Origin: an uncultured Siphonobacter sp.
GTDB taxonomy: Bacteria; Bacteroidota; Bacteroidia; Cytophagales; Spirosomataceae
Direction of reading: 5' to 3'
DNA length: 64,000 bases
Assembly: GCA_913774715.1 (NCBI GenBank)
Contig: CAJYHS010000155.1
Coordinates: 62,001-126,000, forward strand
Position numbers and translations under genes: made by a program. The notes under the pieces were generated by a model, which ran no database searches, was not told where the DNA came from, and saw only the letters and a list, made by a program, of their open reading frames with translations. Positions 1 to 64,000 of this stretch are shown piece by piece. The first letter of the stretch is position 1, and each line of letters opens with the position of its first letter.

Positions 1-1
1 A

Positions 2-3000
2 AATAATCCTGGCTACCGGGCTATTACGTTTGATCAGCTGGTAGGAGCGTATTACGAACAGACCAAGGCTCTCGTTGAAGGCGGTAGCGATATTCTGCTG
101 GTCGAAACTATTTTCGATACGCTGAATGCCAAAGCAGCCCTTTTTGCGATTGATACGTATTATCAGGATGTTACCAGTGGTAAACTACCCTGGCCTGAGC
201 ATATTCCGCAGGCAGAGAAATTTGAAGTGCCCATCATGGTATCGGGAACTATAACCGATGCCTCAGGACGAACCCTGTCAGGGCAGACGACCGAGGCCTT
301 TCTGACCTCTGTTTCGCATTTACCCTTACTATCTATTGGCCTGAACTGTGCTTTAGGGGCAGATTTAATGCGACCTTACGTACAGACGCTGGCGGATAAA
401 TCGCCTTTCTTTACTTCGGCTCACCCCAACGCGGGTTTACCGAACGAGATGGGGGAGTATGATGAAACGCCCGAACAAATGGGTGAAACCATTGACGGAT
501 TCCTGAAAGATGGGTTGATTAATATCATCGGTGGTTGTTGCGGAACTACGCCCGGCCACATCCGTCGCATTGCCGAAGTCGCGGAAAAACACCAGCCTCG
601 TACAATTCCCGTGGAAGAACCCGTGCTGAAGCTTTCCGGACTGGAGCCCATTGAAGTAACTAAAGAGAAAGTCCTTTTTCTGAACATCGGTGAACGTTGT
701 AATGTAACCGGTTCAAAGAAATTTGCTCGACTAATTCGGGAAAACAAATACGATGAAGCACTGGTCGTGGCCCGGGAGCAGGTGGAGAGCGGAGCTCAGG
801 TCATTGACGTAAACATGGATGAGGGGATGATTGACGGTGCCGCCGCCATGACAACTTTCATGAACCTGATTGCTTCGGAACCGGATATTTCGAAAGTGCC
901 CATCATGATTGACTCTTCCAAATGGGAAGTGATCGAAGCCGGACTGAAATGTGTGCAGGGCAAGGCCATCGTGAATTCGATCTCGCTGAAAGAAGGGGAG
1001 GCAAAATTCAAGGAATACGCCCAAACCGTCAAACGGTACGGAGCCGCTGCTGTGGTCATGGCTTTTGATGAAAACGGCCAGGCTGATAACTACGAACGCC
1101 GAATTCAGATTTGCGAACGAGCCTATCGAATTCTGGTAGACGAAGTAGGTTTTCTTCCACAGGACATCATTTTTGATCCCAATATCCTAACCGTTGCGAC
1201 GGGGATTGATGAACATAACAATTACGCCGTAGACTTCATTAATGCCACTCGCTGGATTAAAGAAAACTTACCCTACGCTAAAGTGTCGGGTGGGGTGTCT
1301 AACGTGTCGTTCAGTTTCCGAGGGAACGAACCCGTTCGCGAAGCCATTCACTCCGTATTCTTGTATTACGCGATCAAGGCGGGTATGGATATGGGAATCG
1401 TAAACGCGGGTCAGTTGACGATTTACGATGAAATTCCCAAGGATTTTCTGGAGCTGGTTGAAGACGTTATCCTCAACCGTCGCTCTGACTCAACGGAACG
1501 TCTGGTGGCGTTTGCGGAAACGGTAAAGTCGAAAGGCAAAACCGATACGGGCCCGGATTATTCCTGGCGGCAGTTACCCGTAAAAGAACGCTTATCACAC
1601 GCCTTAGTAAAAGGTATTGCCGACTTCATTGATGAAGACGTAGAGGAATGCCGTCAGGGTTTTGAGCGTCCGATTGAGGTAATCGAAGGCCCCTTAATGG
1701 ACGGTATGAACATCGTCGGTGATTTATTCGGCGAAGGTAAAATGTTCCTGCCTCAGGTGGTAAAATCGGCTCGGGTAATGAAGAAAGCCGTGGCTTACCT
1801 GCAACCTTTTATTGAAGCAAGTAAGGAGGCGGGTTCTACGGCTGGTCGTATTTTACTAGCTACTGTAAAAGGTGATGTTCACGATATTGGGAAAAATATC
1901 GTAGGCGTGGTATTGGGCTGTAATAACTATGAAATCGTCGATCTAGGGGTAATGGTGCCGACAGATAAAATTCTCGAAGCAGCCAAAACGCATAATGTAG
2001 ATATCATTGGTTTATCCGGTTTGATTACCCCTAGTCTGGATGAAATGGTGGGTGTGGCGAAGGAAATGGAACGTCAGGGTATGAAAATGCCCCTCCTTAT
2101 TGGCGGTGCTACCACTTCCCGGATTCACACAGCCGTGAAAATTGACCCGCAATATTCCGGTCCGGTTATTCACGTACTGGATGCGTCGCGTTCAGTTCCC
2201 GTAGCCGGGCGTTTAACGCAGAATAAACAAACGCTTGCGGAAATCCATTCGGAGATCAAACAGCAATACGCTAAACTTAGGGAAGATCATGCCAAGCGTA
2301 AATCGGATAAAAACTTTGTGACGATTGAGGCCGCTCGGCAAAATAAAGTAAAAATCGACTGGGATAATTTTAAAGCCTATAAACCTGCTTTTTTAGGTAC
2401 GAAAGTATTTGAAGATTATCCATTGGCCGAAATTGCTAAATACATCGACTGGACTCCCTTCTTCCAGACCTGGCAATTGCATGGTAAATACCCGGCCATT
2501 TTTGAGGATAAAGTAGTAGGCGAAGAAGCGAAGAAAATCTACGAATACGCAAATAACCTCCTGCTCGAAATAATTCATGATCAATCGTTAAAAGCCAAAG
2601 CCGTTATTGGTTTCTGGCCAGCGAATAGTCACGAAGACGATATCATCCTGCATCCTTTTGAAGAAATGAAGAAGGAAGTAGCCTGCGAGCGTCACGGTTC
2701 CCATACGCACATCGAGTATAAAATCAGCCGGGCTTCTCAGGCAGGTACGATTGACGAAACCGAAGTGATTGCAACTCCTGCTCTGGCAACGTTACATCAG
2801 CTGCGTCAGCAAAGTCTGAAAGCGGGGAATCTGCCGAATTACTCGTTAGCTGACTTTATTGCTCCGCAGGAAAGTGCTCATACGGATTACATCGGCGGCT
2901 TTGCGGTGACAGCGGGTATTGGAATTGAAGCCTTAATTGAGAAATACGAAAAAGATCACGACGATTACGGCAGTATCATGGTGAAGGCCATTGCTGACCG

Positions 3001-3391
3001 TCTGGCGGAAGCTTTTGCGGAATTAATGCACGCCCGGGTTCGGAAAGAATTCTGGGGTTATGCTTCGGATGAAAAGCTGGATAATGAATCATTGATTGAC
3101 GAAAAATACCAGGGGATCCGTCCGGCACCGGGTTATCCGGCTTGTCCTGAACACACCGAAAAACGGACGATGTTTGATCTGTTAGGAGCAGAGGAATTAG
3201 GGATTACTCTGACCGAAAGCTTTGCCATGTATCCGGCTAGTTCGGTTAGTGGCTGGTATTTCAGTCATCCTGATAGCCGTTACTTTACGATTGGTAAAAT
3301 TCAGAAAGATCAGGTCGAAGATTACGCCAGACGCAAAGGCATGACGATCGAGGAAGCTGAAAAGTGGCTGGCTCCAACGCTCGCGTATTAA
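2..3391 (+). CDS. metH: Cobalamin-dependent methionine synthase MetH, 5' end cut off by window edge
   Basis: This enzyme moves the methyl group of methyl-tetrahydrofolate to homocysteine through cobalamin in the cytoplasm. The frame is open from base 2 to the stop at 3391 (1129 codons). Compared with the roughly 1230-residue E. coli enzyme, about the first 100 residues lie outside the window. The end of the homocysteine domain carries the zinc motif GGCCGTTP (about bases 529-555). It is followed by the pterin-binding domain, then the B12 cap and B12-binding domain with DVHDIGKN (about 1873-1896, the cobalt-ligand His) and GGATTS. The C-terminal reactivation domain has [15 protein letters not shown] (about 3118-3162), the SAM-binding signature. 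The fragment is intact and collinear with the family. The internal ATG at 227 is not the start. A strong terminator follows. Confidence 0.97.
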
Positions 3392-3424
3392 GGAGAGCTT
3401 ACCTGCTCATCGCTCCTGAGTTCG

Positions 3425-3463
3425 AAAACGCTTTCAATTCTAACGCAGAATTGAAAGCGTTTT
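3425..3463 (+). terminator. Terminator of metH
   Basis: A perfect 17-bp stem (3425-3441 with 3447-3463) closes a 5-base loop and runs into TTTTTG. It lies 34 bases after the metH stop. Confidence 0.9.
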
Positions 3464-3903
3464 TGTTTCTGTTGAAAAGGTGTTTTTCAAGAGCGGCGAG
3501 ATAACTTTCGTATTAGGTTTTATCTTCCGAGGTAACTGTCCGAAAAATTGGAAGAATACCCAATCTAACCAAATACCAAACTAGTAAAACATTAAAAACT
3601 AATAAGGGCGTTTTTCACGCCTTTTTGCTTTACCAAACTTGTGAAACTAATCAGCTTTCAAAACGAAAAGCCTACCCCCGTTCTGCGGCCTTTCTTCCAT
3701 CCGTCGAATTCTTAAGCATTCCCACTAGGATATTCTTGGATTGACCAATATCATTCTAACCGAGATATATCATTTAGACGTGGAAAGATCAAAACATGAA
3801 ATTGTTCTTATCAATTCAGATACGTTCAATTTTATAAGGTTTCCTTTCGTTCCAATCAGTTTTCTTGTACCAAAAGAAATTAGAAAATTACGCATTGAGT
3901 CTC
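3464..3903. other. Gene-free stretch with one weak hairpin
   Basis: No supported gene lies between the metH terminator and the end of nhaA. A 7-bp hairpin with one G-U pair (3604-3610 with 3618-3624) followed by TTTTTG could be a second terminator. A 64-codon frame from a TTG at 3741 has no recognisable features and runs into the nhaA 3' end, so it is not called. Confidence 0.6.
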
Positions 3904-5211
3904 TTAGCCTTTTGCTAAAGACCGCAGATAGATAATACCCGCCGTCCCCGAAACCAGCGAAGCCAGCAGAATGCCATATTTAGCGGCATCGACGTGTTCA
4001 GCGTCAGAGAAAGCCAGATTAGATACGAATAACGACATGGTAAAGCCTACTCCCGCCAGCAATGCTACCCCCAACACATGCTTCCAGTTTACTGAATCAG
4101 GCAAGTCGGCTATTTTAAACTTCACCATCAGATAGGTAAAACCGAATACGCCCGTTAGTTTCCCCAGCACTAAACCAAAGCCCACACCCGCACTCACCGG
4201 ATTCATCAGTTCGGAGAAGAAGTTACTGCCAATGTGCATGCCTGCATTGGCTAGAGCGAACAGGGGCATGATCAGAAAGGCCACATAGGGGTGTAGGGTA
4301 TGTTCAATTTTTTGGAGCGGGGTCTGGGCATCCAAACTCAGACCTTTGATTTCTTCGATAATATGATGCTGATCGGATGTCATCAGGGGCCCGTGCAGCG
4401 GGATGGCCACTTCAAAACGTTTCAAACGAGAGGTAATTTTTTCCAGGTACTCACTTTCATTAATTCGGGTTCGGGCCGGAATGGTAAAAGCAACGAGTAC
4501 CCCGGCAATGGTAGCATGTACCCCAGAAAACAGAAAACAGCCCCATACAATGATGCCCAGAATCAAATAAAAGATACTCCGCCGGATGCCTAACAGGTTT
4601 CCAGCTAACAATATTCCTAAAAATCCAAAACCCCATAAAAGAAAACCAAAGTCAATCTTAGCGGTGTAGAAAAAAGCAATCACTAGTACCGCTCCCAAGT
4701 CGTCAGCTACGGCTAAAGCCGACAGGAATACTTTTACGGATGACGGAATATGACTGCCAGACAACGAAAGCAATCCTAAGGCAAAGGCAATGTCAGTAGC
4801 CATGGGGATACCCCAACCGTGAAGGGATGGAGTTCCATAGTTAAACCCTACGTAAATCAGGGCGGGTACGAGCATGCCGCCTAAGGCAGCTACCATGGGT
4901 AGCGATGCTTTCTTAAGCGTGGAAAGCTCACCCGCCATAAATTCCCTTTTGAGCTCCAGGCCGATGACAAAGAAAAAGATGGCCATGAGTCCATCGTTAA
5001 TCCAGATGTGCAGGGGATAAGCAAACACATGGTCAGCGAATCGTAGGGCAAACGGGAGTTCCCAGGTATGGTGATAAGATTCGGCTGCCGATGAATTAGC
5101 CCAGATTAACGCGGCGACTACGCTCAAAAAGAGAACAATACCGCTGGTATATTCCTGATGAATGAATCTATTTACGGGTTGAATGACTCGATCAATGGGA
5201 GCTTTACTCAT
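3904..5211 (-). CDS. nhaA: Na+/H+ antiporter NhaA
   Basis: This inner-membrane antiporter expels Na+ (or Li+) in exchange for protons and supports salt and alkaline pH tolerance. The 435-residue protein is hydrophobic with about 12 membrane segments. It has the family motifs ATDIAFALG (Asp140, matching Asp133 of E. coli NhaA) and AVADDLGA (Asp170/Asp171, matching the Asp163/Asp164 ion site). The segment VIGLELKRE after the second helix is also typical. It is longer than E. coli NhaA (388 residues), mainly in a cytoplasmic loop around residues 255-300. It is transcribed away from the DUF389 gene across a 245-base region. No clear terminator follows it. With the BCCT transporter nearby it suggests an ion and osmolyte neighbourhood. 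Confidence 0.96.
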   Translation of the reverse strand: MSKAPIDRVIQPVNRFIHQEYTSGIVLFLSVVAALIWANSSAAESYHHTWELPFALRFADHVFAYPLHIWINDGLMAIFFFVIGLELKREFMAGELSTLKKASLPMVAALGGMLVPALIYVGFNYGTPSLHGWGIPMATDIAFALGLLSLSGSHIPSSVKVFLSALAVADDLGAVLVIAFFYTAKIDFGFLLWGFGFLGILLAGNLLGIRRSIFYLILGIIVWGCFLFSGVHATIAGVLVAFTIPARTRINESEYLEKITSRLKRFEVAIPLHGPLMTSDQHHIIEEIKGLSLDAQTPLQKIEHTLHPYVAFLIMPLFALANAGMHIGSNFFSELMNPVSAGVGFGLVLGKLTGVFGFTYLMVKFKIADLPDSVNWKHVLGVALLAGVGFTMSLFVSNLAFSDAEHVDAAKYGILLASLVSGTAGIIYLRSLAKG

Positions 5212-5352
5212 GAGTTTTTATCACAATGAATGGTATATCTACATAACTCTTCTGCCTATAGGCTGGTTATGCATGAACATTTAAAAATCAACCTTAAGGC
5301 TAGAAAGGTTAATAAGAGACTGACAAAACTAGACCCGTAATCGAAAGACATC

Positions 5353-5384
5353 AACCTGATTAAAAAAAACTAATGGTTCAGGTT
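5353..5384. promoter_or_regulatory. Inverted repeat between divergent nhaA and DUF389 genes
   Basis: AACCTGA (5353-5359) and TCAGGTT (5378-5384) are 18 bases apart and are followed by a T-rich run ending in TTTTTTG. The site lies 142 bases upstream of nhaA and 73 bases upstream of the DUF389 gene. It could be an operator or a weak hairpin; the sequence does not decide. Confidence 0.3.
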
Positions 5385-5456
5385 TTACTTTTTTGCATAA
5401 CCGTCAAATGTCGTTTTTGACCTGTTGATGTACTGAATTTATCTGTTGAAATAGCT

Positions 5457-6815
5457 ATGGCCTTATCCCTTTCCCGCATCAGTCGATTAATACAGCAACG
5501 CTTCAGCCTGGAAGAAGATCAGGTCGATGCCTCTAAAGTCATTGAGTCCATTAGCAAAGGTGTAGAATTTAAGGGGATTAACTTATGGACGTTGATCTTT
5601 GCCATTCTTATTGCCAGCATTGGCCTCAATGTGAATTCTACTTCCGTAATCATTGGAGCCATGCTTATTTCTCCCTTGATGGGTCCTATCATGGGCGTTG
5701 GACTCGGTGTGGGCATCAATGACCTGGCCCTTATTGGAAGAGCCTTAAAGAATTTGTTTGTCGCTGTGGGAATCAGCTTGCTTACGTCAACCCTTTACTT
5801 TTACATTACTCCTTTGCAATCGGCTCAATCAGAGCTTTTGGCACGTACTTCGCCAACCATTTGGGATGTATTTATTGCCTTCATTGGCGGTCTGGCTGGC
5901 ATTGTCGCCAGCTCACGTCGGGAGAAAGTGAGTAACGTCATTCCCGGCGTTGCCATCGCTACCGCTCTCATGCCTCCGATCTGTACGGCGGGCTATGGCA
6001 TTGCCACGGGCCATTTGTATTACTTCGCCGGAGCCTTTTATCTATTTTTAATTAACAGTGTTTGCATCAGTCTATCTACGTTTCTCATTGTTCGTTTCTT
6101 AGGCTATCATCAGAAAGAGTACCCTTCTGCCGACATCGAACGCCGAGTAAGCCAAACCATTTGGATCTCCGTGTTTATTGTCCTGGGCCCTAGTACCTAT
6201 CTAGGTTATCAGATTGTTCGAAAATCCATCTTTGAACAGGCCGCTAAGAACTTCGTGACTCAGGAATGCAACTTTCAATACCGCCAAGTGATTGCCTACA
6301 ATGCCCGCTTTAACCGCCAGCAAAGCTTACTCGAGCTAACTATGGTAGGCGAGCCTCTTCCGGCTGATTCCATTCAATTCCTGCGGCAGAAAATGTCCGC
6401 GTATGGATTAAGTACTGCCCGGTTAGTGGTGAAGCAGGGTAGTTTTAAAGATACGGAAGTAGATGTAAACGCGATTACATCCACGGTTACTGATCAAGTC
6501 ATCAAATATTCTCAGAATAGCATTACCCTGAAGGATCAAACCATCGATTCGTTGCAACGAGCTTTAAAAAGCCTACAGATCAATCAAATTCCAGTGGCTG
6601 ACCTTCATCAGGAGCTTCGTAGTTTCATGCCCGATGTGCAAAGTTTTACAGCCGCTACTACGCTTTTAATGGATCCAAGGAAAGCAAAACCAGACACGAT
6701 CCTTGTGGTGTATGCTCGGATGCAAAGACGCCATTCATCGACTGAGCGAAAACGACTGGAAAAGTGGTTGCTTGCCCGAACAAAAAGCAAAACCATTAAA
6801 CTAATTGTCGAATAA
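5457..6815 (+). CDS. DUF389 family membrane protein (copy 1)
   Basis: The family is recognised from the hydrophobic core beginning near residue 41, with SIGLNVNSTSVIIGAMLISP followed by LMGPIMGVG, and from GGLAGIVASSR and VAIATALMPPICTAGYG further on. About six membrane segments span residues 41-260. A soluble C-terminal part (residues 260-452) is predicted to lie in the cytoplasm or periplasm. The biochemical role of the family is not established. A second copy (439 residues, minus strand, starting at 11575) shares the same core, including the N-terminal SLEE and VESI/IESI segments. The two copies bracket the BCCT transporter. The start ATG is preceded by 245 bases shared with nhaA. It could be a small-molecule or ion permease, but that is inference. 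Confidence 0.88.
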   Translation: MALSLSRISRLIQQRFSLEEDQVDASKVIESISKGVEFKGINLWTLIFAILIASIGLNVNSTSVIIGAMLISPLMGPIMGVGLGVGINDLALIGRALKNLFVAVGISLLTSTLYFYITPLQSAQSELLARTSPTIWDVFIAFIGGLAGIVASSRREKVSNVIPGVAIATALMPPICTAGYGIATGHLYYFAGAFYLFLINSVCISLSTFLIVRFLGYHQKEYPSADIERRVSQTIWISVFIVLGPSTYLGYQIVRKSIFEQAAKNFVTQECNFQYRQVIAYNARFNRQQSLLELTMVGEPLPADSIQFLRQKMSAYGLSTARLVVKQGSFKDTEVDVNAITSTVTDQVIKYSQNSITLKDQTIDSLQRALKSLQINQIPVADLHQELRSFMPDVQSFTAATTLLMDPRKAKPDTILVVYARMQRRHSSTERKRLEKWLLARTKSKTIKLIVE

Positions 6816-6926
6816 GAACACGATTCATTAAATCTTACCCAGTCATGGGCTTTACACAAACGAAACAAAGCAGATAGATAGAGGTTGTCTACTTACCAAT
6901 TCCTAAGCTTCTAAAATTACTGATAT

Positions 6927-8945
6927 ATGAGCCCATTATCCTCCATTGTAGCTCGGACGACCTTTCATAAAGGAATTACTCTGCCTAGTTTACTCTTCAT
7001 CTTTTTCGTCACATTCGTTTCCAGCTTTTTCCCTGATTCGACAGCATCCATCTTGGGGCAAATTCAGGATTGGATATTTATTAATCTAAACTGGGTATAC
7101 GTCTGGTCGGTTACTCTATTTGTCTTTTTTCTACTGGCTCTCGTTCTCAGTAAATATGGCTCCATTACGTTAGGGGACGATGATATAGTACCCGAATACT
7201 CGTTCCTTTCCTGGATATCTATGCTTTTTGCCGCTGGGATGGGCATTGGCCTGATGTATTTTAGCGTATCGGAACCCCTTTCTCATTTTTCCGATCCAAC
7301 TTTTGCTGAATACAGCGAAATAAAACGGGCCAAAGATGCTCAGTTGTATACGTTCTTTCACTGGGGAATTCATGCCTGGGCCATTTATGGAGTCGTGGGC
7401 TTATCACTGGCTTATTTTACGTATCGATATAAATTACCGCTTTCGCTTCGTAGCTGTTTTTATCCGATTCTTAAAAACAGGATCAATGGCATAGCAGGTA
7501 ACGCCATTGACACCTTTGCTTTATGCAGTACTTTTTTTGGCATTACCACTACTCTGGGGTTCGGTGTCATTCAGCTGAATGCAGGGCTCGTAGAAATAGG
7601 CATCTTTCCTGAGAAAAGTTATATGTATCAAGTAGGGATTGTCATTGTGATTATGGCGATTTCCATTTTATCGGCCACTTCGGGTGTGAATAAAGGCGTC
7701 AAATTCTTGAGTCAACTCAATATCTCCAGTGCCGTACTTTTGATGCTTTTTATTCTGACGTTAGGGCCGACCGTCTTTTTGCTTGGTACCCTTTCGGAAG
7801 GGGTGGGTAATTACCTAAACCAGTTTTTGAGTCTTACCTTTAATACCCATGCGTATGAGCCTTCGGTTCAACCCTGGTATTTTAAATGGACCATTCTCTA
7901 CTGGGCTTGGTGGATTTCATGGTCACCTTATGTAGGCTTGTTTATTGCACAGATATCCAGAGGCCGCACGATTCGTGAATTCATCATTGCAGTTTTGCTG
8001 ATTCCAACCGCATTCAATTTTTTATGGATGACCGTCTTTGGCAATAGTGCTACCTGGCTGGATCGCAATGAAGCAGGTGGATTACTCACGGCTATGGTTA
8101 GCCGTACGGACGAGCTGCTTTTTAAGTTTCTGGATTATTTTCCAGCCAGCAGCATCACCAGTAGCCTGGCGATCTTCATCATTTTTGTCTTTTTCGTTAC
8201 GTCAGCAGACTCCGGCATCTTTGTCATGAATAGCATTTCTACGGCCAATGCCCCTAAGTCTCCTAAATGGCAACTCGTGGCTTGGGGTGTACTACTGGCC
8301 GTTGTAGCTCTGGTACTTTTGAATGCGGGCGGACTTCAATCCCTGCAAACGATGACGCTGATCACCGCCCTGCCGTTTTCAATCATCATGCTTCTCTTTT
8401 GTTACAGTCTGATCAAAGGGCTCATGATTGACGACTATTATTATTCTAAATCGCTCTCACCATCTACTCGAAACTGGTCAGGAGAATTCTGGAAGCAGCG
8501 ATTACAACGCATCCTTTCTTTCAAAAATCAGGCTTACGTAGAAGCGTTTATTCAGGAAACGGTAGAGCCCGCTTTCCATGAATTAGCGGCTGAATTTAAT
8601 ACATCACAGGTTCGGGCCAGCGTTGACAAGCCGCAGGTTGCAGAAGAGATTTCCATTACCATCAAGCATGATTCAATCGAGAATTTCACGTATGGGGTTC
8701 GCTGTCAACGCAAGATGATTTCTACCTTCCTGGTAGATGAAAAGAACATCCCCGGTGTTCGAAATACGCAGGCCTATATTCCTGAAACTTTCTTCGGTGA
8801 TAACCGTCCGGGGTACACGATTGAGTACTTTACCCAGAGAGAAGTCATTGCCGATGTGCTCAAACAGTATGAACGGTTTCTGGAACTATCTTCTGAAATC
8901 AAGAATGAAATCTTTACCGATACAACCTTGAGACGCAAAGAGTAG
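6927..8945 (+). CDS. BCCT family betaine/choline/carnitine transporter
   Basis: This secondary transporter takes up quaternary-ammonium osmolytes such as glycine betaine or choline across the inner membrane. The 672-residue protein has 12 predicted membrane segments. It shows the glycine-rich helix GMGIGLMYFSVSEP and the family signature YWAWWISWSPYVG (about residues 324-336) followed by ISRGRTIREF. Residues from about 500 onward form a soluble C-terminal tail of about 170 residues, as in the BetT-type members whose tail senses osmotic state. The gene follows the first DUF389 gene by 111 bases in the same direction, so co-transcription is possible. No Trp pattern seen here fixes the substrate. 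A BetT-like choline or betaine carrier is the best guess. Confidence 0.93.
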   Translation: MSPLSSIVARTTFHKGITLPSLLFIFFVTFVSSFFPDSTASILGQIQDWIFINLNWVYVWSVTLFVFFLLALVLSKYGSITLGDDDIVPEYSFLSWISMLFAAGMGIGLMYFSVSEPLSHFSDPTFAEYSEIKRAKDAQLYTFFHWGIHAWAIYGVVGLSLAYFTYRYKLPLSLRSCFYPILKNRINGIAGNAIDTFALCSTFFGITTTLGFGVIQLNAGLVEIGIFPEKSYMYQVGIVIVIMAISILSATSGVNKGVKFLSQLNISSAVLLMLFILTLGPTVFLLGTLSEGVGNYLNQFLSLTFNTHAYEPSVQPWYFKWTILYWAWWISWSPYVGLFIAQISRGRTIREFIIAVLLIPTAFNFLWMTVFGNSATWLDRNEAGGLLTAMVSRTDELLFKFLDYFPASSITSSLAIFIIFVFFVTSADSGIFVMNSISTANAPKSPKWQLVAWGVLLAVVALVLLNAGGLQSLQTMTLITALPFSIIMLLFCYSLIKGLMIDDYYYSKSLSPSTRNWSGEFWKQRLQRILSFKNQAYVEAFIQETVEPAFHELAAEFNTSQVRASVDKPQVAEEISITIKHDSIENFTYGVRCQRKMISTFLVDEKNIPGVRNTQAYIPETFFGDNRPGYTIEYFTQREVIADVLKQYERFLELSSEIKNEIFTDTTLRRKE

Positions 8946-8982
8946 TCGTTGGCAGGTATCTCTGTTCGTGTATGCTTCTTCA

Positions 8983-9370
8983 TCAAGCTTTAAACTTCCG
9001 CCTGATGGCTAATGAATTTAAAGCGATGATTAGACCTGTTACACCTAAAAGCATCCATATCCAGGGCAGATGAACGGGGACTCCAGCCAGCACTGCCCGT
9101 TTTTTATCCCGATCCACGTGTTCACTCACGTAAGCGGCATTTTTATGTTCAGAAAAAATTCTTTTGAAGAACTGAGATTGTAGCTAACGCCTTCGTAGTC
9201 AGCCTGAATTTTGGAACCAGCTCCCAACTTCCTATTGGATAGAGAAATCACGGGCATTTCTACGACGGAACTATGGGTTGAATGTATTTACTAGTCTGCG
9301 TATCGATGTAAACAAAGATCGAGGTTAGCGTAAGTCCAATGCCGCAAATCAGAGAGAGTAGAGCGTTCAT
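8983..9370 (-). pseudogene. Frameshifted small membrane-protein gene
   Basis: Reading the minus strand from the ATG at 9370 gives an N-terminal anchor (MNALLSLICGIGLTLTSIFV) and then a stop. Shifting the frame near 9290 and again at a T6/A5 run near 9160 yields one continuous protein of about 127 residues. Its middle part is soluble, its second membrane helix contains WIWMLLGVTGLIIALNSLAI, and it ends RRKFKA before a stop at 8983-8985. The shape (helix, outside domain, helix, basic tail) is coherent across all three frames. This supports a recently broken gene rather than noise. The family was not recognised. A sequencing error at the homopolymer could explain one of the two shifts. Confidence 0.6.
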
Positions 9371-9718
9371 ACGAGTAACGGAGTGGTTTCTGAAGTGATA
9401 ATTAGTGTAACGAACAGGTTTACAAGGCTAATTTTTTTGTATATAATTCTATTAGCTCTATCAAAGCAAACATCATCTTATCGGTCTAGTTCCGATAGAG
9501 TTTAGAAGAAGCTGGTATAATACACTGACTATGTGTTGACTGTAGGAATTATCATAATAAGCCATTAAAAATAAATAATGCTGACAATTTCTGTTAAACA
9601 GCCCTTTTTAGGGTTAGTTATTTTATGGTTAATAACGATCAATAAAAGAAGAAATTTGCAGGTTCGTAACGAAGTAAATTGTACACTATAGGATGTACAG
9701 GAACATAAGTAATAGATG
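9371..9718. other. AT-rich intergenic stretch without supported gene
   Basis: Stops are frequent in all frames. The only structure seen is a short repeat pair CTCTATC and GATAGAG (about 9454-9499). A 70-codon minus-strand frame (9565-9777) overlaps the next gene and has no features. Confidence 0.6.
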
Positions 9719-10051
9719 CTAAGCTTTTCGAAGCTTTCCTGTAAAAGCAGAAATAATGAGAATAAAACCCGTTGCAAAACTTAAAGCTAATAATTCTACC
9801 TGCTGCCGGTTAGGGTTTTCGGGGTACGTGGTAAAAAGCCAATAACCGGCCCATAGGATTAAAATACTTACCAGGGCTAATACCCACCCCTTTACGGGTT
9901 CTAACAAACCAAGAGCAAAAGCAAAGAAGATAGCTACCATGCAGGGGAAAAAAAACGTTTGTCCAACTTTAACCCCGTAAATAGTTAACATGCTTCCGGC
10001 TAGAGTTAAGGGTATACTAATCCATGGGTTTTTGAAGGTGAATGTAGGCAT
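9719..10051 (-). CDS. Small membrane protein of unknown function, four helices
   Basis: The 110-residue protein has four hydrophobic segments (about residues 12-30, 33-52, 54-73 and 85-103). They are separated by short loops, and the protein ends in a basic tail KLRKA. A loop FTTYPENPNRQQ lies between helices three and four. No family was recognised. The coding potential is supported by the even helix-loop pattern and by a perfect inverted repeat just before the start codon. It is a single gene flanked by AT-rich gaps. Confidence 0.65.
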   Translation of the reverse strand: MPTFTFKNPWISIPLTLAGSMLTIYGVKVGQTFFFPCMVAIFFAFALGLLEPVKGWVLALVSILILWAGYWLFTTYPENPNRQQVELLALSFATGFILIISAFTGKLRKA

Positions 10052-10052
10052 C

Positions 10053-10087
10053 TGCTATAGTTTTTACTTTTTGGTTAAACTATAGCA
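10053..10087 (-). promoter_or_regulatory. Perfect inverted repeat abutting a start codon
   Basis: TGCTATAGTTT (10053-10063) and AAACTATAGCA (10077-10087) form an 11-bp perfect inverted repeat with a 13-base spacer. It lies one base upstream of the ATG (10051) of the small membrane protein. It could be a repressor site or an mRNA hairpin covering the ribosome-binding region. Confidence 0.5.
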
Positions 10088-10255
10088 TTATAGCTAAGGT
10101 TTTGAGGAGCCTTGCAAAGCTTTTATATACACATACGATAATTATGCATTCATTACTGATATTCTAACCTTCTCATTATTACTGAAGTGTCATATCCTTA
10201 ATTGGTATGTTAACTCTATAGCGTAGTCTTATAAAGATTCTAATTTATTCAATCT

Positions 10256-11575
10256 CTAAACTTTTCTGACCAAAACAGTAATCGTGTTTTCTGGTTGTCG
10301 GAGTCGAATGGCTAGCCAGCGTTGCACTTTAGTTAATAAACTGCCGTCTGGTTTCGCCATTTTCAGTACACAAACCGTCTGCTCCTGAGGAATAGTACCA
10401 TCCGTTGCCAGATGCTTTCCAATTGAGACCTCTACAATCTCCGGATAAATGGCTTTCAGCTCCTGAGCAATTTGCGGAATGCGGGCTTCCAGCTGGGAGT
10501 TTTTCCGAAGAGAATCCATCTCCATTCGCTGGGTAAGCAATAGCTTTTCAGTTTCTGTTAATACACTGCGGGAGGTTTCGGCTAAGATGGTATCGTCAAA
10601 GCCGTACCGGAAGGATAGTTCGGTATTAGTTAATTGATAACGAGGTAATTGACTTTTCAACGAGTCTAACTCCTGACTGGAAATCCGTTGTCCTACGATT
10701 AAGAGTTCTACCTTTCTCCCCCCAGCCGAAGGTAATACCGTTTGCTGAATGACATAATGGTTATTACTTCTGATTTTCTCATCGATAAAAAGCTTCAAGT
10801 TTCTCCGGTAAATGGAATCCGCCACGAGCTGATACGCTAGATAAATGCTGGGAAGTAAGGTCAGGATCATTAGCCAGGTCATGGTGCGGCGAACCCAATC
10901 CTGGGTTTCTTTCTCGACGTATTCGTAAGGCTCAAACTTCAGGTAACGAACGACCAGGTACGTAGAAAAGGAAATGCAAATGCCATTAATGGCAAACAAG
11001 TAAAAAGCTCCAGCGACGAATGACCAGTTTTGATTGGCTATTCCATACCCCGCCGTGCAGAGGGGTAGCATCATTCCCGTCGCAATGGCTACGCCCGTAA
11101 CGATGGTTCCTTTGCGGGTTCGGGAAGCTCCTACAATCCCTGCAACCCCGCCAATGAGGGCCACCAGAACATCCCAGACGCTGGGATGCGTGTAGGCTAT
11201 CATTTCAGGTTGTACATCTTTCAGCGGGCTTAGCCAGAAGTAAAGTGTTGAGCTACACAGGCTGAAAAGAACAAAAATCAGCAGGTTACGAAAGGCACTT
11301 TTAAAGAAAACAAAATCGTAAGTGGCCAGACTTAAGCCGATGCCGTAAATGGGACCCATCAGCGGAGAAATCAGCATAGCTCCGATAATAACCGAGATAG
11401 AGTTAATGTTCAGTCCAATCGATGCAATAAAGACAGCCGCGACCAAAACCCAGAGATTCGTGCCCCACAAAACGGCTCCTTTTTTAATGGATTCTACGAT
11501 TTCCTGCTCGTGTTCTTTATCTTCTTCGAGGCTTATCAATCGACTGATTAACACTCGGAATTTACTTAATTGCAT
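10256..11575 (-). CDS. DUF389 family membrane protein (copy 2)
   Basis: This is a 439-residue paralogue of the protein encoded at 5457-6815. It shows the same order of features: a short soluble N-terminus with ISLEEDKEHEQEIVESIKKG, then a six-helix core beginning SIGLNINSISVIIGAMLISP. GGVAGIVGASRTRKG and VAIATGMMLPLCTAGYG follow, and a soluble C-terminal domain ends the protein (about residues 250-439). It is transcribed divergently from the SAM-hydrolase gene across 79 bases. Function is unknown. The duplication around an osmolyte transporter suggests, but does not prove, a linked transport role. Confidence 0.88.
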   Translation of the reverse strand: MQLSKFRVLISRLISLEEDKEHEQEIVESIKKGAVLWGTNLWVLVAAVFIASIGLNINSISVIIGAMLISPLMGPIYGIGLSLATYDFVFFKSAFRNLLIFVLFSLCSSTLYFWLSPLKDVQPEMIAYTHPSVWDVLVALIGGVAGIVGASRTRKGTIVTGVAIATGMMLPLCTAGYGIANQNWSFVAGAFYLFAINGICISFSTYLVVRYLKFEPYEYVEKETQDWVRRTMTWLMILTLLPSIYLAYQLVADSIYRRNLKLFIDEKIRSNNHYVIQQTVLPSAGGRKVELLIVGQRISSQELDSLKSQLPRYQLTNTELSFRYGFDDTILAETSRSVLTETEKLLLTQRMEMDSLRKNSQLEARIPQIAQELKAIYPEIVEVSIGKHLATDGTIPQEQTVCVLKMAKPDGSLLTKVQRWLAIRLRQPENTITVLVRKV

Positions 11576-11654
11576 AGATTCTTAATTCAGATCAGATCGG
11601 TCCTGGGGGATCAATTGAAGCACGAAATAATAAGGTAACGTAGGAAAAAACTAT

Positions 11655-12551
11655 ATGATACGGCAAATTTTACGATCCATTGTAATACTCGTCAGCCTGA
11701 TCAACGGGGCTCTGGCTCAGCAAAAAATTGTGGTTTTTCAATCAGATTTTGGCTTGAAAGACGGAGCCGTTTCAGCTATGAAGGGAGTAGCTATGGGCGT
11801 TTCTCAGGAGTTAACGTTATTTGACTTAACCCATGAAATTCCGGCTTATAACATTTGGGAGGCCGCTTACCGACTGGAACAAACCGTACCTTACTGGCCC
11901 AAAGGAACCGTATTCGTTTCCGTCGTTGATCCCGGTGTTGGGACCAGCCGGAAGTCGGTAGTCATGAAGACTAAAGCGGGGCATTATATCGTAACGCCGG
12001 ATAACGGCACACTGACCTTACTGGCCGAATCGGAAGGAGTTGATGAGGTAAGAGAAATTGACGAAGCGGTGAATCGCCGGAAAGAATCGGGTAAATCCTA
12101 CACGTTTCATGGTCGCGATGTGTATGCGTATACCGCCGCCCGGCTGGCTGCTGGAGTCATAACATTCGAAGAGGTTGGAGGAAGGTTACCCCAACAGGTC
12201 GTTATGATTCCCTATCAGAAAGCTAGCAAACAGGGGTCGGTTCTGAAAGGGAATATTTCGATTCTGGATGTTCAATACGGAAACATCTGGACCAACATTC
12301 CGGGCGAGTTGTTGCAGGAGTTAGACGTAAAAACAAGTCAGTTACTAACGATTCGAATCTACCACAACCAGCAGAAAAAATACGAAGGTAAAATACCTTA
12401 CGTTCAGACGTTTGGAGCCGTAGCGGAAGGCAAACCACTTCTATATTTAAACAGTTTATTGCAAGTATCGCTGGCCTTGAACATGGCGAACTTCGCCGAA
12501 AAATTTAAGATTAGTAGCGGAAGTGAATGGAGTATTGAGGTAAGTAAATAA
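11655..12551 (+). CDS. Exported SAM hydrolase/DUF62 family protein
   Basis: The fold is that of S-adenosylmethionine hydrolases (adenosine-forming) and SAM-dependent halogenases. Family motifs are SDFGLKDG (residues 30-37), DPGVGTSRK (92-100), TPDNGTLT (114-121) and FHGRDVYA (151-158). The Asp92, Arg99 and His152 of the usual catalytic triad are all present. The halogenase-specific loop is not evident, so the hydrolase branch is more likely. Unusually, residues 1-22 form a clear signal peptide ending ALAQ, which places the protein outside the cytoplasm, where SAM is not expected. It faces the XdhC gene convergently. Its substrate in the periplasm is unknown. Confidence 0.85.
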   Translation: MIRQILRSIVILVSLINGALAQQKIVVFQSDFGLKDGAVSAMKGVAMGVSQELTLFDLTHEIPAYNIWEAAYRLEQTVPYWPKGTVFVSVVDPGVGTSRKSVVMKTKAGHYIVTPDNGTLTLLAESEGVDEVREIDEAVNRRKESGKSYTFHGRDVYAYTAARLAAGVITFEEVGGRLPQQVVMIPYQKASKQGSVLKGNISILDVQYGNIWTNIPGELLQELDVKTSQLLTIRIYHNQQKKYEGKIPYVQTFGAVAEGKPLLYLNSLLQVSLALNMANFAEKFKISSGSEWSIEVSK

Positions 12552-12554
12552 GTC

Positions 12555-12603
12555 TGAGTGTTTGAACTTTCAATAATTACCTAAATCAAACGCCAAACAC
12601 TCA
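12555..12603. repeat. Inverted repeat between convergent genes
   Basis: TGAGTGTTT (12555-12563) and AAACACTCA (12595-12603) are separated by 31 bases in the 65-base gap between convergent genes. They may form a weak bidirectional termination structure or be a dispersed repeat related to the one at 23.3 kb. Confidence 0.4.
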
Positions 12604-12616
12604 AACTAGTATATTC

Positions 12617-13717
12617 TTAAGATTCTTCGCTATAAATCGGCGTTTTTCGTTTCCGGAGCTGACCGCCTTCCCGATGCGAGAAAACCGTTCGGATTTCTGC
12701 TAAAATAGATAAATCGATTTCTTCGGGTGTAGCGGCTCCGGTATCAAGTCCGGCTGGACTATAACTTCGTTGAAATTGATCGGCAGAAAGGGTAATCCCT
12801 TCTTCATCCAACCGCTGAATCATCTTTTCAAAACGCTTTCTGGGACCAAGTAAGCCAATGTAAGGCACGTGGGTCGAAGTCACATAACGCTGGTAATTCT
12901 GAAAGTCCGTTTCCAGATCGTGAGCCATTAGTACCACTGCGGTATAATCATCGGGTTCGATTTCTGTATTTTTCTGAACCACCGCATCAGCCCAGTTAAA
13001 CAAAGACTTATTGATTTTCTGTGGATTACAGAAAACGGTGGTTAACCAGCCTAATTCTTTTGCCTGTCGAACTAAAGGGAAAATGTCATAATTACCGCCG
13101 TGAATAAACAAATGAATCGGTGGCGGAATGATTTCCAGTAACAGAGTAATACTGCCAAAATCCCCCGTCAGTGCCTGTAACGTTGATTTTTCGTTCGTTA
13201 AGCAAGTGTGAATACAATCAATTACTTCCTCTTTAGCTACTGGAAATGTAAAATTTTCCTGAGACTCAAAGCGATGAACGGAGCCTTGGGGTAATGCGTC
13301 GAGTGCACTTTCCGTAACCGTAATGACAACAGAGGGTTGCCGACGGGAAACCAGCGGTTGTAACTGCAGAACGGCATTATGTGCATCTTCAGGGTCAAGA
13401 GGGCTAAGCAATACGTCAATGATTCCATTGCAACCCAGTCCAACTCCAATCTGATACGGATCATCATCGGTAGTGTCATACGTAACCATGGCAGACTTTC
13501 CCGTAGACATCGCCAAACGGGCTCGTTTGAGAGCGTCGCCTTCCAGACATCCGCCCGAAATGCCCCCGATCCATTGTCCGTCTTCCGTAACCAGCATTCT
13601 TGCTCCGACCCGGCGATAGGATGAACCTTCTACCCGCACTACCGTTGCCAATGCCGCTCGCGTCGTCGAAAAGTCAATCTTTAAGTAATGCTCGAGTATG
13701 GACTTTATTTCTTTCAT
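12617..13717 (-). CDS. XdhC/CoxI family molybdoenzyme maturation protein
   Basis: Members bind molybdenum cofactor and help insert its sulfurated form into xanthine dehydrogenase-type enzymes in the cytoplasm. The N-terminal half has GSSYRRVGARMLV and GGISGGCLEGD. The C-terminal half is a Rossmann domain with VVLMAHD, YIGLLGPRKR and the family signature GLDTGAATPEEIDLSILAEI. The start at 13717 (MKEIKSILEH, 366 residues) is preferred to an upstream ATG at 13768. The extra 17 residues fall in a repeat-like sequence and do not match the family. No xanthine dehydrogenase, carbon monoxide dehydrogenase or other molybdoenzyme is encoded nearby. The client must therefore be elsewhere in the genome. 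Confidence 0.9.
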   Translation of the reverse strand: MKEIKSILEHYLKIDFSTTRAALATVVRVEGSSYRRVGARMLVTEDGQWIGGISGGCLEGDALKRARLAMSTGKSAMVTYDTTDDDPYQIGVGLGCNGIIDVLLSPLDPEDAHNAVLQLQPLVSRRQPSVVITVTESALDALPQGSVHRFESQENFTFPVAKEEVIDCIHTCLTNEKSTLQALTGDFGSITLLLEIIPPPIHLFIHGGNYDIFPLVRQAKELGWLTTVFCNPQKINKSLFNWADAVVQKNTEIEPDDYTAVVLMAHDLETDFQNYQRYVTSTHVPYIGLLGPRKRFEKMIQRLDEEGITLSADQFQRSYSPAGLDTGAATPEEIDLSILAEIRTVFSHREGGQLRKRKTPIYSEES

Positions 13718-13725
13718 TTTAATAA

Positions 13726-13797
13726 TTTTCAGTTCTCTGTTTACAGTGTTCGATCGATGGCCTTGCATTTAACACTGAAAATGTCAGACAGAAAACT
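13726..13797. repeat. Imperfect inverted repeat, possible dispersed element
   Basis: The arms 13726-13750 and 13771-13797 contain TTTTCAGT/CAGTGTT and AACACTGAAAATGTCAGACA. Their 7-bp inner arms (13744-13750, 13771-13777) are perfect. The words CTGTCAG and TTTTCAGT recur in the inverted repeat at 18842-18905, suggesting a shared repeat family. Confidence 0.4.
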
Positions 13798-15829
13798 AGC
13801 GTATTCTAACTTTTACTCCCCCAAAAAAGGCCCGATTCGTTGCGGGTTCGAAGTATCTGCCACCAGCCGCATTGATCTGTACGTTGGCGTAATACTTCTG
13901 ATTTAATACGTTGTTAATGCCACCAAAGGGTTCTAAAGACCAGTTATTCCACTTGATTTGCCAGCCAAACCGCAGATTCAAAAGGCTAAAAGCTTGGGTT
14001 TTTACTTCGTTGGCATCATCGGCATAAAACGTTCCATTTCTGCGGAACTGGATAATGCCATACAAACCTTTGGGACGAAAATAACGCAGTTCGCCATACC
14101 CAAAGTGAGGGGGAATGCCCGGTAGTTGATTTTCATCAAAAGTTCCGGAAGTAGTAGTGTAATTCAGGTATTTAAAGTCGGAATACGTGTAATTGGCATA
14201 AGCGGTTAATCCTTCCAGGAGTTGAGCCGTCAGGCCCAGTTCCACGCCACGTCGGCGGGAGTTACCAGCGTTTCGATAAAAGGTACGTCCCGGAAATTCG
14301 CTTAACTGATAAGGTACAATCTCGCCCCGAACGTTAACCTGAAATACGGCCAGATCAACTTTAACTTTATGAAAGGTCGCTTTCGTTCCTACTTCAAAAT
14401 TCTGAGCACGCATCGGCCCAAGTTCGGGATTGAAGCCACCCAGATTGCTCGGATTCGTGCCTAATTCAGTAAGGGCAGGGGTTTCAAAGCTGGTGGAAAA
14501 ATTGGCGTATAAGCTGCGTTCGGGCTGGTACTCCCAGTTAAGTCCCGCCGTTGGACTAAAACGGTGGTAATTCCGATTTCCTGATTGATCGCCATCATTT
14601 AGAAATTGGTCATTTACGTTCAATCGAATGGCATCGTAACGCGTACCAATCGTCAATAAGGTGTTTTTCAACAGGCCAAATTCCTGTAACGCATAGGCTC
14701 CAATGTTTCGGAACGTTTCCACTTGTTCCAGAGAAAGCGGACCCTGCTGACCGTCGAGGTTATTATATCGTTTACGATTATCCTGCTGATTTTCAATATC
14801 AACTCCTGTTTTTAAACGGTAGGAAACGGAACCAAACTGATCGGTATATTGGTAACTAACGCCCCCGCCGATGTAATTTCGAATGAACTGTACATTCCCG
14901 CCTGCTTGAAAAGCTAAACGGTTCTCAAAATCGCGATTCGTCCAGAAAGTTCGGGCCTGAAACTGGTGCTTTTTACCAATGGCGTGGTCATAGATGGCCG
15001 CAACCCGTTGCTGAGTAGCCCCCGAAAAAGCCTGAAACTGCACGTTTTGCGGACGAGCCAGACGACGGTTTTCTTCAACCTGCTGAAGAGTTAATCCGCC
15101 GGGATCTTCTGCTGTATTTTTCGAAAGATTATACAGAATGGTTAACTTACGGTCCGCCGTAAATTCATGTTGAAATTTCAGATTCAGTAACCAGTTATTC
15201 ATGGAAGAATAGTCCCGGTAGCCATCCTGAAGGTTACGACTGGCATTAATTAACAGGTTCGAACGTTTCCATTTCTGGCCTACCTTCAACTGATACCGCT
15301 GGAAACCGTAACTTCCGGCTACGGCCTGAGCCTCCACGAAATTATACTCGGGTGTTTCGGTAGTATAGGACAGAATGCCTCCCGAGGCATTTCCATATAA
15401 AGCCGAAGAAGCTCCACGAATGACTTCCAGTTGTCCCAGACTTCCGACATCAAAATTATTAACTTTTGCCTGACCGTCGGGCGTAGATTCTGGAATGCCG
15501 TCAAGGAGTACTTTCAAGCCCCGAATGCCAAAGGAAGAACGGGCTCCGAATCCTCGAATGGAAATACGGAGATCCTGAGCAAAATTGTCTGGATTTTGGG
15601 AGAAAACACCCGGAATAGTGCCCATCGCGTCGAAAAGCGAAAGCTGAGGCTGTCCAATCTGAAGGCGTGACTGATTCAGCACGGATACCGAAAAGGGACT
15701 TCGATTCTCCGCAATTTGTAAACGGGTTGATTGAATTTCAACGGGTTTCAGATCACGAGTTCGTAACGTATCCTGAGCGTTCGTAATAATAGGTATGCCA
15801 ATAATCAGTAGAGCGATCCGGAGATACAT
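13796..15829 (-). CDS. TonB-dependent outer-membrane receptor (ferric siderophore-type)
   Basis: This 677-residue outer-membrane receptor imports a scarce ligand using TonB energy. A signal peptide (residues 1-18, ending TNAQ) is followed by a TonB box-like region. The plug domain (about residues 30-150) has SIRGFGARSSFGIRGLKVLL and IRGASSALYGNASGGI. The rest is a 22-strand barrel with alternating aromatic strands. There is no carboxypeptidase-like repeat or SusD partner, so it is not a SusC-type glycan importer. The plug pattern resembles FecA/ferric-chelate receptors, but the ligand is not fixed. It is divergent from an AraC regulator (start 16088), which may control it. It ends at Arg, not the usual aromatic residue. 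Confidence 0.9.
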   Translation of the reverse strand: MYLRIALLIIGIPIITNAQDTLRTRDLKPVEIQSTRLQIAENRSPFSVSVLNQSRLQIGQPQLSLFDAMGTIPGVFSQNPDNFAQDLRISIRGFGARSSFGIRGLKVLLDGIPESTPDGQAKVNNFDVGSLGQLEVIRGASSALYGNASGGILSYTTETPEYNFVEAQAVAGSYGFQRYQLKVGQKWKRSNLLINASRNLQDGYRDYSSMNNWLLNLKFQHEFTADRKLTILYNLSKNTAEDPGGLTLQQVEENRRLARPQNVQFQAFSGATQQRVAAIYDHAIGKKHQFQARTFWTNRDFENRLAFQAGGNVQFIRNYIGGGVSYQYTDQFGSVSYRLKTGVDIENQQDNRKRYNNLDGQQGPLSLEQVETFRNIGAYALQEFGLLKNTLLTIGTRYDAIRLNVNDQFLNDGDQSGNRNYHRFSPTAGLNWEYQPERSLYANFSTSFETPALTELGTNPSNLGGFNPELGPMRAQNFEVGTKATFHKVKVDLAVFQVNVRGEIVPYQLSEFPGRTFYRNAGNSRRRGVELGLTAQLLEGLTAYANYTYSDFKYLNYTTTSGTFDENQLPGIPPHFGYGELRYFRPKGLYGIIQFRRNGTFYADDANEVKTQAFSLLNLRFGWQIKWNNWSLEPFGGINNVLNQKYYANVQINAAGGRYFEPATNRAFFGGVKVRIR

Positions 15830-16044
15830 AGAGCGGTTTTATTGTTGAATAAGTGAAGCAATGAATGAGTGAAGGGTCGGATGATAGAATGAATAAAACT
15901 CTGGTCCATCGTATAAAGACAATACCCCTAAACCCGAGATCAAAAACTTCCCAATTCTAAATGCATAAGTATAACTTTTCCATAGTGTAAATCGTTTTAT
16001 ATTATAGATAGAATAAATTGGATATTGTAAGTATATTGCCAGCC

Positions 16045-16065
16045 TTCAGAAGACATACTTCTGAA
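16045..16065. promoter_or_regulatory. Palindromic site upstream of AraC gene
   Basis: TTCAGAAG (16045-16052) and CTTCTGAA (16058-16065) form a perfect 8-bp inverted repeat with a 5-base loop. It lies 22 bases before the AraC-family start codon, in the divergent region shared with the TonB receptor. It could be an autoregulatory operator or a leader hairpin. Confidence 0.4.
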
Positions 16066-16087
16066 CCTGACAGAAGATCGTAATGCT

Positions 16088-17002
16088 ATGAAATCGGATT
16101 CATTGTTTGATCTCAGAAGCCATTTGAGAAATCGCCGGTTAGAGCAGGTCGTTGAAAATCGAACGGCTTATACGCTGGATACCGCTGAACTGAATATTTA
16201 CGAAACGCATTCTCAGGCCCAGAATGTAGAATTAACTTTTCATAGTCCGGTATTAACGAGTATGATTCGGGGAAAAAAGGTAATGCACCTGGATGATACA
16301 CCAGACTTTGATTACCATCCCGGTGAATCGGTGCTGGTGCCTGGTAACCGGACCATGCGGATTGACTTTCCTGAAGCTACTTTTTCGGCCCCGACCCAAT
16401 GTCTGGCTCTGGCCATCGGTCAAGATCAGATTGCGAAATACACGGATGTGTTGAACGAAAATATTCCGCTTATCGATTCACCTTCGGGCTGGCGTTGGTC
16501 GGACAGCAGTTTTTACTTCACGAATTCCTCGACGGTGAATAGTCTGATTAGCCGACTGATTGAAATCTTTACAGAGAATAACCCGGCCAAAGATTTCTTC
16601 GCTGATCTGGTGATGAAGGAGTTAACGATGCGATTGATTCAAACGCAGGCTCGTCGGTTATTAATTGAAAACAGCCAGCAACACAGTAGCAGTAACCGTC
16701 TGGCTTTCATTACGCAATACATTAAGGATAATCTCCACGAAGCTTTTAATGTCAAGCAGTTAGCGGATAAGGCCTGCATGAGCGAGCCTAGTTTTTATCG
16801 TCAGTTTAAGGCTCAGTTTGGCTTATCTCCGCTGGAATTTATTAATCAGCAACGAATTCAGCTGGCTCAGCGGTTACTCAAAACGACGAACCGAAGCGTC
16901 GGAGATATCAGTGTAGCCTGCGGCTTTAATAACCTGAACCATTTCCTGAAACTTTTCAAACGGTATACGCAAAGTACGCCCGTTCAGTATCGGCTCAATT
17001 AA
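16088..17002 (+). CDS. AraC family transcriptional regulator
   Basis: The 304-residue cytoplasmic regulator has an N-terminal ligand-sensing domain of the AraC_N type (cupin-like, about residues 30-180). A C-terminal double helix-turn-helix follows, with LADKACMSEPSFYRQFKAQF (about residues 225-245) and GDISVACGFNNLNHFLKLFK. It is divergent from the TonB receptor and lies 296 bases upstream of the aldehyde dehydrogenase-DUF779 pair, all in the same direction as the latter. The AraC_N type is often found beside aldehyde or alcohol dehydrogenase genes, so the aldehyde dehydrogenase is a likely target. The effector is unknown. Confidence 0.9.
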   Translation: MKSDSLFDLRSHLRNRRLEQVVENRTAYTLDTAELNIYETHSQAQNVELTFHSPVLTSMIRGKKVMHLDDTPDFDYHPGESVLVPGNRTMRIDFPEATFSAPTQCLALAIGQDQIAKYTDVLNENIPLIDSPSGWRWSDSSFYFTNSSTVNSLISRLIEIFTENNPAKDFFADLVMKELTMRLIQTQARRLLIENSQQHSSSNRLAFITQYIKDNLHEAFNVKQLADKACMSEPSFYRQFKAQFGLSPLEFINQQRIQLAQRLLKTTNRSVGDISVACGFNNLNHFLKLFKRYTQSTPVQYRLN

Positions 17003-17029
17003 TAGATAGCTGTAAATGATTGGTAATAG

Positions 17030-17058
17030 AAAAGGCTGGCAATTTGCTGGCCTTTTTT
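17030..17058 (+). terminator. Terminator of the AraC gene
   Basis: An 11-bp stem with two G-U pairs (17030-17040 with 17046-17056) and an AATTT loop ends in TTTTTT. It separates the regulator from the downstream dehydrogenase. Confidence 0.8.
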
Positions 17059-17298
17059 ATGAGTTGCTGCCAGTGGAAAAGCTTGCAGCCTTATCCGATA
17101 ATGATTAAATGTATTAGAAATTGGTAATTCATGCTACCTGCGAAGAAGCTGGTAGCGGAAGGCTCTTCTTAGGGTAGTCATTTTCCTGACTCCAGAATCA
17201 AATTGATAGAATCGATATCTTCTTTGATAGGATCAATCCAATAAAAAATAGTCCAATTCCTGATCTTTGTCTTAGTAAACCTCTTAAACAATTGGATT

Positions 17299-18822
17299 AT
17301 GGAAGCGACACTCGAAGCTCCGGTACGGGCAGACCGTCCGACCTTTAAAGAACGATACGAAAACTACATTGGAGGACAATGGGTAGCTCCGGCTCGCGGT
17401 CAGTATTTTGATAACATTTCTCCCGTTGATGGGAAAGTATTCTGTCAGGTAGCCCGTTCGACTGCCGAAGATATAGATAAGGCACTCGATGCGGCTCACG
17501 CGGCTTTTCCAAAGTGGTCTAAAACCTCAGTAGCGAACCGTAGTAATGTACTACTGAAAATTGCCGACCGCATTGAGCAAAATCTGGATTATCTCGCCAA
17601 AGTAGAAACCATTGACAACGGTAAGCCACTTCGCGAGACTACCGCAGCGGATTTACCACTGGTTGTTGACCATTTCCGGTATTATGCAGGGGTGATTCGG
17701 GCTGAAGAAAGCTCAGTAGCTGAACTGGATGAAAATACCGTTTCGCTGAACATTCACGAACCCATTGGCGTGGTAGGCCAGATTATTCCCTGGAATTTTC
17801 CCTTACTGATGGCGACCTGGAAGGTGGCTCCGGCCCTGGCGGCGGGTTGTACAATTGTATTAAAACCAGCTGAACAAACGCCCACGAGTATCCTGGTTTT
17901 ACTGGAATTAATTGGTGATTTATTACCTGAAGGCGTATTGAATGTAGTGAATGGGTTTGGTCTGGAAGCAGGTAAACCATTGGCTTCTTCGAATCGGGTA
18001 GCGAAAGTGGCCTTCACGGGAGAAACTACTACAGGTCGTCTGATTCTGCAATATGCGGCTGAGAATCTGATTCCGGCAACGATGGAATTAGGAGGGAAGT
18101 CTCCGAATATCATCTTCCCCAGCGTGATGGATAAGGACGATGAATTCCTGGACAAAGCCATTGAAGGAGCCGTGTTATTCGCTCTAAATCAGGGAGAAAT
18201 CTGTACCTGTCCTTCGCGATTGCTGGTGCATGAGTCCATTTATGAGAAATTCATTGAGAAAGTAATTGCTCGAACGAAGGCTATTAAGATGGGTAGCCCG
18301 CTTGCGGCTGATACTATGTTAGGAGCCCAGGCTTCGAAAGATCAATACGAAAAAATCCTGTCATACATCGAAATCGGTAAGCAGGAAGGAGCAGAAGTAC
18401 TAACCGGCGGAGCGGCTTTCCATCAGAACAGCGGTCTGGAAAATGGCTATTACATCCAGCCAACGATCCTGAAAGGCCATAACAAAATGCGGATTTTCCA
18501 GGAAGAAATCTTCGGCCCCGTTTTATCCGTAACGACGTTTAAGGATACGGAAGAAGCCATTTCTATTGCGAATGACACGCTCTACGGGTTAGGGGCAGGT
18601 GTCTGGACGCGGGATGCTCATGAGTTATACACCGTTCCCCGTGCCATTCAGGCCGGACGGGTTTGGGTGAACTGTTACCATGCGTATCCCGCACACGCTC
18701 CGTTTGGGGGTTATAAAAAATCTGGTTTTGGTCGCGAAACGCACAAAATGATGCTCAGTCACTATCGACAAACCAAAAACATGCTGATTTCTTACGATAA
18801 GAATAAGCTGGGATTCTTTTGA
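17299..18822 (+). CDS. NAD-dependent aldehyde dehydrogenase, AldB/ExaC-like
   Basis: This cytoplasmic enzyme oxidises an aldehyde, probably acetaldehyde or a similar short aldehyde, to the acid using NAD(P)+. The 507 residues match the family length. Motifs include [20 protein letters not shown] (cofactor binding), MELGGKSPN (the general-base Glu) and [11 protein letters not shown] (the catalytic Cys in the ICTCPSR context typical of AldB and ExaC). The C-terminus has [13 protein letters not shown]. The ATG at 17299 follows a 240-base gap after the AraC terminator. The DUF779 gene comes 103 bases after it on the same strand. That neighbour pair is conserved in other phyla. Confidence 0.93.
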
Positions 18823-18841
18823 TGGGTTGTCAGATGACGGC

Positions 18842-18905
18842 TGTCAGTTTTCAGTTGGGCCGATACAAAAGTTCGTCATTCTCCCCACTGAACTGACAAC
18901 TGACA
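18842..18905. repeat. Inverted repeat between ALDH and DUF779 genes
   Basis: TGTCAGTTTTCAGTT (18842-18856) pairs with AACTGACAACTGACA (18891-18905) with one mismatch over 15 bases, across a 34-base loop. A further AAACTGAAAATT follows at 18911. Direct words of the type CTGACAA repeat in tandem. The unit sits wholly between the two genes, like a small dispersed repeat. Confidence 0.55.
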
Positions 18906-18925
18906 ATAGTAAACTGAAAATTGTT

Positions 18926-19306
18926 ATGGTATCTCGTGTGTTAGTTACTGATGCGGCCAAAGCCATTATTGATCAGTTGAGAGAGGTGCATGGCGAATTG
19001 CTTTTTCACCAAAGTGGAGGTTGCTGTGACGGGTCTTCACCCATGTGTTTTCCCGTGGGCGACTTTAAAATTGGTAGCCATGATGTGTTGTTGGGGACTG
19101 TGCACGGCTGCAATTTCTGGATGAGTGACTTCCAATTTGAGTACTGGAAACATACCCAGTTGACACTCGACGTAGTGCCGGGACGCGGGGCAAGTTTTTC
19201 GGCTGAGATTCCATTGGGAGTACGTTTCCTCATACGTTCAAGATTATTTACGGAAGAGGAGTTGAATCAGCTAGAGCCCGTTACCGTTGGTGAAAGTCCT
19301 GATTGA
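18926..19306 (+). CDS. DUF779 family protein
   Basis: The 126-residue protein carries the family marks: ALDH-neighbour type N-terminus VLVTDAAKAIIDQLR, FHQSGGCCDGSSPMC with a Cys cluster, and VDLG-like segments. GCNFWMSDFQFEYW comes later in the chain. The start at ATG 18926 is chosen because the longer frame from 18827 reads through an inverted repeat and adds 33 residues foreign to the family. The function is not established. The family sits beside aldehyde dehydrogenase genes in many bacteria, for example Rv0459 beside Rv0458 in Mycobacterium as I recall. The Cys-rich motif could bind a metal or support the dehydrogenase, which is inference. Confidence 0.88.
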   Translation: MVSRVLVTDAAKAIIDQLREVHGELLFHQSGGCCDGSSPMCFPVGDFKIGSHDVLLGTVHGCNFWMSDFQFEYWKHTQLTLDVVPGRGASFSAEIPLGVRFLIRSRLFTEEELNQLEPVTVGESPD

Positions 19307-19346
19307 GTTGAGTTTTAGTAGGTTCAGATTACAGGTTTACAGGTAG

Positions 19347-19378
19347 AGCTACCCGAATCTTTTTTCGGGTAGCTTTTT
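19347..19378 (+). terminator. Terminator of the ALDH-DUF779 unit
   Basis: An 11-bp perfect stem (19347-19357 with 19364-19374) and a 6-base loop are followed by TTTTT. Confidence 0.85.
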
Positions 19379-19384
19379 ATGTTC

Positions 19385-19417
19385 AACTTCCCGAAAGTTT
19401 TAAACTTTCAGGAAGTT
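19385..19417. repeat. Near-perfect palindrome at the fdhD 3' end
   Basis: Arms 19385-19400 and 19402-19417 match over 15 of 16 bases around a single central T and overlap the fdhD stop codon (19416-19418). There is no T-run on the minus side. It may still act as the fdhD 3' stem or be a dispersed repeat. Confidence 0.45.
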
Positions 19418-20267
19418 AGGTTTGAGCCAACCGTCCGGCTTCGCAATACACATTCGCGTGCGAATCCCGGAGAAAGCCTATTAAAGTAATGTTATGTTCC
19501 TGAGCCAGCGAAACGGCCAGGCTGGAAGGAGCACCAATGGCAGCAATAAAGGGAATTCCGGCCATAACGGCCTTCTGCACTAACTCAAAACTAATGCGTC
19601 CACTGAGTAATAGAATCTGGTTGCTAAGAGGTAAGTTAGTAGTGTTCAGGATATAACCTATTACTTTATCCAATGCGTTATGACGACCTACATCTTCGCG
19701 GAGAACAATCAGGTTACCCTGGGTATCAAAAAGACCCGAGGCATGCAGACCGCCCGTTTGATCGAACGTTGCCTGAGCTTCCCGCAGGAGTTGGGGTAAC
19801 CGAAACAGGATTTCCTGAGTAATGAGCGGAGTTACTTCTGGAATAGCATAATGAGCCGTTTGCTGAACGGCTTCCAGCGAAGCCTTTCCGCAAACGCCAC
19901 AACTGGAAGTAGTATAGAAATGGCGTTGTAATCGTTGGGAACGCTCGGCGACGAGAGGTATTACTTCTACAAAAACCTTATTAATCAAAGGGCTAACCCG
20001 CACTTTTTCCACTTCGGAACGGTCAAGAATTAATCCTTCCGAAAACAGAAAACCCAAGGCCAGTTCTTCGTCATTACCAGGCGTTCGCATGGTAATGGAC
20101 AAACTTTTCTGCTGCCATTTTTCATTTTCTCTCCAGACCAATACAATTTCCAGAGGTTCTTCTACCGCTAATACATCGGGTAAGGTCTGAGCCGACTCGT
20201 TCAGGCTAACTTTCTGAATGGTAACAGACTGAATAGAAGATATTTCGTCGAAATCAGAAGTTACCAT
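19416..20267 (-). CDS. fdhD: FdhD sulfurtransferase for formate dehydrogenase
   Basis: FdhD carries sulfur from a cysteine desulfurase to the molybdenum cofactor of formate dehydrogenase in the cytoplasm. The 283-residue protein has TMRTPGNDEELALGFLFSEG, the CxxC loop SSCGVCG (the sulfur-carrying cysteines), and HASGLF with LREDVGRHNALDK. The C-terminus has LLSGRISFELVQKAVMAGIP. It is the third gene of a tight operon. It overlaps the NUDIX gene by 7 bases, and the first gene of the operon encodes a cysteine desulfurase, the expected sulfur donor. No formate dehydrogenase is present in the window. Confidence 0.95.
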   Translation of the reverse strand: MVTSDFDEISSIQSVTIQKVSLNESAQTLPDVLAVEEPLEIVLVWRENEKWQQKSLSITMRTPGNDEELALGFLFSEGLILDRSEVEKVRVSPLINKVFVEVIPLVAERSQRLQRHFYTTSSCGVCGKASLEAVQQTAHYAIPEVTPLITQEILFRLPQLLREAQATFDQTGGLHASGLFDTQGNLIVLREDVGRHNALDKVIGYILNTTNLPLSNQILLLSGRISFELVQKAVMAGIPFIAAIGAPSSLAVSLAQEHNITLIGFLRDSHANVYCEAGRLAQT

Positions 20268-20818
20268 TGGGGTAAGATAGTAGTTTCAATACGATCCATG
20301 ATATTTAAGAAAATGGATTCCATGGGGATGAAGGGTAAACCTGAACCAGGGTTTTCCAGCATCTGCCGAACTTCAGATAGAGGAACGTATTTCAAGGCGG
20401 AAATTTCTTCTGGTTGAGGAGTAAAAGCAGATAATTCCAGATTAGTTTTCCAGGCAAAAACGCCCGTAAACTCTCGATCAAAGGATTGACTTTTTACGTC
20501 AAATCCATCCATTGTCCACACGTCTACAAAGTGTAACTCTGAGGAGTGTACTTTTACCCCCAGTTCTTCCTGCACTTCCCGAAGAGCCGCCGTTCGGTAA
20601 TTTTCACCCGGTAGTAAGTGTCCCGCTACGCAGACATCCCAAAGGTTGGCAAAGAGGTCTTTATCAGGATGACGGAGATTTAGTAATAACTCCCGGTTTT
20701 CGTTACAAATCCAAACTTCCGTGCTTCGATGCCAGTCGCCATCGCGGTGCACATCTGAGCGAACCTTGCTCTGCCAGAAGGGGAGATTATGCTCGTTATA
20801 TAATTCAAAAAGCTCCAT
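20261..20818 (-). CDS. NUDIX hydrolase, isopentenyl-isomerase-like subgroup
   Basis: The 185-residue protein has the complete NUDIX box GHLLPGENYRTAALREVQEE followed by LGV. The N-terminal context (FWQSKVRSDVHRDGDWHRS and VWICNENRELLLNLRHPDKD) resembles the YfcD and isopentenyl-diphosphate isomerase-like NUDIX group. Such enzymes cleave nucleoside diphosphates linked to another group. The substrate is not known. It lies 3 bases after the cysteine desulfurase and overlaps fdhD by 7 bases, so the three genes are translated together. Whether it takes part in molybdopterin nucleotide chemistry is speculation. Confidence 0.9.
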   Translation of the reverse strand: MELFELYNEHNLPFWQSKVRSDVHRDGDWHRSTEVWICNENRELLLNLRHPDKDLFANLWDVCVAGHLLPGENYRTAALREVQEELGVKVHSSELHFVDVWTMDGFDVKSQSFDREFTGVFAWKTNLELSAFTPQPEEISALKYVPLSEVRQMLENPGSGLPFIPMESIFLNIMDRIETTILPQW

Positions 20819-20821
20819 GAA

Positions 20822-21979
20822 TTAGGAAAGGCTAATAAAAGTGGCTCGCGTAGTAGCAACGGTATCGGTTACGTACTGAATTGCCAGGGTGATTTCTTCC
20901 GCTGTTGTGAAACGGCCCAGACTAAATCGTACGGAAGCATGAGCCAGCTCATCGCTTAGCCCCAGGGCTTTAAGTACGTGCGAAGGATGAACCGAAGCAG
21001 AGGTGCAGGCTGAACCATTAGAAACCGCAATTTTCGTTAGGTTCAATAATAAAGCTTCGCCATCAATGGCTCCAAACGCCAGGTTACTTACGTGAGGTAA
21101 ACGATGGATAACCGAACCATTCACCTGGACATTAGGGATGAATTCCAGAATTGTACGTTCCAGATAATCGCGTAAATCGGCCAGTCGTTTAATTTCGGTG
21201 TGAAACGCTTGATAACTTAATTCACAGGCTTTACCTAAACCAATAATTCCCGGAACATTCAGCGTTCCTGATCGGCGTCCCCGTTCATGACCGCCGCCGT
21301 GCATTTGGATGGCTAAAGGCGTTTTTCGACGAACATATAAAGCTCCAGCTCCTTTGGGACCATAGAGTTTATGGGCAGAAAGACTCAGTAAATCGATAAA
21401 ATCAGCTTCTACGTAAATAGGGAGCTTACCTACGGCCTGAGTGGCGTCAGTATGAAACAAAACACCTGCATTCCGACAAATTTGCCCTATTTCACGGATC
21501 GGTTGAATGACGCCCGTTTCATTATTGGCCCACATGACCGAGACTAGTAACGTATCCTCACGAATGGTTTCCTGCACCTGCTGCGGTGTAATTAAACCCT
21601 GAGCATCGGGTTTAAGATAGGTAACTTCCGCTCCCTGTTTTTCCAGGTACTGGCAAACGTCAAGAATGGCTTTGTGTTCCGTCTGAACGGTAATGAAGTG
21701 TTTTTTGCTGGGCGAAGCTTCAAAACTTCCCAGCAAAGCCAGATTATTTGACTCCGTGGCTCCACTGGTAAAGACGATCTCTTTCTCCTGTGCTCCCAGA
21801 ATCTGAGCCACCTGTCGACGGGCGTTTTCGACGGCTTCGGCGGCTTCCCAGCCAAATAGGTGCGTACGGCTGGCGGCATTACCAAATTGCTCCGAAAACC
21901 AGGGTAACATCGTTTCCAGTACCCGAGGGTCTACGGGCGTGGTAGCGTTATAGTCCAGATAAATCGGTCGGTTCATCAT
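20822..21979 (-). CDS. Cysteine desulfurase, NifS/IscS family
   Basis: This PLP enzyme removes sulfur from cysteine and passes it on as a persulfide. The 385-residue protein starts with the family motif YLDYNATTPVDPRVLETMLP. It has SLSAHKLYGPKGAGALYVRR with the PLP Lys, and SNGSACTSAS with the active Cys325 on the mobile loop. It is the first gene of an operon with a NUDIX hydrolase and FdhD. No IscU or other cluster scaffold is adjacent. This pattern suggests that at least one role is to feed FdhD. It may also supply tRNA thiolation or cluster assembly. Confidence 0.93.
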   Translation of the reverse strand: MMNRPIYLDYNATTPVDPRVLETMLPWFSEQFGNAASRTHLFGWEAAEAVENARRQVAQILGAQEKEIVFTSGATESNNLALLGSFEASPSKKHFITVQTEHKAILDVCQYLEKQGAEVTYLKPDAQGLITPQQVQETIREDTLLVSVMWANNETGVIQPIREIGQICRNAGVLFHTDATQAVGKLPIYVEADFIDLLSLSAHKLYGPKGAGALYVRRKTPLAIQMHGGGHERGRRSGTLNVPGIIGLGKACELSYQAFHTEIKRLADLRDYLERTILEFIPNVQVNGSVIHRLPHVSNLAFGAIDGEALLLNLTKIAVSNGSACTSASVHPSHVLKALGLSDELAHASVRFSLGRFTTAEEITLAIQYVTDTVATTRATFISLS

Positions 21980-22041
21980 TTGGTTGAAACGTTTGAGGAG
22001 TTAGCGTAGGTTTAATTAACGTATTCAAAAACCTTTCTAAA

Positions 22042-22073
22042 AAAATCGCCCCGATAGTTACCGGGGCGATTTT
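22042..22073 (-). terminator. Terminator of hemH
   Basis: A perfect 12-bp stem (22042-22053 with 22062-22073) begins at the base after the hemH stop. On the minus strand it ends in seven T residues. Confidence 0.9.
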
Positions 22074-23132
22074 CTAATTCTTTGTGTTGATCAAATCAAT
22101 GATTAAGTCAACGTATAGAGGGCTGTTGTTCAGGCTTTCCACTAGTTGCCAGTGCTGACCGCCGTGTTCTTCGAATAACTCTTTGTATTCTTCGCCTACT
22201 TCAATCGTCGTTTCCAGACAGTCTGCTACAAATGCTGGACTAAAGGCTAATACGCTTTTCTTACCCTGTTTCGCCAAATCGACAATTACATCGTCTGTAT
22301 AAGGCTTAATCCAGGGCGTTTTTCCCAAACGACTCTGGAAACTGGTGGTATAAGTTCCTTCTTTTAGCCCTAACTCTTTTACTAATAGTCGGGTCGTGGC
22401 GAAGCACTGAGCCCGGTAGCAGTACTGATTATCCTTATGCAGATGGTCACAACAGCTACCAAATTTACACGTATTACCCGTGTGATCGCCTTTGGTAATC
22501 TGGCGTTCGGGCAGGCCATGGTAACTGAACAGGAAGAAGTCGTACTCGTGTTCACGCATGTATTTGCGAGCCGTTTCCGCAAAATGTTCAATGAATTTGG
22601 GGTGATCGTAAAAGGTATTCGTAAATGAAATTTCAGGAATGACCTGCCATTTACCTACAATTTCCATTACTTTCTCATACACGGATCCCGTGGAAGCCGA
22701 GGCATATTGAGGGAAGAATGGTACGACAACAATCTTCTTCAGACCTAACTTTTGAAAGCGATCCAGACCCGCCTGAATGCTGGGGTTCTGGTAACGCATG
22801 GCCAGTTCTACTTCGTAGTCGTCCCCCAGTCGCTGCTGAACCAGTGCTTTGATATCTTCACCATAAAACTTGAGTGGAGAGCCGCGTTCTTCCCATAATT
22901 CCCGGTACACTTTAGCGGATTTGGGGGCCCGGAAGGGAGCGATAATGAGGTTGATTAAGGCCCAGCGATTCATGAAAGGAATATCAATGACGCGGCCATC
23001 CATCAAAAATTCCTGTAAATATTTGCGTACGTCCGGTACACTAGGGCTGTCGGGCGTACCCAGGTTTACCAGCAAAATACCCGTTTTCAGTTGTTGAGTC
23101 GTGCGAGTGGACGCTAATTCTGTGACCTGCAT
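22074..23132 (-). CDS. hemH: Ferrochelatase
   Basis: Ferrochelatase inserts Fe2+ into protoporphyrin IX as the last step of haem synthesis. The 352-residue protein begins with GILLVNLGTPDSP. It has FFLFSYHGLPERQ (the metal-site His) and AFSPAFVADCLETTIE (the catalytic Glu). A Cys-rich stretch, CKFGSCCDHLHKDNQYC, precedes YRAQCFATTRLL and is common in Bacteroidota homologues. The protein may be membrane-associated. It is followed by its own terminator and lies downstream of the catalase gene on the same strand. A terminator separates the two, so they are probably independent units with a shared haem theme. Confidence 0.96.
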   Translation of the reverse strand: MQVTELASTRTTQQLKTGILLVNLGTPDSPSVPDVRKYLQEFLMDGRVIDIPFMNRWALINLIIAPFRAPKSAKVYRELWEERGSPLKFYGEDIKALVQQRLGDDYEVELAMRYQNPSIQAGLDRFQKLGLKKIVVVPFFPQYASASTGSVYEKVMEIVGKWQVIPEISFTNTFYDHPKFIEHFAETARKYMREHEYDFFLFSYHGLPERQITKGDHTGNTCKFGSCCDHLHKDNQYCYRAQCFATTRLLVKELGLKEGTYTTSFQSRLGKTPWIKPYTDDVIVDLAKQGKKSVLAFSPAFVADCLETTIEVGEEYKELFEEHGGQHWQLVESLNNSPLYVDLIIDLINTKN

Positions 23133-23245
23133 GCTTGGAGGGTTACCTGAAAGAAGTAACCTTAAAAATACGTTCTGTCTATGTCTTGTTCGCTCGTGGC
23201 GTTTCAGGGGGCAAAGGTCGGAAATCTTTGCCGTTCTACATATAA

Positions 23246-23271
23246 AAACCTTCCTCGTCCGAGGAAGGTTT
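23246..23271 (-). terminator. Terminator of the catalase transcript
   Basis: A 12-bp palindromic stem (23246-23257 with 23260-23271) carries TTTTTA on the minus strand. It lies 160 bases after the catalase stop and 114 bases before the hemH start. Confidence 0.75.
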
Positions 23272-23282
23272 GAAGTTTGGTA

Positions 23283-23424
23283 AAGTTTGAGACCGTTTGA
23301 TTACTGTTTGTTAAGGTTGGAATTCGTTAGAAACGGTTCGAGAGGTTAGATGTACTTGGCCTTAATCTACTAGATGGCAAGTAACCTTTCAAACCTGAAT
23401 CAAACTTCAAACGATCTCAAACTT
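23283..23424. repeat. Long imperfect inverted repeat downstream of catalase
   Basis: The outer arms 23283-23300 and 23407-23424 match over 17 of 18 bases. Inner parts (for example AAGGTT near 23313 and AACCTTTC near 23385) extend the symmetry. The 142-base unit fills the gap before the catalase stop and holds no frame of note. It has the shape of a short dispersed or miniature repeat. Confidence 0.55.
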
Positions 23425-23431
23425 AATCAAG

Positions 23432-24928
23432 CTAGTTAACTTCATGCTTTTTCGGCATGGCATTTTCTACGTTTACGCCTAAACCCTGAGCAATTCGCAT
23501 CCCCAAACCAATATCAGCCCGGAAGAAATGGCATAACTGACGGTTAATGATTTCATCACGTTTCGGACCCGTAACTCCTCCCAGTGCTCCTACGATGGTT
23601 TCTACCAGATGACTTTTCTGCTCATCATCCAGCACGTTACGATACAGGTTACCAGGCTGCGTATAGTGATCATTTTCGCCTTCAGCGTTGCGATCGTACC
23701 AGCCGGCTACGTTCGAATCCAGTTCCCAGGCGGGTTCCTGATAGCTTTGATCGGCAACGATGGTATCGAAGGAATTGGGAAAATAATTCGGATGACGACC
23801 GCCGTTTCCATCCACCCGCATTTGTCCATCCCGCTGGTAATTGTTCGTAGCGAACGGACAACGGTTAACGGGAATCTGCTCATAATTTCCACCCAGACGA
23901 TACCGCTGAGCATCGGGATACGAAAGCAGGCGGCCCTGTAACATCTTATCGGGTGAATAGCCAATACCATCCACGACGTGAGCGGGAGCAAAAGCGGCCT
24001 GCTCTACGTCCTGGAAATAATTGTCTGGATTTCGATTCAATTCAATCTCACCGACCTCAATCAACGGATAATCCGAGTGAGGCCACACTTTTGTTAAATC
24101 GAAAGGATTAATGTGATACGTCCGGGCTTCGGCTTCGGGCATGATCTGAACCTGCATCGACCATTTCGGAAAATCACCGTTTTCGATGTGTTCGAGCAGA
24201 TCACGCTGGGCAAAATCAAGGTCTTTCGACTTCATTTCGTCGGCTTCTTTCGCGGTGAAATTTTTGATGCCCTGCTTGGTCAGGAAGTGGAATTTGACGT
24301 AAAAACGCTCATTGTCTTTATTAATGAACGAAAACGTGTGACTTCCAAATCCGTGCATATGACGGTAGCCATAAGGCGTTCCGCGATCCGACATCAGAAT
24401 AAGTACCTGATGCAGCGATTCAGGGTTTAGCGACCAGAAATCCCAGATCATCGTGGGGGATTTCAGGTTCGTAAACGGATCACGTTTCTGGGTATGAATA
24501 AAGTCACCGAATTTCTTGGGATCTTTCACAAAGAAAACGGGCGTATTGTTACCCACTAAGTCCCAGTTACCGTCTTCCGTATAAAACTTGAGAGCAAAAC
24601 CGCGAGGATCACGCTCAGTATCAGCCGAACCTTTTTCGCCACCTACGGTAGAAAACCGCAGGAACAGCGGAGTTTGCTTGCCAACTTCACTGAACACTTT
24701 TGCCCGTGAATATTTCGTAATGTCATTGGTAATGGTCAGTGTACCGAAGGCACCTGAACCTTTGGCGTGCACCACCCGCTCGGGAATCCGTTCGCGGTTG
24801 AAGTGAGCCATTTTTTCGTGTAAGATATAGTCCTGAAGCAATAAAGGACCACGGGGACCTACGCTTTGAGAGTTTTCATTTTCAGCATAGGGGCGTCCTG
24901 AAGCGGTTGTTAACTTTTGTTGATCCAT
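23432..24928 (-). CDS. Haem catalase (small-subunit monofunctional type)
   Basis: The enzyme breaks down hydrogen peroxide. From the ATG at 24928 ([20 protein letters not shown]) it is 498 residues, the usual length of small-subunit catalases. It has [12 protein letters not shown] with the distal His and [39 protein letters not shown] carries the proximal haem-ligand Tyr. The longer frame starting at 25051 adds 41 residues unlike the family and overlaps the nuoH terminator. The shorter start is therefore preferred. No signal peptide is seen. It is a single gene between nuoH and hemH, with its own downstream terminator. Confidence 0.95.
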
Positions 24929-25024
24929 CGTTTGCTTAGCTTTTGAAGTAAGAACTGCGACAAAAGTATACGAATGATGCGTATAAGTAAAATCGATTAT
25001 TTCTATATGGTTATAACAAAAAAT

Positions 25025-25052
25025 AATGATCACCTTTTGCAAAGTGATCATT
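25025..25052 (-). terminator. Terminator of nuoH
   Basis: A 9-bp perfect stem (25025-25033 with 25044-25052) runs on the minus strand into ATTTTTTG, 22 bases after the nuoH stop. Confidence 0.8.
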
Positions 25053-25074
25053 AAGAATCTAATTTATTTTGGAG

Positions 25075-26163
25075 TTATCCTACCATCAGCAAACGCCATA
25101 TACCTGATAACACAACCATAACCAGAGCAGCGGGTGTCAAAACTTTCCAGCCCAGATACATTAACTGATCGACACGAAGGCGTGGGTATGTCCAGCGAAC
25201 CCAGATTTGTATAAGGATTAGTAAAGCAGCTTTCGCGAGTAGCCAAAACATGCCCGAAATATTCCCTAACAGGGTACCTGGTTCTCCCGAAGTCCAGTCG
25301 GCCAGTCTTACCGGGCCGATGTTGGGTAGAGGCGTATTCCAGCTTCCCAGAAAAAGAACAACGCCAAGTATACTGACTAGCATCATCATTGCGTATTCAC
25401 TAAGGAAGACCAGTGCCCAGCGGAAACCGGAATATTCGGTGTGAAATCCACCTACCAATTCGGATTCTGCTTCGGGCAAATCAAAAGGAGCCCGATTACA
25501 TTCGGCCAGCGAGGCGATGAAATAAATAATGAAAGCAATAAAGAAAAGGGGCATTCGGAAGATATTCCAACTTAGGAATCCACCGTTAGCGGTGACATCC
25601 AGTCCCCAACTTTTAATACCAAAGAAATAGATTTTTTCCTGTGAAAAAATTCCTTGCTGAAAGCTGATTTCCTGCAAATCAAGACTCTGGCAGATCATGG
25701 CTACGCACAATACTGAAAGCCCGAGCGGAATTTCATAACTCACAATCTGAGCAACGGAACGGATGGCTCCGAACAGAGAATATTTATTATTAGAAGCCCA
25801 ACCGGCAATAATGAGACCCAGTACGTCGAGCGAAACAATGGCCATGAGCCAGAAAAGGCCAATGGCAGTGCTGGATCCAATCCAGTCAGGGCCGAGCGGA
25901 ACGACGGCATAGCCCAGAAAAATCGCTACGAAAATCAGGCAGGGAGCTACCAGATACATCCAGCGGTCTGCCAGCCTGGGAACGATATCTTCTTTCTGAA
26001 GTAACTTCAATAAATCGGCAAATAACTGGAGCAGACCGTAAGGGCCTACCTCGGTAGGGCCGAGGCGATCCTGAATAAAGCCCGAGATTTTTCGTTCAGC
26101 GTATACGCCCACTACAACCGTAGCAAGAGTTAGGGCGAGGCATATCAGTAAAGCAGGAAGCAA
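25075..26163 (-). CDS. nuoH: NADH-quinone oxidoreductase subunit H
   Basis: NuoH is the membrane subunit of respiratory complex I that forms part of the quinone chamber and first proton channel. The 362-residue protein has eight predicted membrane helices and the family motifs ERKISGFIQDRLGPTEVGPY and LADLLKLLQKEDIVP. It also has ASNNKYSLFGAIRSVAQIVS with YEIPLG, AECNRAPFDLPEAESELVGG with FHTEYSG, and RWTYPRLRVDQLM. It is complete. It stands alone, with no other nuo genes within about 25 kb on its left or 38 kb on its right. It has its own terminator. Confidence 0.96.
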   Translation of the reverse strand: MLPALLICLALTLATVVVGVYAERKISGFIQDRLGPTEVGPYGLLQLFADLLKLLQKEDIVPRLADRWMYLVAPCLIFVAIFLGYAVVPLGPDWIGSSTAIGLFWLMAIVSLDVLGLIIAGWASNNKYSLFGAIRSVAQIVSYEIPLGLSVLCVAMICQSLDLQEISFQQGIFSQEKIYFFGIKSWGLDVTANGGFLSWNIFRMPLFFIAFIIYFIASLAECNRAPFDLPEAESELVGGFHTEYSGFRWALVFLSEYAMMMLVSILGVVLFLGSWNTPLPNIGPVRLADWTSGEPGTLLGNISGMFWLLAKAALLILIQIWVRWTYPRLRVDQLMYLGWKVLTPAALVMVVLSGIWRLLMVG

Positions 26164-26243
26164 ATCAGTACACGTTTACAGGTTTGGGAGTTTCCCGGTG
26201 CAAATCTAAGCTGCCGCTCGGATTAATTTAGAACCAAACTAAA

Positions 26244-26274
26244 AAAGACCGCTTCATAACAAGAAACGGTCTTT
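26244..26274 (-). terminator. Terminator of asnS
   Basis: An 8-bp stem (26244-26251 with 26267-26274) is followed on the minus strand by TTTTTT, 23 bases after the asnS stop. Confidence 0.8.
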
Positions 26275-26296
26275 AGAACACATAGAAAATTGGGTA

Positions 26297-27751
26297 CTAG
26301 AATTCTGCTGATTTAGGGAAACGGGGGAAAGGAATTACATCGCGGATGTTAGTCATTCCCGTTACGAACAGAATCAAACGCTCGAAACCTAAACCGAAAC
26401 CTGAGTGCGGAGCTGAACCAAATCGACGCGTGTCGAGGAACCAGTCCATGCTTTCGGGCTCGATGCCTACCTCTTCCATCCGAGCTACGAGTTTCTCGAG
26501 GTTATCTTCCCGCTGACTTCCGCCGATCATTTCACCGATGCCGGGGAATAAAACGTCCATGGCTCGTACGGTTGGCCCTTTGTCTTCAGGACGTTCTACT
26601 TCCTGCTTCATATAGAAAGCCTTAATCTCGCGGGGGTAGTGCGTCAGGATTACGGGTTTCTTGAAGTGTTTTTCAACCAGGTAACGCTCGTGCTCACTTT
26701 GCAGGTCAATGCCCCATTCCACGGGATACTGGAATTTTTTCTCTTTGTGAGGTTTCGACTGAAGCAGAATTTCAATAGCCTTCGTATACGTCAGCCGTTC
26801 GAACTCGTTGTCCACTACAAACTGGAGTTTTTCCAGCAGAGGCATAGGGCTACGCTCATTCTGAGGCTTGTTCTTTTCTTCTTCAATCAACCGCTTTTCG
26901 AGGAAGGCCAGATCATCCTGGCAGTTATCTAAAGCGTATTTAATCACGTACTGGACGAAATCTTCGGCCAGAGCCATGTTGTCTTCCAGTTCGAAAAACG
27001 CCATCTCAGGCTCAATCATCCAGAACTCGGCTAAGTGACGGGTCGTATTGGAGTTTTCCGCCCGGAACGTAGGACCAAAGGTATAGATCTTACCCAGACC
27101 CAGAGCCGCTAGTTCGCCTTCCAGCTGACCCGATACGGTCAGATTGGTTTCTTTTCCGAAAAAGTCTTCTTTATAGTTAACGGAACCGTCTTCATTCAGC
27201 GGTGGATTTTTAGGGTCCAGCGTCGTTACGCGGAACATTTCACCCGCACCTTCCGCGTCTGATCCGGTAATGATGGGGGAGTTCCAGTAGAAGAATCCAT
27301 TATCACTGAAATACTTATGAACGGCAAATGCCAGGGCATGACGCACCCGGAAAACCGTCGCAAACGTATTGGTACGCGAACGTAAGTGTCCGTTTTCCCG
27401 TAAGAACTCCAGTGAGTGACGCTTGGGTTGCAGCGGATACAGATCAGGATCGGCCGTGCCGTAAATTTCGATGGACTCAACTTTTAATTCAACTGACTGG
27501 CCCGCTCCCTGCGAATCGACCAGTACCCCGGTAGCCGCAATGGCAGAGCCGGTCGTTACGAGTTTGAGAATATCATCGGAAATCACGCCCGCTTCAGCCA
27601 CAACTTGCAGGTTATTGATGGTCGAGCCGTCATTCAGAGCAATGAAATTGACATTCTTGCTCTCTCGTTTGGTTCGAACCCACCCCTGAACCGTTAGGGT
27701 CTGACCCACAAAACCGTGGTGACGGAGGTAATCTTTAATTTGATATTTCAT
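26297..27751 (-). CDS. asnS: Asparaginyl-tRNA synthetase
   Basis: This class IIb enzyme charges tRNA-Asn. The 484-residue protein has an N-terminal OB-fold anticodon-binding domain (about residues 15-115, starting [20 protein letters not shown]). The catalytic core has motif 2 in [20 protein letters not shown] and motif 3 in [20 protein letters not shown]. The C-terminus [14 protein letters not shown] separates it from aspartyl-tRNA synthetases. It is a single gene with its own terminator. A TAATTTTG element on the minus strand (27799-27806) may be its -7 promoter box, but no clear -33 box is seen. Confidence 0.97.
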
Positions 27752-28082
27752 GATGAACTTCGATCAGCGGCGGAACACTCGTCCGCCTGTAATGTTCGCA
27801 AAATTAGCTACTTCCTGCAATCAGAGAAAAAAAATCCGGTAATGAACCAACCTTTCTGCGTCTTCACGGCTCTTTTAAATAGAAATAGCCTGTATGGACG
27901 ACCTGTCAACCTGGGCAGGTAACGATCAGTAGTCGTCAAGAATCGGGGCTTTATGATAAACGTCGCCGCTATGATAAAGGGGGAGTTTACCCCTTTGTTG
28001 ACCTTAAAATCGGCCTGGCTTGGGCGAAACGCAAATAAATTCTAAGGAAAGTATTAAAAAATACGAGAGACGGGCTCAGCTC
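27752..28082. other. Gap between divergent asnS and PAP2-like genes
   Basis: No supported gene. Two direct copies of TATGATAAA (in 27950-27980) and a hairpin AAAGGGG/CCCCTTT (27976-27982 with 27990-27996) without a T-run are present. Short frames here have no features. Confidence 0.55.
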
Positions 28083-28114
28083 TTTGGTGTGGGACGACTG
28101 GAAAAGTACCTTTG
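28083..28114 (+). promoter_or_regulatory. Bacteroidota-type promoter of the PAP2-like gene
   Basis: TTTG (28083-28086), 20 bases, then TACCTTTG (28107-28114) matches the TTTG/TAnnTTTG pattern of Bacteroidota primary sigma promoters. Transcription would start near 28121, about 20 bases before the TTG start codon. Confidence 0.7.
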
Positions 28115-28142
28115 CCACTATTCACAAACTAGCCGTTAACTC

Positions 28143-28805
28143 TTGAATACTGCTCTTGCTCGTTTTCTCTCGTTTATTCTGCATCCCTTATTGATTCCGA
28201 CGTTTTTGTTCGGAATCATTTTTTACGGAGCACCGCTGGCTATCTATAATCTGCAAGCGTTTAACGAACAGCAGTCCATTGATTTCTTTGGACTTAAGTT
28301 CTCGTTCAAGGCAGGGCTTTTACTGCTGGTTTTCTTCTTTACTTTTCTTATTCCCAGTTACTTACTCTATGTATTGTATCGGCTCAAAATTATTAAGAGC
28401 CTGACGATGGAAAATTTACAGGATCGGCGACTGCCTTACCTGTTGATTGTGATCCTGTACACCGTTTTTTCTTACGCTTCTTTCCGATACATGAAGTTAC
28501 TGCCCGAAATGACAGTGATCATGGCCAGTATCACTTTTTCTATTTCCTGCGTAGCGTTCATTAGCTTGTACTGGCAAATCTCGGCTCATGCCACTGGAAT
28601 GGGAGGCGTCATTGGAGCTTTGCTAACGCTAACGCTCAAAATGCACCTTGATACCCTGTTAATTCCAATGCTGGCTGTGATTATTCTGACAGGATTCCTC
28701 ATGAGTGCCCGACTCTATCTGAATGCTCATACCCCACGTCAGATTATGGTTGGGTTAGTACTGGGAGCGGTGGTATGTAGTACTACTTTGTTTGTTTTTA
28801 TTTAA
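28143..28805 (+). CDS. PAP2-like membrane protein with altered active site
   Basis: The 220-residue protein has six hydrophobic segments and the layout of PAP2 lipid phosphatases. A DRRLP segment (about residues 98-102) stands for the first motif, ISAHATGMGG for the second and SARLYLNAHTPRQ for the third. In the third motif the usual R-x5-H-x3-D ends in Gln, so the catalytic charge relay is incomplete. The start must be the TTG at 28143. A stop codon lies two codons upstream, and the next in-frame ATG is about 80 codons in. A good promoter ends 28 bases before it. It may be a phosphatase or a non-catalytic membrane relative. Confidence 0.75.
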   Translation: MNTALARFLSFILHPLLIPTFLFGIIFYGAPLAIYNLQAFNEQQSIDFFGLKFSFKAGLLLLVFFFTFLIPSYLLYVLYRLKIIKSLTMENLQDRRLPYLLIVILYTVFSYASFRYMKLLPEMTVIMASITFSISCVAFISLYWQISAHATGMGGVIGALLTLTLKMHLDTLLIPMLAVIILTGFLMSARLYLNAHTPRQIMVGLVLGAVVCSTTLFVFI

Positions 28806-28829
28806 AAATATACTGGAGTAAATGCAAAA

Positions 28830-28854
28830 AGCCATCCCCGTCAAAAGGATGGCT
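28830..28854 (-). terminator. Terminator of rpsU
   Basis: An 8-bp stem (28830-28837 with 28847-28854) is followed on the minus strand by TTTTTG. It also ends the convergent PAP2-like gene. Confidence 0.75.
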
Positions 28855-28892
28855 AAATATGCCGTCGTAAAGAATCTACTTCTTTACTGCAA

Positions 28893-29087
28893 CTATTGTT
28901 GCTCGCTTTCCTGCATCTTCTGACGGTAAGCCGCCTTGATGACCTGGTGACGACGAGTGATTGATGGCTTCGTAAACGCCATACGAGAACGAAGTTCACG
29001 CATTACGCCCGTTTTTTCGAATTTCTTCTTGAAACGTTTGAGAGCCTTGTCAATGCTTTCGTTTTCTTTAACTTGAACGATAATCAT
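28893..29087 (-). CDS. rpsU: Ribosomal protein S21
   Basis: This small subunit protein helps with mRNA binding at initiation. From ATG 29087 it is 64 residues: MIIVQVKENESIDKALKRFK, then a Lys/Arg-rich body and RHQVIKAAYRQKM near the end. That length fits Bacteroidota S21. The in-frame ATG at 29123 would add 12 residues absent from the family and is less likely. A promoter (29134-29163) lies just upstream and a terminator just downstream. Confidence 0.95.
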   Translation of the reverse strand: MIIVQVKENESIDKALKRFKKKFEKTGVMRELRSRMAFTKPSITRRHQVIKAAYRQKMQESEQQ

Positions 29088-29133
29088 GTGTGTTATTCGG
29101 CAATTTGAATGGTTCAACTCCAAAACAGGATTG

Positions 29134-29163
29134 CAAATATACGCTTCTATTTCAAAATTTCAA
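29134..29163 (-). promoter_or_regulatory. Promoter of rpsU
   Basis: On the minus strand TTG (29163-29161), 19 bases, then TATATTTG (29141-29134) fits the Bacteroidota promoter pattern. The leader would be about 40 bases. Confidence 0.6.
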
Positions 29164-29291
29164 TAGTTTATTAACAACTTTGCCAAGCGATTCCAAAGGG
29201 AAGGAGTCATTTTTGAGGGATAGCGGGTTATTGCGTTCTTTTTTTCTTCATTTTTATAAGCGAAGAGTCTTAGACTCAAGGCATACGACAC

Positions 29292-30221
29292 ATGAAACGT
29301 CAGGCAATCATAGATTTAGGTACTAATACTTTCCAGTTAATAGTAGCTGAAATTCACGAAGGAAATTTTAAAATTCTGCATGACTCCAGTTTGCCCGCTA
29401 AAATTGGCGAAGGTGGAATCTCCGAAGGACGTATTTCCGAGGCGGGTATGGAAAGAGCCATCGGCGTATTGAAGCAGTTTCGTCAGCTTACCGACGAGTA
29501 TACGATTTCCCCTGATCAGATTACCGCTTTAGGAACAAGTGCGGTTCGGAATGCTTCAAATCAGGAGGAATTCTGCCAGCGAGTGTTAACCGAAACGGGC
29601 ATTACGGTGACTATCGTGAAAGGGGAAGACGAAGCCGGACTGATTTATGAAGGTGTGAAAACCGGCCTGAAGCTCAAAAAAGAAACTTCGCTGATCGTTG
29701 ACATTGGTGGGGGTAGCGTTGAGTTTATCCTTTGTAACGAAGATAAGCTTTTCTGGAAACAAAGTTTTGAAATTGGCGGGCAACGCTTAATGGATCGCTT
29801 CAATCAAACCGATCCTATTCTACCCGATTCGGTTAGTAAGCTGAATGAATATCTGGAGCAGCAGCTAGTCCCTTTGACCAACGCAGTTCACCAGTACGAA
29901 GCACATGAGCTGATCGGATCGGCGGGTTCTTTTGAAACGTTGCTGGATATTGATTCCATGCGAAAAACAGGACAATTGCCTGACCCTGACTTAGCCAGTG
30001 GGGAATTGCCTCTGGCTTCTTTTATTGAGTCTTATGAAAAATTCCTGACTTCGAACCGAGAAGAGCGACTCGCTATTCCAGGCATGAAAGCCTACCGGGC
30101 GGACATGATTGTTGTGGCTAGTTGTCTGATTGCTTTTCTTTTACGAAAGTATAAATTACAGCAGATCCGAGTTTCAATGTTTGCCATGAAGGAAGGGATG
30201 CTGGCTCAAATGAGTAAGTAG
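29292..30221 (+). CDS. ppx: Ppx/GppA family phosphatase (exopolyphosphatase type)
   Basis: The enzyme removes terminal phosphate from polyphosphate or from pppGpp. The 309-residue protein has both nucleotide-fold motifs of the ASKHA superfamily: IIDLGTNTFQLIVAEI (residues 6-21) and LIVDIGGGSVEFIL (about 134-147). ALGTSAVRNASN lies between them. It is the short form, without the C-terminal HD-like extension of E. coli Ppx and GppA, which is usual in Bacteroidota. It is a single gene that reads away from rpsU. The sequence cannot tell polyphosphate from pppGpp as the main substrate. Confidence 0.9.
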   Translation: MKRQAIIDLGTNTFQLIVAEIHEGNFKILHDSSLPAKIGEGGISEGRISEAGMERAIGVLKQFRQLTDEYTISPDQITALGTSAVRNASNQEEFCQRVLTETGITVTIVKGEDEAGLIYEGVKTGLKLKKETSLIVDIGGGSVEFILCNEDKLFWKQSFEIGGQRLMDRFNQTDPILPDSVSKLNEYLEQQLVPLTNAVHQYEAHELIGSAGSFETLLDIDSMRKTGQLPDPDLASGELPLASFIESYEKFLTSNREERLAIPGMKAYRADMIVVASCLIAFLLRKYKLQQIRVSMFAMKEGMLAQMSK

Positions 30222-30449
30222 ATCCCGGAATCGTTAAAAAACTCAAAGCCGCACGATCCTGAAGTCTTTTGCGTATCTTTTTAAACAAGTATTTGGTAAA
30301 GAAGGTAAATACTAAGATTTTGGAAGCAATTTATAGGTTAATAAAAATAAAGTATCGCTGAAATAGCTGATGTTTACGAAATTAACCCCTGCTTCAAACA
30401 TAAAAATCAGTACTTCAAAACCCGCATTACTAACGGATTGATTGGCGTG

Positions 30450-30917
30450 ATGGAAAGAAGAACATTCCTTAAGTTTTTTTTAGCAACACCACTTATAACC
30501 CCTTTGCTGACCCAGGGCCAGGATAGACGGTATCCGGTCGAAAAAACTGATTCAGAATGGAAACGGATTCTTACACCGGAGCAATATTTTGTAACTCGAC
30601 AAAGAGGGACGGAACGAGCTTTTTCCGGGAAATTCTGGAATAACCGGGAAAAAGGAATCTACCGCTGCGTTTGTTGTAGTGCAGAATTATTTCGTTCGGA
30701 AGCTCAGTTTGACAACGGGAGTGGGTGGCCTACCTTTTCGCGGGTAGCTAATCCCAAAAATGTAGAGGAGAATGAAATGCAGGGTGGAAAGGCTAAGGAG
30801 TTGGACTGTAGCCGATGCGGTGCTTATCTTGGAAAAGTTACCCAGGACGGTCCGACTCCTGGACGATTGAAATATACAATTAACTCCGCTGCCTTGAATT
30901 TTGAACGCGGTAAATAA
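30450..30917 (+). CDS. MsrB-fold protein lacking the catalytic Cys, with Tat-like signal
   Basis: The protein (155 residues from ATG 30450) has the fold marks of peptide methionine-R-sulfoxide reductase. Zinc pairs are CVCC (Cys73, Cys76) and CSRC (Cys120, Cys123), with FDNGSGWPTF between them. The catalytic motif, normally RYCINSASL, reads KYTINSAAL, so the catalytic Cys is Thr143 (codon ACA). The nearby HLGHVFDDGP is YLGKVTQDGP, losing two His. The N-terminus MERRTFLKFFLATPL is a twin-arginine-like signal, placing it in the periplasm. The alternative TTG at 30438 adds four residues. It is probably not an active reductase. A terminator follows. Confidence 0.85.
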   Translation: MERRTFLKFFLATPLITPLLTQGQDRRYPVEKTDSEWKRILTPEQYFVTRQRGTERAFSGKFWNNREKGIYRCVCCSAELFRSEAQFDNGSGWPTFSRVANPKNVEENEMQGGKAKELDCSRCGAYLGKVTQDGPTPGRLKYTINSAALNFERGK

Positions 30918-30926
30918 TTTGATCAG

Positions 30927-30955
30927 GACCGACTAACAGTGTCGGTCTTTTTTTT
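30927..30955 (+). terminator. Terminator of the MsrB-like gene
   Basis: A 7-bp stem GACCGAC/GTCGGTC (30927-30933 with 30941-30947) is followed by eight T residues. Confidence 0.88.
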
Positions 30956-31128
30956 GTACTTTTCCAACCTGAGAGTCAGATAATAAGCCTTACATTTGAC
31001 TATTAATTCGGTATAAAATTTGGTTTATATATTGTGGACTTCTATTTAATTGGTTATTTTTCTAATTCGATAGAGCTATTAGTAATTGTTGAAAGGAATT
31101 TTTAGTTTTTTATAACAAACGGACACTT

Positions 31129-32559
31129 ATGCAATTTTCCTATGACAATTATCAGACGGAAGGTTTTTTTGATGAAATGTTTGATGCGAATGGAAACGTT
31201 CGGAAAGGATACGATGCTTTTAAGCAAAGAAGCGAGCAATTAAGTTTTGAAGAAATGGTTCGGCGGCACCAGGCCGCTGAGCGGGCTCTGATGGCGATGG
31301 GGATTACGTTTAATGTGTATTCAGAAAACGAAGGAACGGAACGCATTATGCCCGTTGATATCATTCCCCGAATCATTCCCAGCAACGATTGGGCGAAGTT
31401 GGAGAAAGGCTTAATTCAGCGAATTCAGGCGATTAACCTCTTCATTGATGACGTTTATAACGAACAGCGTATCCTGAAAGATGGAATCGTCCCGCGGGAT
31501 TTAATTGAATCTTCAAAATGTTTCTTAAAAGCCTGTATGGGGCTCAAGCCACCTAAAGGAATCTGGTGCCACATTACCGGAACGGATTTGATTAAGGGTG
31601 ATGACGGCGAGTACATGGTACTGGAAGATAATCTCCGTTGTCCTTCGGGCGTTTCGTATATGCTCGAAAACAGGGAGTTACTGAAGCAGACATTTCCCGA
31701 AGTATTTGCCCGGACAGACATTCGTCCAGTTTCCGATTACCCGAGTCGCTTACTGCAAATGTTACAGTACATTTCGGGTCGTCCTGATCCAACGGTTTGC
31801 GTATTGACTCCGGGTATTTATAACTCAGCCTATTTCGAACATTCGTACCTGGCTCAGCAAATGGGCGTGGAGTTGGTGGATGCCCGCGATCTGGTAGTGC
31901 ATGATGGGTATGTGAAAATGAGAACAACCAAGGGTTTTCAGGTAGTAGACGTCATTTACCGCCGGATTGATGATACGTTTCTTGATCCGCATGCGTTTAA
32001 TCCTGATTCGCTCATCGGTATTCCGGGAATTTTTGATGTATATAAAAAAGGCCGGGTAGCTCTGGCCAATGCCCCTGGTACAGGAGTAGCCGATGACAAG
32101 GTTATTTATGCGTACGTACCCCGCATCATCAAGTATTATCTGGGCGAAGAACCGATCATCTCTAATGTTCGAACCTATATCTGTAGAGAAGATGAAGATC
32201 GCAAATATGTACTGGATAACATTGAGAATTTAGTAGTGAAAGAAGCCAATGAAGCGGGTGGGTATGGCATGTTGATTGGCCCCAAAGCGACTAAGGCGGA
32301 TCACGCTCTCTTTCGGGAAAAAATTAAGGCTAATCCTCGGAATTACATTGCTCAGCCTACGATCTCCCTGTCTCGAGTACCATGTCTGGTAGATGGAGCC
32401 ATCGAAGGCCGACACGTTGATTTGAGGCCTTATATTCTGTATGGTGAAAACATCAACGTCATTCCCGGAGGGTTAACTCGCGTGGCTTTAAATAAAGGTT
32501 CTCTCGTGGTCAATTCTTCACAAGGCGGCGGAAGCAAAGATACCTGGGTTATGTGGTAA
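31129..32559 (+). CDS. Circularly permuted ATP-grasp protein (DUF404/407 type)
   Basis: The 476-residue protein belongs to the circularly permuted ATP-grasp family, whose members are predicted peptide or amide ligases. Family segments are NGNVRKGYDAF, DIIPRIIPSNDWAKLEKGLI with QRIQAINLF, GIWCHITGTDLIKGDDGEY with VLEDNLRCPSGVSYMLENR, and NLVVKEANEAGGYGM. RALNKGSLVVN-like and SSQGGGSKDTW segments follow near the end. In most genomes it is followed by an alpha-E (DUF403) protein and a transglutaminase-like protease. Here it stands alone and ends at a terminator. The long AT-rich leader (31000-31128) precedes an unambiguous ATG. Its reaction is unproven. Confidence 0.9.
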   Translation: MQFSYDNYQTEGFFDEMFDANGNVRKGYDAFKQRSEQLSFEEMVRRHQAAERALMAMGITFNVYSENEGTERIMPVDIIPRIIPSNDWAKLEKGLIQRIQAINLFIDDVYNEQRILKDGIVPRDLIESSKCFLKACMGLKPPKGIWCHITGTDLIKGDDGEYMVLEDNLRCPSGVSYMLENRELLKQTFPEVFARTDIRPVSDYPSRLLQMLQYISGRPDPTVCVLTPGIYNSAYFEHSYLAQQMGVELVDARDLVVHDGYVKMRTTKGFQVVDVIYRRIDDTFLDPHAFNPDSLIGIPGIFDVYKKGRVALANAPGTGVADDKVIYAYVPRIIKYYLGEEPIISNVRTYICREDEDRKYVLDNIENLVVKEANEAGGYGMLIGPKATKADHALFREKIKANPRNYIAQPTISLSRVPCLVDGAIEGRHVDLRPYILYGENINVIPGGLTRVALNKGSLVVNSSQGGGSKDTWVMW

Positions 32560-32566
32560 GATATTT

Positions 32567-32618
32567 TAATGAAAAGTCCTCTGTATCAAGCCTTTGATTC
32601 AGAGGACTTTTTCATTAA
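32567..32618 (+). terminator. Terminator of the ATP-grasp gene
   Basis: Arms 32567-32583 and 32600-32618 pair over 17 bases with a single bulged T and contain AGTCCTCTG/CAGAGGACTTTTT. Confidence 0.8.
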
Positions 32619-32842
32619 TTACATTTTGAGAAAGACTGCTGACGAGTCCTATTAAATGTCTTTACATCGCAAGAACTTTTAAAAACGGATAGAGGTTATT
32701 GCCCAACTACGCAGTTTTCAACTGAAACATAAATTTTTATTTCATGGCTTAATCGATAACTTCGTAGCATACTGAGCTTATTTAGTAAAGAGACAAAAGT
32801 CGAATATTAGTTTTGCATACCTCAAGCGTTTATGCTGCCCAC

Positions 32843-33235
32843 ATGAACATGTCAGAAACCTTAACTAGTCCTGATCTTCCGGTGTTGAAAATATTAGTTG
32901 TAGATGATCAGCCTTTTAATCTTCAAATTGCCCAGCGTATTATTGCGAAAACCGATGCTCAGGCGGAGATGGCTGAGGGCGGTTTGAAAGCCATTGAACT
33001 TGCCCGAAAGAACGCGTTTGACTTAATATTAATAGACATGCACATGCCGGATCTTGACGGTTTTTCGGTTAGCAAGGAAATCAGATCTTTTGATTCCAAC
33101 GTGCAGATCTATATCATGTCGGGTGATGAGCCTACGCAGGAAATATTAACGTCCGATGCCATTAATGGGTACATAATCAAGCCTTTACGTCCCCAAACTT
33201 TACTGTCTCTATTAGCGGATCTATCATTAAAATAA
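32843..33235 (+). CDS. Single-domain response regulator
   Basis: The protein is a receiver domain with a short N-terminal tail. It has KILVVDDQPFN (acidic pair), LILIDMHMPDLDG (phospho-acceptor Asp), IYIMSGDEP (switch Ser) and GYIIKPLRP (conserved Lys). No output domain follows. ATG 32843 (131 residues) is preferred to the TTG at 32813; ATG 32849 is also possible. It ends 25 bases before the hybrid kinase gene, on the same strand, and is likely a partner. It could act as a phosphate sink or an intermediate for that kinase. Confidence 0.9.
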   Translation: MNMSETLTSPDLPVLKILVVDDQPFNLQIAQRIIAKTDAQAEMAEGGLKAIELARKNAFDLILIDMHMPDLDGFSVSKEIRSFDSNVQIYIMSGDEPTQEILTSDAINGYIIKPLRPQTLLSLLADLSLK

Positions 33236-33260
33236 CTTTTCTCTAGTTCTATTCTGATAC

Positions 33261-35882
33261 TTGAAAGAATATTTTAATACGACTATACGTACACAGATGC
33301 GACTAAAATTCTGGATAGCTTTAATGTTAGGAGGAGGATTTCTCATTGAGGTCCTGCTGGGAATTAATGGGCATCAAACCATTCGGAGGCTGGTTACTAC
33401 TAACAATTGGATTACTCATACGCACGTCATTCTTGAGAAAGCAGAACAGATTGATACCCGGCTAACGCACGTCGATAATGACTTGAGAGGGCATTTATTA
33501 AGTAATAATCCTTATTTTCTGGCTGATTTTAATCGCAATTCCAAAGAGCTGATTAATCAGTCGAAAGATCTGAATGATTTTGCCCGAACCGAGATCCAAA
33601 AAAAGAGGCTGCGTTTTTTTAACCAGAAACTACGTGAAAAGCTGGAGTTAGGTAGTCAGCTATTCCTGCAAACTACTATTCAGGGTGGAATTCCGAAGCT
33701 GGATTCTGGTCGCGTATATCTGGATAAAACGTATGAACTTCGAGCTTTACTGGTTGAAATTCAGAATGATGAGCAAACCCTGTTAGCCAGTCGGGTACAG
33801 GAGAGTGAGGAGTCTGCCAGTGAAGCAATTCTAAGTATTATTGTGGGAACGCTGGTTGCGGTAGTCATTATTTTAGGGGCGGTATTTTTATTGTTTCGGG
33901 TCCTGAAGAGCCGAACCAAGCTTAATTTGGAATTACAGGAAAACGAAAAGCGACTCCGGGAAATTTTGGATGCTATTCCGGCTGCAGTCATCGTATATGA
34001 TCAGCAGGGGAGCGTTTTTTACACCAACCGTAATACCCGCACGATGCTGAAGCAACATTCGGTTTTCGATTCGTATCATACCTTACTGGACGCTCTACAG
34101 ATTTTTCGATTTCCTACTGGCGAAGAGTATCCCATGGCAGAACGGCCGTATTTCAGGGCTCGTGAGGGACGTGCCGTGCAGGTGGATGATATGGAACTGC
34201 GAATTGATGACGAGCGAACGTTACTATTGAATTCCGCAGCTCCCATTTTCGATGCTGAAGGAGAAATCCAGTATATCGTTTCCAGCTATGTCGATATTAC
34301 GGATCGCCTCTTGTCGCATACACGATTGCGGGAAGCGAAAGAACTTGCGGAAAAAGCCGCCTTAATGAAGGAGAACTTTCTGGCTAATATGAGCCACGAA
34401 ATTCGCACGCCGCTTAACTCTATTATCGGTTTTACTAACCTCTTGGAAACCAGTCCGCTTAACAAAGAGCAAACCGAATACTTGAGGGCAGTAAATACGG
34501 CTAGCCGTAACCTGCTTACCATTGTAAACGATATTCTGGATATCTCGAAAATTGAAGCGGGTATGCTTCAGTTTGAGAAAATTCCGTTTAGCCTCACGGC
34601 GTTGGTTCAGTCGATCAAAATTATGCTCCAGCCCGCTGTGTTCGACAAACAGTTAGAGCTGGAAGTTGAGGTGGATCCGAAGTTACCAGCGGTAGTGTTG
34701 GGTGATCCCACTCGCCTGACTCAGGTCTTATTGAATTTGACTTCGAACGCCATTAAGTTTACCGAAAAAGGGAAGATACACATCGGCATTACCTGTAGTC
34801 GTCGGGAAGGAGAAAAAGCGTGGATCAATCTGGTAGTAAAAGATTCGGGAATTGGTATTGCAGCAGACGTTTTGCCCCACATTTTTGAACGATTCCGTCA
34901 GGAAAGTTCCTTTACTACTCGTCAGTATGGAGGCTCTGGCTTGGGACTGAATATCGTTCATTCGCTGGTAGATATGCAGGGAGGATCCATTTCAGTGATT
35001 AGTAAACCAGGAACAGGTTCTACTTTCAGCGTTGATATTCCCTATGAAGTAGCTCGACAGGAAGTGCTTGAAGAGTCGGAGGTAACTTCTGACCAGCAGA
35101 AGGCTAACCACCATATTAAGGTTCTGGTAGTAGAAGATAACCCCATGAATCAGAAGTTGGCAACCGCTGTCTTGGGCCGCATGGGCTATTCTTCTGAAGT
35201 AGCCGAAAATGGGATCAAAGCCCTTGAAAAATTAAGAATGAATACGTATAATCTGATTTTGATGGATATTCAGATGCCCGAGATGGATGGCTATGAGACA
35301 ACCCGTCAGATTCGGACCGTGTTGAAGCTGGATGTGCCGATTGTTGCTATGACTGCCCACGCTTTAGTGGGCGAGCGAGAACACTGTTTGCAGGTAGGTA
35401 TGAATGATTTCGTATCGAAACCTTTCCAGATGAATGATTTATTTAAGATCGTTCGTAAGATGCTTCAAATCAATACGCCTTCTTTTGTATCCTCTGTAAA
35501 TGTATTAATGAACGACCCAAAAATGATGGCACCAACGCTTAACCTGGACTATTTGAACGATGTAACCGGCGGAGATCACGAGTCAATGGCGGATTTATTA
35601 ACGGTTTTTCTGGAAGAAACACCGTCACAGTTGAAGAAAATGAATCAGGCCCTACAGGCAGGTAACATAGAGGAGGTGGGTAAAATTGCTCACGCCCTGA
35701 AATCACCCGTCCAAATGGTAGGAGCTGAAGAGCTTATGCCTGCGTTTATCAAGTTACAGGAGTACGGCAGCAAACGTGCTGATATTGCTTTGGCTCAGCC
35801 ACTGGTGCAAGAAGTGCAATTACGTATGGAGGCTTTATTACCACTGGTCGAAGAGGCTCGCAAAGAATACCTTCCTGCGTAA
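33261..35882 (+). CDS. Hybrid sensor histidine kinase: CHASE3-PAS-HisKA-HATPase-REC-HPt
   Basis: The 873-residue inner-membrane kinase has two membrane segments (about 15-32 and 190-213) around a CHASE3 periplasmic sensor. A PAS domain follows (about 235-350), then the phospho-acceptor His379 in NMSHEIRTPLNSIIGF. The ATPase boxes are NLTSNAIKF, DSGIGIA and GGSGLGLNIV. A receiver domain has Asp669 in LILMDIQMPEMDG. A C-terminal HPt domain has His811 in KIAHALKSPVQMVG. All phosphorelay residues are present in one chain. The start is a TTG at 33261; the first in-frame ATG is at 33297, still before the first helix. It follows a single-domain response regulator and ends in a strong terminator. No output regulator is adjacent. 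Confidence 0.93.
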   Translation: MKEYFNTTIRTQMRLKFWIALMLGGGFLIEVLLGINGHQTIRRLVTTNNWITHTHVILEKAEQIDTRLTHVDNDLRGHLLSNNPYFLADFNRNSKELINQSKDLNDFARTEIQKKRLRFFNQKLREKLELGSQLFLQTTIQGGIPKLDSGRVYLDKTYELRALLVEIQNDEQTLLASRVQESEESASEAILSIIVGTLVAVVIILGAVFLLFRVLKSRTKLNLELQENEKRLREILDAIPAAVIVYDQQGSVFYTNRNTRTMLKQHSVFDSYHTLLDALQIFRFPTGEEYPMAERPYFRAREGRAVQVDDMELRIDDERTLLLNSAAPIFDAEGEIQYIVSSYVDITDRLLSHTRLREAKELAEKAALMKENFLANMSHEIRTPLNSIIGFTNLLETSPLNKEQTEYLRAVNTASRNLLTIVNDILDISKIEAGMLQFEKIPFSLTALVQSIKIMLQPAVFDKQLELEVEVDPKLPAVVLGDPTRLTQVLLNLTSNAIKFTEKGKIHIGITCSRREGEKAWINLVVKDSGIGIAADVLPHIFERFRQESSFTTRQYGGSGLGLNIVHSLVDMQGGSISVISKPGTGSTFSVDIPYEVARQEVLEESEVTSDQQKANHHIKVLVVEDNPMNQKLATAVLGRMGYSSEVAENGIKALEKLRMNTYNLILMDIQMPEMDGYETTRQIRTVLKLDVPIVAMTAHALVGEREHCLQVGMNDFVSKPFQMNDLFKIVRKMLQINTPSFVSSVNVLMNDPKMMAPTLNLDYLNDVTGGDHESMADLLTVFLEETPSQLKKMNQALQAGNIEEVGKIAHALKSPVQMVGAEELMPAFIKLQEYGSKRADIALAQPLVQEVQLRMEALLPLVEEARKEYLPA

Positions 35883-35906
35883 AGACCTTTTCTTTGTGAA
35901 AATGCA

Positions 35907-35940
35907 AAAGCCGTAATCATCGCTTGATTACGGCTTTTTC
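35907..35940 (+). terminator. Terminator of the kinase operon
   Basis: A perfect 14-bp stem (35907-35920 with 35926-35939) with a 5-base loop ends in TTTTT. Confidence 0.92.
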
Positions 35941-35983
35941 GGATAAGGTCTTACTTTTGCAGCTTTAGACCCAATCATAAAGC

Positions 35984-37105
35984 ATGTCGGCATACATCGT
36001 TGAAGGGCTTCGTTTGCCTACAGGGAAAGCAAATGGATACTACAAGGCTGAAATTCCTGAGCATTTGATGGCGGAAATACTCCGGGGTTTTGTGCGAAAG
36101 TATCCTTCCCTGATCCACGTCCTGGATGAACTAGTAGTCGGAAATGCCTTGGGAACGGGTGGGAATATGGCTCGTTATGCCTTATTAGAGGCAGGCTTCC
36201 CTCTATCCATTCCGGCAACAACTGTTGACACGCAGTGCGGGGCGGGCTTACGTTCCATGATGATGGCCGAGGCTCAGCTGAAAAGTGGTCAAAGTAATTG
36301 CATAATTGCGGGGGGGATGGAGAGTAACAGTCTGGCTCCTCTAAGGCGATACCATACCCGGGATTTTCGCTATCAGGACGTCGACACTTACTACACACAG
36401 GCCATATTTGCACCCGAAAGCTGGGGAGATTCGCGGCTAACGGAAGCCGCCCGACAAGTCGCGGAGTCTTATCGTATTTCTAAAGAAGAGATGATTCGCT
36501 GGACCTTGAGAAGTCACCGATTGGCTACTCAAGCCGAGGATCTGCTGGCAGATATTCGTATTCCTTATCAACGTTTTTTCAGCGATCAGCCGATTCGGAA
36601 AAACCTGACGGAAACGCAGCTATTTTCAACCCAGACAGCTTCGTTAATCGATCATACCAATACGGCTCATCTACACGACGGAGCCGCCGGAATTTTGCTG
36701 GTTAATGAATCAAAGATTCTTGATTATCAGCCTAAATTTAAGATACTGACTTCGGCGTTGGCAGGTGGGGTACCTTCGTTAGCTCCGGCCGGGGTGATCT
36801 GGGCTACGGAAAAGCTATTAAGCCAGAGTGGAAGGTCCATTCAGGACATTGATCTATTCGAAGTCAACGAGTCGTTTGCCGTAAAACCGCTGGCATTTAT
36901 GCGACACTGGGCTATTTCTGAAGAAAAAGTAAATATCTTTGGGGGCAATTTGGCCTACGGGCATCCTTTTGGAGCCTCGGGAACCATTAATTTAATTCAC
37001 CTCATGCGGGCTCTCGAACATACCCGCAAGCGATTTGGACTGGTAACGGCTGGAGTAGCCGGAGGAATCGGAGTCGCTATAATGATCGAAAATCTCAACG
37101 CGTGA
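35984..37105 (+). CDS. Thiolase-family protein lacking the second catalytic Cys
   Basis: The 373-residue protein is a short thiolase (acetyl-CoA acetyltransferase fold). The nucleophile is Cys85 in VDTQCGAGLRS, the NEAF loop reads NESFAV, and the catalytic His is His327 in NLAYGHPFGASG. The C-terminal motif, normally TLCIGGGxG with the proton-shuttling Cys, reads TAGVAGGIG, so that Cys is replaced (near Gly357). It overlaps the following acyl-CoA ligase gene by 4 bases (GTGA). This order resembles the yhfS-yhfT pair of Bacillus subtilis, as I recall it. The reaction may be condensation or cleavage of an unusual acyl-CoA. Plain acetoacetyl-CoA thiolase activity is doubtful. Confidence 0.85.
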   Translation: MSAYIVEGLRLPTGKANGYYKAEIPEHLMAEILRGFVRKYPSLIHVLDELVVGNALGTGGNMARYALLEAGFPLSIPATTVDTQCGAGLRSMMMAEAQLKSGQSNCIIAGGMESNSLAPLRRYHTRDFRYQDVDTYYTQAIFAPESWGDSRLTEAARQVAESYRISKEEMIRWTLRSHRLATQAEDLLADIRIPYQRFFSDQPIRKNLTETQLFSTQTASLIDHTNTAHLHDGAAGILLVNESKILDYQPKFKILTSALAGGVPSLAPAGVIWATEKLLSQSGRSIQDIDLFEVNESFAVKPLAFMRHWAISEEKVNIFGGNLAYGHPFGASGTINLIHLMRALEHTRKRFGLVTAGVAGGIGVAIMIENLNA

Positions 37106-38460
37106 TCGTTCAGAGAATTCTTCATACTGCTGAAAAATATCCGGAAAAGCAGGCCGTTGTCTACGGCCCGCGGAGCATCACTTATGCTGAATTGAGTAAG
37201 GAGATCAGAAGTCGGGCCGGGGCATATCAGCAGCAGATTACTTCCTCCAAAGTCATCCTGACTCAGGTAAATTCACTGGAAAATCTACTGGATTTACTGG
37301 CTCTTATGGCCATTGGGAAAGCCAGTATTATGGCTTCTACCCAATTGCAAACCGAACAGATGCAGGGTCTGCTGGAACGGGAAGGAGTCGTTTTATTACC
37401 CGAACGGGATTTGCAGATTTCGCCTCTATCTGACATTCAGTCGGTTACCCTGACGGATCGATTTTTAGGCGTATTAACCTCTGGTACGGAGTCGCTTCCC
37501 AAGGTAATCTGGAAAGATTACCAAAGTTGGGTAACGGCATTCCCTCACCAGAGTGCCGTATTTGGTATTACTGCGGAAGATCGTCTGTTCGTGCTGGATG
37601 CTCTGAGTTATTCGGCGAATTTGAATAGCGTTTTACATATGCTCTGGCTGGGTGGATCGGTGGTAATGACTTCGCTGAAATCGGCAGCCAGCTGGCCCCG
37701 GCAAATGCAGGATCAGCAGGTTAGCTCGGTCTTTATGGTACCTTCACACTACCGGCTCTGGGTTAGAAAAACGCTGTCTTTACCTGGTATTAAATCGTTG
37801 GTCAGTGCGGGGGAAAAACTGGAAGCCTCGCTGGCGGAAATGCTGCTGGAATGTTTTCCTGAAGCTTTACTAACGGAGTATTACGGGGCAGCAGAGCTAG
37901 GCCACATTAGTTACCAGCAGAATCAGGATATTATCCAGCACGGGTACGCAGTGGGACAGGCGTTTCCCGGCGTAAAGATCAAAATCGTTGATCAGCGAAT
38001 TTGGGTTGAAAGTGACTATGTATCACCAGACTATCGGGGTGTTAACACTGTTTTCGATTTAGGGTTAATCGAAGATGGCCGGTTGATTCTGATGGGACGT
38101 TCAGGCCGAATGTTTAATCGTCGGGGACTGAATATTTTTGCCGAAGAAATAGAAAATAGTGCGAAACTAATGCCTTTCGTGACCGAGGTAGCCGTTATTG
38201 GCCTCCTCCGGGAGGATCTTTCGCACGATATCTATCTGGTTTTCAGGGCAACTTATCCCGGTGATGTTCAAACGAACTATGCCCAGCAACTGAAAACGCA
38301 CTTATTACATTCCTTACCTTCCTTCAAGCAGCCCAAACGTATTCTGCAATTACGTAATCTTCCTCGTAAGGATAACGGGAAGATTGACTATCAGGCGGTT
38401 GCCCGGATATTTTCTGAAGAAGATTCTCCTGTTTCCGTTGAGCTTAATATTCGTAATTAA
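37102..38460 (+). CDS. AMP-forming acyl-CoA synthetase/ligase (ANL family)
   Basis: The enzyme should activate a carboxylic acid as an acyl-adenylate and pass it to CoA or another acceptor. The 452-residue protein is on the short side for the family. It has the P-loop LTSGTESLPK, the YYGAAELG motif, the hinge GRSGRMFNRRGLNIFAEEIE, and the C-terminal Lys in LPRKDNGKID. The FDLG segment takes the place of the usual TGD. The start is GTG at 37102, overlapping the thiolase stop as GTGA, so translation is coupled. No acyl carrier protein is nearby. The substrate cannot be read from the sequence. Confidence 0.88.
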   Translation: MIVQRILHTAEKYPEKQAVVYGPRSITYAELSKEIRSRAGAYQQQITSSKVILTQVNSLENLLDLLALMAIGKASIMASTQLQTEQMQGLLEREGVVLLPERDLQISPLSDIQSVTLTDRFLGVLTSGTESLPKVIWKDYQSWVTAFPHQSAVFGITAEDRLFVLDALSYSANLNSVLHMLWLGGSVVMTSLKSAASWPRQMQDQQVSSVFMVPSHYRLWVRKTLSLPGIKSLVSAGEKLEASLAEMLLECFPEALLTEYYGAAELGHISYQQNQDIIQHGYAVGQAFPGVKIKIVDQRIWVESDYVSPDYRGVNTVFDLGLIEDGRLILMGRSGRMFNRRGLNIFAEEIENSAKLMPFVTEVAVIGLLREDLSHDIYLVFRATYPGDVQTNYAQQLKTHLLHSLPSFKQPKRILQLRNLPRKDNGKIDYQAVARIFSEEDSPVSVELNIRN

Positions 38461-38628
38461 GGATAATAGTTGATCCTGATCGTAGTCACGACAAGGGCTA
38501 TTATACCTGATTTATTTTGGTTTTTCATTTAATGAATGACTCGCGAAAGCCGAGTGGTAAAGGATGGCTATGTGTCTGTCCGAAAACCGCTTACAAGCTT
38601 TCCTGAGCTATTATTGTCAACTGTTTTC

Positions 38629-40545
38629 ATGAAACGTATACTGTATATCGTTACATTTATTTTTTCTACGCATTTATATGCACAAGATTCGACCAAAACC
38701 GTTGGTTTATCCGAAGTAACGGTAACGGCGAACCTTCAATCCACCGAAATTCGAAAAGCGGCCCGTAATGTGACGGTTATCACGGCTCAGGAAATCGAAA
38801 AAGCTCCGGTAAAAACCTTAGACGGCGTTTTGCAATATGCTTTAAACGTTGATGTGCGTTCCCGAGCTCCCTTAGGGGTTCAGGCCGACGTGAGTATTCG
38901 GGGCGGTAATTTCGATCAGACCCTAATTCTGGTGGATGGTATTAAAATGAATGATCCACAAACGGGTCATCATTCGCTGAATCTGCCTTTCCCACTCGAG
39001 ATGATTGAGAAAATTGAAATTCTTCAGGGCGGTGCTTCCCGGGTATTTGGTCCCAGTGCTTTTTCTGGAGTTATTAACATTATCACCAAGAAAAATCAGC
39101 CGAGCCAGGTACAAATTGGAGCTGCGGGTGGACAATATGGGTTGTATCAATTAAACACCGCTGTAGGCTTAACGACTGAAAAATACTCGACGCTGGTAGC
39201 TGCGGAAAAGATTCACAGCGATGGCTATGCGTACAATACGGCTTTTGATCGGCATAACCTGTACGGAAGAACGGCCTTTAATTTAGAGAAAACCACCCTT
39301 TCTGTTCAAGGAGGTTACATGGATAATCAGTTTGGTGCGTCTAACTTTTACCATCCTAAGTTTTATAACCAGTATGAACAAGTCAGGCAGTATTTTGTAG
39401 TTGCCCAGGCAGACCGGAAACTAACGAAAAACTGGTATTCCAACCTGACGGGTTCCTGGCGGAGGCATTATGACATGTATGATTTCGATAAGTATCGGTA
39501 CACCAAACCAGCCTCTGTTAATTTTCACCAGACGAACGTATATGACGTAGAATGGCGTAATAAATGGACTAATGCTTGGGGAACTACTTCATTCGGAGCG
39601 GAATGGCGACGCGAAAGTATCATCAGTAACCGCTTGGGTGATCCGCTGGCAAAATCGAGAGAGGTACCGGGATTTTTCGGAAATAATTATACGTTCGGTA
39701 AAGACCGGGATAATGTCAACTTTTATCTGGAGCAGTTCAAACGCTGGGATCGACTGACGTTAGTAGCGGGTACATTATTCAACATGAACTCACAGTTTGG
39801 AAATGAATGGTATCCTGGCCTGGATGCTTCGTATTCCTTGTCTGAAACGCTGAATATTTACGGAAGTATAAATCGGGCGGTGCGTTATCCAACATTTACA
39901 GAAATGTACGGAAATACCTCGACTGTAATCGCTGATCCGAATGTACGACCCGAGAAAGCCTGGAGTTATGAAATGGGGACGAAGCGTTTTACGTCCGTTG
40001 ACCAAACGACGATCTCAGTATTCTATCGTCAAAGCAGCACCGCGATTGACAAAATCAAACGGCCCGATCAGGCCGTTCCCCGCATTGAAAATATTAATAA
40101 TCTTAATACCATCGGTGCCGAATTTGCCTACGCTCTGAAAATGGCTCAGGTATTGGGTAAAGAAAAGCACTGGTTCCAGCGACTCACGTTTAATTATGCC
40201 TATATCTGGGCGGATCAAAAGCAGAACAACTTCCAGTCGTTTTATACCCTGAACTACCTGCGGCATAAACTGAGTCTCGGAGCGAATATGAGGCTGGCTA
40301 AAGATATTTCACTGGATCTTTGGTATACCCTTAAAAAGCGGGAGGGCGAGTACCAATGGGATGCGACGACTGCCCCCGAACCTTACGCTACAATTCATTT
40401 GGTAGATGCGAGAATTTCCTGGAATCGCCCTAAATTCAGACTATTTGCGGATGCAAACAATTTGTTAAATCAAACCTATTTTGAACATGGGTTCGTGCAA
40501 CAGCCCGGTCGCTGGCTTACTAGTGGCATTTCTTTGAAATTATAA
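38629..40545 (+). CDS. TonB-dependent outer-membrane receptor (BtuB-like length)
   Basis: From ATG 38629 the protein has 638 residues and a signal peptide ending LYAQ. The TonB box-like VGLSEVTVTAN is followed by a plug with DVSIRGGNFDQTLILVDGIK and ILQGGASRVFGPSAFSGVIN. A barrel of about 22 strands ends in GRWLTSGISLKL. The length and plug pattern are close to BtuB/CirA receptors, so vitamin B12 or an iron chelate is a possible ligand, but no cobalamin riboswitch is visible upstream. The longer frame from 38536 adds 31 residues without signal character and is rejected. A 13-bp terminator follows. Confidence 0.88.
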   Translation: MKRILYIVTFIFSTHLYAQDSTKTVGLSEVTVTANLQSTEIRKAARNVTVITAQEIEKAPVKTLDGVLQYALNVDVRSRAPLGVQADVSIRGGNFDQTLILVDGIKMNDPQTGHHSLNLPFPLEMIEKIEILQGGASRVFGPSAFSGVINIITKKNQPSQVQIGAAGGQYGLYQLNTAVGLTTEKYSTLVAAEKIHSDGYAYNTAFDRHNLYGRTAFNLEKTTLSVQGGYMDNQFGASNFYHPKFYNQYEQVRQYFVVAQADRKLTKNWYSNLTGSWRRHYDMYDFDKYRYTKPASVNFHQTNVYDVEWRNKWTNAWGTTSFGAEWRRESIISNRLGDPLAKSREVPGFFGNNYTFGKDRDNVNFYLEQFKRWDRLTLVAGTLFNMNSQFGNEWYPGLDASYSLSETLNIYGSINRAVRYPTFTEMYGNTSTVIADPNVRPEKAWSYEMGTKRFTSVDQTTISVFYRQSSTAIDKIKRPDQAVPRIENINNLNTIGAEFAYALKMAQVLGKEKHWFQRLTFNYAYIWADQKQNNFQSFYTLNYLRHKLSLGANMRLAKDISLDLWYTLKKREGEYQWDATTAPEPYATIHLVDARISWNRPKFRLFADANNLLNQTYFEHGFVQQPGRWLTSGISLKL

Positions 40546-40614
40546 CCACTGTTATAGTCGAGGGCGGAAGCCGTAGTATTCTTATAAGCCGACCTCAAGT
40601 AAAAACTATTTACT

Positions 40615-40646
40615 AAAAGCTGCCAGCCTTACCGCTGGCAGCTTTT
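40615..40646 (+). terminator. Terminator of the second TonB receptor
   Basis: A perfect 13-bp stem (40615-40627 with 40634-40646) contains GCTGCCAGC and ends in TTTTG. Confidence 0.9.
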
Positions 40647-40742
40647 GTTTACGGAAGGATTCTTGAGTAAACAAGATTCAATTATAAAATTATAATGTAT
40701 AATTATTATTGAAGTCTCTGAACTAAAAAATGTGTACGTTTC

Positions 40743-40775
40743 TTGTTCGGTAATCAGAAAATACTTCTATATTTG
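40743..40775 (+). promoter_or_regulatory. Promoter of the XRE-S24 gene
   Basis: TTG (40743-40745), 22 bases, then TATATTTG (40768-40775) fits the Bacteroidota pattern with a slightly long spacer. The start codon is 30 bases downstream. Confidence 0.5.
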
Positions 40776-40805
40776 TTCAAAAGTTATAAGAATTGACTAA
40801 AAAAA

Positions 40806-41546
40806 ATGGATAATACTTCTGCTGAAGAACTGGCACAACAGGATTTTTTCGCTAAGAATCTAGTTCAGCTACGCGGTCGATTGGAGGGAAAGGTTTCTCA
40901 GCAACGTCTAGCGGATGAATTAGGTTTAAAAAAATCAACTTGGGCTGCATACGAATCCGGTCGGGCAGAACCCCGATATGGAGATCTGGTGAAAGTAGCA
41001 GACTTTTTTCAGGTAAGTGTAGATGATCTGCTGCGTAAAGACCTGAGCAAGGAACCTATGAATATGCCCAAGGTTCCTGAATTACGGGTATTAGCCACAA
41101 CGGTAGATGCTCAGGATCAGGAAAATGTTGAATTTGTACATGTCAAGGCTTTAGGAGGTTACGCAGAAGGCTACGGTGATCTGGACTATATTGGTAAATT
41201 ACCTACTTTTCATCTACCTTTTTTAGCCAGGGATCGTAAGTACCGGGCGTTTCCTTATGAAGGAGAGTCAATGCCTCCCTTACGTGATGGAGCCGTTGTG
41301 TTTGGGGAATATATTGAGAATTGGGAAGCGGTTAAAAATGGCTCAATCTGCCTAGTTGTTACTCAGGATGAAGGAGTTGTACTTAAAATGGTATTTAACT
41401 ACTTAGCTGAAAAAGGGGTTCTGGTATTGAAGTCGTTAAATGATCGCTATGCTCCTTATCCAGTTCGACGAGAAGATATCCGTGAATTATGGCGTTTTGC
41501 CGGGTATTTTGAAAATAATTTCCCAGTACAGCGAGCGATAGAATAG
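40806..41546 (+). CDS. XRE-family repressor with S24 (LexA/CI-like) peptidase domain
   Basis: The 246-residue protein has an N-terminal helix-turn-helix (about residues 17-76, SQQRLADELGLKKSTWAAYE). The C-terminal S24 domain has the nucleophile Ser155 in YEGESMPPLRDG and the catalytic Lys194 in GVVLKMV. An ALGGYAEGYG segment (about residues 115-124) sits where CI and LexA proteins have their self-cleavage bond. Such repressors are inactivated by self-cleavage after DNA damage and often guard prophages or mobile islands. It opens the accessory segment at 40.7-49 kb. The gene has its own promoter. TTGACTAAA words occur both before this gene and before the next. Confidence 0.88.
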   Translation: MDNTSAEELAQQDFFAKNLVQLRGRLEGKVSQQRLADELGLKKSTWAAYESGRAEPRYGDLVKVADFFQVSVDDLLRKDLSKEPMNMPKVPELRVLATTVDAQDQENVEFVHVKALGGYAEGYGDLDYIGKLPTFHLPFLARDRKYRAFPYEGESMPPLRDGAVVFGEYIENWEAVKNGSICLVVTQDEGVVLKMVFNYLAEKGVLVLKSLNDRYAPYPVRREDIRELWRFAGYFENNFPVQRAIE

Positions 41547-41558
41547 CGTGTAAATTTT

Positions 41559-41639
41559 TTGACTAAATGTCTTTATTTTTTATATATAATTTAAATATTT
41601 ATTATATATTTGTATAAAAGATATAGACAAGTAAGTCTA
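41559..41639 (+). promoter_or_regulatory. Possible promoter with operators before the 227-residue unknown gene
   Basis: A TATATTTG box (41605-41612) lies in a very AT-rich gap. It is flanked by GACTAAATGTC (41561-41571) and by TAGACAAGTAAGTCTA (41624-41639), both short inverted repeats around GAC/GTC. They could be sites for the XRE-S24 repressor encoded just upstream. No clear -33 box was found. Confidence 0.4.
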
Positions 41640-41655
41640 AAATAATATTACAACT

Positions 41656-42339
41656 ATGAACTCATCCAATCCATCAGGTATCATTCAATCAGGCAACCTT
41701 AAGTCATATCAGATTGAACGGGTTGACGAAGAAACGGGAGCCATGGTAGCCGAAAGTAAATTTCTATACTTGGAAGGCCATCCCCGTGAGTATCGTTTTA
41801 ATGGACAAAATGGTCAGTTTAATTTATATGGTGAACGAATTCTGACGGATTCCAATGGTAAGCCCATTACCGAATTTTCATTTCAGCCCATTGCGTACCG
41901 AATTTTTGAAGATACACTTTTTACCAGAAGTGATCAGGAAGTATGGGCTGAGTTTTTCTTCGTGGATGCGGACAACTGCGTGGCTTCACTCATGTTTAAT
42001 AACACGTCTGTTTCTGAGTTGTACCGCATGATGCAGCCCGTATTTTACGAAAGAAAAACACTTTGTGATTTGATTATTACGGTAAAGCCAGAAAAAGTAA
42101 CCAGTAAAGTAGATACCGGAAAATCGTGGTACATCTCCCGTTTTTCGTATCGCACGGGTAGTGAAGAGTTGGTGAAAGAATACCGGGATTTCGCCCGCGA
42201 TCATCATTTGTACCGGGCAGAGACTTTAACGGATTCGGCTTTACACCGGATTGTATCCAAGTATTACAATCGCTTACCCGAACCCGAGGTTGTTTCTTTA
42301 CCCGAACCCTCGAAGGAATTGGCTAGTAAAGCCGCTTAA
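41656..42339 (+). CDS. Hypothetical protein, 227 residues
   Basis: No family was recognised. The protein is soluble, with no signal peptide or membrane segment. It is rich in beta-type, aromatic-alternating stretches, such as AYRIFEDTLFTRSDQEVWAE. The C-terminus has EPEVVSLPEPSKEL. A pair of inverted-repeat sites and a promoter-like box precede the ATG, right after the XRE-S24 gene. It may be a target of that regulator. Codon use looks like neighbouring genes, so it is likely real. Confidence 0.65.
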   Translation: MNSSNPSGIIQSGNLKSYQIERVDEETGAMVAESKFLYLEGHPREYRFNGQNGQFNLYGERILTDSNGKPITEFSFQPIAYRIFEDTLFTRSDQEVWAEFFFVDADNCVASLMFNNTSVSELYRMMQPVFYERKTLCDLIITVKPEKVTSKVDTGKSWYISRFSYRTGSEELVKEYRDFARDHHLYRAETLTDSALHRIVSKYYNRLPEPEVVSLPEPSKELASKAA

Positions 42340-42346
42340 TGAAAAG

Positions 42347-42404
42347 AGAAAGACCGCCAGCTAAAAAAAGGAGTGGAGAGAAAGTGCAGTTGGCGGTTCT
42401 TTCT
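42347..42404. terminator. Bidirectional hairpin between convergent genes
   Basis: Arms 42347-42362 and 42388-42404 pair over about 15 bases (AGAAAGACCGCCA with TGGCGGTTCTTTCT) with one bulge. They lie between the convergent 227-residue gene and the XRE gene. Confidence 0.6.
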
Positions 42405-42406
42405 AA

Positions 42407-42856
42407 TTATAATGCGTTCGATTCGACTTGTGCAGGCTTAATACTGCCAATAACATCCCGAAGAACAACAATTTGTTCCTTAAGCAAGGCAATGACATCA
42501 TCCCGGTCGTGAACTTGTTTTTCGAGAAATTGAACTTGTTTTTGTAATAATTCCAGGCCAGTGATAGGGCCATTAGTTTCCGCATTAACTGCTTCGGAAG
42601 TTATAATAACGGGTGAGTTCTGAATGAGAACATTGCCGGTTCCACGAAGCAACCAGTTACAATCCAGATCATCGTACACGGAAGCGATGGATAGCAAAGT
42701 ATCGTAGCTAGGCTGAGTTTTACCTTTAAGAATTGAATAAAGCTTTGCCGGTTTCGAGAAACCTAATTCCTGACTAAATCGGTAAGGAGTCAGTTTTTTG
42801 CTTTGAATCAAATGGGATAGTCTTTCGTAGATAGTTGTCATTGAGGTTTGTTCCAT
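42407..42856 (-). CDS. Phage-type XRE regulator with C-terminal coiled coil
   Basis: From ATG 42856 the protein has 149 residues. The helix-turn-helix is in residues 9-65 (RLSHLIQSKKLTPYRFSQEL, then GFSKPAKLYSILKGKTQPS). LDCNWLLRGTGNVL follows, a pattern typical of repressors in Bacteroidota phages and mobile elements. The C-terminal third (LLQKQVQFLEKQVHDRD onward) has heptad Leu/Val spacing and should form a coiled-coil dimer. ATG 42841 is an alternative start. It is divergent from the 177-residue gene, with a palindromic site between them over its promoter. Confidence 0.82.
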   Translation of the reverse strand: MEQTSMTTIYERLSHLIQSKKLTPYRFSQELGFSKPAKLYSILKGKTQPSYDTLLSIASVYDDLDCNWLLRGTGNVLIQNSPVIITSEAVNAETNGPITGLELLQKQVQFLEKQVHDRDDVIALLKEQIVVLRDVIGSIKPAQVESNAL

Positions 42857-42880
42857 ATCCGTGCAAGAGTTTTTGTGGAC

Positions 42881-42921
42881 TTCAGCAAAAGTAGTCAAAT
42901 GATTTTTAATTTATTGCTGAA
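42881..42921 (-). promoter_or_regulatory. Operator-like inverted repeat over the XRE promoter
   Basis: TTCAGCAA (42881-42888) and TTGCTGAA (42914-42921) form a perfect 8-bp inverted repeat with a 25-base spacer. The left arm overlaps a minus-strand TACTTTTG box (42893-42886), the likely -7 element of the XRE gene. This suggests autoregulation. Confidence 0.5.
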
Positions 42922-42975
42922 AATGCTCAATAATTTTTTGATATTTCTAAAATAAAGGGCTTTCCCGACATTGAA

Positions 42976-43509
42976 ATGATCAAAGTACATAAAGAGCCAG
43001 CGATGGGCCGTTTGGCCACGCTTCCATCCGTCGAATATCAATTATTGCAAGTAATCAGCCCCCTAACCATTCGGCAGGCTGCTACTCCTTCGGTTACCTT
43101 GCTGGAGTTGTATGAGCAGGTTAGGGAAAACTCTACGTTTGGAACGGCGTGGCGGTTTCCAAAGTGTAGTGAGATTGGCAGAAAATTAGGAAAAGATACC
43201 ATAGTGAAGCTTTTAGCGATAACGCTAGCTGATTTGTCGCAGATTGCTCACGCGGATTGTCGCTTGCTGCCCGCTCAAATTATCAATCTAGCCGAAGAAT
43301 TAGCTCAACAATTTCCTTATGAAAGTTATCGGGAATTTGTAGTAGCATTTAAAGAAGTACGGCAGCGGGTAAGCCGCTGGCGACGCCCCTTGAGCCGGCG
43401 GCGAATTATTCAGCTTTTACAGGTTCATTTCGAACGGCGGGCTGAATATCTGGAACGCTTCCATGGAAGTTATTCCGAAAAAAATCCGGCGTATTCTCAA
43501 AGAGCCTAA
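42976..43509 (+). CDS. Hypothetical protein of mobile-element type, 177 residues
   Basis: No firm family. The order of helices and conserved-looking positions (KLLAITLADLSQIAHADCRL, then LPAQIINLAEELAQQFPY and ESYREFVVAFKEVRQRVSRW) recalls small helical proteins carried on Bacteroidota mobile elements (DUF6633-like). That is a memory-based resemblance only. A strongly basic segment VSRWRRPLSRRR (about residues 132-143) could bind nucleic acid. The gene starts right after the operator region of the divergent XRE regulator. The PIN-domain gene follows 31 bases on, so the two are probably one unit. Confidence 0.6.
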   Translation: MIKVHKEPAMGRLATLPSVEYQLLQVISPLTIRQAATPSVTLLELYEQVRENSTFGTAWRFPKCSEIGRKLGKDTIVKLLAITLADLSQIAHADCRLLPAQIINLAEELAQQFPYESYREFVVAFKEVRQRVSRWRRPLSRRRIIQLLQVHFERRAEYLERFHGSYSEKNPAYSQRA

Positions 43510-43540
43510 TTCGTTGGGCTATTTATAACTATTGATTCCC

Positions 43541-44128
43541 ATGCCTTCAAAATTAGCTGCATCTCCGGTATTACCGGTTGAAGTAATGCCTCCTGTGGCT
43601 TCGGCTTCACGTAGCCGTAAAGCTCCCAAAGTGCCTAAAGATTTGGTAGGTAAGGTTTCTACGCAGATCTGGCAGGAGTTAAAACCTTTAAAGAATACCT
43701 ATAAAGAACCCAAACGGTGGCCTGTTCGTCTATTGCTAGATACCCCTACATTGGATTATCTGGTTAGAGACGCATACCGACTTTCGCAGACGGCAGTTGT
43801 GGCGATTAATGAACCGGGAACAACCTGCTACGTCAGTGAATGCTCCTGGCTCGAACTGGCGGAAAAAATGAAACAGGATTTGTACGGAATTCACGTAAAC
43901 TTTGGTGAGTTCATGAATCAAATCATGGCCTATTATAAGTTACAGGTATTACCAATGGACGCTCTGGCTTTGGAAAAATACCGGAATTTATCGGTTTCCG
44001 CTACTCCAGCAGACAGGATGACTTGTGGCTGGTTGGCCGCTCAGGCTTTAGCAATGGGAGCCACATTAATATCTCCAGATGGAAATTTTGAAGCTTATCA
44101 TTCACAGGGTTTGAAGCAGTTATGGTAA
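43541..44128 (+). CDS. PIN-domain protein with N-terminal extension
   Basis: PIN domains are metal-dependent ribonucleases, often the toxin of VapBC pairs. Residues 62-195 show all four usual acidic positions: Asp67 (RLLLDTPTLDYL), Glu105 (CSWLELAEKM), Asp158 (PADRMTCGWLAAQAL) and Asp180 (LISPDGNFEAY). The first 60 residues are an unusual Pro/Lys-rich extension. The start is ATG 43541; a TTG three codons earlier is less likely. No VapB-like antitoxin is adjacent. The upstream 177-residue gene is much too large for a typical one. It ends in a strong terminator. Confidence 0.78.
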   Translation: MPSKLAASPVLPVEVMPPVASASRSRKAPKVPKDLVGKVSTQIWQELKPLKNTYKEPKRWPVRLLLDTPTLDYLVRDAYRLSQTAVVAINEPGTTCYVSECSWLELAEKMKQDLYGIHVNFGEFMNQIMAYYKLQVLPMDALALEKYRNLSVSATPADRMTCGWLAAQALAMGATLISPDGNFEAYHSQGLKQLW

Positions 44129-44168
44129 GCGTATATTAATAAGCGTTATTTGTCCGGCCCACTTATAT

Positions 44169-44209
44169 CGGCTCAGCGGAGAGTTTTCTCAGGCTGGGCC
44201 GTTTTTTTT
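44169..44209 (+). terminator. Terminator of the PIN gene
   Basis: A 9-bp stem with one G-U pair (44169-44177 with 44193-44201), capped by an inner GAGA/TCTC stem, is followed by eight T residues. Confidence 0.88.
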
Positions 44210-44235
44210 ATAAGTATTGAGAAAGAAAAGATGGT

Positions 44236-44778
44236 ATGACTACTCGGAAAGTATCAAAAGCCTTTAACTATAAGCTTGATTTTCAGAATACTGATTTTAG
44301 AAAACAGCCGGAATTATATCGGGTTGGTGTAGGAGAGCAAGGAGTACTTCTGGTAGAACCTTATAAATCTGAAATTCTGCCTCTATGGCGATTTCGAACG
44401 GAAGCTATTGCCCAAGAATCAGCTCAGGCTATCTATGCAATGTTTGAAGTATACCTTCGTGAAAAAGATTTTGTAGGGGCTGACATGGCTCGGAAGTATT
44501 TGCAGATGGGTTTTACCCGAGCCCGACGTTATGCCAATCATGCTAGTGGTAAAAAATATACTCAAAAGCAAGGGGACGGAGAAGGGGAAGAAAAGTCTTA
44601 TCCCTATTCGCAGGGAAGCATCCACAAGGGAAATGAGATCCAGCCCCAGGAAAAGGATGCCATGACCAGTGAGAAAGCAAAAGCAGCGGCAGTTTTCAAG
44701 ACCTATTGGGATATAGCTCGACAGCATGCTGACTATTTGAAGCAAAAAAAGGAGTTTACGGAAAAGTATGTAAGCTAA
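44236..44778 (+). CDS. DUF4385 family protein
   Basis: The 180-residue protein matches the family pattern I recall: KLDFQNTDFRKQPELYRVG, GEQGVLLVEPYKSEILPLWR, and YLREKDFVGADMARKYLQMG followed by FTRARRYANH. It then has a variable Lys/Glu-rich loop and a C-terminal helix (AAAVFKTYWDIARQHADYLK). The family is found in bacteria and in large phages and its function is unknown. It is a single gene with a terminator before it, and it converges on the RecE-like operon. A 12-bp inverted repeat spans its stop codon. Confidence 0.82.
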   Translation: MTTRKVSKAFNYKLDFQNTDFRKQPELYRVGVGEQGVLLVEPYKSEILPLWRFRTEAIAQESAQAIYAMFEVYLREKDFVGADMARKYLQMGFTRARRYANHASGKKYTQKQGDGEGEEKSYPYSQGSIHKGNEIQPQEKDAMTSEKAKAAAVFKTYWDIARQHADYLKQKKEFTEKYVS

Positions 44779-44798
44779 AAGCTACTATACTTTTCCGT
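44758..44798. terminator. Inverted repeat over the DUF4385 stop, between convergent genes
   Basis: ACGGAAAAGTAT (44758-44769) and ATACTTTTCCGT (44787-44798) are a perfect 12-bp inverted repeat with a 17-base loop. It spans the DUF4385 stop (44776-44778) and ends 5 bases before the convergent minus-strand gene. A shared stop-and-fold structure is likely. Confidence 0.5.
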
Positions 44799-44803
44799 AA
44801 TCG

Positions 44804-45016
44804 CTAAAACGCGGGTTGTGCGTTAGCTTGGCTCAGAAACTGACTCATATCCAGTTGAGGATAAAGCTGACTTAAAGCCTGCCAGTTTGATTGGGTTTCT
44901 ACCACAATCTGCTGGGTAGCAGTCGTAATGACCGAAGTATCTGCTTCGATTTCAACGCTTTCAATAGTCTCCGCCTTAAGCAACCAGATGCCACGGCTTC
45001 CCTTCAGTAAAATCAT
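44804..45016 (-). CDS. Hypothetical small protein, last gene of the RecE-like operon
   Basis: The 70-residue protein starts inside the 3' end of the nuclease gene, overlapping it by 41 bases in another frame. It begins MILLKGSRGIWLLKAETIES and has a Gln-rich, helix-prone second half. No family was recognised. The overlap and the position before a hairpin suggest a coupled small gene. It could also be chance. Confidence 0.5.
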   Translation of the reverse strand: MILLKGSRGIWLLKAETIESVEIEADTSVITTATQQIVVETQSNWQALSQLYPQLDMSQFLSQANAQPAF

Positions 45017-45605
45017 ATTGAACCTCCTTCCAGGTTTCTAATAAAAATTGATACTTCTTACGGCCTTTTTGAAGAAATTCCTGATCGGCTTTGAACCAGA
45101 AAATGTCATAAGGCTCTTTCTTCTGAATTCCAACAAAAATGAATTCTCTGCCTGTGCCACCCAGACTATCCAGGTAAAAAGCGGCTTGCCGATCATATTC
45201 GAGATTGTGGCATTGACTCACAAAATCCTGAAATGAATGCGTTGAAGTTGTTTTCAGGTCTAAAACGACTTGATTTCTAAAAACCAGATCGAGGCGAGCC
45301 TTGCAGGGCAAGATCGTGAGTGGATCTGTAAACAACTGAGCATGTTCTTTTCGGGAATATTGCCGATACCAATTGAACTCCTTGTGCGAGCGTAAATTTG
45401 CTTCCAGTCGCCGCAATCGTTCCTGATCTTCGGAATGAACAGGAATTTCCGGCCGGTGAGGTTCCAGCAAAGTAGCGTGCAAAGCCTGTCCAAACGAAGC
45501 AGTTCGAGGGGGTATATACGATTTTCGTCCGAACAGGTAATCCCGAAACCGACTTAAGTCACTATTGGAAATGCGGCGTAATCGCCGATAATCCTCTTCG
45601 CTCAT
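44976..45605 (-). CDS. PD-(D/E)XK exonuclease, RecE/Cas4-like
   Basis: The protein resembles the RecE-type and Cas4-like nuclease domain (PDDEXK_12 group) that resects DNA ends for phage recombination. From ATG 45605 (209 residues) it has ISNSDLSRFRDYLFG and TASFGQALHATLLEP with His43. The catalytic core has Asp106 in CKARLDLVFR and Asp116-x-Lys118 in VVLDLKTT, and YDRQAAFYLDSLGG follows. ATG 45605 overlaps the stop of the upstream 56-residue gene as ATGA, so it is preferred to ATG 45617. No RecT-like annealing protein is adjacent. It is the third gene of a four-gene operon. Confidence 0.8.
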   Translation of the reverse strand: MSEEDYRRLRRISNSDLSRFRDYLFGRKSYIPPRTASFGQALHATLLEPHRPEIPVHSEDQERLRRLEANLRSHKEFNWYRQYSRKEHAQLFTDPLTILPCKARLDLVFRNQVVLDLKTTSTHSFQDFVSQCHNLEYDRQAAFYLDSLGGTGREFIFVGIQKKEPYDIFWFKADQEFLQKGRKKYQFLLETWKEVQYDFTEGKPWHLVA

Positions 45606-45772
45606 CTTTGTTTCCATTGCTGATACAAATGCAGACCCTGAGTTGTTGCTTCGGACAACTCGCGGGTCGAGAGTTTATATTCCCGATAAATCTTCATCCC
45701 TTCCGGCGTCAGATGACCGTACTTAGCCACTTCCTGCCGAATGAATAACAAGGCGAATGATTTGGTAGACAT
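45602..45772 (-). CDS. Hypothetical 56-residue protein, second gene of RecE-like operon
   Basis: The frame starts at ATG 45772 and ends at 45602-45604, encoding a helical, charged protein (MSTKSFALLFIRQEVAKYGH near the N-terminus, LHLYQQWKQR at the end). It lies 15 bases after the 96-residue gene. Its stop codon overlaps the nuclease start as ATGA, which is typical of coupled genes and supports it as real. No family was recognised. Confidence 0.62.
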   Translation of the reverse strand: MSTKSFALLFIRQEVAKYGHLTPEGMKIYREYKLSTRELSEATTQGLHLYQQWKQR

Positions 45773-45787
45773 AACCGGAAGAACAGA

Positions 45788-46078
45788 TTATGAAGCCAGT
45801 TTAGTGGTAGAAAATGGAATTTCGTCCACTTGCTTCGGTGCTAATTCTCTTAATAAAGCTTCTGTCTGATTAAAAGCTGAAGCGTAAGCCGTGGGTGAAG
45901 TAGGTACACAACCATAGGCATATAACATACCAGGCCAGTAACGAAGTCGCTGAATAGCCGGGCAGTCTTCACGTAAAGCAACGATGGTTACGAAACCTTC
46001 CGTTTGACGGAAAAAATGCTCTCCGTCGGGTGTCTGATAGAACAAATCTCGTTGAACAGTCATGAGTTGATTAGTCAA
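45788..46078 (-). CDS. Hypothetical 96-residue protein, first gene of RecE-like operon
   Basis: The protein is soluble, without signal or membrane segment, and contains CPAIQRLRYWPGMLYAYGC. No family was recognised. A minus-strand TATATTTG box (46097-46090) lies 11 bases before its ATG, so the operon probably starts here with a very short leader. The next gene follows after 15 bases. Confidence 0.62.
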   Translation of the reverse strand: MTNQLMTVQRDLFYQTPDGEHFFRQTEGFVTIVALREDCPAIQRLRYWPGMLYAYGCVPTSPTAYASAFNQTEALLRELAPKQVDEIPFSTTKLAS

Positions 46079-46089
46079 AAGTTTATATA

Positions 46090-46097
46090 CAAATATA
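46090..46097 (-). promoter_or_regulatory. Likely -7 box of the RecE-like operon
   Basis: TATATTTG on the minus strand lies 11 bases upstream of the first ATG, in a strongly AT-rich gap shared with ruvB. A clear -33 box is missing. The transcript would be almost leaderless. Confidence 0.4.
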
Positions 46098-46201
46098 ATA
46101 AATATTTATCTAATTTGATTAATTAATCTAGATTTTATTCATAAATATTAGATTAATATAGGGTGATTGTATAATATATTTTGTATTTTTGAATAAAAAT
46201 A

Positions 46202-47239
46202 ATGGTCAACATGGAGAACAATATTGTCCGTCAAAAATCCGTGAAAGATGAAGATCGGGAATTTGAGAGAGCTCTGCGTCCGCTCTCGTTTGATGATTTT
46301 ACGGGACAGGATAAAGTGCTGGAAAACCTGAAAATATTTGTTCAGGCAGCTCGTCAACGGGACGAAACACTTGATCATGTACTGCTACACGGCCCTCCGG
46401 GTTTGGGCAAAACGACTCTATCGCATATTCTGGCTAATGAGATGGGAGCGGGGCTGAAAGCTACGACCGGTCCCGTGTTAGAAAAACCCAGCGACCTGAC
46501 CGGCGTATTGACCACTTTGCAAAAAGGGGATGTATTATTCATTGATGAGATTCACCGATTAAATCCGGTCGTTGAGGAATATTTGTATTCAGCCATGGAG
46601 GATTACCGGATTGATATCTTACTCGATAGCGGTCCTAACTCCCGGACGGTTCAGATTGGTCTAAATCCCTTTACATTAATTGGAGCGACGACGCGGGCTG
46701 GTTTGCTAACGTCTCCGTTGCGGGCTCGGTTTGGTATTAATTGCCGACTTGAATATTACGACGCGAATCTGCTTTCAACCATAATTACTCGATCTTCTTC
46801 CATGCTGGGTACGCCCATTCAGCCGGAAGGAGCCCTGGAACTGGCTCGACGTAGTCGCGGTACGCCCCGGATTGCTAACAATTTATTACGTCGAACCCGT
46901 GATTTTGCCCAGGTATTAGGAGATGGCACGATATCGCAACAGATTGCCGCCACTTCATTAAAGGCATTGGAGGTAGATGAAGGCGGTTTGGATGAAATGG
47001 ATAACCGTATTTTGTTAGCTATTATCGAAAAATTTAAAGGCGGTCCGGTTGGGCTTTCTACTATAGCTACGGCTATTGGCGATGAAGCGGAAACCATTGA
47101 AGAAGTATACGAGCCGTTTTTAATTCAGGAAGGATATTTAATGCGAACACCCCGAGGGAGAGAAGCTACTGAAAAAGCCTATCAACACTTAGGATTCGAT
47201 TATCCTGCTGCTAACAATCCATTTCATTTAGCTGCTTAA
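46202..47239 (+). CDS. ruvB: Holliday junction branch-migration helicase RuvB
   Basis: RuvB is the hexameric AAA+ motor that drives branch migration with RuvA. The 345-residue protein has [20 protein letters not shown], Walker [10 protein letters not shown], Walker [13 protein letters not shown] and sensor [18 protein letters not shown]. The C-terminal winged helix has [15 protein letters not shown]. Start ATG 46202 or 46211 are both possible. A TATTTTTG box (46184-46191) precedes it. It is divergent from the RecE-like operon. No ruvA or ruvC is nearby, as is usual in Bacteroidota. It is probably the host's core gene at the edge of an accessory segment. Confidence 0.96.
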
Positions 47240-47332
47240 TTTTAAAAAGGCGATTTAAGTCAGATAATCTAAGGTTAAGGTCATTAAATAATCATTATTA
47301 TGTTCTTTGATAAGAAAATAATAATAGATGTA

Positions 47333-47362
47333 TTTGGTGTTTTAAAAAAGGATATATATTTG
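47333..47362 (+). promoter_or_regulatory. Promoter of a candidate small RNA
   Basis: TTTG (47333-47336), 18 bases, then TATATTTG (47355-47362) is a near-ideal Bacteroidota promoter. No protein gene follows on this strand before the convergent gene at 47603. Confidence 0.65.
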
Positions 47363-47368
47363 TACATG

Positions 47369-47479
47369 CTCTTTAATTATGAACTCAGCTATAAGAGCTA
47401 ATTGAAACTGAGTTGGCGGCTTGGTTTTAATGAGATATAAGTAAGCATCGATATTTTTAATGTCGATGCTTTTTGTTTT
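47369..47479 (+). ncRNA. Candidate small RNA of about 110 bases
   Basis: A full promoter (47333-47362) is followed after about 80 bases by an intrinsic terminator (47443-47479), with no gene between. The body folds: AACTC/GAGTT (47382-47386 with 47410-47414) encloses AGCT/AGCT (47387-47390 with 47396-47399). Adding AG and CT to the outer stem gives an alternative pairing AACTCAG/CTGAGTT. A tiny frame MNSAIRAN (from ATG 47379) lies in the hairpin but has no downstream gene to control. The segment TTGGCGGCTTGG after the hairpin is unpaired and could be the target-pairing region. The family was not recognised. It is too short for 6S RNA. Confidence 0.6.
47443..47479 (+). terminator. Terminator of the candidate small RNA
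   Basis: A 9-bp perfect stem AAGCATCGA/TCGATGCTT (47443-47451 with 47463-47471) is followed by TTTTTGTTTT. Confidence 0.85.
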
Positions 47480-47602
47480 ATAGCCTCATAGGTAATAACA
47501 AAAATAGGTAGGTAAGTATTTGTTAGTAAGAGTATTATGGTACATACTACTCACTAATAAATGAACTAATCTGAGTGTATGATAAGTAAATAAGTTACTT
47601 TA

Positions 47603-47851
47603 CTACGCTCTAGTTTCTTCGCTGATTAAAATGGGTAAATCTAGTAAGCGAGCTACTTTTAGTTCAGCCTCCCTAAATTCACTTTCCGTACACGGATCAC
47701 ATGCTAATTTTCCTAAGGTATCAGGACGCATACGTGTACGTTCAACTAAAGGGTTAAATTCATAAAGACAAATAATTTTTACCTCCTCTCCCTGGCATTT
47801 AAAGTATTGCCCGCCTCCTTTTGATTTCATAAAAATGGGTTGTTGATTCAT
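47603..47851 (-). CDS. Hypothetical 82-residue protein
   Basis: No family was recognised. The protein is soluble and has three Cys residues, two in LACDPC. It contains KGGGQYFKCQGEEVKIICLY near the N-terminus and a helical C-terminal half (ESEFREAELKVARLLDLPIL). An ATG at codon 8 is an alternative start. It follows the 339-residue gene on the same strand with a gap of 87 bases, so the two may be linked. Confidence 0.6.
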   Translation of the reverse strand: MNQQPIFMKSKGGGQYFKCQGEEVKIICLYEFNPLVERTRMRPDTLGKLACDPCTESEFREAELKVARLLDLPILISEETRA

Positions 47852-47938
47852 AGCCTTAGTTTTATAAGTAGAACTACTAATGTTAAACTCAAATCATTAG
47901 GTAACTAGGTATTATACCTGCTTAATATCTTTTGTAAA

Positions 47939-48958
47939 TTAAGCAGCACGGTGACTGGAGCCTGAAAATAAATAAGTATCTAATTCAGGCTTAATTCGCT
48001 CACTAAAACGCTTTTGTACAAATCCATTTTTTAAGTAATCGGGTAAGCTAGCTAAAAACTCACTGTACGCAGGAACGCCCATAGCTTTTACTACATAAGC
48101 CTCGTGAATGGCATTGATGTGATCGACGATATCCAGTAATGAAATGTGAAATAGTTTGAAGTCCAGATCCACATTCACAAAACGTTCAATTTCCCGGTTA
48201 GTCGATGAAATTCGTAAACGGGAGAATAGATCCAGAAAAGTTGTTAAACCTACCCGGTCGGATAACTCCTGCCAATGTTGAGCACTGAATTTCTCCAGAA
48301 TCTTACCGGTACGTTCACTGCGTAAGGCTAAGGCTGGGTTACTCTGCAATTTCTGTCGTAACGAACGTAATTGGAGCGTACGAGTGGTTCGTAAAAACTG
48401 TCCAATCTGTGCCTGAGCTTCAAAAGGACTATCTGCTAGTAACAATCCTGGATTTCGCTGTCCTTTAGGCAGTCGGTGTACGTGATAATGATCGAGCGGT
48501 CCATCCGCGTAAAAGCTCAGGTAACGTGGATAGTAGGAGTTAGCTACCAATCGGCTGGTTCTCCGGCGGATATTCGCCTCATCAGTCGTTAATACTCCCT
48601 GCGTAGCTAAAAATGCCCGTAACCCATACCATACACAGTAATACGCCTGCGGAAACGTCCAGTGCAGGGCGTTAGACAGGAAAGAGTCATCACCCATTGT
48701 TGCTGTGTTGCGAAGGGCATATTCAGTATTCCAGGCATTTAATAACATCCGCTTCGTCATGTCGAGCGTTGTATCATTCATGCGTGGGGAAAAATTCCGG
48801 AAGCGTTCCAAGTCCGCTAGTTTTCCAGCCGCTTCTGTCTCCCGAATATGGTAATGAATTCCAAAAAAATGGTTGAGAAAAACGCGGGCTGCAATGGATT
48901 GCCGCCACTGTTCGTCGTCCTCCTGATGTATCGCTAATGATTGCAGATTTTCTTGCAT
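47939..48958 (-). CDS. Unknown 339-residue protein with a HEPN-like helix
   Basis: No family was recognised with confidence. The protein is soluble and almost wholly helical. Residues 98-122 (LHWTFPQAYYCVWYGLRAFL and on) resemble the AYYAxyhAxRAxL helix of HEPN domains. No HEPN R-x4-6-H catalytic motif is obvious, although Arg- and His-rich YHVHRLPKGQRNPG lies at about residues 163-176. A core basic segment (about residues 200-235) precedes helices around EIERFVNVDLDFKLFHISLL. It is upstream of the 82-residue gene. It could belong to a defence-type unit, but this is speculation. Confidence 0.6.
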   Translation of the reverse strand: MQENLQSLAIHQEDDEQWRQSIAARVFLNHFFGIHYHIRETEAAGKLADLERFRNFSPRMNDTTLDMTKRMLLNAWNTEYALRNTATMGDDSFLSNALHWTFPQAYYCVWYGLRAFLATQGVLTTDEANIRRRTSRLVANSYYPRYLSFYADGPLDHYHVHRLPKGQRNPGLLLADSPFEAQAQIGQFLRTTRTLQLRSLRQKLQSNPALALRSERTGKILEKFSAQHWQELSDRVGLTTFLDLFSRLRISSTNREIERFVNVDLDFKLFHISLLDIVDHINAIHEAYVVKAMGVPAYSEFLASLPDYLKNGFVQKRFSERIKPELDTYLFSGSSHRAA

Positions 48959-49145
48959 TTTTTCAAGTAGGCTTGTGGATTAATATAACGGTTCGTTACT
49001 CAGGAATGTTCCATAAATTTAAACATTTTTTGTATGCTTAAATAATTGTTTTACAGTTTTTTAGCTATGAAAATAGATGTTATTTTCTGACCTGAAAATC
49101 AATGCTGAATGTATGGTATTTATCAAAGATTTATAGGCTTGTCCA

Positions 49146-50459
49146 TTAATCCGAAAAGGGCTGAATCCAGCCTTTTCTACCATCCGGTAATCGAATGAAT
49201 TCATACGAAGAAGCGATGCCCAAGAGATCAACCGAAGTACCTGTTTTCAAGGTATCTTCCGCAACCGAATCCCAGCTGCTTCGGAAGAAAACATCCGTCG
49301 AAAGTTTCCGACGAGACAGTCGCTTTTCAGGTAATTGCATGCTTGAGGCTAAAACGTATCCTCGAATCCCATCGGGGGTGCTAACCCGATAATACCCTTT
49401 AGTAGAAGCCTCTACCCACACGATGCTATTTTTAGGTAAGCGTTGACGGGTCACTTTCGAAGGTGGTAAACTACTGAATAAGGGTGTGGCCTCGCGGGTG
49501 CGTAAAGTATCTCCCAACCGTTTAGTTACGGTAGCGGCAGGTAATTGGGGTGACTCTACGAAAGCCAGGGGATTAATGGATCCTGAACCACGACGGTAAA
49601 TGCCCAGATGCAGGTGAGGGGCTGTGGTAATGGCATTGCCTGTATTTCCTACGGTGCCTAGAGTATCCCCCGCCTGTACCCGCTGGCCTGACTGCACTAA
49701 TTGCTGATCCAGGTGAGCGTAGTAAAGGGAAATGTTCAGTCGGTCGGCGGAAAGATTAACTACATTACCTCCCAGGCTATTAACCCCTACATTCGTAATA
49801 GTTCCGGGAACGGAGGCAATGAGGGGCGTACCTCGGGGAGCAATCACGTCAATGCCTTCATGAGAGCGGGCTCCGCCATCGCGGGCGGCTCCCCAGAAAC
49901 TGATGATATGCTGAGCCGATTTTCCCGCGACCGGAAACTTCAGAAGAGGTTGCGTGCTCAGGCGAAGAGAAAAGTCTTTTGAAGGTTGTTGAAGGGGAGC
50001 CTGTAAACGTAAAACCAGAGGAATATCTTCCGTGGTTTCATAACTAACGACTTCATTTTTGGGGGTCGCGTAAGCCAGTCGCTGCGGCTTACCGGTATTC
50101 TGAAGCCGAAATAAATCCAGAAAGTAGAGGCTATCAGAGCTGATGAGTTGAGCTTCCAGTCTCCGGCCTGCGGGGAGCATAAACTGATAGCTGAACGTTC
50201 GCTGGCCACCTTCAGGAAAAACGCCGTCTTCGCGGAAGGGTAAAGAGATGATCAAGGAGTCGGCAAGGGCAGCTTCACCCGCCAGCATCCAGGTTTGTAC
50301 CTCATCTGTTTCCAGAATTTTCTGTTTGCGTAAGCTCCGAATGTATTCGTCTCTTGGGGATTGTTCGCCTAGTAGGGCCTGAATTCCGGGTCCGGTTTTA
50401 CAGCTGTAGAGGCTCAGCAATAAAGTAAGAATAAATAAGTTATAGGCAAATGTTTTCAT
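49146..50459 (-). CDS. M23 metallopeptidase lipoprotein with SH3-like repeats
   Basis: The 437-residue cell-envelope lipoprotein has an SPII signal (LSLYSC, Cys20). A beta-rich domain covers about residues 60-185. The M23 peptidase domain has HEGIDVIAPRGTPL, YYAHLDQQLVQSG and APHLHLGIY. The zinc ligands of LytM-type enzymes (H-x3-D and HLH) are present. Two C-terminal SH3-like domains (about residues 320-380 and 385-437) should bind peptidoglycan. The Zn site looks complete, so it is probably an active endopeptidase that opens cross-links during growth. It is divergent from the pectin locus. Confidence 0.88.
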   Translation of the reverse strand: MKTFAYNLFILTLLLSLYSCKTGPGIQALLGEQSPRDEYIRSLRKQKILETDEVQTWMLAGEAALADSLIISLPFREDGVFPEGGQRTFSYQFMLPAGRRLEAQLISSDSLYFLDLFRLQNTGKPQRLAYATPKNEVVSYETTEDIPLVLRLQAPLQQPSKDFSLRLSTQPLLKFPVAGKSAQHIISFWGAARDGGARSHEGIDVIAPRGTPLIASVPGTITNVGVNSLGGNVVNLSADRLNISLYYAHLDQQLVQSGQRVQAGDTLGTVGNTGNAITTAPHLHLGIYRRGSGSINPLAFVESPQLPAATVTKRLGDTLRTREATPLFSSLPPSKVTRQRLPKNSIVWVEASTKGYYRVSTPDGIRGYVLASSMQLPEKRLSRRKLSTDVFFRSSWDSVAEDTLKTGTSVDLLGIASSYEFIRLPDGRKGWIQPFSD

Positions 50460-50605
50460 AGCTAATGGAATGGATATCAGGGCAGTAAAACTAGAAAAGT
50501 GAATGCCAGTAGCTTTAATTGGGGTGAAATATCTACGGAACTGGTTCGACCATTACCAGGGAAAAGGGACGAGAAATCGTCTTTCTTAGGAACCTAAGAA
50601 TACCC

Positions 50606-52903
50606 ATGAAAAAACTACTGATTTTAATTCCACTACTAGCTACACTGGCGTTTCAGCTGAAAGAGAGTTCGACGCAGGTATTTCTGATCGGAGATTCGAC
50701 CATGGCGAATAAACCCAACCCAGCCGACCCTGAACGCGGTTGGGGGCAGATATTACCTGAGTTTCTCGACGAAAAGGTAATCGTTCAGAATCACGCGGTT
50801 AATGGACGGAGTACAAAGAGTTTTATCAATGAAGGCCGTTGGAAAAAAGTCCTGGAAGGTCTGCATAAAGGTGACTGGGTATTGATTCAGTTTGGTCATA
50901 ACGACGAAAAAAGTCAGGATACCTCCCGTTACGCCGCTCCGCAAACGACGTACCGCGAAAACCTGACCCGTTTCATCAAAGAAGCTCGGGCCAAAGGAGC
51001 AAATCCGGTACTGATTACGCCGGTCATGCGTCGGAAGTTTACTGATAAAGGCCAGTTTGAAGATACGCACGGCGATTATCCGGCGGCGGTGAAAGCCGTA
51101 GCTGGGGAACAGAAAGTGCCCCTGATTGATCTTCACGCGAAGAGTCGTCAGACGATTGAGAAAATGGGCGTAGAAGATTCGAAAAAGCTGTTTTTATGGT
51201 TTACGAAAGGGTATTATCCTACCCGCAAGGACGGTATCAAAGACGACACACACTTTTCGGAATACGGTGCCCGTACCATGGCCATTCTGATTGCAGGAGG
51301 CATTAAAGAAGAAAAACTGGATTTAGCTAAGTATCTGAAAAAGAGCCCCTTTGAAGAAAAGTTAGCGTATGAATTACCGATTATTTACCAGCCCGTTTTC
51401 CGGAAAGATACGTTCAATATCATTAAGTACGGAGCTAAAGCTGACGGGCAAACACTGAATTCCAAGGCTATTAACCAGGCCATTACAGCCTGTAGCGAAG
51501 CCGGCGGTGGTACAGTCATAATCCCGGCAGGACTCTGGCTGACCGGTCCAGTGATCTTTCAGAATAATGTAAATCTGCACCTGAATCGTGGAGCTGTGTT
51601 GCAATTCAGTGAAAACAAGGATCACTATCCACTTATCAAAACCACCTGGGAGGGGCTAGATGCTATTCGCTGTCAGGCTCCACTGTATGCAAAGGATGTA
51701 CATGACATTGCTATTACGGGGGAAGGATATATTGACGGAGCAGGGGATGTTTGGCGGGCGGTTAAGAAAAGTAAGCAAACGGCTACGAACTGGGACAAAC
51801 TAGTAGCTTCGGGTGGAGTAGTGGATGGCGACATCTGGTACCCTTCCGAACAGTTTTTACAGGGGGCGAAATCGAAGGTAGCTGTTAGTATTGCGAATGG
51901 CTACGACATGAAAAAATCGGCTGAAATTCGGGATTTTCTTCGTCCCAATATGCTGAGTTTGACCAATTGCCGGAATATTTTGCTGGAAGGCGTGACCATT
52001 CAGAATTCTCCTGCCTGGTGTTTGCATCCACTTCTTTGTCAGGACATTAGCCTGGTTAACCTTACCGTTCGTAACCCCTGGTATGCTCAGAATGGGGATG
52101 GTATTGACCTGGAATCCTGCAAAAATGCCCTGATTGATGGCTGTACGTTTGATGTAGGGGATGATGGTATTTGCATCAAATCTGGTCGTGATGCGGAAGG
52201 TCGTAAACGGGGTGTACCCACGGAAAATGTGATTACCAAAAATAGTACGGTTTTCCATGCACACGGCGGTTTTGTAGTGGGCAGTGAAATGTCGGGTGGT
52301 GCCCGGAATCTGTACGTGTATAATTGTAACTTCTTAGGAACGGACGTAGGACTACGTTTCAAAACGGCTCGTGGTCGCGGAGGCCTGGTGGAAGATGTGT
52401 ACGCAACGGATATCCAGATGACTAATATTCCCGGTGAAGCTATCGTTTTTGATATGTACTACATGGCAAAAGATCCGGTTCCTCTGAAAGGAGAGAAAAC
52501 AGAATCGCTGGCCATTAAAGCAGAACCTCTGAATGAAGGAACCCCTCAATTCCGCAAATTCTACGTTCGTAATGTGGTTTGCAAGGGTGCAGAAACGGGC
52601 ATTTTAGTGCGAGGATTACCTGAAATGAATATTCAGGATATCCACATTGAAAACTCCATTATTGAAAGTAATAAAGGGTTGGTTTGCATCGAAGGGCAAC
52701 GCATTACGCTGAAAAATGTACAGTTAATAACGAAGCAAACGCCGGTTTTGCAAGTGCAGGATAGTCAGAATATTACCTTCGATAAAATTGGTTATAAACC
52801 TTCCGCTGATCTGTTATTAAAGGTTTCCGGTGAGCGTTCAAAAGCCGTTGAATTACTGCATACGGATACGTCAAAAGCGAAAAAAGTAAGAGAAGGGAAG
52901 TAA
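50606..52903 (+). CDS. Pectin enzyme: SGNH acetylesterase fused to GH28 polygalacturonase
   Basis: This exported protein (signal peptide residues 1-17, 765 residues) has two enzyme domains. Residues 25-255 form an SGNH rhamnogalacturonan-acetylesterase-like domain with FLIGDSTMANK (Ser), HAVNGRSTKSF, FGHNDEKS and DDTHFSEYG (Asp-His). Residues from about 260 form a GH28 beta-helix with FNIIKYGAKADG. Catalytic sites are NGDGIDLESC (about 496), GDDGICIKSG (about 518), HGGFVVGSE (about 553) and RFKTARGRGG (about 584). It should remove acetyl groups and cut galacturonan or rhamnogalacturonan chains. KdgF and GH43 genes follow, forming a pectin-use locus. Confidence 0.9.
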   Translation: MKKLLILIPLLATLAFQLKESSTQVFLIGDSTMANKPNPADPERGWGQILPEFLDEKVIVQNHAVNGRSTKSFINEGRWKKVLEGLHKGDWVLIQFGHNDEKSQDTSRYAAPQTTYRENLTRFIKEARAKGANPVLITPVMRRKFTDKGQFEDTHGDYPAAVKAVAGEQKVPLIDLHAKSRQTIEKMGVEDSKKLFLWFTKGYYPTRKDGIKDDTHFSEYGARTMAILIAGGIKEEKLDLAKYLKKSPFEEKLAYELPIIYQPVFRKDTFNIIKYGAKADGQTLNSKAINQAITACSEAGGGTVIIPAGLWLTGPVIFQNNVNLHLNRGAVLQFSENKDHYPLIKTTWEGLDAIRCQAPLYAKDVHDIAITGEGYIDGAGDVWRAVKKSKQTATNWDKLVASGGVVDGDIWYPSEQFLQGAKSKVAVSIANGYDMKKSAEIRDFLRPNMLSLTNCRNILLEGVTIQNSPAWCLHPLLCQDISLVNLTVRNPWYAQNGDGIDLESCKNALIDGCTFDVGDDGICIKSGRDAEGRKRGVPTENVITKNSTVFHAHGGFVVGSEMSGGARNLYVYNCNFLGTDVGLRFKTARGRGGLVEDVYATDIQMTNIPGEAIVFDMYYMAKDPVPLKGEKTESLAIKAEPLNEGTPQFRKFYVRNVVCKGAETGILVRGLPEMNIQDIHIENSIIESNKGLVCIEGQRITLKNVQLITKQTPVLQVQDSQNITFDKIGYKPSADLLLKVSGERSKAVELLHTDTSKAKKVREGK

Positions 52904-52927
52904 CAAAAAACTAATTTTAATGGATGG

Positions 52928-52961
52928 ATTGAGGAGACGCGATTTATCGCGTCTCCTCAAT
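52928..52961. repeat. Perfect 16-bp inverted repeat after the GH28 fusion gene
   Basis: ATTGAGGAGACGCGAT (52928-52943) and its exact complement (52946-52961) surround two T residues. There is no T-run after it. It may stop transcription, stabilise the mRNA end or be a dispersed palindrome. Confidence 0.65.
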
Positions 52962-53030
52962 TATGGAACGATTTATTAAGCATTGGATCATCAATAATGA
53001 TCACGGGTACAAGCCGTTACTTCTCTACAT

Positions 53031-53378
53031 ATGTCACTAAATCCGAAAGAATTATTATTCGTAAAAGCTAACGAAATTCCCTGGGAAACCGTGGGAGATG
53101 GCCTCAGACGCAAGGTATTCACTTACGATGCCAACCTGATGATGACCATGGTCGCGTTTGAAATGGGAGCGATTGGAGCCATGCATCAACACCCGCACAC
53201 TCAGGTAAGTTATGTAGAAAGCGGGGTATTTGAGATTACCATTGGCGAAGAAGTGAAGGTGCTGCATAAAGGCGATGCGTATTATATTCCACCTTCCATT
53301 TTACATGGAGCCGTATGCCGGGAACCGGGAGTATTGGTAGATGTATTTACCCCCATGAGGGAAGATTTTATTAAATGA
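53031..53378 (+). CDS. kdgF: KdgF-like cupin for unsaturated uronates
   Basis: KdgF converts the 4,5-unsaturated uronates made by pectin and alginate breakdown to a linear keto sugar in the cytoplasm. The 115-residue cupin has MHQHPHTQVSYVESGVFEIT with the metal-binding His and Gln residues, GDAYYIPPSILHGAVC with a further His, and no signal peptide. The length agrees with enteric KdgF (about 110 residues). It lies between the GH28 fusion and the GH43 gene on the same strand. That context supports the pectin role. Other small cupins share this pattern, so the function is probable. Confidence 0.78.
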   Translation: MSLNPKELLFVKANEIPWETVGDGLRRKVFTYDANLMMTMVAFEMGAIGAMHQHPHTQVSYVESGVFEITIGEEVKVLHKGDAYYIPPSILHGAVCREPGVLVDVFTPMREDFIK

Positions 53379-53406
53379 AAAGGTGGACGAATAGCCACCT
53401 TTTTTT
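53378..53406 (+). terminator. Terminator of kdgF
   Basis: A 9-bp perfect stem (53378-53386 with 53395-53403) starts on the stop codon's last base, has an 8-base loop and ends in TTTTTT. Confidence 0.85.
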
Positions 53407-53483
53407 ATAAGCTACTAGTAGGATAATACTCCTCGAAACCATACATTGGTTTCGGGAAATAGCTTCTAAACCATGTTTTATTA

Positions 53484-54557
53484 ATGAAACCAATTCTATC
53501 GGATTATGGCTTGTACTCGCTAGCTTTGAGTATAAGTTTAATGGCTTGCCAAACTCATCAGAAAGGCAGTGAAACCACTCGGGATTCTACGAAAATCTTA
53601 CCGAAACCCTTAGTAACGGATCTCTATACGGCCGATCCATCTGCTCATGTGTTTGCAGGTAAAATCTACATTTATCCCTCGCACGATATTGAAACCGGAG
53701 CCAAACAGGATGAAGACGGCAGCCATTTCGGCATGAAAGATTACCACGTCTTTTCAATGGATAGTGTAGGAGGACCCGTAACGGATCACGGCGTGGCTCT
53801 GGACATTAAAGACATTCCCTGGGCCGGGCGGCAGCTTTGGGCTCCTGATGCGGCCTTTTCGAATGGAACCTATTACCTCTATTTCCCGGTAAAAGACAAG
53901 CAGGATGTTTTTCGGATTGGAGTGGCTACGAGTACTTCTCCCAGCGGACCATTCAAACCCGAAGCCAAACCCATAGAAGGTACTTATAGTATAGACCCTG
54001 CCGTTTTTAAGGATGATGATGGAAAGACTTACCTGTATTTTGGAGGCATCTCGGGCGGACAATTGCAACGCTGGCGTACGGGTACATACGATGCAAAGGG
54101 TACAGAACCCGGTAAAGATGAGGCAGCGTTAAGTCCAAAAGCAGGACGGTTAGGAAAAGATCTTTTGAAACTGGATGAGAAAGTACGGGATGTTCAGATC
54201 GTAGATGAAGCGGGTAAGCCTTTGAAAGCCGAAGACCATGACCGCCGTTTTTTTGAAGGAGTCTGGATGCACAAGTATAAAGGCCAGTATTACCTGAGCT
54301 ATTCTACCGGTGATACGCACTTTCTTGCCTACGCCGTGGGATCGTCACCCTATGGGCCTTTTGCCTACAAGGGTACGTTTATGAATCCAGTGAAGGGCTG
54401 GACGACGCACCATTCCATAGTTGAATTCAAAGGAAAATGGTATCTCTTTTATCACGATACGGAATTATCCGGTAAAACGCACTTACGGAATATAAAAGTC
54501 CGGGAGATCAAGCATAGGGACGATGGCGGGCTGGAGATGATTGAGCCTTACCAGTAA
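53484..54557 (+). CDS. GH43 family glycosidase, lipoprotein
   Basis: The 357-residue cell-envelope lipoprotein (lipobox LMAC, Cys22) has the five-bladed GH43 fold. The general base is Asp51 in YTADPSAHVFAG, the pKa-tuning Asp lies in YSIDPAVFKDDDG (about residue 171), and the acid Glu lies in RFFEGVWMHKYKGQYY (about 256). Blade-like WYLFYHDTEL and TTHHSIVEF segments follow. GH43 enzymes cut arabinofuranosyl or xylosyl links. With the pectin gene upstream, arabinan or galactan side chains are likely targets. A bidirectional terminator follows. Confidence 0.9.
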   Translation: MKPILSDYGLYSLALSISLMACQTHQKGSETTRDSTKILPKPLVTDLYTADPSAHVFAGKIYIYPSHDIETGAKQDEDGSHFGMKDYHVFSMDSVGGPVTDHGVALDIKDIPWAGRQLWAPDAAFSNGTYYLYFPVKDKQDVFRIGVATSTSPSGPFKPEAKPIEGTYSIDPAVFKDDDGKTYLYFGGISGGQLQRWRTGTYDAKGTEPGKDEAALSPKAGRLGKDLLKLDEKVRDVQIVDEAGKPLKAEDHDRRFFEGVWMHKYKGQYYLSYSTGDTHFLAYAVGSSPYGPFAYKGTFMNPVKGWTTHHSIVEFKGKWYLFYHDTELSGKTHLRNIKVREIKHRDDGGLEMIEPYQ

Positions 54558-54561
54558 TGAA

Positions 54562-54596
54562 AAAAGGGTTACGAATAACACATTCGTAACCCTTTT
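54562..54596. terminator. Bidirectional terminator between GH43 and TlpA-like genes
   Basis: A perfect 15-bp stem (54562-54576 with 54582-54596) with a 5-base loop has T-runs on both strands, between convergent genes. Confidence 0.92.
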
Positions 54597-54614
54597 GCTT
54601 TAGGAGTCTTTCGA

Positions 54615-55172
54615 TTACCGAGGTAACAAAGCATTTACCTGTTCAACGAATTCATCACTGTTGTAATTTGCCATTCCTTCGTTTCTATACACGATTTTAC
54701 CTTCGGCATCAATGAGAAAAGTAACGGGAATGGCCTGTGTTTCAAACTGTTTTGGTAAGTCGCCCGTGGGAGCGTAAACCGGAAAAGAAAACCCTTCTTT
54801 TTTCATGAAATCACGGGCTGCCTGTAAGTCTTCGTCTACGGTTAACATCACGAATTCAACGGGCTTTCCCTGCATCTTTTTATAGAGCTTTTCAATGTCG
54901 GGTAATTCCGCCCGGCAGGGAGGACACCAGGTCGCCCACACATTCATGAAGACTACTTTCCCCTTCAGGTTACTTAGATTGGTTGTTTTGCCGTCCAGGG
55001 TTTGTAACGGAAAATCACCTGCTTCAGCTGTCGTTTTTACTGAATCGGTGGAAGCAGTAGTTTCAGCGGTTTCGGATTTTGATTTATTCTGGCAGCTGGT
55101 CTGAACATACGCAAGCCCTGTCATACACAGGATGGTCATGATAAAAGAAGCCGTACGTTTCCCGAATTTCAT
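54615..55172 (-). CDS. TlpA-like thiol-disulfide oxidoreductase lipoprotein
   Basis: The 185-residue envelope protein has an SPII-like signal (Cys27 in QTSC). A Ser/Thr-rich linker follows, then a thioredoxin domain with FMNVWATWCPPCRAELPDIE (Cys83, Cys86) and AIPVTFLIDAEGKIVYRNEG. It probably reduces disulfides in the periplasm, for example for cytochrome c maturation or thiol redox control. It is a single gene that ends at the bidirectional hairpin. Confidence 0.92.
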   Translation of the reverse strand: MKFGKRTASFIMTILCMTGLAYVQTSCQNKSKSETAETTASTDSVKTTAEAGDFPLQTLDGKTTNLSNLKGKVVFMNVWATWCPPCRAELPDIEKLYKKMQGKPVEFVMLTVDEDLQAARDFMKKEGFSFPVYAPTGDLPKQFETQAIPVTFLIDAEGKIVYRNEGMANYNSDEFVEQVNALLPR

Positions 55173-55272
55173 GAAGTGTTGGTTTTATTATAGTAGAGTT
55201 TTAATGAAACATCTTTCTTAATGCTTCTGAGCAATGCTCAATACTAGTGCAATATAGGGATGTTTTAACTCT

Positions 55273-56538
55273 TTACTCATGATCAGACACAGTGTTTACC
55301 AGCTCACTTTGAGGCTTTTTAGTTAACTTTCCAACCGTAAGTCCCTGAACGATAAGTGAGAATACGACTACAAAGTAGGTAATGGCCTGAAATAAATCGC
55401 TGTTCAGACGTTCATCAATGGAAAGGGCTAATGCGACGGATACCCCACCCCGAAGGCCTCCCCAGAGTAGAATAATCATGGACTGGCGATCCAGCTTTTC
55501 CCGGAAAGGTATAATGGCTGAAGGTACAGCAATGGAAACCAGTCGGCCCAGCAAGACAACGAAAATACTAATCAGACCGATCTGCCAGTACTTGCCCAAG
55601 TCCGGGATTAACAAAAGTTCAAAACCAATCAGCAGGAATAAACAGGCATTCATGATTTCATCAATCAGCTCCCAGAATTTTTCCAGGTAATCCTGCGTGA
55701 CTTCCGACATCGCTTGTGTTTTTCCATAGTTACCTACTACTAAACCCGCGGCTACCATTACCAGTGGCCCTGAAATGTGCATGGCCTGAGCTAGTAAATA
55801 ACCGCCCATAACAATAGCCAGGGTGATCATAACGGAAACTTTGTAATCGTCAATTCGTTTAATGGCCTTGGAACCGATGAAGCCTAGTACCAGGCCAACG
55901 GCCAAACCACCGAAGGCTTCTTTTACCAGCAACAAGGAAATGTTACTTAGGGAAAAATTAGTTTCACCCTGGCGGGCCATCTCCAGTAAGGTCAGGAACA
56001 CGACTACCGCAACGCCATCATTGAATAGGGATTCCCCCGCAATTTTGGTTTCCAGTGATTTAGGAACATTAGCAGCCTTCAAAATGCCAAGAACGGCAAT
56101 GGGGTCTGTCGGGGAAATAAGAGCTCCAAAAACCAGGCATTGTACAAATGGAATGCTCATGTTTAACCAGTTGAGAGCCAGATAAGTGAGCCCCCCTACG
56201 AGTAAAGTCGAAAGAACAACGCTGATGGTAGAGAAGACAATGACATATCGCTTTTCCTCCCTTAAATCATTAATATGAATGTGAATGGCTCCGGCAAAGA
56301 GCAAAAAATTCAGCATGGCTCCCATGAGAATTTCCTCAAGGTTGGCTCCTTTAATGAAATTAGCAGCATTCTCAAACAAGTGCGGCCAGAAACGGCCTAC
56401 ACTTACCAGAAATAAGGAGGAAACCAGGGCCATGACCATGATTCCAATCGTGGCAGGAAGCTTAAGATACCTTAAATTAAGATAGGCAAATATGGCAGAA
56501 ACAACAATAAGGACAGAGAAGGTATAATAGAGTTCCAT
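55273..56538 (-). CDS. CPA1 family Na+/H+ antiporter
   Basis: The 421-residue inner-membrane protein has about 12 membrane helices. It carries the family motifs GALISPTDPIAVLGILK (Thr144-Asp145-Pro146) and AGESLFNDGVAVVVF (Asn173-Asp174, the cation site), plus LLWGGLRGGVSVALALSI in a late helix. It resembles NhaP and bacterial NHE-type antiporters. It differs from NhaA in family and is the second antiporter of the window. The gap of 100 bases to the TlpA-like gene has no clear terminator, so they might be read together. Confidence 0.92.
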   Translation of the reverse strand: MELYYTFSVLIVVSAIFAYLNLRYLKLPATIGIMVMALVSSLFLVSVGRFWPHLFENAANFIKGANLEEILMGAMLNFLLFAGAIHIHINDLREEKRYVIVFSTISVVLSTLLVGGLTYLALNWLNMSIPFVQCLVFGALISPTDPIAVLGILKAANVPKSLETKIAGESLFNDGVAVVVFLTLLEMARQGETNFSLSNISLLLVKEAFGGLAVGLVLGFIGSKAIKRIDDYKVSVMITLAIVMGGYLLAQAMHISGPLVMVAAGLVVGNYGKTQAMSEVTQDYLEKFWELIDEIMNACLFLLIGFELLLIPDLGKYWQIGLISIFVVLLGRLVSIAVPSAIIPFREKLDRQSMIILLWGGLRGGVSVALALSIDERLNSDLFQAITYFVVVFSLIVQGLTVGKLTKKPQSELVNTVSDHE

Positions 56539-56961
56539 AGGGTGATGAATTGATACACAGCTTATAAAAAAACAACGCCTGGCTCCCGGAGATGTTTTAA
56601 AGTTCGAAGAAGTTTTACCGGATTTATTATTAGAAAATTTTAATCCATCTTGTTAAATAAATGCTTTAAATAATGATCAAAATTGATACTAAACAGATAT
56701 TTATACTGAGAACGGCTGATTTTTTAGAATAATTAATAAGCCCTAAATGGAATAAATTAAAGGAGCAGATCTCTTGGGCTAACTCAAAGCCAGATGAAGC
56801 GGGCGGTGCGTCTTTTGACATTCGGATCGTTTCTAAAAGGGTGATCATGCTTGCGTAGGCGGGGGTGCTCTCCAATGAAACTTTCGTATTCAAACGAAGA
56901 TTTTCTTGTGTACTCCGCAATAGAATGGCCCTTTTCCTGTCGCGTTTTTAACGGTTTCCTG
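56539..56961. other. Gene-poor stretch upstream of glyS
   Basis: No supported gene was found. A frame of about 33 codons (56547-56655) lacks a normal start, and an 84-codon minus-strand frame (56666-56920) has no features. The last 60 bases lead to the glyS promoter box. Confidence 0.5.
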
Positions 56962-56969
56962 TATCTTTG
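56962..56969 (+). promoter_or_regulatory. Likely -7 box of glyS
   Basis: TATCTTTG matches TAnnTTTG and lies 47 bases before the glyS start. No good -33 element is present at the expected distance. Confidence 0.45.
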
Positions 56970-57016
56970 CCCCCCGAATTACGTTTTCTAAACTTCGATT
57001 TTTCGAAAGACCTTTT

Positions 57017-58498
57017 ATGGCCGAACAACAAGAACCCGCTGGCTCGCTCAAGGACATCATCGCCCATGCCAAGGAGTACGGCTTTGTTTTCCCTTCCTCA
57101 GAAATTTACGACGGACTACAGGCTGTATATGACTACGGTCAGTACGGCGTTGAACTGAAAAATAACCTGAAATCGCTGTGGTGGAAAGCCATGACGATGC
57201 TCAATGATAATGTAGTGGGGATCGATGCATCTATTTTCATGCATCCCCTGACCTGGAAAGCATCGGGTCACGTGGATTCCTTCAACGATCCGATGATCGA
57301 TAATAAGGATTCAAAAAAACGGTACCGAGCTGACCAGTTACTCGAAGCGAAAGCGGAAGAGTACGCTAACAATGGTCACACCGAACGTGGCGACGCTTTA
57401 TTACATCAAATGGGCCGTCTGCTCGACGCGGGTGATCTGGAAGGTGTACGCGAACTGATTATTTCGGAAGGGATCAAATGCCCTATCTCTGGAACGGATA
57501 ACTGGACAGAAGTACGTCAGTTTAACCTGATGTTCTCGACTCAGGTAGGAGCTGTATCGGATGATGCAAGTTTGATTTACCTGCGTCCCGAAACGGCTCA
57601 GGGTATTTTTGTTAACTTCCTGAATGTCCAGAAAACGGGCCGGATGAAAGTACCTTTTGGTATTGCTCAGATTGGAAAAGCGTTCCGTAACGAAATCGTG
57701 GCTCGTCAGTTCATTTTCCGGATGCGTGAATTTGAACAGATGGAAATGCAATTCTTCTGCCGCCCGGGTACCGAAATGGAATGGTACGACAAGTGGAAAG
57801 AAACCCGCATGAAATTCCATCAGGCCATTGGTATTCCTGCCGATAAGCTCCGTTACAAACCCCACGATAAACTGGCTCATTACGCTAACGCTGCCGTGGA
57901 TATTGAATACAAGTTTCCCTTCGGTTTCCGTGAAATGGAAGGAATTCACTCGCGTACGGATTTTGACTTAAGCAGCCATCAGGAGCTGTCTCGCAAAAAG
58001 CAGCAGTATTTTGATAACGACCTGAACGAAGAGGGTAAACCTTACGGGAACTACATTCCTTACGTGGTTGAAACGTCAGTAGGAGCGGATCGTCTGTTCC
58101 TGGCTGTGTTGAGTAATGCCTACACGGAAGAAACTTCGGAAGAAGGTAAATCTCGTACGTACCTGAAATTCCACCCAGCCATTGCTCCGATCAAAGCAGC
58201 TATTCTACCCATCGTGAAGAAAGATGGACTGCCAGATAAAGCCCGTGAAATTCAGAATACTTTAAAATACGATTTCAACGTGTTCTACGAAGAGCGTGAC
58301 AGTATCGGGAAACGCTATACCCGTCAGGATCTGATCGGAACGCCGTTCTGTATTGCCGTCGATTATCAGACTTTAGAAGATAACACCGTGACGATCCGTC
58401 ACCGTGACACAACGGAGCAACAACGCGTAGCAATTTCGGAGTTGAAAAGTATCATCGGTCACGCCGTTTCACCCGAACGTGTGTTTGAAAAATTATAG
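57017..58498 (+). CDS. glyS: Glycyl-tRNA synthetase (alpha2 type)
   Basis: This class II enzyme charges tRNA-Gly. The 493-residue protein matches the homodimeric (alpha2) form rather than the alpha2beta2 form. It starts with a helical region, then YLRPETAQGIFVNFLNVQKT and GKAFRNEIVARQFIFRMREF (motif 2). YVVETSVGADRLFLAVLSNA (motif 3) and a C-terminal anticodon-binding domain (about residues 390-493, APIKAAILPIVKKDGLPDKA) follow. It is a single gene with its own terminator. Confidence 0.97.
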   Translation: MAEQQEPAGSLKDIIAHAKEYGFVFPSSEIYDGLQAVYDYGQYGVELKNNLKSLWWKAMTMLNDNVVGIDASIFMHPLTWKASGHVDSFNDPMIDNKDSKKRYRADQLLEAKAEEYANNGHTERGDALLHQMGRLLDAGDLEGVRELIISEGIKCPISGTDNWTEVRQFNLMFSTQVGAVSDDASLIYLRPETAQGIFVNFLNVQKTGRMKVPFGIAQIGKAFRNEIVARQFIFRMREFEQMEMQFFCRPGTEMEWYDKWKETRMKFHQAIGIPADKLRYKPHDKLAHYANAAVDIEYKFPFGFREMEGIHSRTDFDLSSHQELSRKKQQYFDNDLNEEGKPYGNYIPYVVETSVGADRLFLAVLSNAYTEETSEEGKSRTYLKFHPAIAPIKAAILPIVKKDGLPDKAREIQNTLKYDFNVFYEERDSIGKRYTRQDLIGTPFCIAVDYQTLEDNTVTIRHRDTTEQQRVAISELKSIIGHAVSPERVFEKL

Positions 58499-58517
58499 TA
58501 TTACCAGTTTGAATCAA

Positions 58518-58553
58518 GGGTATTGGCTGTTACCAGTCAATACCCTTTCTTTT
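58518..58553 (+). terminator. Terminator of glyS, close to the next start
   Basis: A 12-bp stem with one G-U pair (58518-58529 with 58534-58545) is followed by TTTCTTTT. The T-run ends only 4 bases before the ATG of the GNAT gene. Confidence 0.85.
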
Positions 58554-58557
58554 GGTT

Positions 58558-59013
58558 ATGATCAAAATACAGACAGAGTCTGCTCATTCTGCTGACGCAA
58601 CTCTACTAATTAGAGAGGCCGTACAGGAATTAAGACGGCGTTACCCAGGCTTTGAAGCCAACGAATATTCTGCCAGCGAGGCCGATCAGGCAGGAGCTGC
58701 TTTTGTGGTGGCTCGTTTAGATGAAGCTCCAGTAGGCTGCGGAGCGTTACGACCTTTTGAAACGGAAGAAGCGGTGGAAATCAAACGAATGTTTGTACGG
58801 GAGGACTATCGCCGTCGGGGCATTTCCAAACAAATAGTAGCTTTTCTCGAAGAAAAGGCTCGTCAGTTAGGGTATCAGAAAGTAGTGCTGGAAACGGGTA
58901 CCAAACAACCGGAAGCCATTCAGTTATATCACCTGTCGGGCTACCATCGGATTCCTAATTTCGGTGAGATCAAGGACGAAACCATCTGTGTGTGCTTCGC
59001 TAAAGACCTGTAA
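58558..59013 (+). CDS. GNAT family N-acetyltransferase
   Basis: The protein (151 residues from ATG 58558) has the GNAT acetyl-CoA motif IKRMFVREDYRRRGISKQIV (the RRRGISKQ loop binds the pyrophosphate) and VVARLDEAPVGCGALRPF. The C-terminal GYHRIPNFG follows. The substrate is unknown. A TTG six bases earlier gives two more residues. The start lies directly behind the glyS terminator T-run, leaving no room for a separate leader. A 10-bp inverted repeat (59034-59043 with 59055-59064) follows the stop. Confidence 0.88.
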   Translation: MIKIQTESAHSADATLLIREAVQELRRRYPGFEANEYSASEADQAGAAFVVARLDEAPVGCGALRPFETEEAVEIKRMFVREDYRRRGISKQIVAFLEEKARQLGYQKVVLETGTKQPEAIQLYHLSGYHRIPNFGEIKDETICVCFAKDL

Positions 59014-59194
59014 AAATACCTATAGCTGGTATAACTTTTTCTAAACGTAGAAAATAGAAAAAGTCGCCTCACTTTGAGGAAATGTTAGGTTAAAATGAGA
59101 AAAATTATAGAAAAATAAAAAAAATTATATCTAAATAGACGCTTTAGAACCTAGCCGTTAACTAACTGGTTTCTAGTAAATAAAATAATTAGTA

Positions 59195-59255
59195 AAAAAT
59201 CTTTCGATGAATTTGAGGCTTAAAATGGCCTTAAACTCGCCGAAAGATTTTTTTT
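59195..59255 (+). terminator. Strong long hairpin before the NlpC gene
   Basis: An outer 12-bp stem (59195-59206 with 59241-59252), extended by an imperfect inner stem (GAATTTGAGG with CCTTAAACTC), is followed by TTTTTTTT. It lies 182 bases after the GNAT stop, so it ends either a long 3' leader or an unseen short transcript. Confidence 0.8.
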
Positions 59256-59312
59256 ATTCCAGGCTTCTCGGGCTATCTTTATGAACCTCGTTGTTACAAC
59301 TAACCGAATTTT

Positions 59313-59834
59313 ATGCTAAGAAAAGTTCTTCTGGCAGGTATTTTTACTTGCTTCCTGAATGTATCTTTTGCTCAACAAGCGGCCAGTAATCAGGTTCAAG
59401 CTACCCGAGTCGAAGGTTTTACCAACAAAGTACTTGATTTCGCCGAACAGCATCTTCATATTCGCTATCGGTCTGGCGGAACTACCAAAGGTGGTTTTGA
59501 TTGTAGCGGTTTCGTACGTTTTTGTTTCAAAAACTTCGGGATGTTATTGCCGCATTCCAGTGCCTCAATGGGTTCACTGGGACACGCAGTAAAAGTGGAT
59601 GATTGCCGTCCCGGAGATCTCATTTTCTTTAAAGGAAGTAACTCTCACAGCCGTAATATTGGTCATGTCGGAATTATTTCGGAAGTAAAGGAAGGGAAGA
59701 TTAAATTCATTCATTCTGCTTATAATGGTGGTGTCCGTTTTGACTGGCTTGATCAGGAAAAATATTATCAGAACCGTTTTGCAGGCATTCGTAGAGTCGT
59801 AGGCGTTTTGGATTTATTACCCGATCAGTCTTAA
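59313..59834 (+). CDS. NlpC/P60 peptidase, exported
   Basis: The 173-residue cell-wall endopeptidase has a signal peptide (residues 1-20, ending SFAQ) and the NlpC/P60 catalytic set: Cys64 in GGFDCSGFVRF, His118 in RNIGHVGII, and a following polar residue in FIHSAYNGG. It should cut gamma-D-Glu to diamino acid bonds in peptidoglycan. There is no extra SH3 domain. It is a single gene with a terminator of 17 bp shared with pheS. Confidence 0.92.
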   Translation: MLRKVLLAGIFTCFLNVSFAQQAASNQVQATRVEGFTNKVLDFAEQHLHIRYRSGGTTKGGFDCSGFVRFCFKNFGMLLPHSSASMGSLGHAVKVDDCRPGDLIFFKGSNSHSRNIGHVGIISEVKEGKIKFIHSAYNGGVRFDWLDQEKYYQNRFAGIRRVVGVLDLLPDQS

Positions 59835-59858
59835 AGTAGATAGTTCAAGATAGTATAT

Positions 59859-59896
59859 AAAAGAAGAGGCTCCGAGCAATCGGAGCCTCTTCTTTT
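59859..59896. terminator. Bidirectional terminator between NlpC and pheS genes
   Basis: A perfect 17-bp stem (59859-59875 with 59880-59896) with GCAA loop has A-rich and T-rich flanks and lies between convergent genes. Confidence 0.92.
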
Positions 59897-59949
59897 AGTA
59901 AGGTTAGTCAAGACCTAACTTTCAAACGCAATCAGGCATTCAGACTAAA

Positions 59950-60981
59950 TTAAGCATTTTCAAACTGACGCAGGAAACGAACATCGTTTTCTGAATACAG
60001 GCGTAAATCACGAACCCGGTATTTGAGGTTAGCAATCCGCTCAATCCCCATACCAAAGGCAAAACCAGTGTATTTTTTCGAGTCGATGCCGCAGTTTTCC
60101 AGAACATTAGGGTCAATCATACCGCAACCCAGAATTTCTACCCAACCCGTGTGCTTACACATCGAGCATCCTTCTCCTTTACAGATGGTACAGGAAATAT
60201 CCATTTCTGCACTAGGCTCGGTGAAGGGGAAGTAAGACGGACGGAACCGTACCTTGAACTCCTGGCCGAACAATTCACGGGTGAACTGATACAGCGTATC
60301 TTTTAAATCTTTAAAGCTTACATTTTCGTCAATGTAGAGCCCTTCTACCTGATGAAAAAAGCAGTGAGCACGAGCCGAAATGGCTTCGTTCCGATACACG
60401 CGTCCGGGCATAATGCTCCGCAAAGGAGGCTTTTGATTCTGCATTAAACGAATCTGCACATTTGAGGTATGCGTACGGAGCAGAACGTCTTCGCCAGGAC
60501 CTTTCTTCTCAATAAAAAACGTATCCTGCATTTCACGGGCAGGGTGATTTTCGGGGAAGTTTAGGGCTGTAAAGTTGTACCAGTCTTCTTCAATTTCCGG
60601 GCCGTCTGCTACATTAAAGCCTAGCCGAGAGAAAATTTCAATGATCCGTTGACGAACCAGGCTTAAGGGATGCAGGCTACCCGTTTCGTTAGGAAGCGTT
60701 GGCAGCGTTAAATCAACATCAGGAGTAACCTGTTGGCTTTGTGAGCTTTCGAGTTGATCCTGAGCCGTCTGGAATTTTTCCTGAGCTAAGTTTTTCAGCC
60801 CGTTTAATTCCTGTCCCATCGCCTTCCGATCTTCCGCCGGAACGTTTTTTAATAATTCAAAAAGGCCAGCTACGGCTCCTTTACGTCCTACATATGCAAT
60901 CCGGAATTCCTCCAGCTGTTCTTTCGTGGTAATGGTATAGTCAGCAATCTGCTGGCGAATGTCATTGACTTGCTCTATCAT
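59950..60981 (-). CDS. pheS: Phenylalanyl-tRNA synthetase alpha subunit
   Basis: This class II catalytic subunit charges tRNA-Phe with PheT. From ATG 60981 (MIEQVNDIRQQI, 343 residues) it has the N-terminal coiled coil, then HPLSLVRQRIIEIFSRLGF and HPAREMQDTFF. RVYRNEAISARAHCFFHQVE (motif 2), DISCTICKGEGCSMCKHTGW (two CxxC pairs) and GFAFGMGIERIANLKY (motif 3) follow. The frame from 61068 adds 29 unlikely residues. A TATTTTTG box lies only 4 bases upstream of the chosen ATG, so the start may be leaderless or the box chance. No pheT is nearby. Confidence 0.96.
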   Translation of the reverse strand: MIEQVNDIRQQIADYTITTKEQLEEFRIAYVGRKGAVAGLFELLKNVPAEDRKAMGQELNGLKNLAQEKFQTAQDQLESSQSQQVTPDVDLTLPTLPNETGSLHPLSLVRQRIIEIFSRLGFNVADGPEIEEDWYNFTALNFPENHPAREMQDTFFIEKKGPGEDVLLRTHTSNVQIRLMQNQKPPLRSIMPGRVYRNEAISARAHCFFHQVEGLYIDENVSFKDLKDTLYQFTRELFGQEFKVRFRPSYFPFTEPSAEMDISCTICKGEGCSMCKHTGWVEILGCGMIDPNVLENCGIDSKKYTGFAFGMGIERIANLKYRVRDLRLYSENDVRFLRQFENA

Positions 60982-61084
60982 GGCACAAAAATAAGGCAAT
61001 TGCTGCCGCGATTGGATGTGGAATTTTGTTTTTCGCAAAGGTTTACGTAAAAATACGTAACGGAACAAATTAAGGGAAAAATTG

Positions 61085-61116
61085 TTTGGATCGAATTAGT
61101 AAATTTTTCATATTTG
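61085..61116 (+). promoter_or_regulatory. Promoter of the LytTR gene
   Basis: TTTG (61085-61088), 20 bases, then CATATTTG (61109-61116), one mismatch from TAnnTTTG. The start codon is 37 bases downstream. Confidence 0.55.
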
Positions 61117-61152
61117 TCTTAGTAATTTTTATATTCAACCTTCACACTGATT

Positions 61153-61542
61153 ATGTATAGTAACTCTGCATTAGGTGCAGTCCCACAGAAATGGGCTGTT
61201 CCTGACGGTACTATTCCCGTCTTCGACCGTCGTACCCAGTATGTTCCCATTGATGATATCATCATGATTGAGGGTGACGGTAATTACACCATCTTTTTTT
61301 GTACAAACGGCCGCCGGATCATGGTTTCAAAGACCCTCCGCGATTACGAAAAACTCCTGGGAGAAAATTCTCTTTTCTTTCGCATCCATAAATCTTATCT
61401 GATAAATATGAAGTTTGTGCAGCGATATGATGTACGTGGAGAGGATTGTGTCTGGCTAAAAACGGGGCATATCTTATCAATTGCCCGACGGCGAAAGCAT
61501 GAGTTTGATCAGTTCATGCGTCAGAATGCACGTAGAAATTAG
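61153..61542 (+). CDS. Solo LytTR DNA-binding protein
   Basis: The 129-residue protein consists of a LytTR domain (about residues 28-125): VPIDDIIMIEGDGNYTIFFC, then GRRIMVSKTLRDYEKLL, FFRIHKSYLINMKFV and LSIARRRKHEF. LytTR domains usually sit behind a receiver or membrane sensor, but here there is neither. The N-terminal 28 residues are short and without a known domain. It is a single gene with a promoter of its own. It probably regulates transcription in response to an upstream signal from another protein. Confidence 0.88.
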   Translation: MYSNSALGAVPQKWAVPDGTIPVFDRRTQYVPIDDIIMIEGDGNYTIFFCTNGRRIMVSKTLRDYEKLLGENSLFFRIHKSYLINMKFVQRYDVRGEDCVWLKTGHILSIARRRKHEFDQFMRQNARRN

Positions 61543-61623
61543 TTTGTAATAATTTTTTAGTGGTTAGGTGAATTCGCATAGCGGCGAGTCGCTGGTTTGC
61601 TGCTATCTAGTACTAGTAAATGA

Positions 61624-61654
61624 AAAGAGCCGCCGGAAAATCCGGCGGCTCTTT
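61624..61654. terminator. Hairpin between LytTR and porin-like genes
   Basis: A perfect 14-bp stem (61624-61637 with 61641-61654) with an AAA loop lies between convergent genes. T-rich stretches follow weakly on both strands. Confidence 0.8.
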
Positions 61655-61676
61655 CATGTATAATTGAGTAATAACG

Positions 61677-62369
61677 TTAGAAAACTTTCAAACCCAGGGT
61701 AACCTGCCAATTTTTAGATTTCTGCTTGAATGGATCGCTTCCTGTTGGTGTTTCAATGTTTACAAAGCGTACATTAGAGATACTGTCTTCGTAACGTACA
61801 TCAAGTGAGAAATTACCAATATCAATACCGCCGCCTAATTGATAACCCCACGCTGCCTGATTAAAAGTATCGTTAATACTTCCACGGGTATACTTGGTAA
61901 TGGCATCCTTGATACTCTCATTAGAACCAATCATAAACGAAGCGACTGGACCCGCATTAACTCGTAGGGGACCTACGCGTAAGCCTAGTAACAGAGGAAC
62001 ATCAATGTTTTCAGTTTTGACTTTAACCTCCAGTGGAGTACCAGTAGGGTTCCCATTGGCATCAATAACCTGGACCGTGTAAGAGCCACCTTTGCCCGAA
62101 TAAAGTACTTCGGGTTGCAGGTAAATGGTACGTCCAAAACGCATCCAAAGTCCACCGACGAAACCGGTCCGGGTATTCAAGCTCTGTTTAAGGTTTTCGC
62201 GAAGGACGGAACCTTGGTATTGACCATCCGTTACAAAATTTCCCGTTTTGAGCTGAGAAAGGTTAGTTCCAGCCCGAAGACCTAACTGAAACCAAGGTTT
62301 ATCTTTTTGAGCGAAGGTTGATACTGCCGACAAAGTGAGCAGACAGCACAGTAAGAAAATCTTTTTCAT
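61677..62369 (-). CDS. PorT-like outer-membrane beta-barrel protein
   Basis: From ATG 62369 (MKKIFLLCC, 230 residues) it has a signal peptide ending TFAQ and eight or so amphipathic strands (FQLGLRAGTNLSQL, YLQPEVLYSGKGG, VDVPLLLGLRVGPLRVNAG-like). It ends WQVTLGLKVF with C-terminal Phe. It belongs to the outer-membrane beta-barrel group typical of Bacteroidota. Its role (structural or small-molecule passage) is unknown. ATG 62375 is an alternative start. Confidence 0.85.
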   Translation of the reverse strand: MKKIFLLCCLLTLSAVSTFAQKDKPWFQLGLRAGTNLSQLKTGNFVTDGQYQGSVLRENLKQSLNTRTGFVGGLWMRFGRTIYLQPEVLYSGKGGSYTVQVIDANGNPTGTPLEVKVKTENIDVPLLLGLRVGPLRVNAGPVASFMIGSNESIKDAITKYTRGSINDTFNQAAWGYQLGGGIDIGNFSLDVRYEDSISNVRFVNIETPTGSDPFKQKSKNWQVTLGLKVF

Positions 62370-62531
62370 GAACATAAAAGTAATACGTTGAAGAACTTTC
62401 CTAAAACGCTATTCCAGTAGTATTTTGTTATAAAGCTTGTGTTAAAAGCTCTAAGCGGTTCTTGACAGACTGGGTATTTTTGAGTAAATTACTTATTAAC
62501 AGCGTTTCAATAAGCTGGTTATTCTCATCAT

Positions 62532-63908
62532 ATGGCTAAGGTTAAAACATCATATTTTTGTCAAAATTGTGGGTATCAGTCTCCTAAGTGGATGGGACGT
62601 TGTCCTTCCTGCGGCGAGTGGAATACATTGGTAGAGGAGATCGTGCAGAAGGCCGAACCTGAAAAAGGTCGTTGGAGACCAGCCTCTTCAGGACCGGTTA
62701 TTGCAGCTAAGCCTAAAGCCATTGCTGAAATCAATTACAGTGAGCAGCCCCGTTTACTAACGCCAGACGGTGAATTGAATCGAGTTCTGGGCGGTGGAAT
62801 CGTTCCAGGATCGTTAGTCTTGATTGGGGGAGAGCCGGGCATTGGGAAATCAACACTGATGTTACAAATCGCCCTTAACTTACCTGGAGTTCGCGTCCTG
62901 TATGTATCCGGTGAAGAGTCGGATCAGCAAATTAAAATGCGGGCTGAACGGCTGGGGAATAATTCTACGGATTGCTTCATTCTAACGGAAACGTCAACTC
63001 AGAATATCTTCAAGCAAATTGAAAATTTCGAGCCGGATATTCTGGTTATTGATTCGATTCAAACCTTACAGTCAAATCTGGTGGAGTCGGGTGCTGGAAG
63101 TGTGTCTCAGGTGCGGGAATGCACGGCTGAACTCATGAAGTTTGCCAAAGAATCAGGTACCCCGGTGTTCATGATTGGTCATATTACCAAAGATGGTAAC
63201 CTGGCCGGGCCTAAAGTACTGGAACACATGGTGGATACCGTTTTGCAGTTTGAAGGCGACCGCCATTTGGCCTATCGGATTTTACGGACGACGAAAAATC
63301 GTTTTGGAAGTACTTCAGAATTAGGTATTTACGAAATGCAGGGAACAGGGCTAAGGGAAGTTAGTAACCCTTCTGAAATACTCATTTCTCAGCGAGAGGA
63401 TGCCTTGAGCGGGATTACTATTGGTACGATGCTGGAAGGGAACCGTACCTTGCTCATCGAAACTCAGTCTTTAGTGTCGATTGCTACTTACGGAACGCCT
63501 CAGCGAAGCAGTACGGGTTTTGATGCCAAACGACTTAATATGTTATTGGCGGTACTGGAAAAAAGAGGAGGGTTTCGCCTCGGAGCTCAGGATGTATTCC
63601 TCAATATTGCCGGTGGGTTGAAAGTGGAGGATCCAGCTATTGACCTGGCTGTTTGTGCGTCGCTGGTTTCTTCTTACGAGGATATTGCCATTCCTGCTTC
63701 AGTTTGTTTTGCGGCGGAAGTTGGACTGGGTGGAGAAGTTCGGGCGGTCAATCGCATCGAAAATCGTATTGCGGAAGCTCAGAAACTAGGGTTCAAGGAA
63801 ATCTGGATTTCGCGGTATAATGCCAAGGGCTTGGACTTGAGCCAGTATAAGATCAAAGTTCGCACAGCTTCTAAGCTTGACGAGGTTTTCATTTCGCTAT
63901 TGCGTTGA
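62532..63908 (+). CDS. radA: DNA repair protein RadA
   Basis: RadA is a RecA-like ATPase that helps process recombination intermediates. The 458-residue protein has an N-terminal zinc finger (Cys10, Cys13, Cys24, Cys27 in YFCQNCGYQSPKWMGRCPSC). Walker A is GGEPGIGKST (about residues 98-107), the RadA-specific KNRFG motif lies in RTTKNRFGSTSELGIYEM, and a Lon-like C-terminal domain has DVFLNIAGGLKVEDPAIDLA. A TATTTTTG box (62475-62482) precedes it. It is complete, ending 92 bases before the window edge. Confidence 0.97.
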   Translation: MAKVKTSYFCQNCGYQSPKWMGRCPSCGEWNTLVEEIVQKAEPEKGRWRPASSGPVIAAKPKAIAEINYSEQPRLLTPDGELNRVLGGGIVPGSLVLIGGEPGIGKSTLMLQIALNLPGVRVLYVSGEESDQQIKMRAERLGNNSTDCFILTETSTQNIFKQIENFEPDILVIDSIQTLQSNLVESGAGSVSQVRECTAELMKFAKESGTPVFMIGHITKDGNLAGPKVLEHMVDTVLQFEGDRHLAYRILRTTKNRFGSTSELGIYEMQGTGLREVSNPSEILISQREDALSGITIGTMLEGNRTLLIETQSLVSIATYGTPQRSSTGFDAKRLNMLLAVLEKRGGFRLGAQDVFLNIAGGLKVEDPAIDLAVCASLVSSYEDIAIPASVCFAAEVGLGGEVRAVNRIENRIAEAQKLGFKEIWISRYNAKGLDLSQYKIKVRTASKLDEVFISLLR

Positions 63909-64000
63909 GAAAAACATTACCCGTTTTCAGAGTAGCACGTTTTTTGAAGTTATAAACCTACCACAATAGGTGAATAAAATAAGGCTCCATCTAAATCTGC

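Follow-up and report, generated by a model that had tools for sequence, protein, structure and literature searches.

A candidate small RNA gene restricted to the genus Siphonobacter

A short intergenic element downstream of ruvB in an uncultured Siphonobacter is very probably, as far as can be judged from sequence comparison, a small regulatory RNA of the ordinary kind. The element lies in a 64,000-nucleotide stretch of contig CAJYHS010000155.1, which is called the window here and to which all coordinates refer. This assignment is made because the element is non-coding and its hairpin shape recurs in six genomes, together with a loop that is identical throughout; these genomes are the genome of the window and its nearest relatives (G001 to G005), all of which carry the genus label Siphonobacter. 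G005 is taken to be Siphonobacter aquaeclarae DSM 21668. The element would be a new, genus-restricted small RNA (sRNA) of a well-known kind. The best explanation, to which we give a probability of about 0.6, is a trans-acting sRNA confined to this genus that offers its loop to a target RNA without the help of Hfq or an RRM_1 protein. An earlier reading of the sequence alone (the sequence-only reading) had proposed an unannotated small RNA gene with a promoter, a terminator and no ORF, which switches between alternative hairpins. The gene is supported by conservation, by covariation and by the copy in S. aquaeclarae, while the switch is not, and the reading as a whole is thus partly supported.

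The putative transcript of about 113 nt extends from 47367 to 47479 on the plus strand, its start being placed from the -7 box and its end from the T run. It would begin with hairpin P1 (47368-47398; GCTCTT/AAGAGC), which is followed by hairpin P2 (47401-47431). The top of P2 carries the ten bases TTGGCGGCTT (47413-47422), the presumed seed, and an intrinsic terminator (47443-47479) with a 13-bp stem (47443-47471) and the tail TTTTTGTTTT completes the unit. The terminator and its tail had been recognized correctly in the first reading, which gave the stem a length of 9 bp. The two neighboring genes lie outside the unit. These are ruvB (46202-47239, plus strand), which is above the cut-off in both Pfam and NCBIfam, and a convergent 82-aa ORF (47603-47851, minus strand), which has no Pfam or NCBIfam match and adjoins the element in five of the six genomes. 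The terminator does not appear to serve this ORF as well; the idea of a bidirectional terminator was rejected, since on the minus strand the stem is not followed by a run of T.

No ORF with a length of at least 40 aa reaches into the unit in the window, which bears out the claim that no gene lies between promoter and terminator. Small frames of 5-30 codons are present in the unit, and they show no conservation among the six genomes. A leader peptide was rejected for the same reason; the candidate has 11 codons from 47366 in the window, and the relatives have other frames or lengths. The sequence-only reading had further placed the unit between ruvB and an accessory segment. The neighbor ruvB is correct, and the term accessory is doubtful for the ORF at 47939-48958 because relatives of it occur in 57 of the 121 family genomes searched. 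This ORF encodes a 339-aa protein with no Pfam or NCBIfam match, and no relative of it was found in S. aquaeclarae. On the other side of the locus (44236-45617) a DUF4385 protein and a DUF3799 PD-(D/E)XK-like protein are encoded beside ruvB on opposite strands.

The presumed promoter has its boxes where they had first been placed. A -33-like TTTG (47333-47336, plus strand) stands 18 bases 5' of the -7 box TATATTTG (47355-47362, plus strand). The latter fits the Bacteroidota consensus TAnnTTTG, which excerpts of PMC9723704 assign to positions -12 to -5. The pattern alone occurs at chance level, with two instances in the window against 1.48 expected. In four of the six genomes a TAnnTTTG box precedes P1 at the corresponding place; G001 and G005 have the variants TAATTTCG and TAATTTTA respectively, which the search script used for the scan admitted. 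A TTTG at a distance of 18 bases from the -7 box is found in the window copy and is absent in the other five genomes. Because of these variants and the restriction of the -33 box to one copy, the claim of a promoter is weaker than the claim of a conserved structure.

A search with the loop pattern recovered an element of the same architecture in all six genomes. BLASTN against 99 genomes gave six matches, five of them within the genus including the genome of the window itself, and it missed G001; in G095 the match covers query bases 1-44, upstream of the -7 box. A model (R1), which was built from the six element sequences, scores 90-99 bits within the genus. The ten bases TTGGCGGCTT at the top of P2 have an identity of 1.0, being the same in every genome. 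Pairwise comparison of the five syntenic genomes gives a mean identity of 0.77 for P2 plus terminator and of 0.53 for promoter plus P1, with 0.46 in the upstream and 0.36 in the downstream flank. It is this conservation (0.77 versus 0.46 and 0.36) that raises the unit above chance, since the promoter pattern by itself does not. The peak is confined to the unit, which distinguishes the unit from a plain spacer in close relatives.

Five of the copies have ruvB on their 5' side, in the same orientation, and the convergent 82-aa ORF on their 3' side. Compared with the three remaining syntenic genomes, G001 (locus L010) and G004 (locus L004) have about 240-260 additional bases between ruvB and the element. 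The copy in S. aquaeclarae is flanked by relatives of two other genes of the window, one at 43532, which is PIN-like and below the Pfam cut-off, and one at 50606 (50606-52903), which is polygalacturonase-like and below the NCBIfam cut-off. The 7.4 kb surrounding this copy revealed no ruvB and no 82-aa ORF. Comparison of the gene orders thus indicates that in one species the element exists apart from its usual neighbors.

The strand from 47365 to 47485 folds with -35.6 kcal/mol, compared with -22.0 kcal/mol (sd 2.9) for shuffled sequences (z = -4.7), and none of 200 shuffles was as good. The arms of P2 pair a TTGAAGC-like with a GCTTCAA-like sequence. Four of its eight outer pairs have changed on both sides among the six genomes, with 97.9% of the cells paired; in the terminator the same is true for three of 13 pairs, with 100% of the cells paired. 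Taken together, 7 of 21 pairs show two-sided changes and 99.2% of the cells are paired. When the partner strand was slid by 1-3 columns this number fell to 0 or 1, and shuffling gave a mean of 2.7, with 1 of 500 shuffles as high as seven. Compensatory changes, which the sequence-only reading had proposed to look for, are present in P2 and in the terminator. The covariation evidence is good, not overwhelming, as it comes from six sequences in few groups.

The inner helix of P2, with 3 bp, is possible in all six genomes with a one-base shift in G001 and G004. A P1 stem of 6-15 bp can also be formed in all six; its letters differ in G001 and G004, and CTCTTT is common to G005 and the window copy. 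In folds of single sequences that include bases 5' of the presumed start, G005 is without P1 and G004 without P2. The comparison of the copies, taken as a whole, shows an element with a 5' hairpin, a P2 with an invariant GC-rich top and a terminator, with compensatory changes in the latter two.

These data bear on the possibility that the unit is a plain spacer, in which promoter-like sequence lies next to an ordinary terminator and the terminator alone gives the appearance of conservation. The chance level of the promoter pattern would agree with such a spacer, as would the fact that much of the fold energy comes from the terminator. It is nevertheless very improbable, considering that P2 covaries, that the ten top bases are the same in six genomes despite a diverged surrounding spacer, and that S. 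aquaeclarae keeps the element in a different gene context.

The proposed switch relied on mutually exclusive pairings of the body. The segments AACTCAG and CTGAGTT are indeed complementary, but a fold with this helix forced has -25.4 instead of -35.0 kcal/mol, i.e. it is 9.6 kcal/mol worse, and the pairing probability of the helix is about 3e-6. Comparison of the copies by eye shows that the 7-bp match has not been retained in the five relatives. With this gap in energy, this low probability and the loss of the complement in relatives, a switch between alternative hairpins was rejected. The linker TTGGCGGCTTGG, which was thought to be open for base pairing, turns out to be the top and the 3' arm of hairpin 2. 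The segment TTGGCGGCTT was rightly singled out, and its place is the top of a hairpin and not a linker.

A second alternative is an element that acts in cis, either as a leader or attenuator or as the processed 3' end of the mRNA of the upstream gene. The S. aquaeclarae copy is followed, after about 90 bases without a TAnnTTTG, by the polygalacturonase-like gene in the same direction, and the copies of the five other genomes have ruvB 5' of them in the same orientation; both arrangements would suit a role in cis. In those five genomes, on the other hand, the next gene downstream is convergent, and in the window the polygalacturonase-like gene follows only after about 3.1 kb and two more genes of opposite orientation. 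In addition, the unit has neither a conserved leader peptide nor a supported alternative fold, and the upstream gene in S. aquaeclarae is not the one found in the rest. The gene order of S. aquaeclarae would allow a cis role, that of the other five genomes would not, and as a general explanation we consider such a role improbable. The polygalacturonase-like gene of the window (50606-52903) is followed by a small cupin-like ORF (53031-53378), which from its translation presumably resembles the pectin protein KdgF.

Next we consider the distribution of the element beyond the genus. Among 222 genomes of the family, 45 have an R1 match at E <= 0.01; the 39 of these that do not belong to the genus reach 48 bits at most. 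Of the 24 non-genus loci that were read (L023-L046), 22 are ordinary terminators without the P2 loop; for L045 and L046 the stretch read may not contain the R1 match. The genome of the window has two weak extra matches. In a sample of the order, two of 390 genomes match at E <= 1e-5, and these are the genome of the window and G001. A loose pattern of loop plus terminator is met by at least 115 stretches in genome_contigs and by 45 in viral_contigs, and among the 160 matches listed an 8-bp stem joined to a 13-bp terminator occurs in S. aquaeclarae only. Four more stretches obtained with weaker cut-offs are unrelated in sequence and were taken as chance. The element was recognized in no other genome of the family or the order among those searched.

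The comparison with known RNAs did not place the element in a described family. In the window no Rfam model scores above its threshold, and the sub-threshold matches differ between the copies with the exception of GibS (RF04182). The latter reaches 21.4 bits in the window copy and 25.6 bits in G001, compared with a threshold of 115, and was rejected. The best sub-threshold match of the window copy is the trpB ncRNA motif (RF04312), with 31.1 bits against a threshold of 59, and it was rejected as well. The element resembles this motif in the outline of hairpin, linker and terminator. RF04312 is absent among the matches listed up to E 5 for the G005 and G001 copies, and no gene named around the element is trpB.

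The excerpts of PMC7366714 and PMC11697453 describe GibS and FopS from Bacteroides as sRNAs with a single-stranded 5' seed and RbpB as a partner. The Siphonobacter element is like them, as far as these excerpts go, in being intergenic and AT-rich, in its length (about 100-145 nt for this group), in its intrinsic terminator and in coming from the same phylum (PMC7366714, PMC11697453). It is unlike them in that its conserved bases top a hairpin. Membership in this group was rejected also because an RRM_1 partner of the RbpB type (PF00076) was detected in none of the six genomes; two of 14 control genomes were positive, one of them a Bacteroides. Similarly, Hfq (PF17209) was detected in none of the six genomes and in 5 of 14 control genomes, which argues against an Hfq-dependent sRNA. 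Closest in manner is Rfp18 of Flavobacterium psychrophilum, which the excerpts of PMC9723704 present as a structured sRNA, conserved across species, with a predicted pairing region in a stem-loop; the two are likened by description and not by sequence comparison. Rfp18 is from a different bacterial family, and its metalloprotease targets, as given in these excerpts, are not linked to this locus. Among the papers listed by a literature search on small RNAs of Siphonobacter, Cytophaga, Bacteroidota and Cytophagales, and with the loop letters, none dealt with the element, and none with sRNAs of Siphonobacter at all.

Base pairing with mRNA is the common role of such a layout among bacterial sRNAs. 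A mechanism of this kind would start with transcription from the -7 box, giving a separate small RNA of about 113 nt, the ends of which P1 and the terminator may protect. The sequence UUGGCGGCUU at the top of P2 would then start base pairing in trans with a target RNA containing AAGCCGCCAA or a part of it; this pairing would alter the translation or stability of the target, with neither Hfq nor an RRM_1 protein involved. In the folds of all six genomes the GGC of the P2 top is unpaired with a probability of 1.0, and the U and the G beside it can pair weakly.

The search for targets was unproductive. The sequence AAGCCGCCAA has 178 sites in the six genomes, six of which belong to the element, a number slightly above the 157 obtained with the reversed control. 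Reading of these sites covered two genomes, with 18 of the 20 others in the genome of the window and all 31 others in G002. Two of the 49 sites read are within 150 bases upstream of where an ORF of at least 80 aa may start. One of them precedes a gene that we take to be ispE; the five relatives lack this site or have it in altered form. The second, in G002, is also inside another frame. Five pairs of sites in these two genomes are orthologous by their flanks, and none was flagged near a start. A loop complement followed by ATG after 3-30 bases occurred below the control level (237 versus 273 and 160 versus 198).

Among the sites listed, 20 stretches with an ATG-linked complement were taken (13 from the genome of the window, four from G002, two from G003 and one from G005). 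Three of the sites (L309, L310 and L313), each from a single genome, precede a possible ORF start by 25-45 bases. Another (L300, near 521, contig C141 of the genome of the window) has a 10-base complement of the loop region 34 bases before a 50-aa ORF, presumably similar to CcoQ, and among the matches listed it occurs in this genome only. The sites that are common to several genomes (L305/L307/L311 and L294/L308) are antisense to ORFs. A duplex scan of 50 start regions in the window with a 15-base seed gave a best value of -20.3 kcal/mol, which is not striking for 50 tests when the 1% point of 150 random stretches is -18.0 kcal/mol. For exact seeds and among the sites listed, there is no clear enrichment of the complement, and none of the sites near a start was found to be conserved.

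It is because of this last result that a different role of the same RNA must be taken seriously, namely that a protein, and not an mRNA, is the partner of the invariant hairpin top, the RNA being a decoy or having a structural function. A loop that is invariant while its complement is neither clearly enriched nor found in a conserved target site would suit protein binding, and so would the folding, which leaves about 3-5 bases fully open. A decoy, on the other hand, should copy a motif that is found elsewhere; the loop plus 3' arm, with at most one mismatch, has two sites beyond the six elements in the six genomes, and both were read as lying within reading frames. Protein binding hence seems unlikely, albeit less so than a function in cis, and pairing in trans is the reading that we prefer.

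We tentatively suggest a wider possibility, namely that the element represents a genus-specific class of Cytophagales sRNAs that work without Hfq or an RbpB-type chaperone and in which the invariant GC-rich hairpin top UUGGCGGCUU is a pre-structured seed or a protein-binding loop. A seed or loop at the top of a hairpin would set such a class apart from the single-stranded seeds of GibS and FopS. The element is short and conserved and, owing to its intergenic position, simple to delete; as neither Hfq nor RRM_1 was detected in the genus, it could show how regulation by sRNAs proceeds there. The case also demonstrates that a promoter and a terminator flanking an empty spacer, spotted by eye, can lead to a conserved RNA gene.

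The terminator stem has a feature of its own. In the window (47443-47471) and in the copies of G001 to G005, seven of its 13 pairs are invariant, and its letters (AAGC.TYGATG) are kept beyond the needs of a terminator; a second functional site in this stem is possible.
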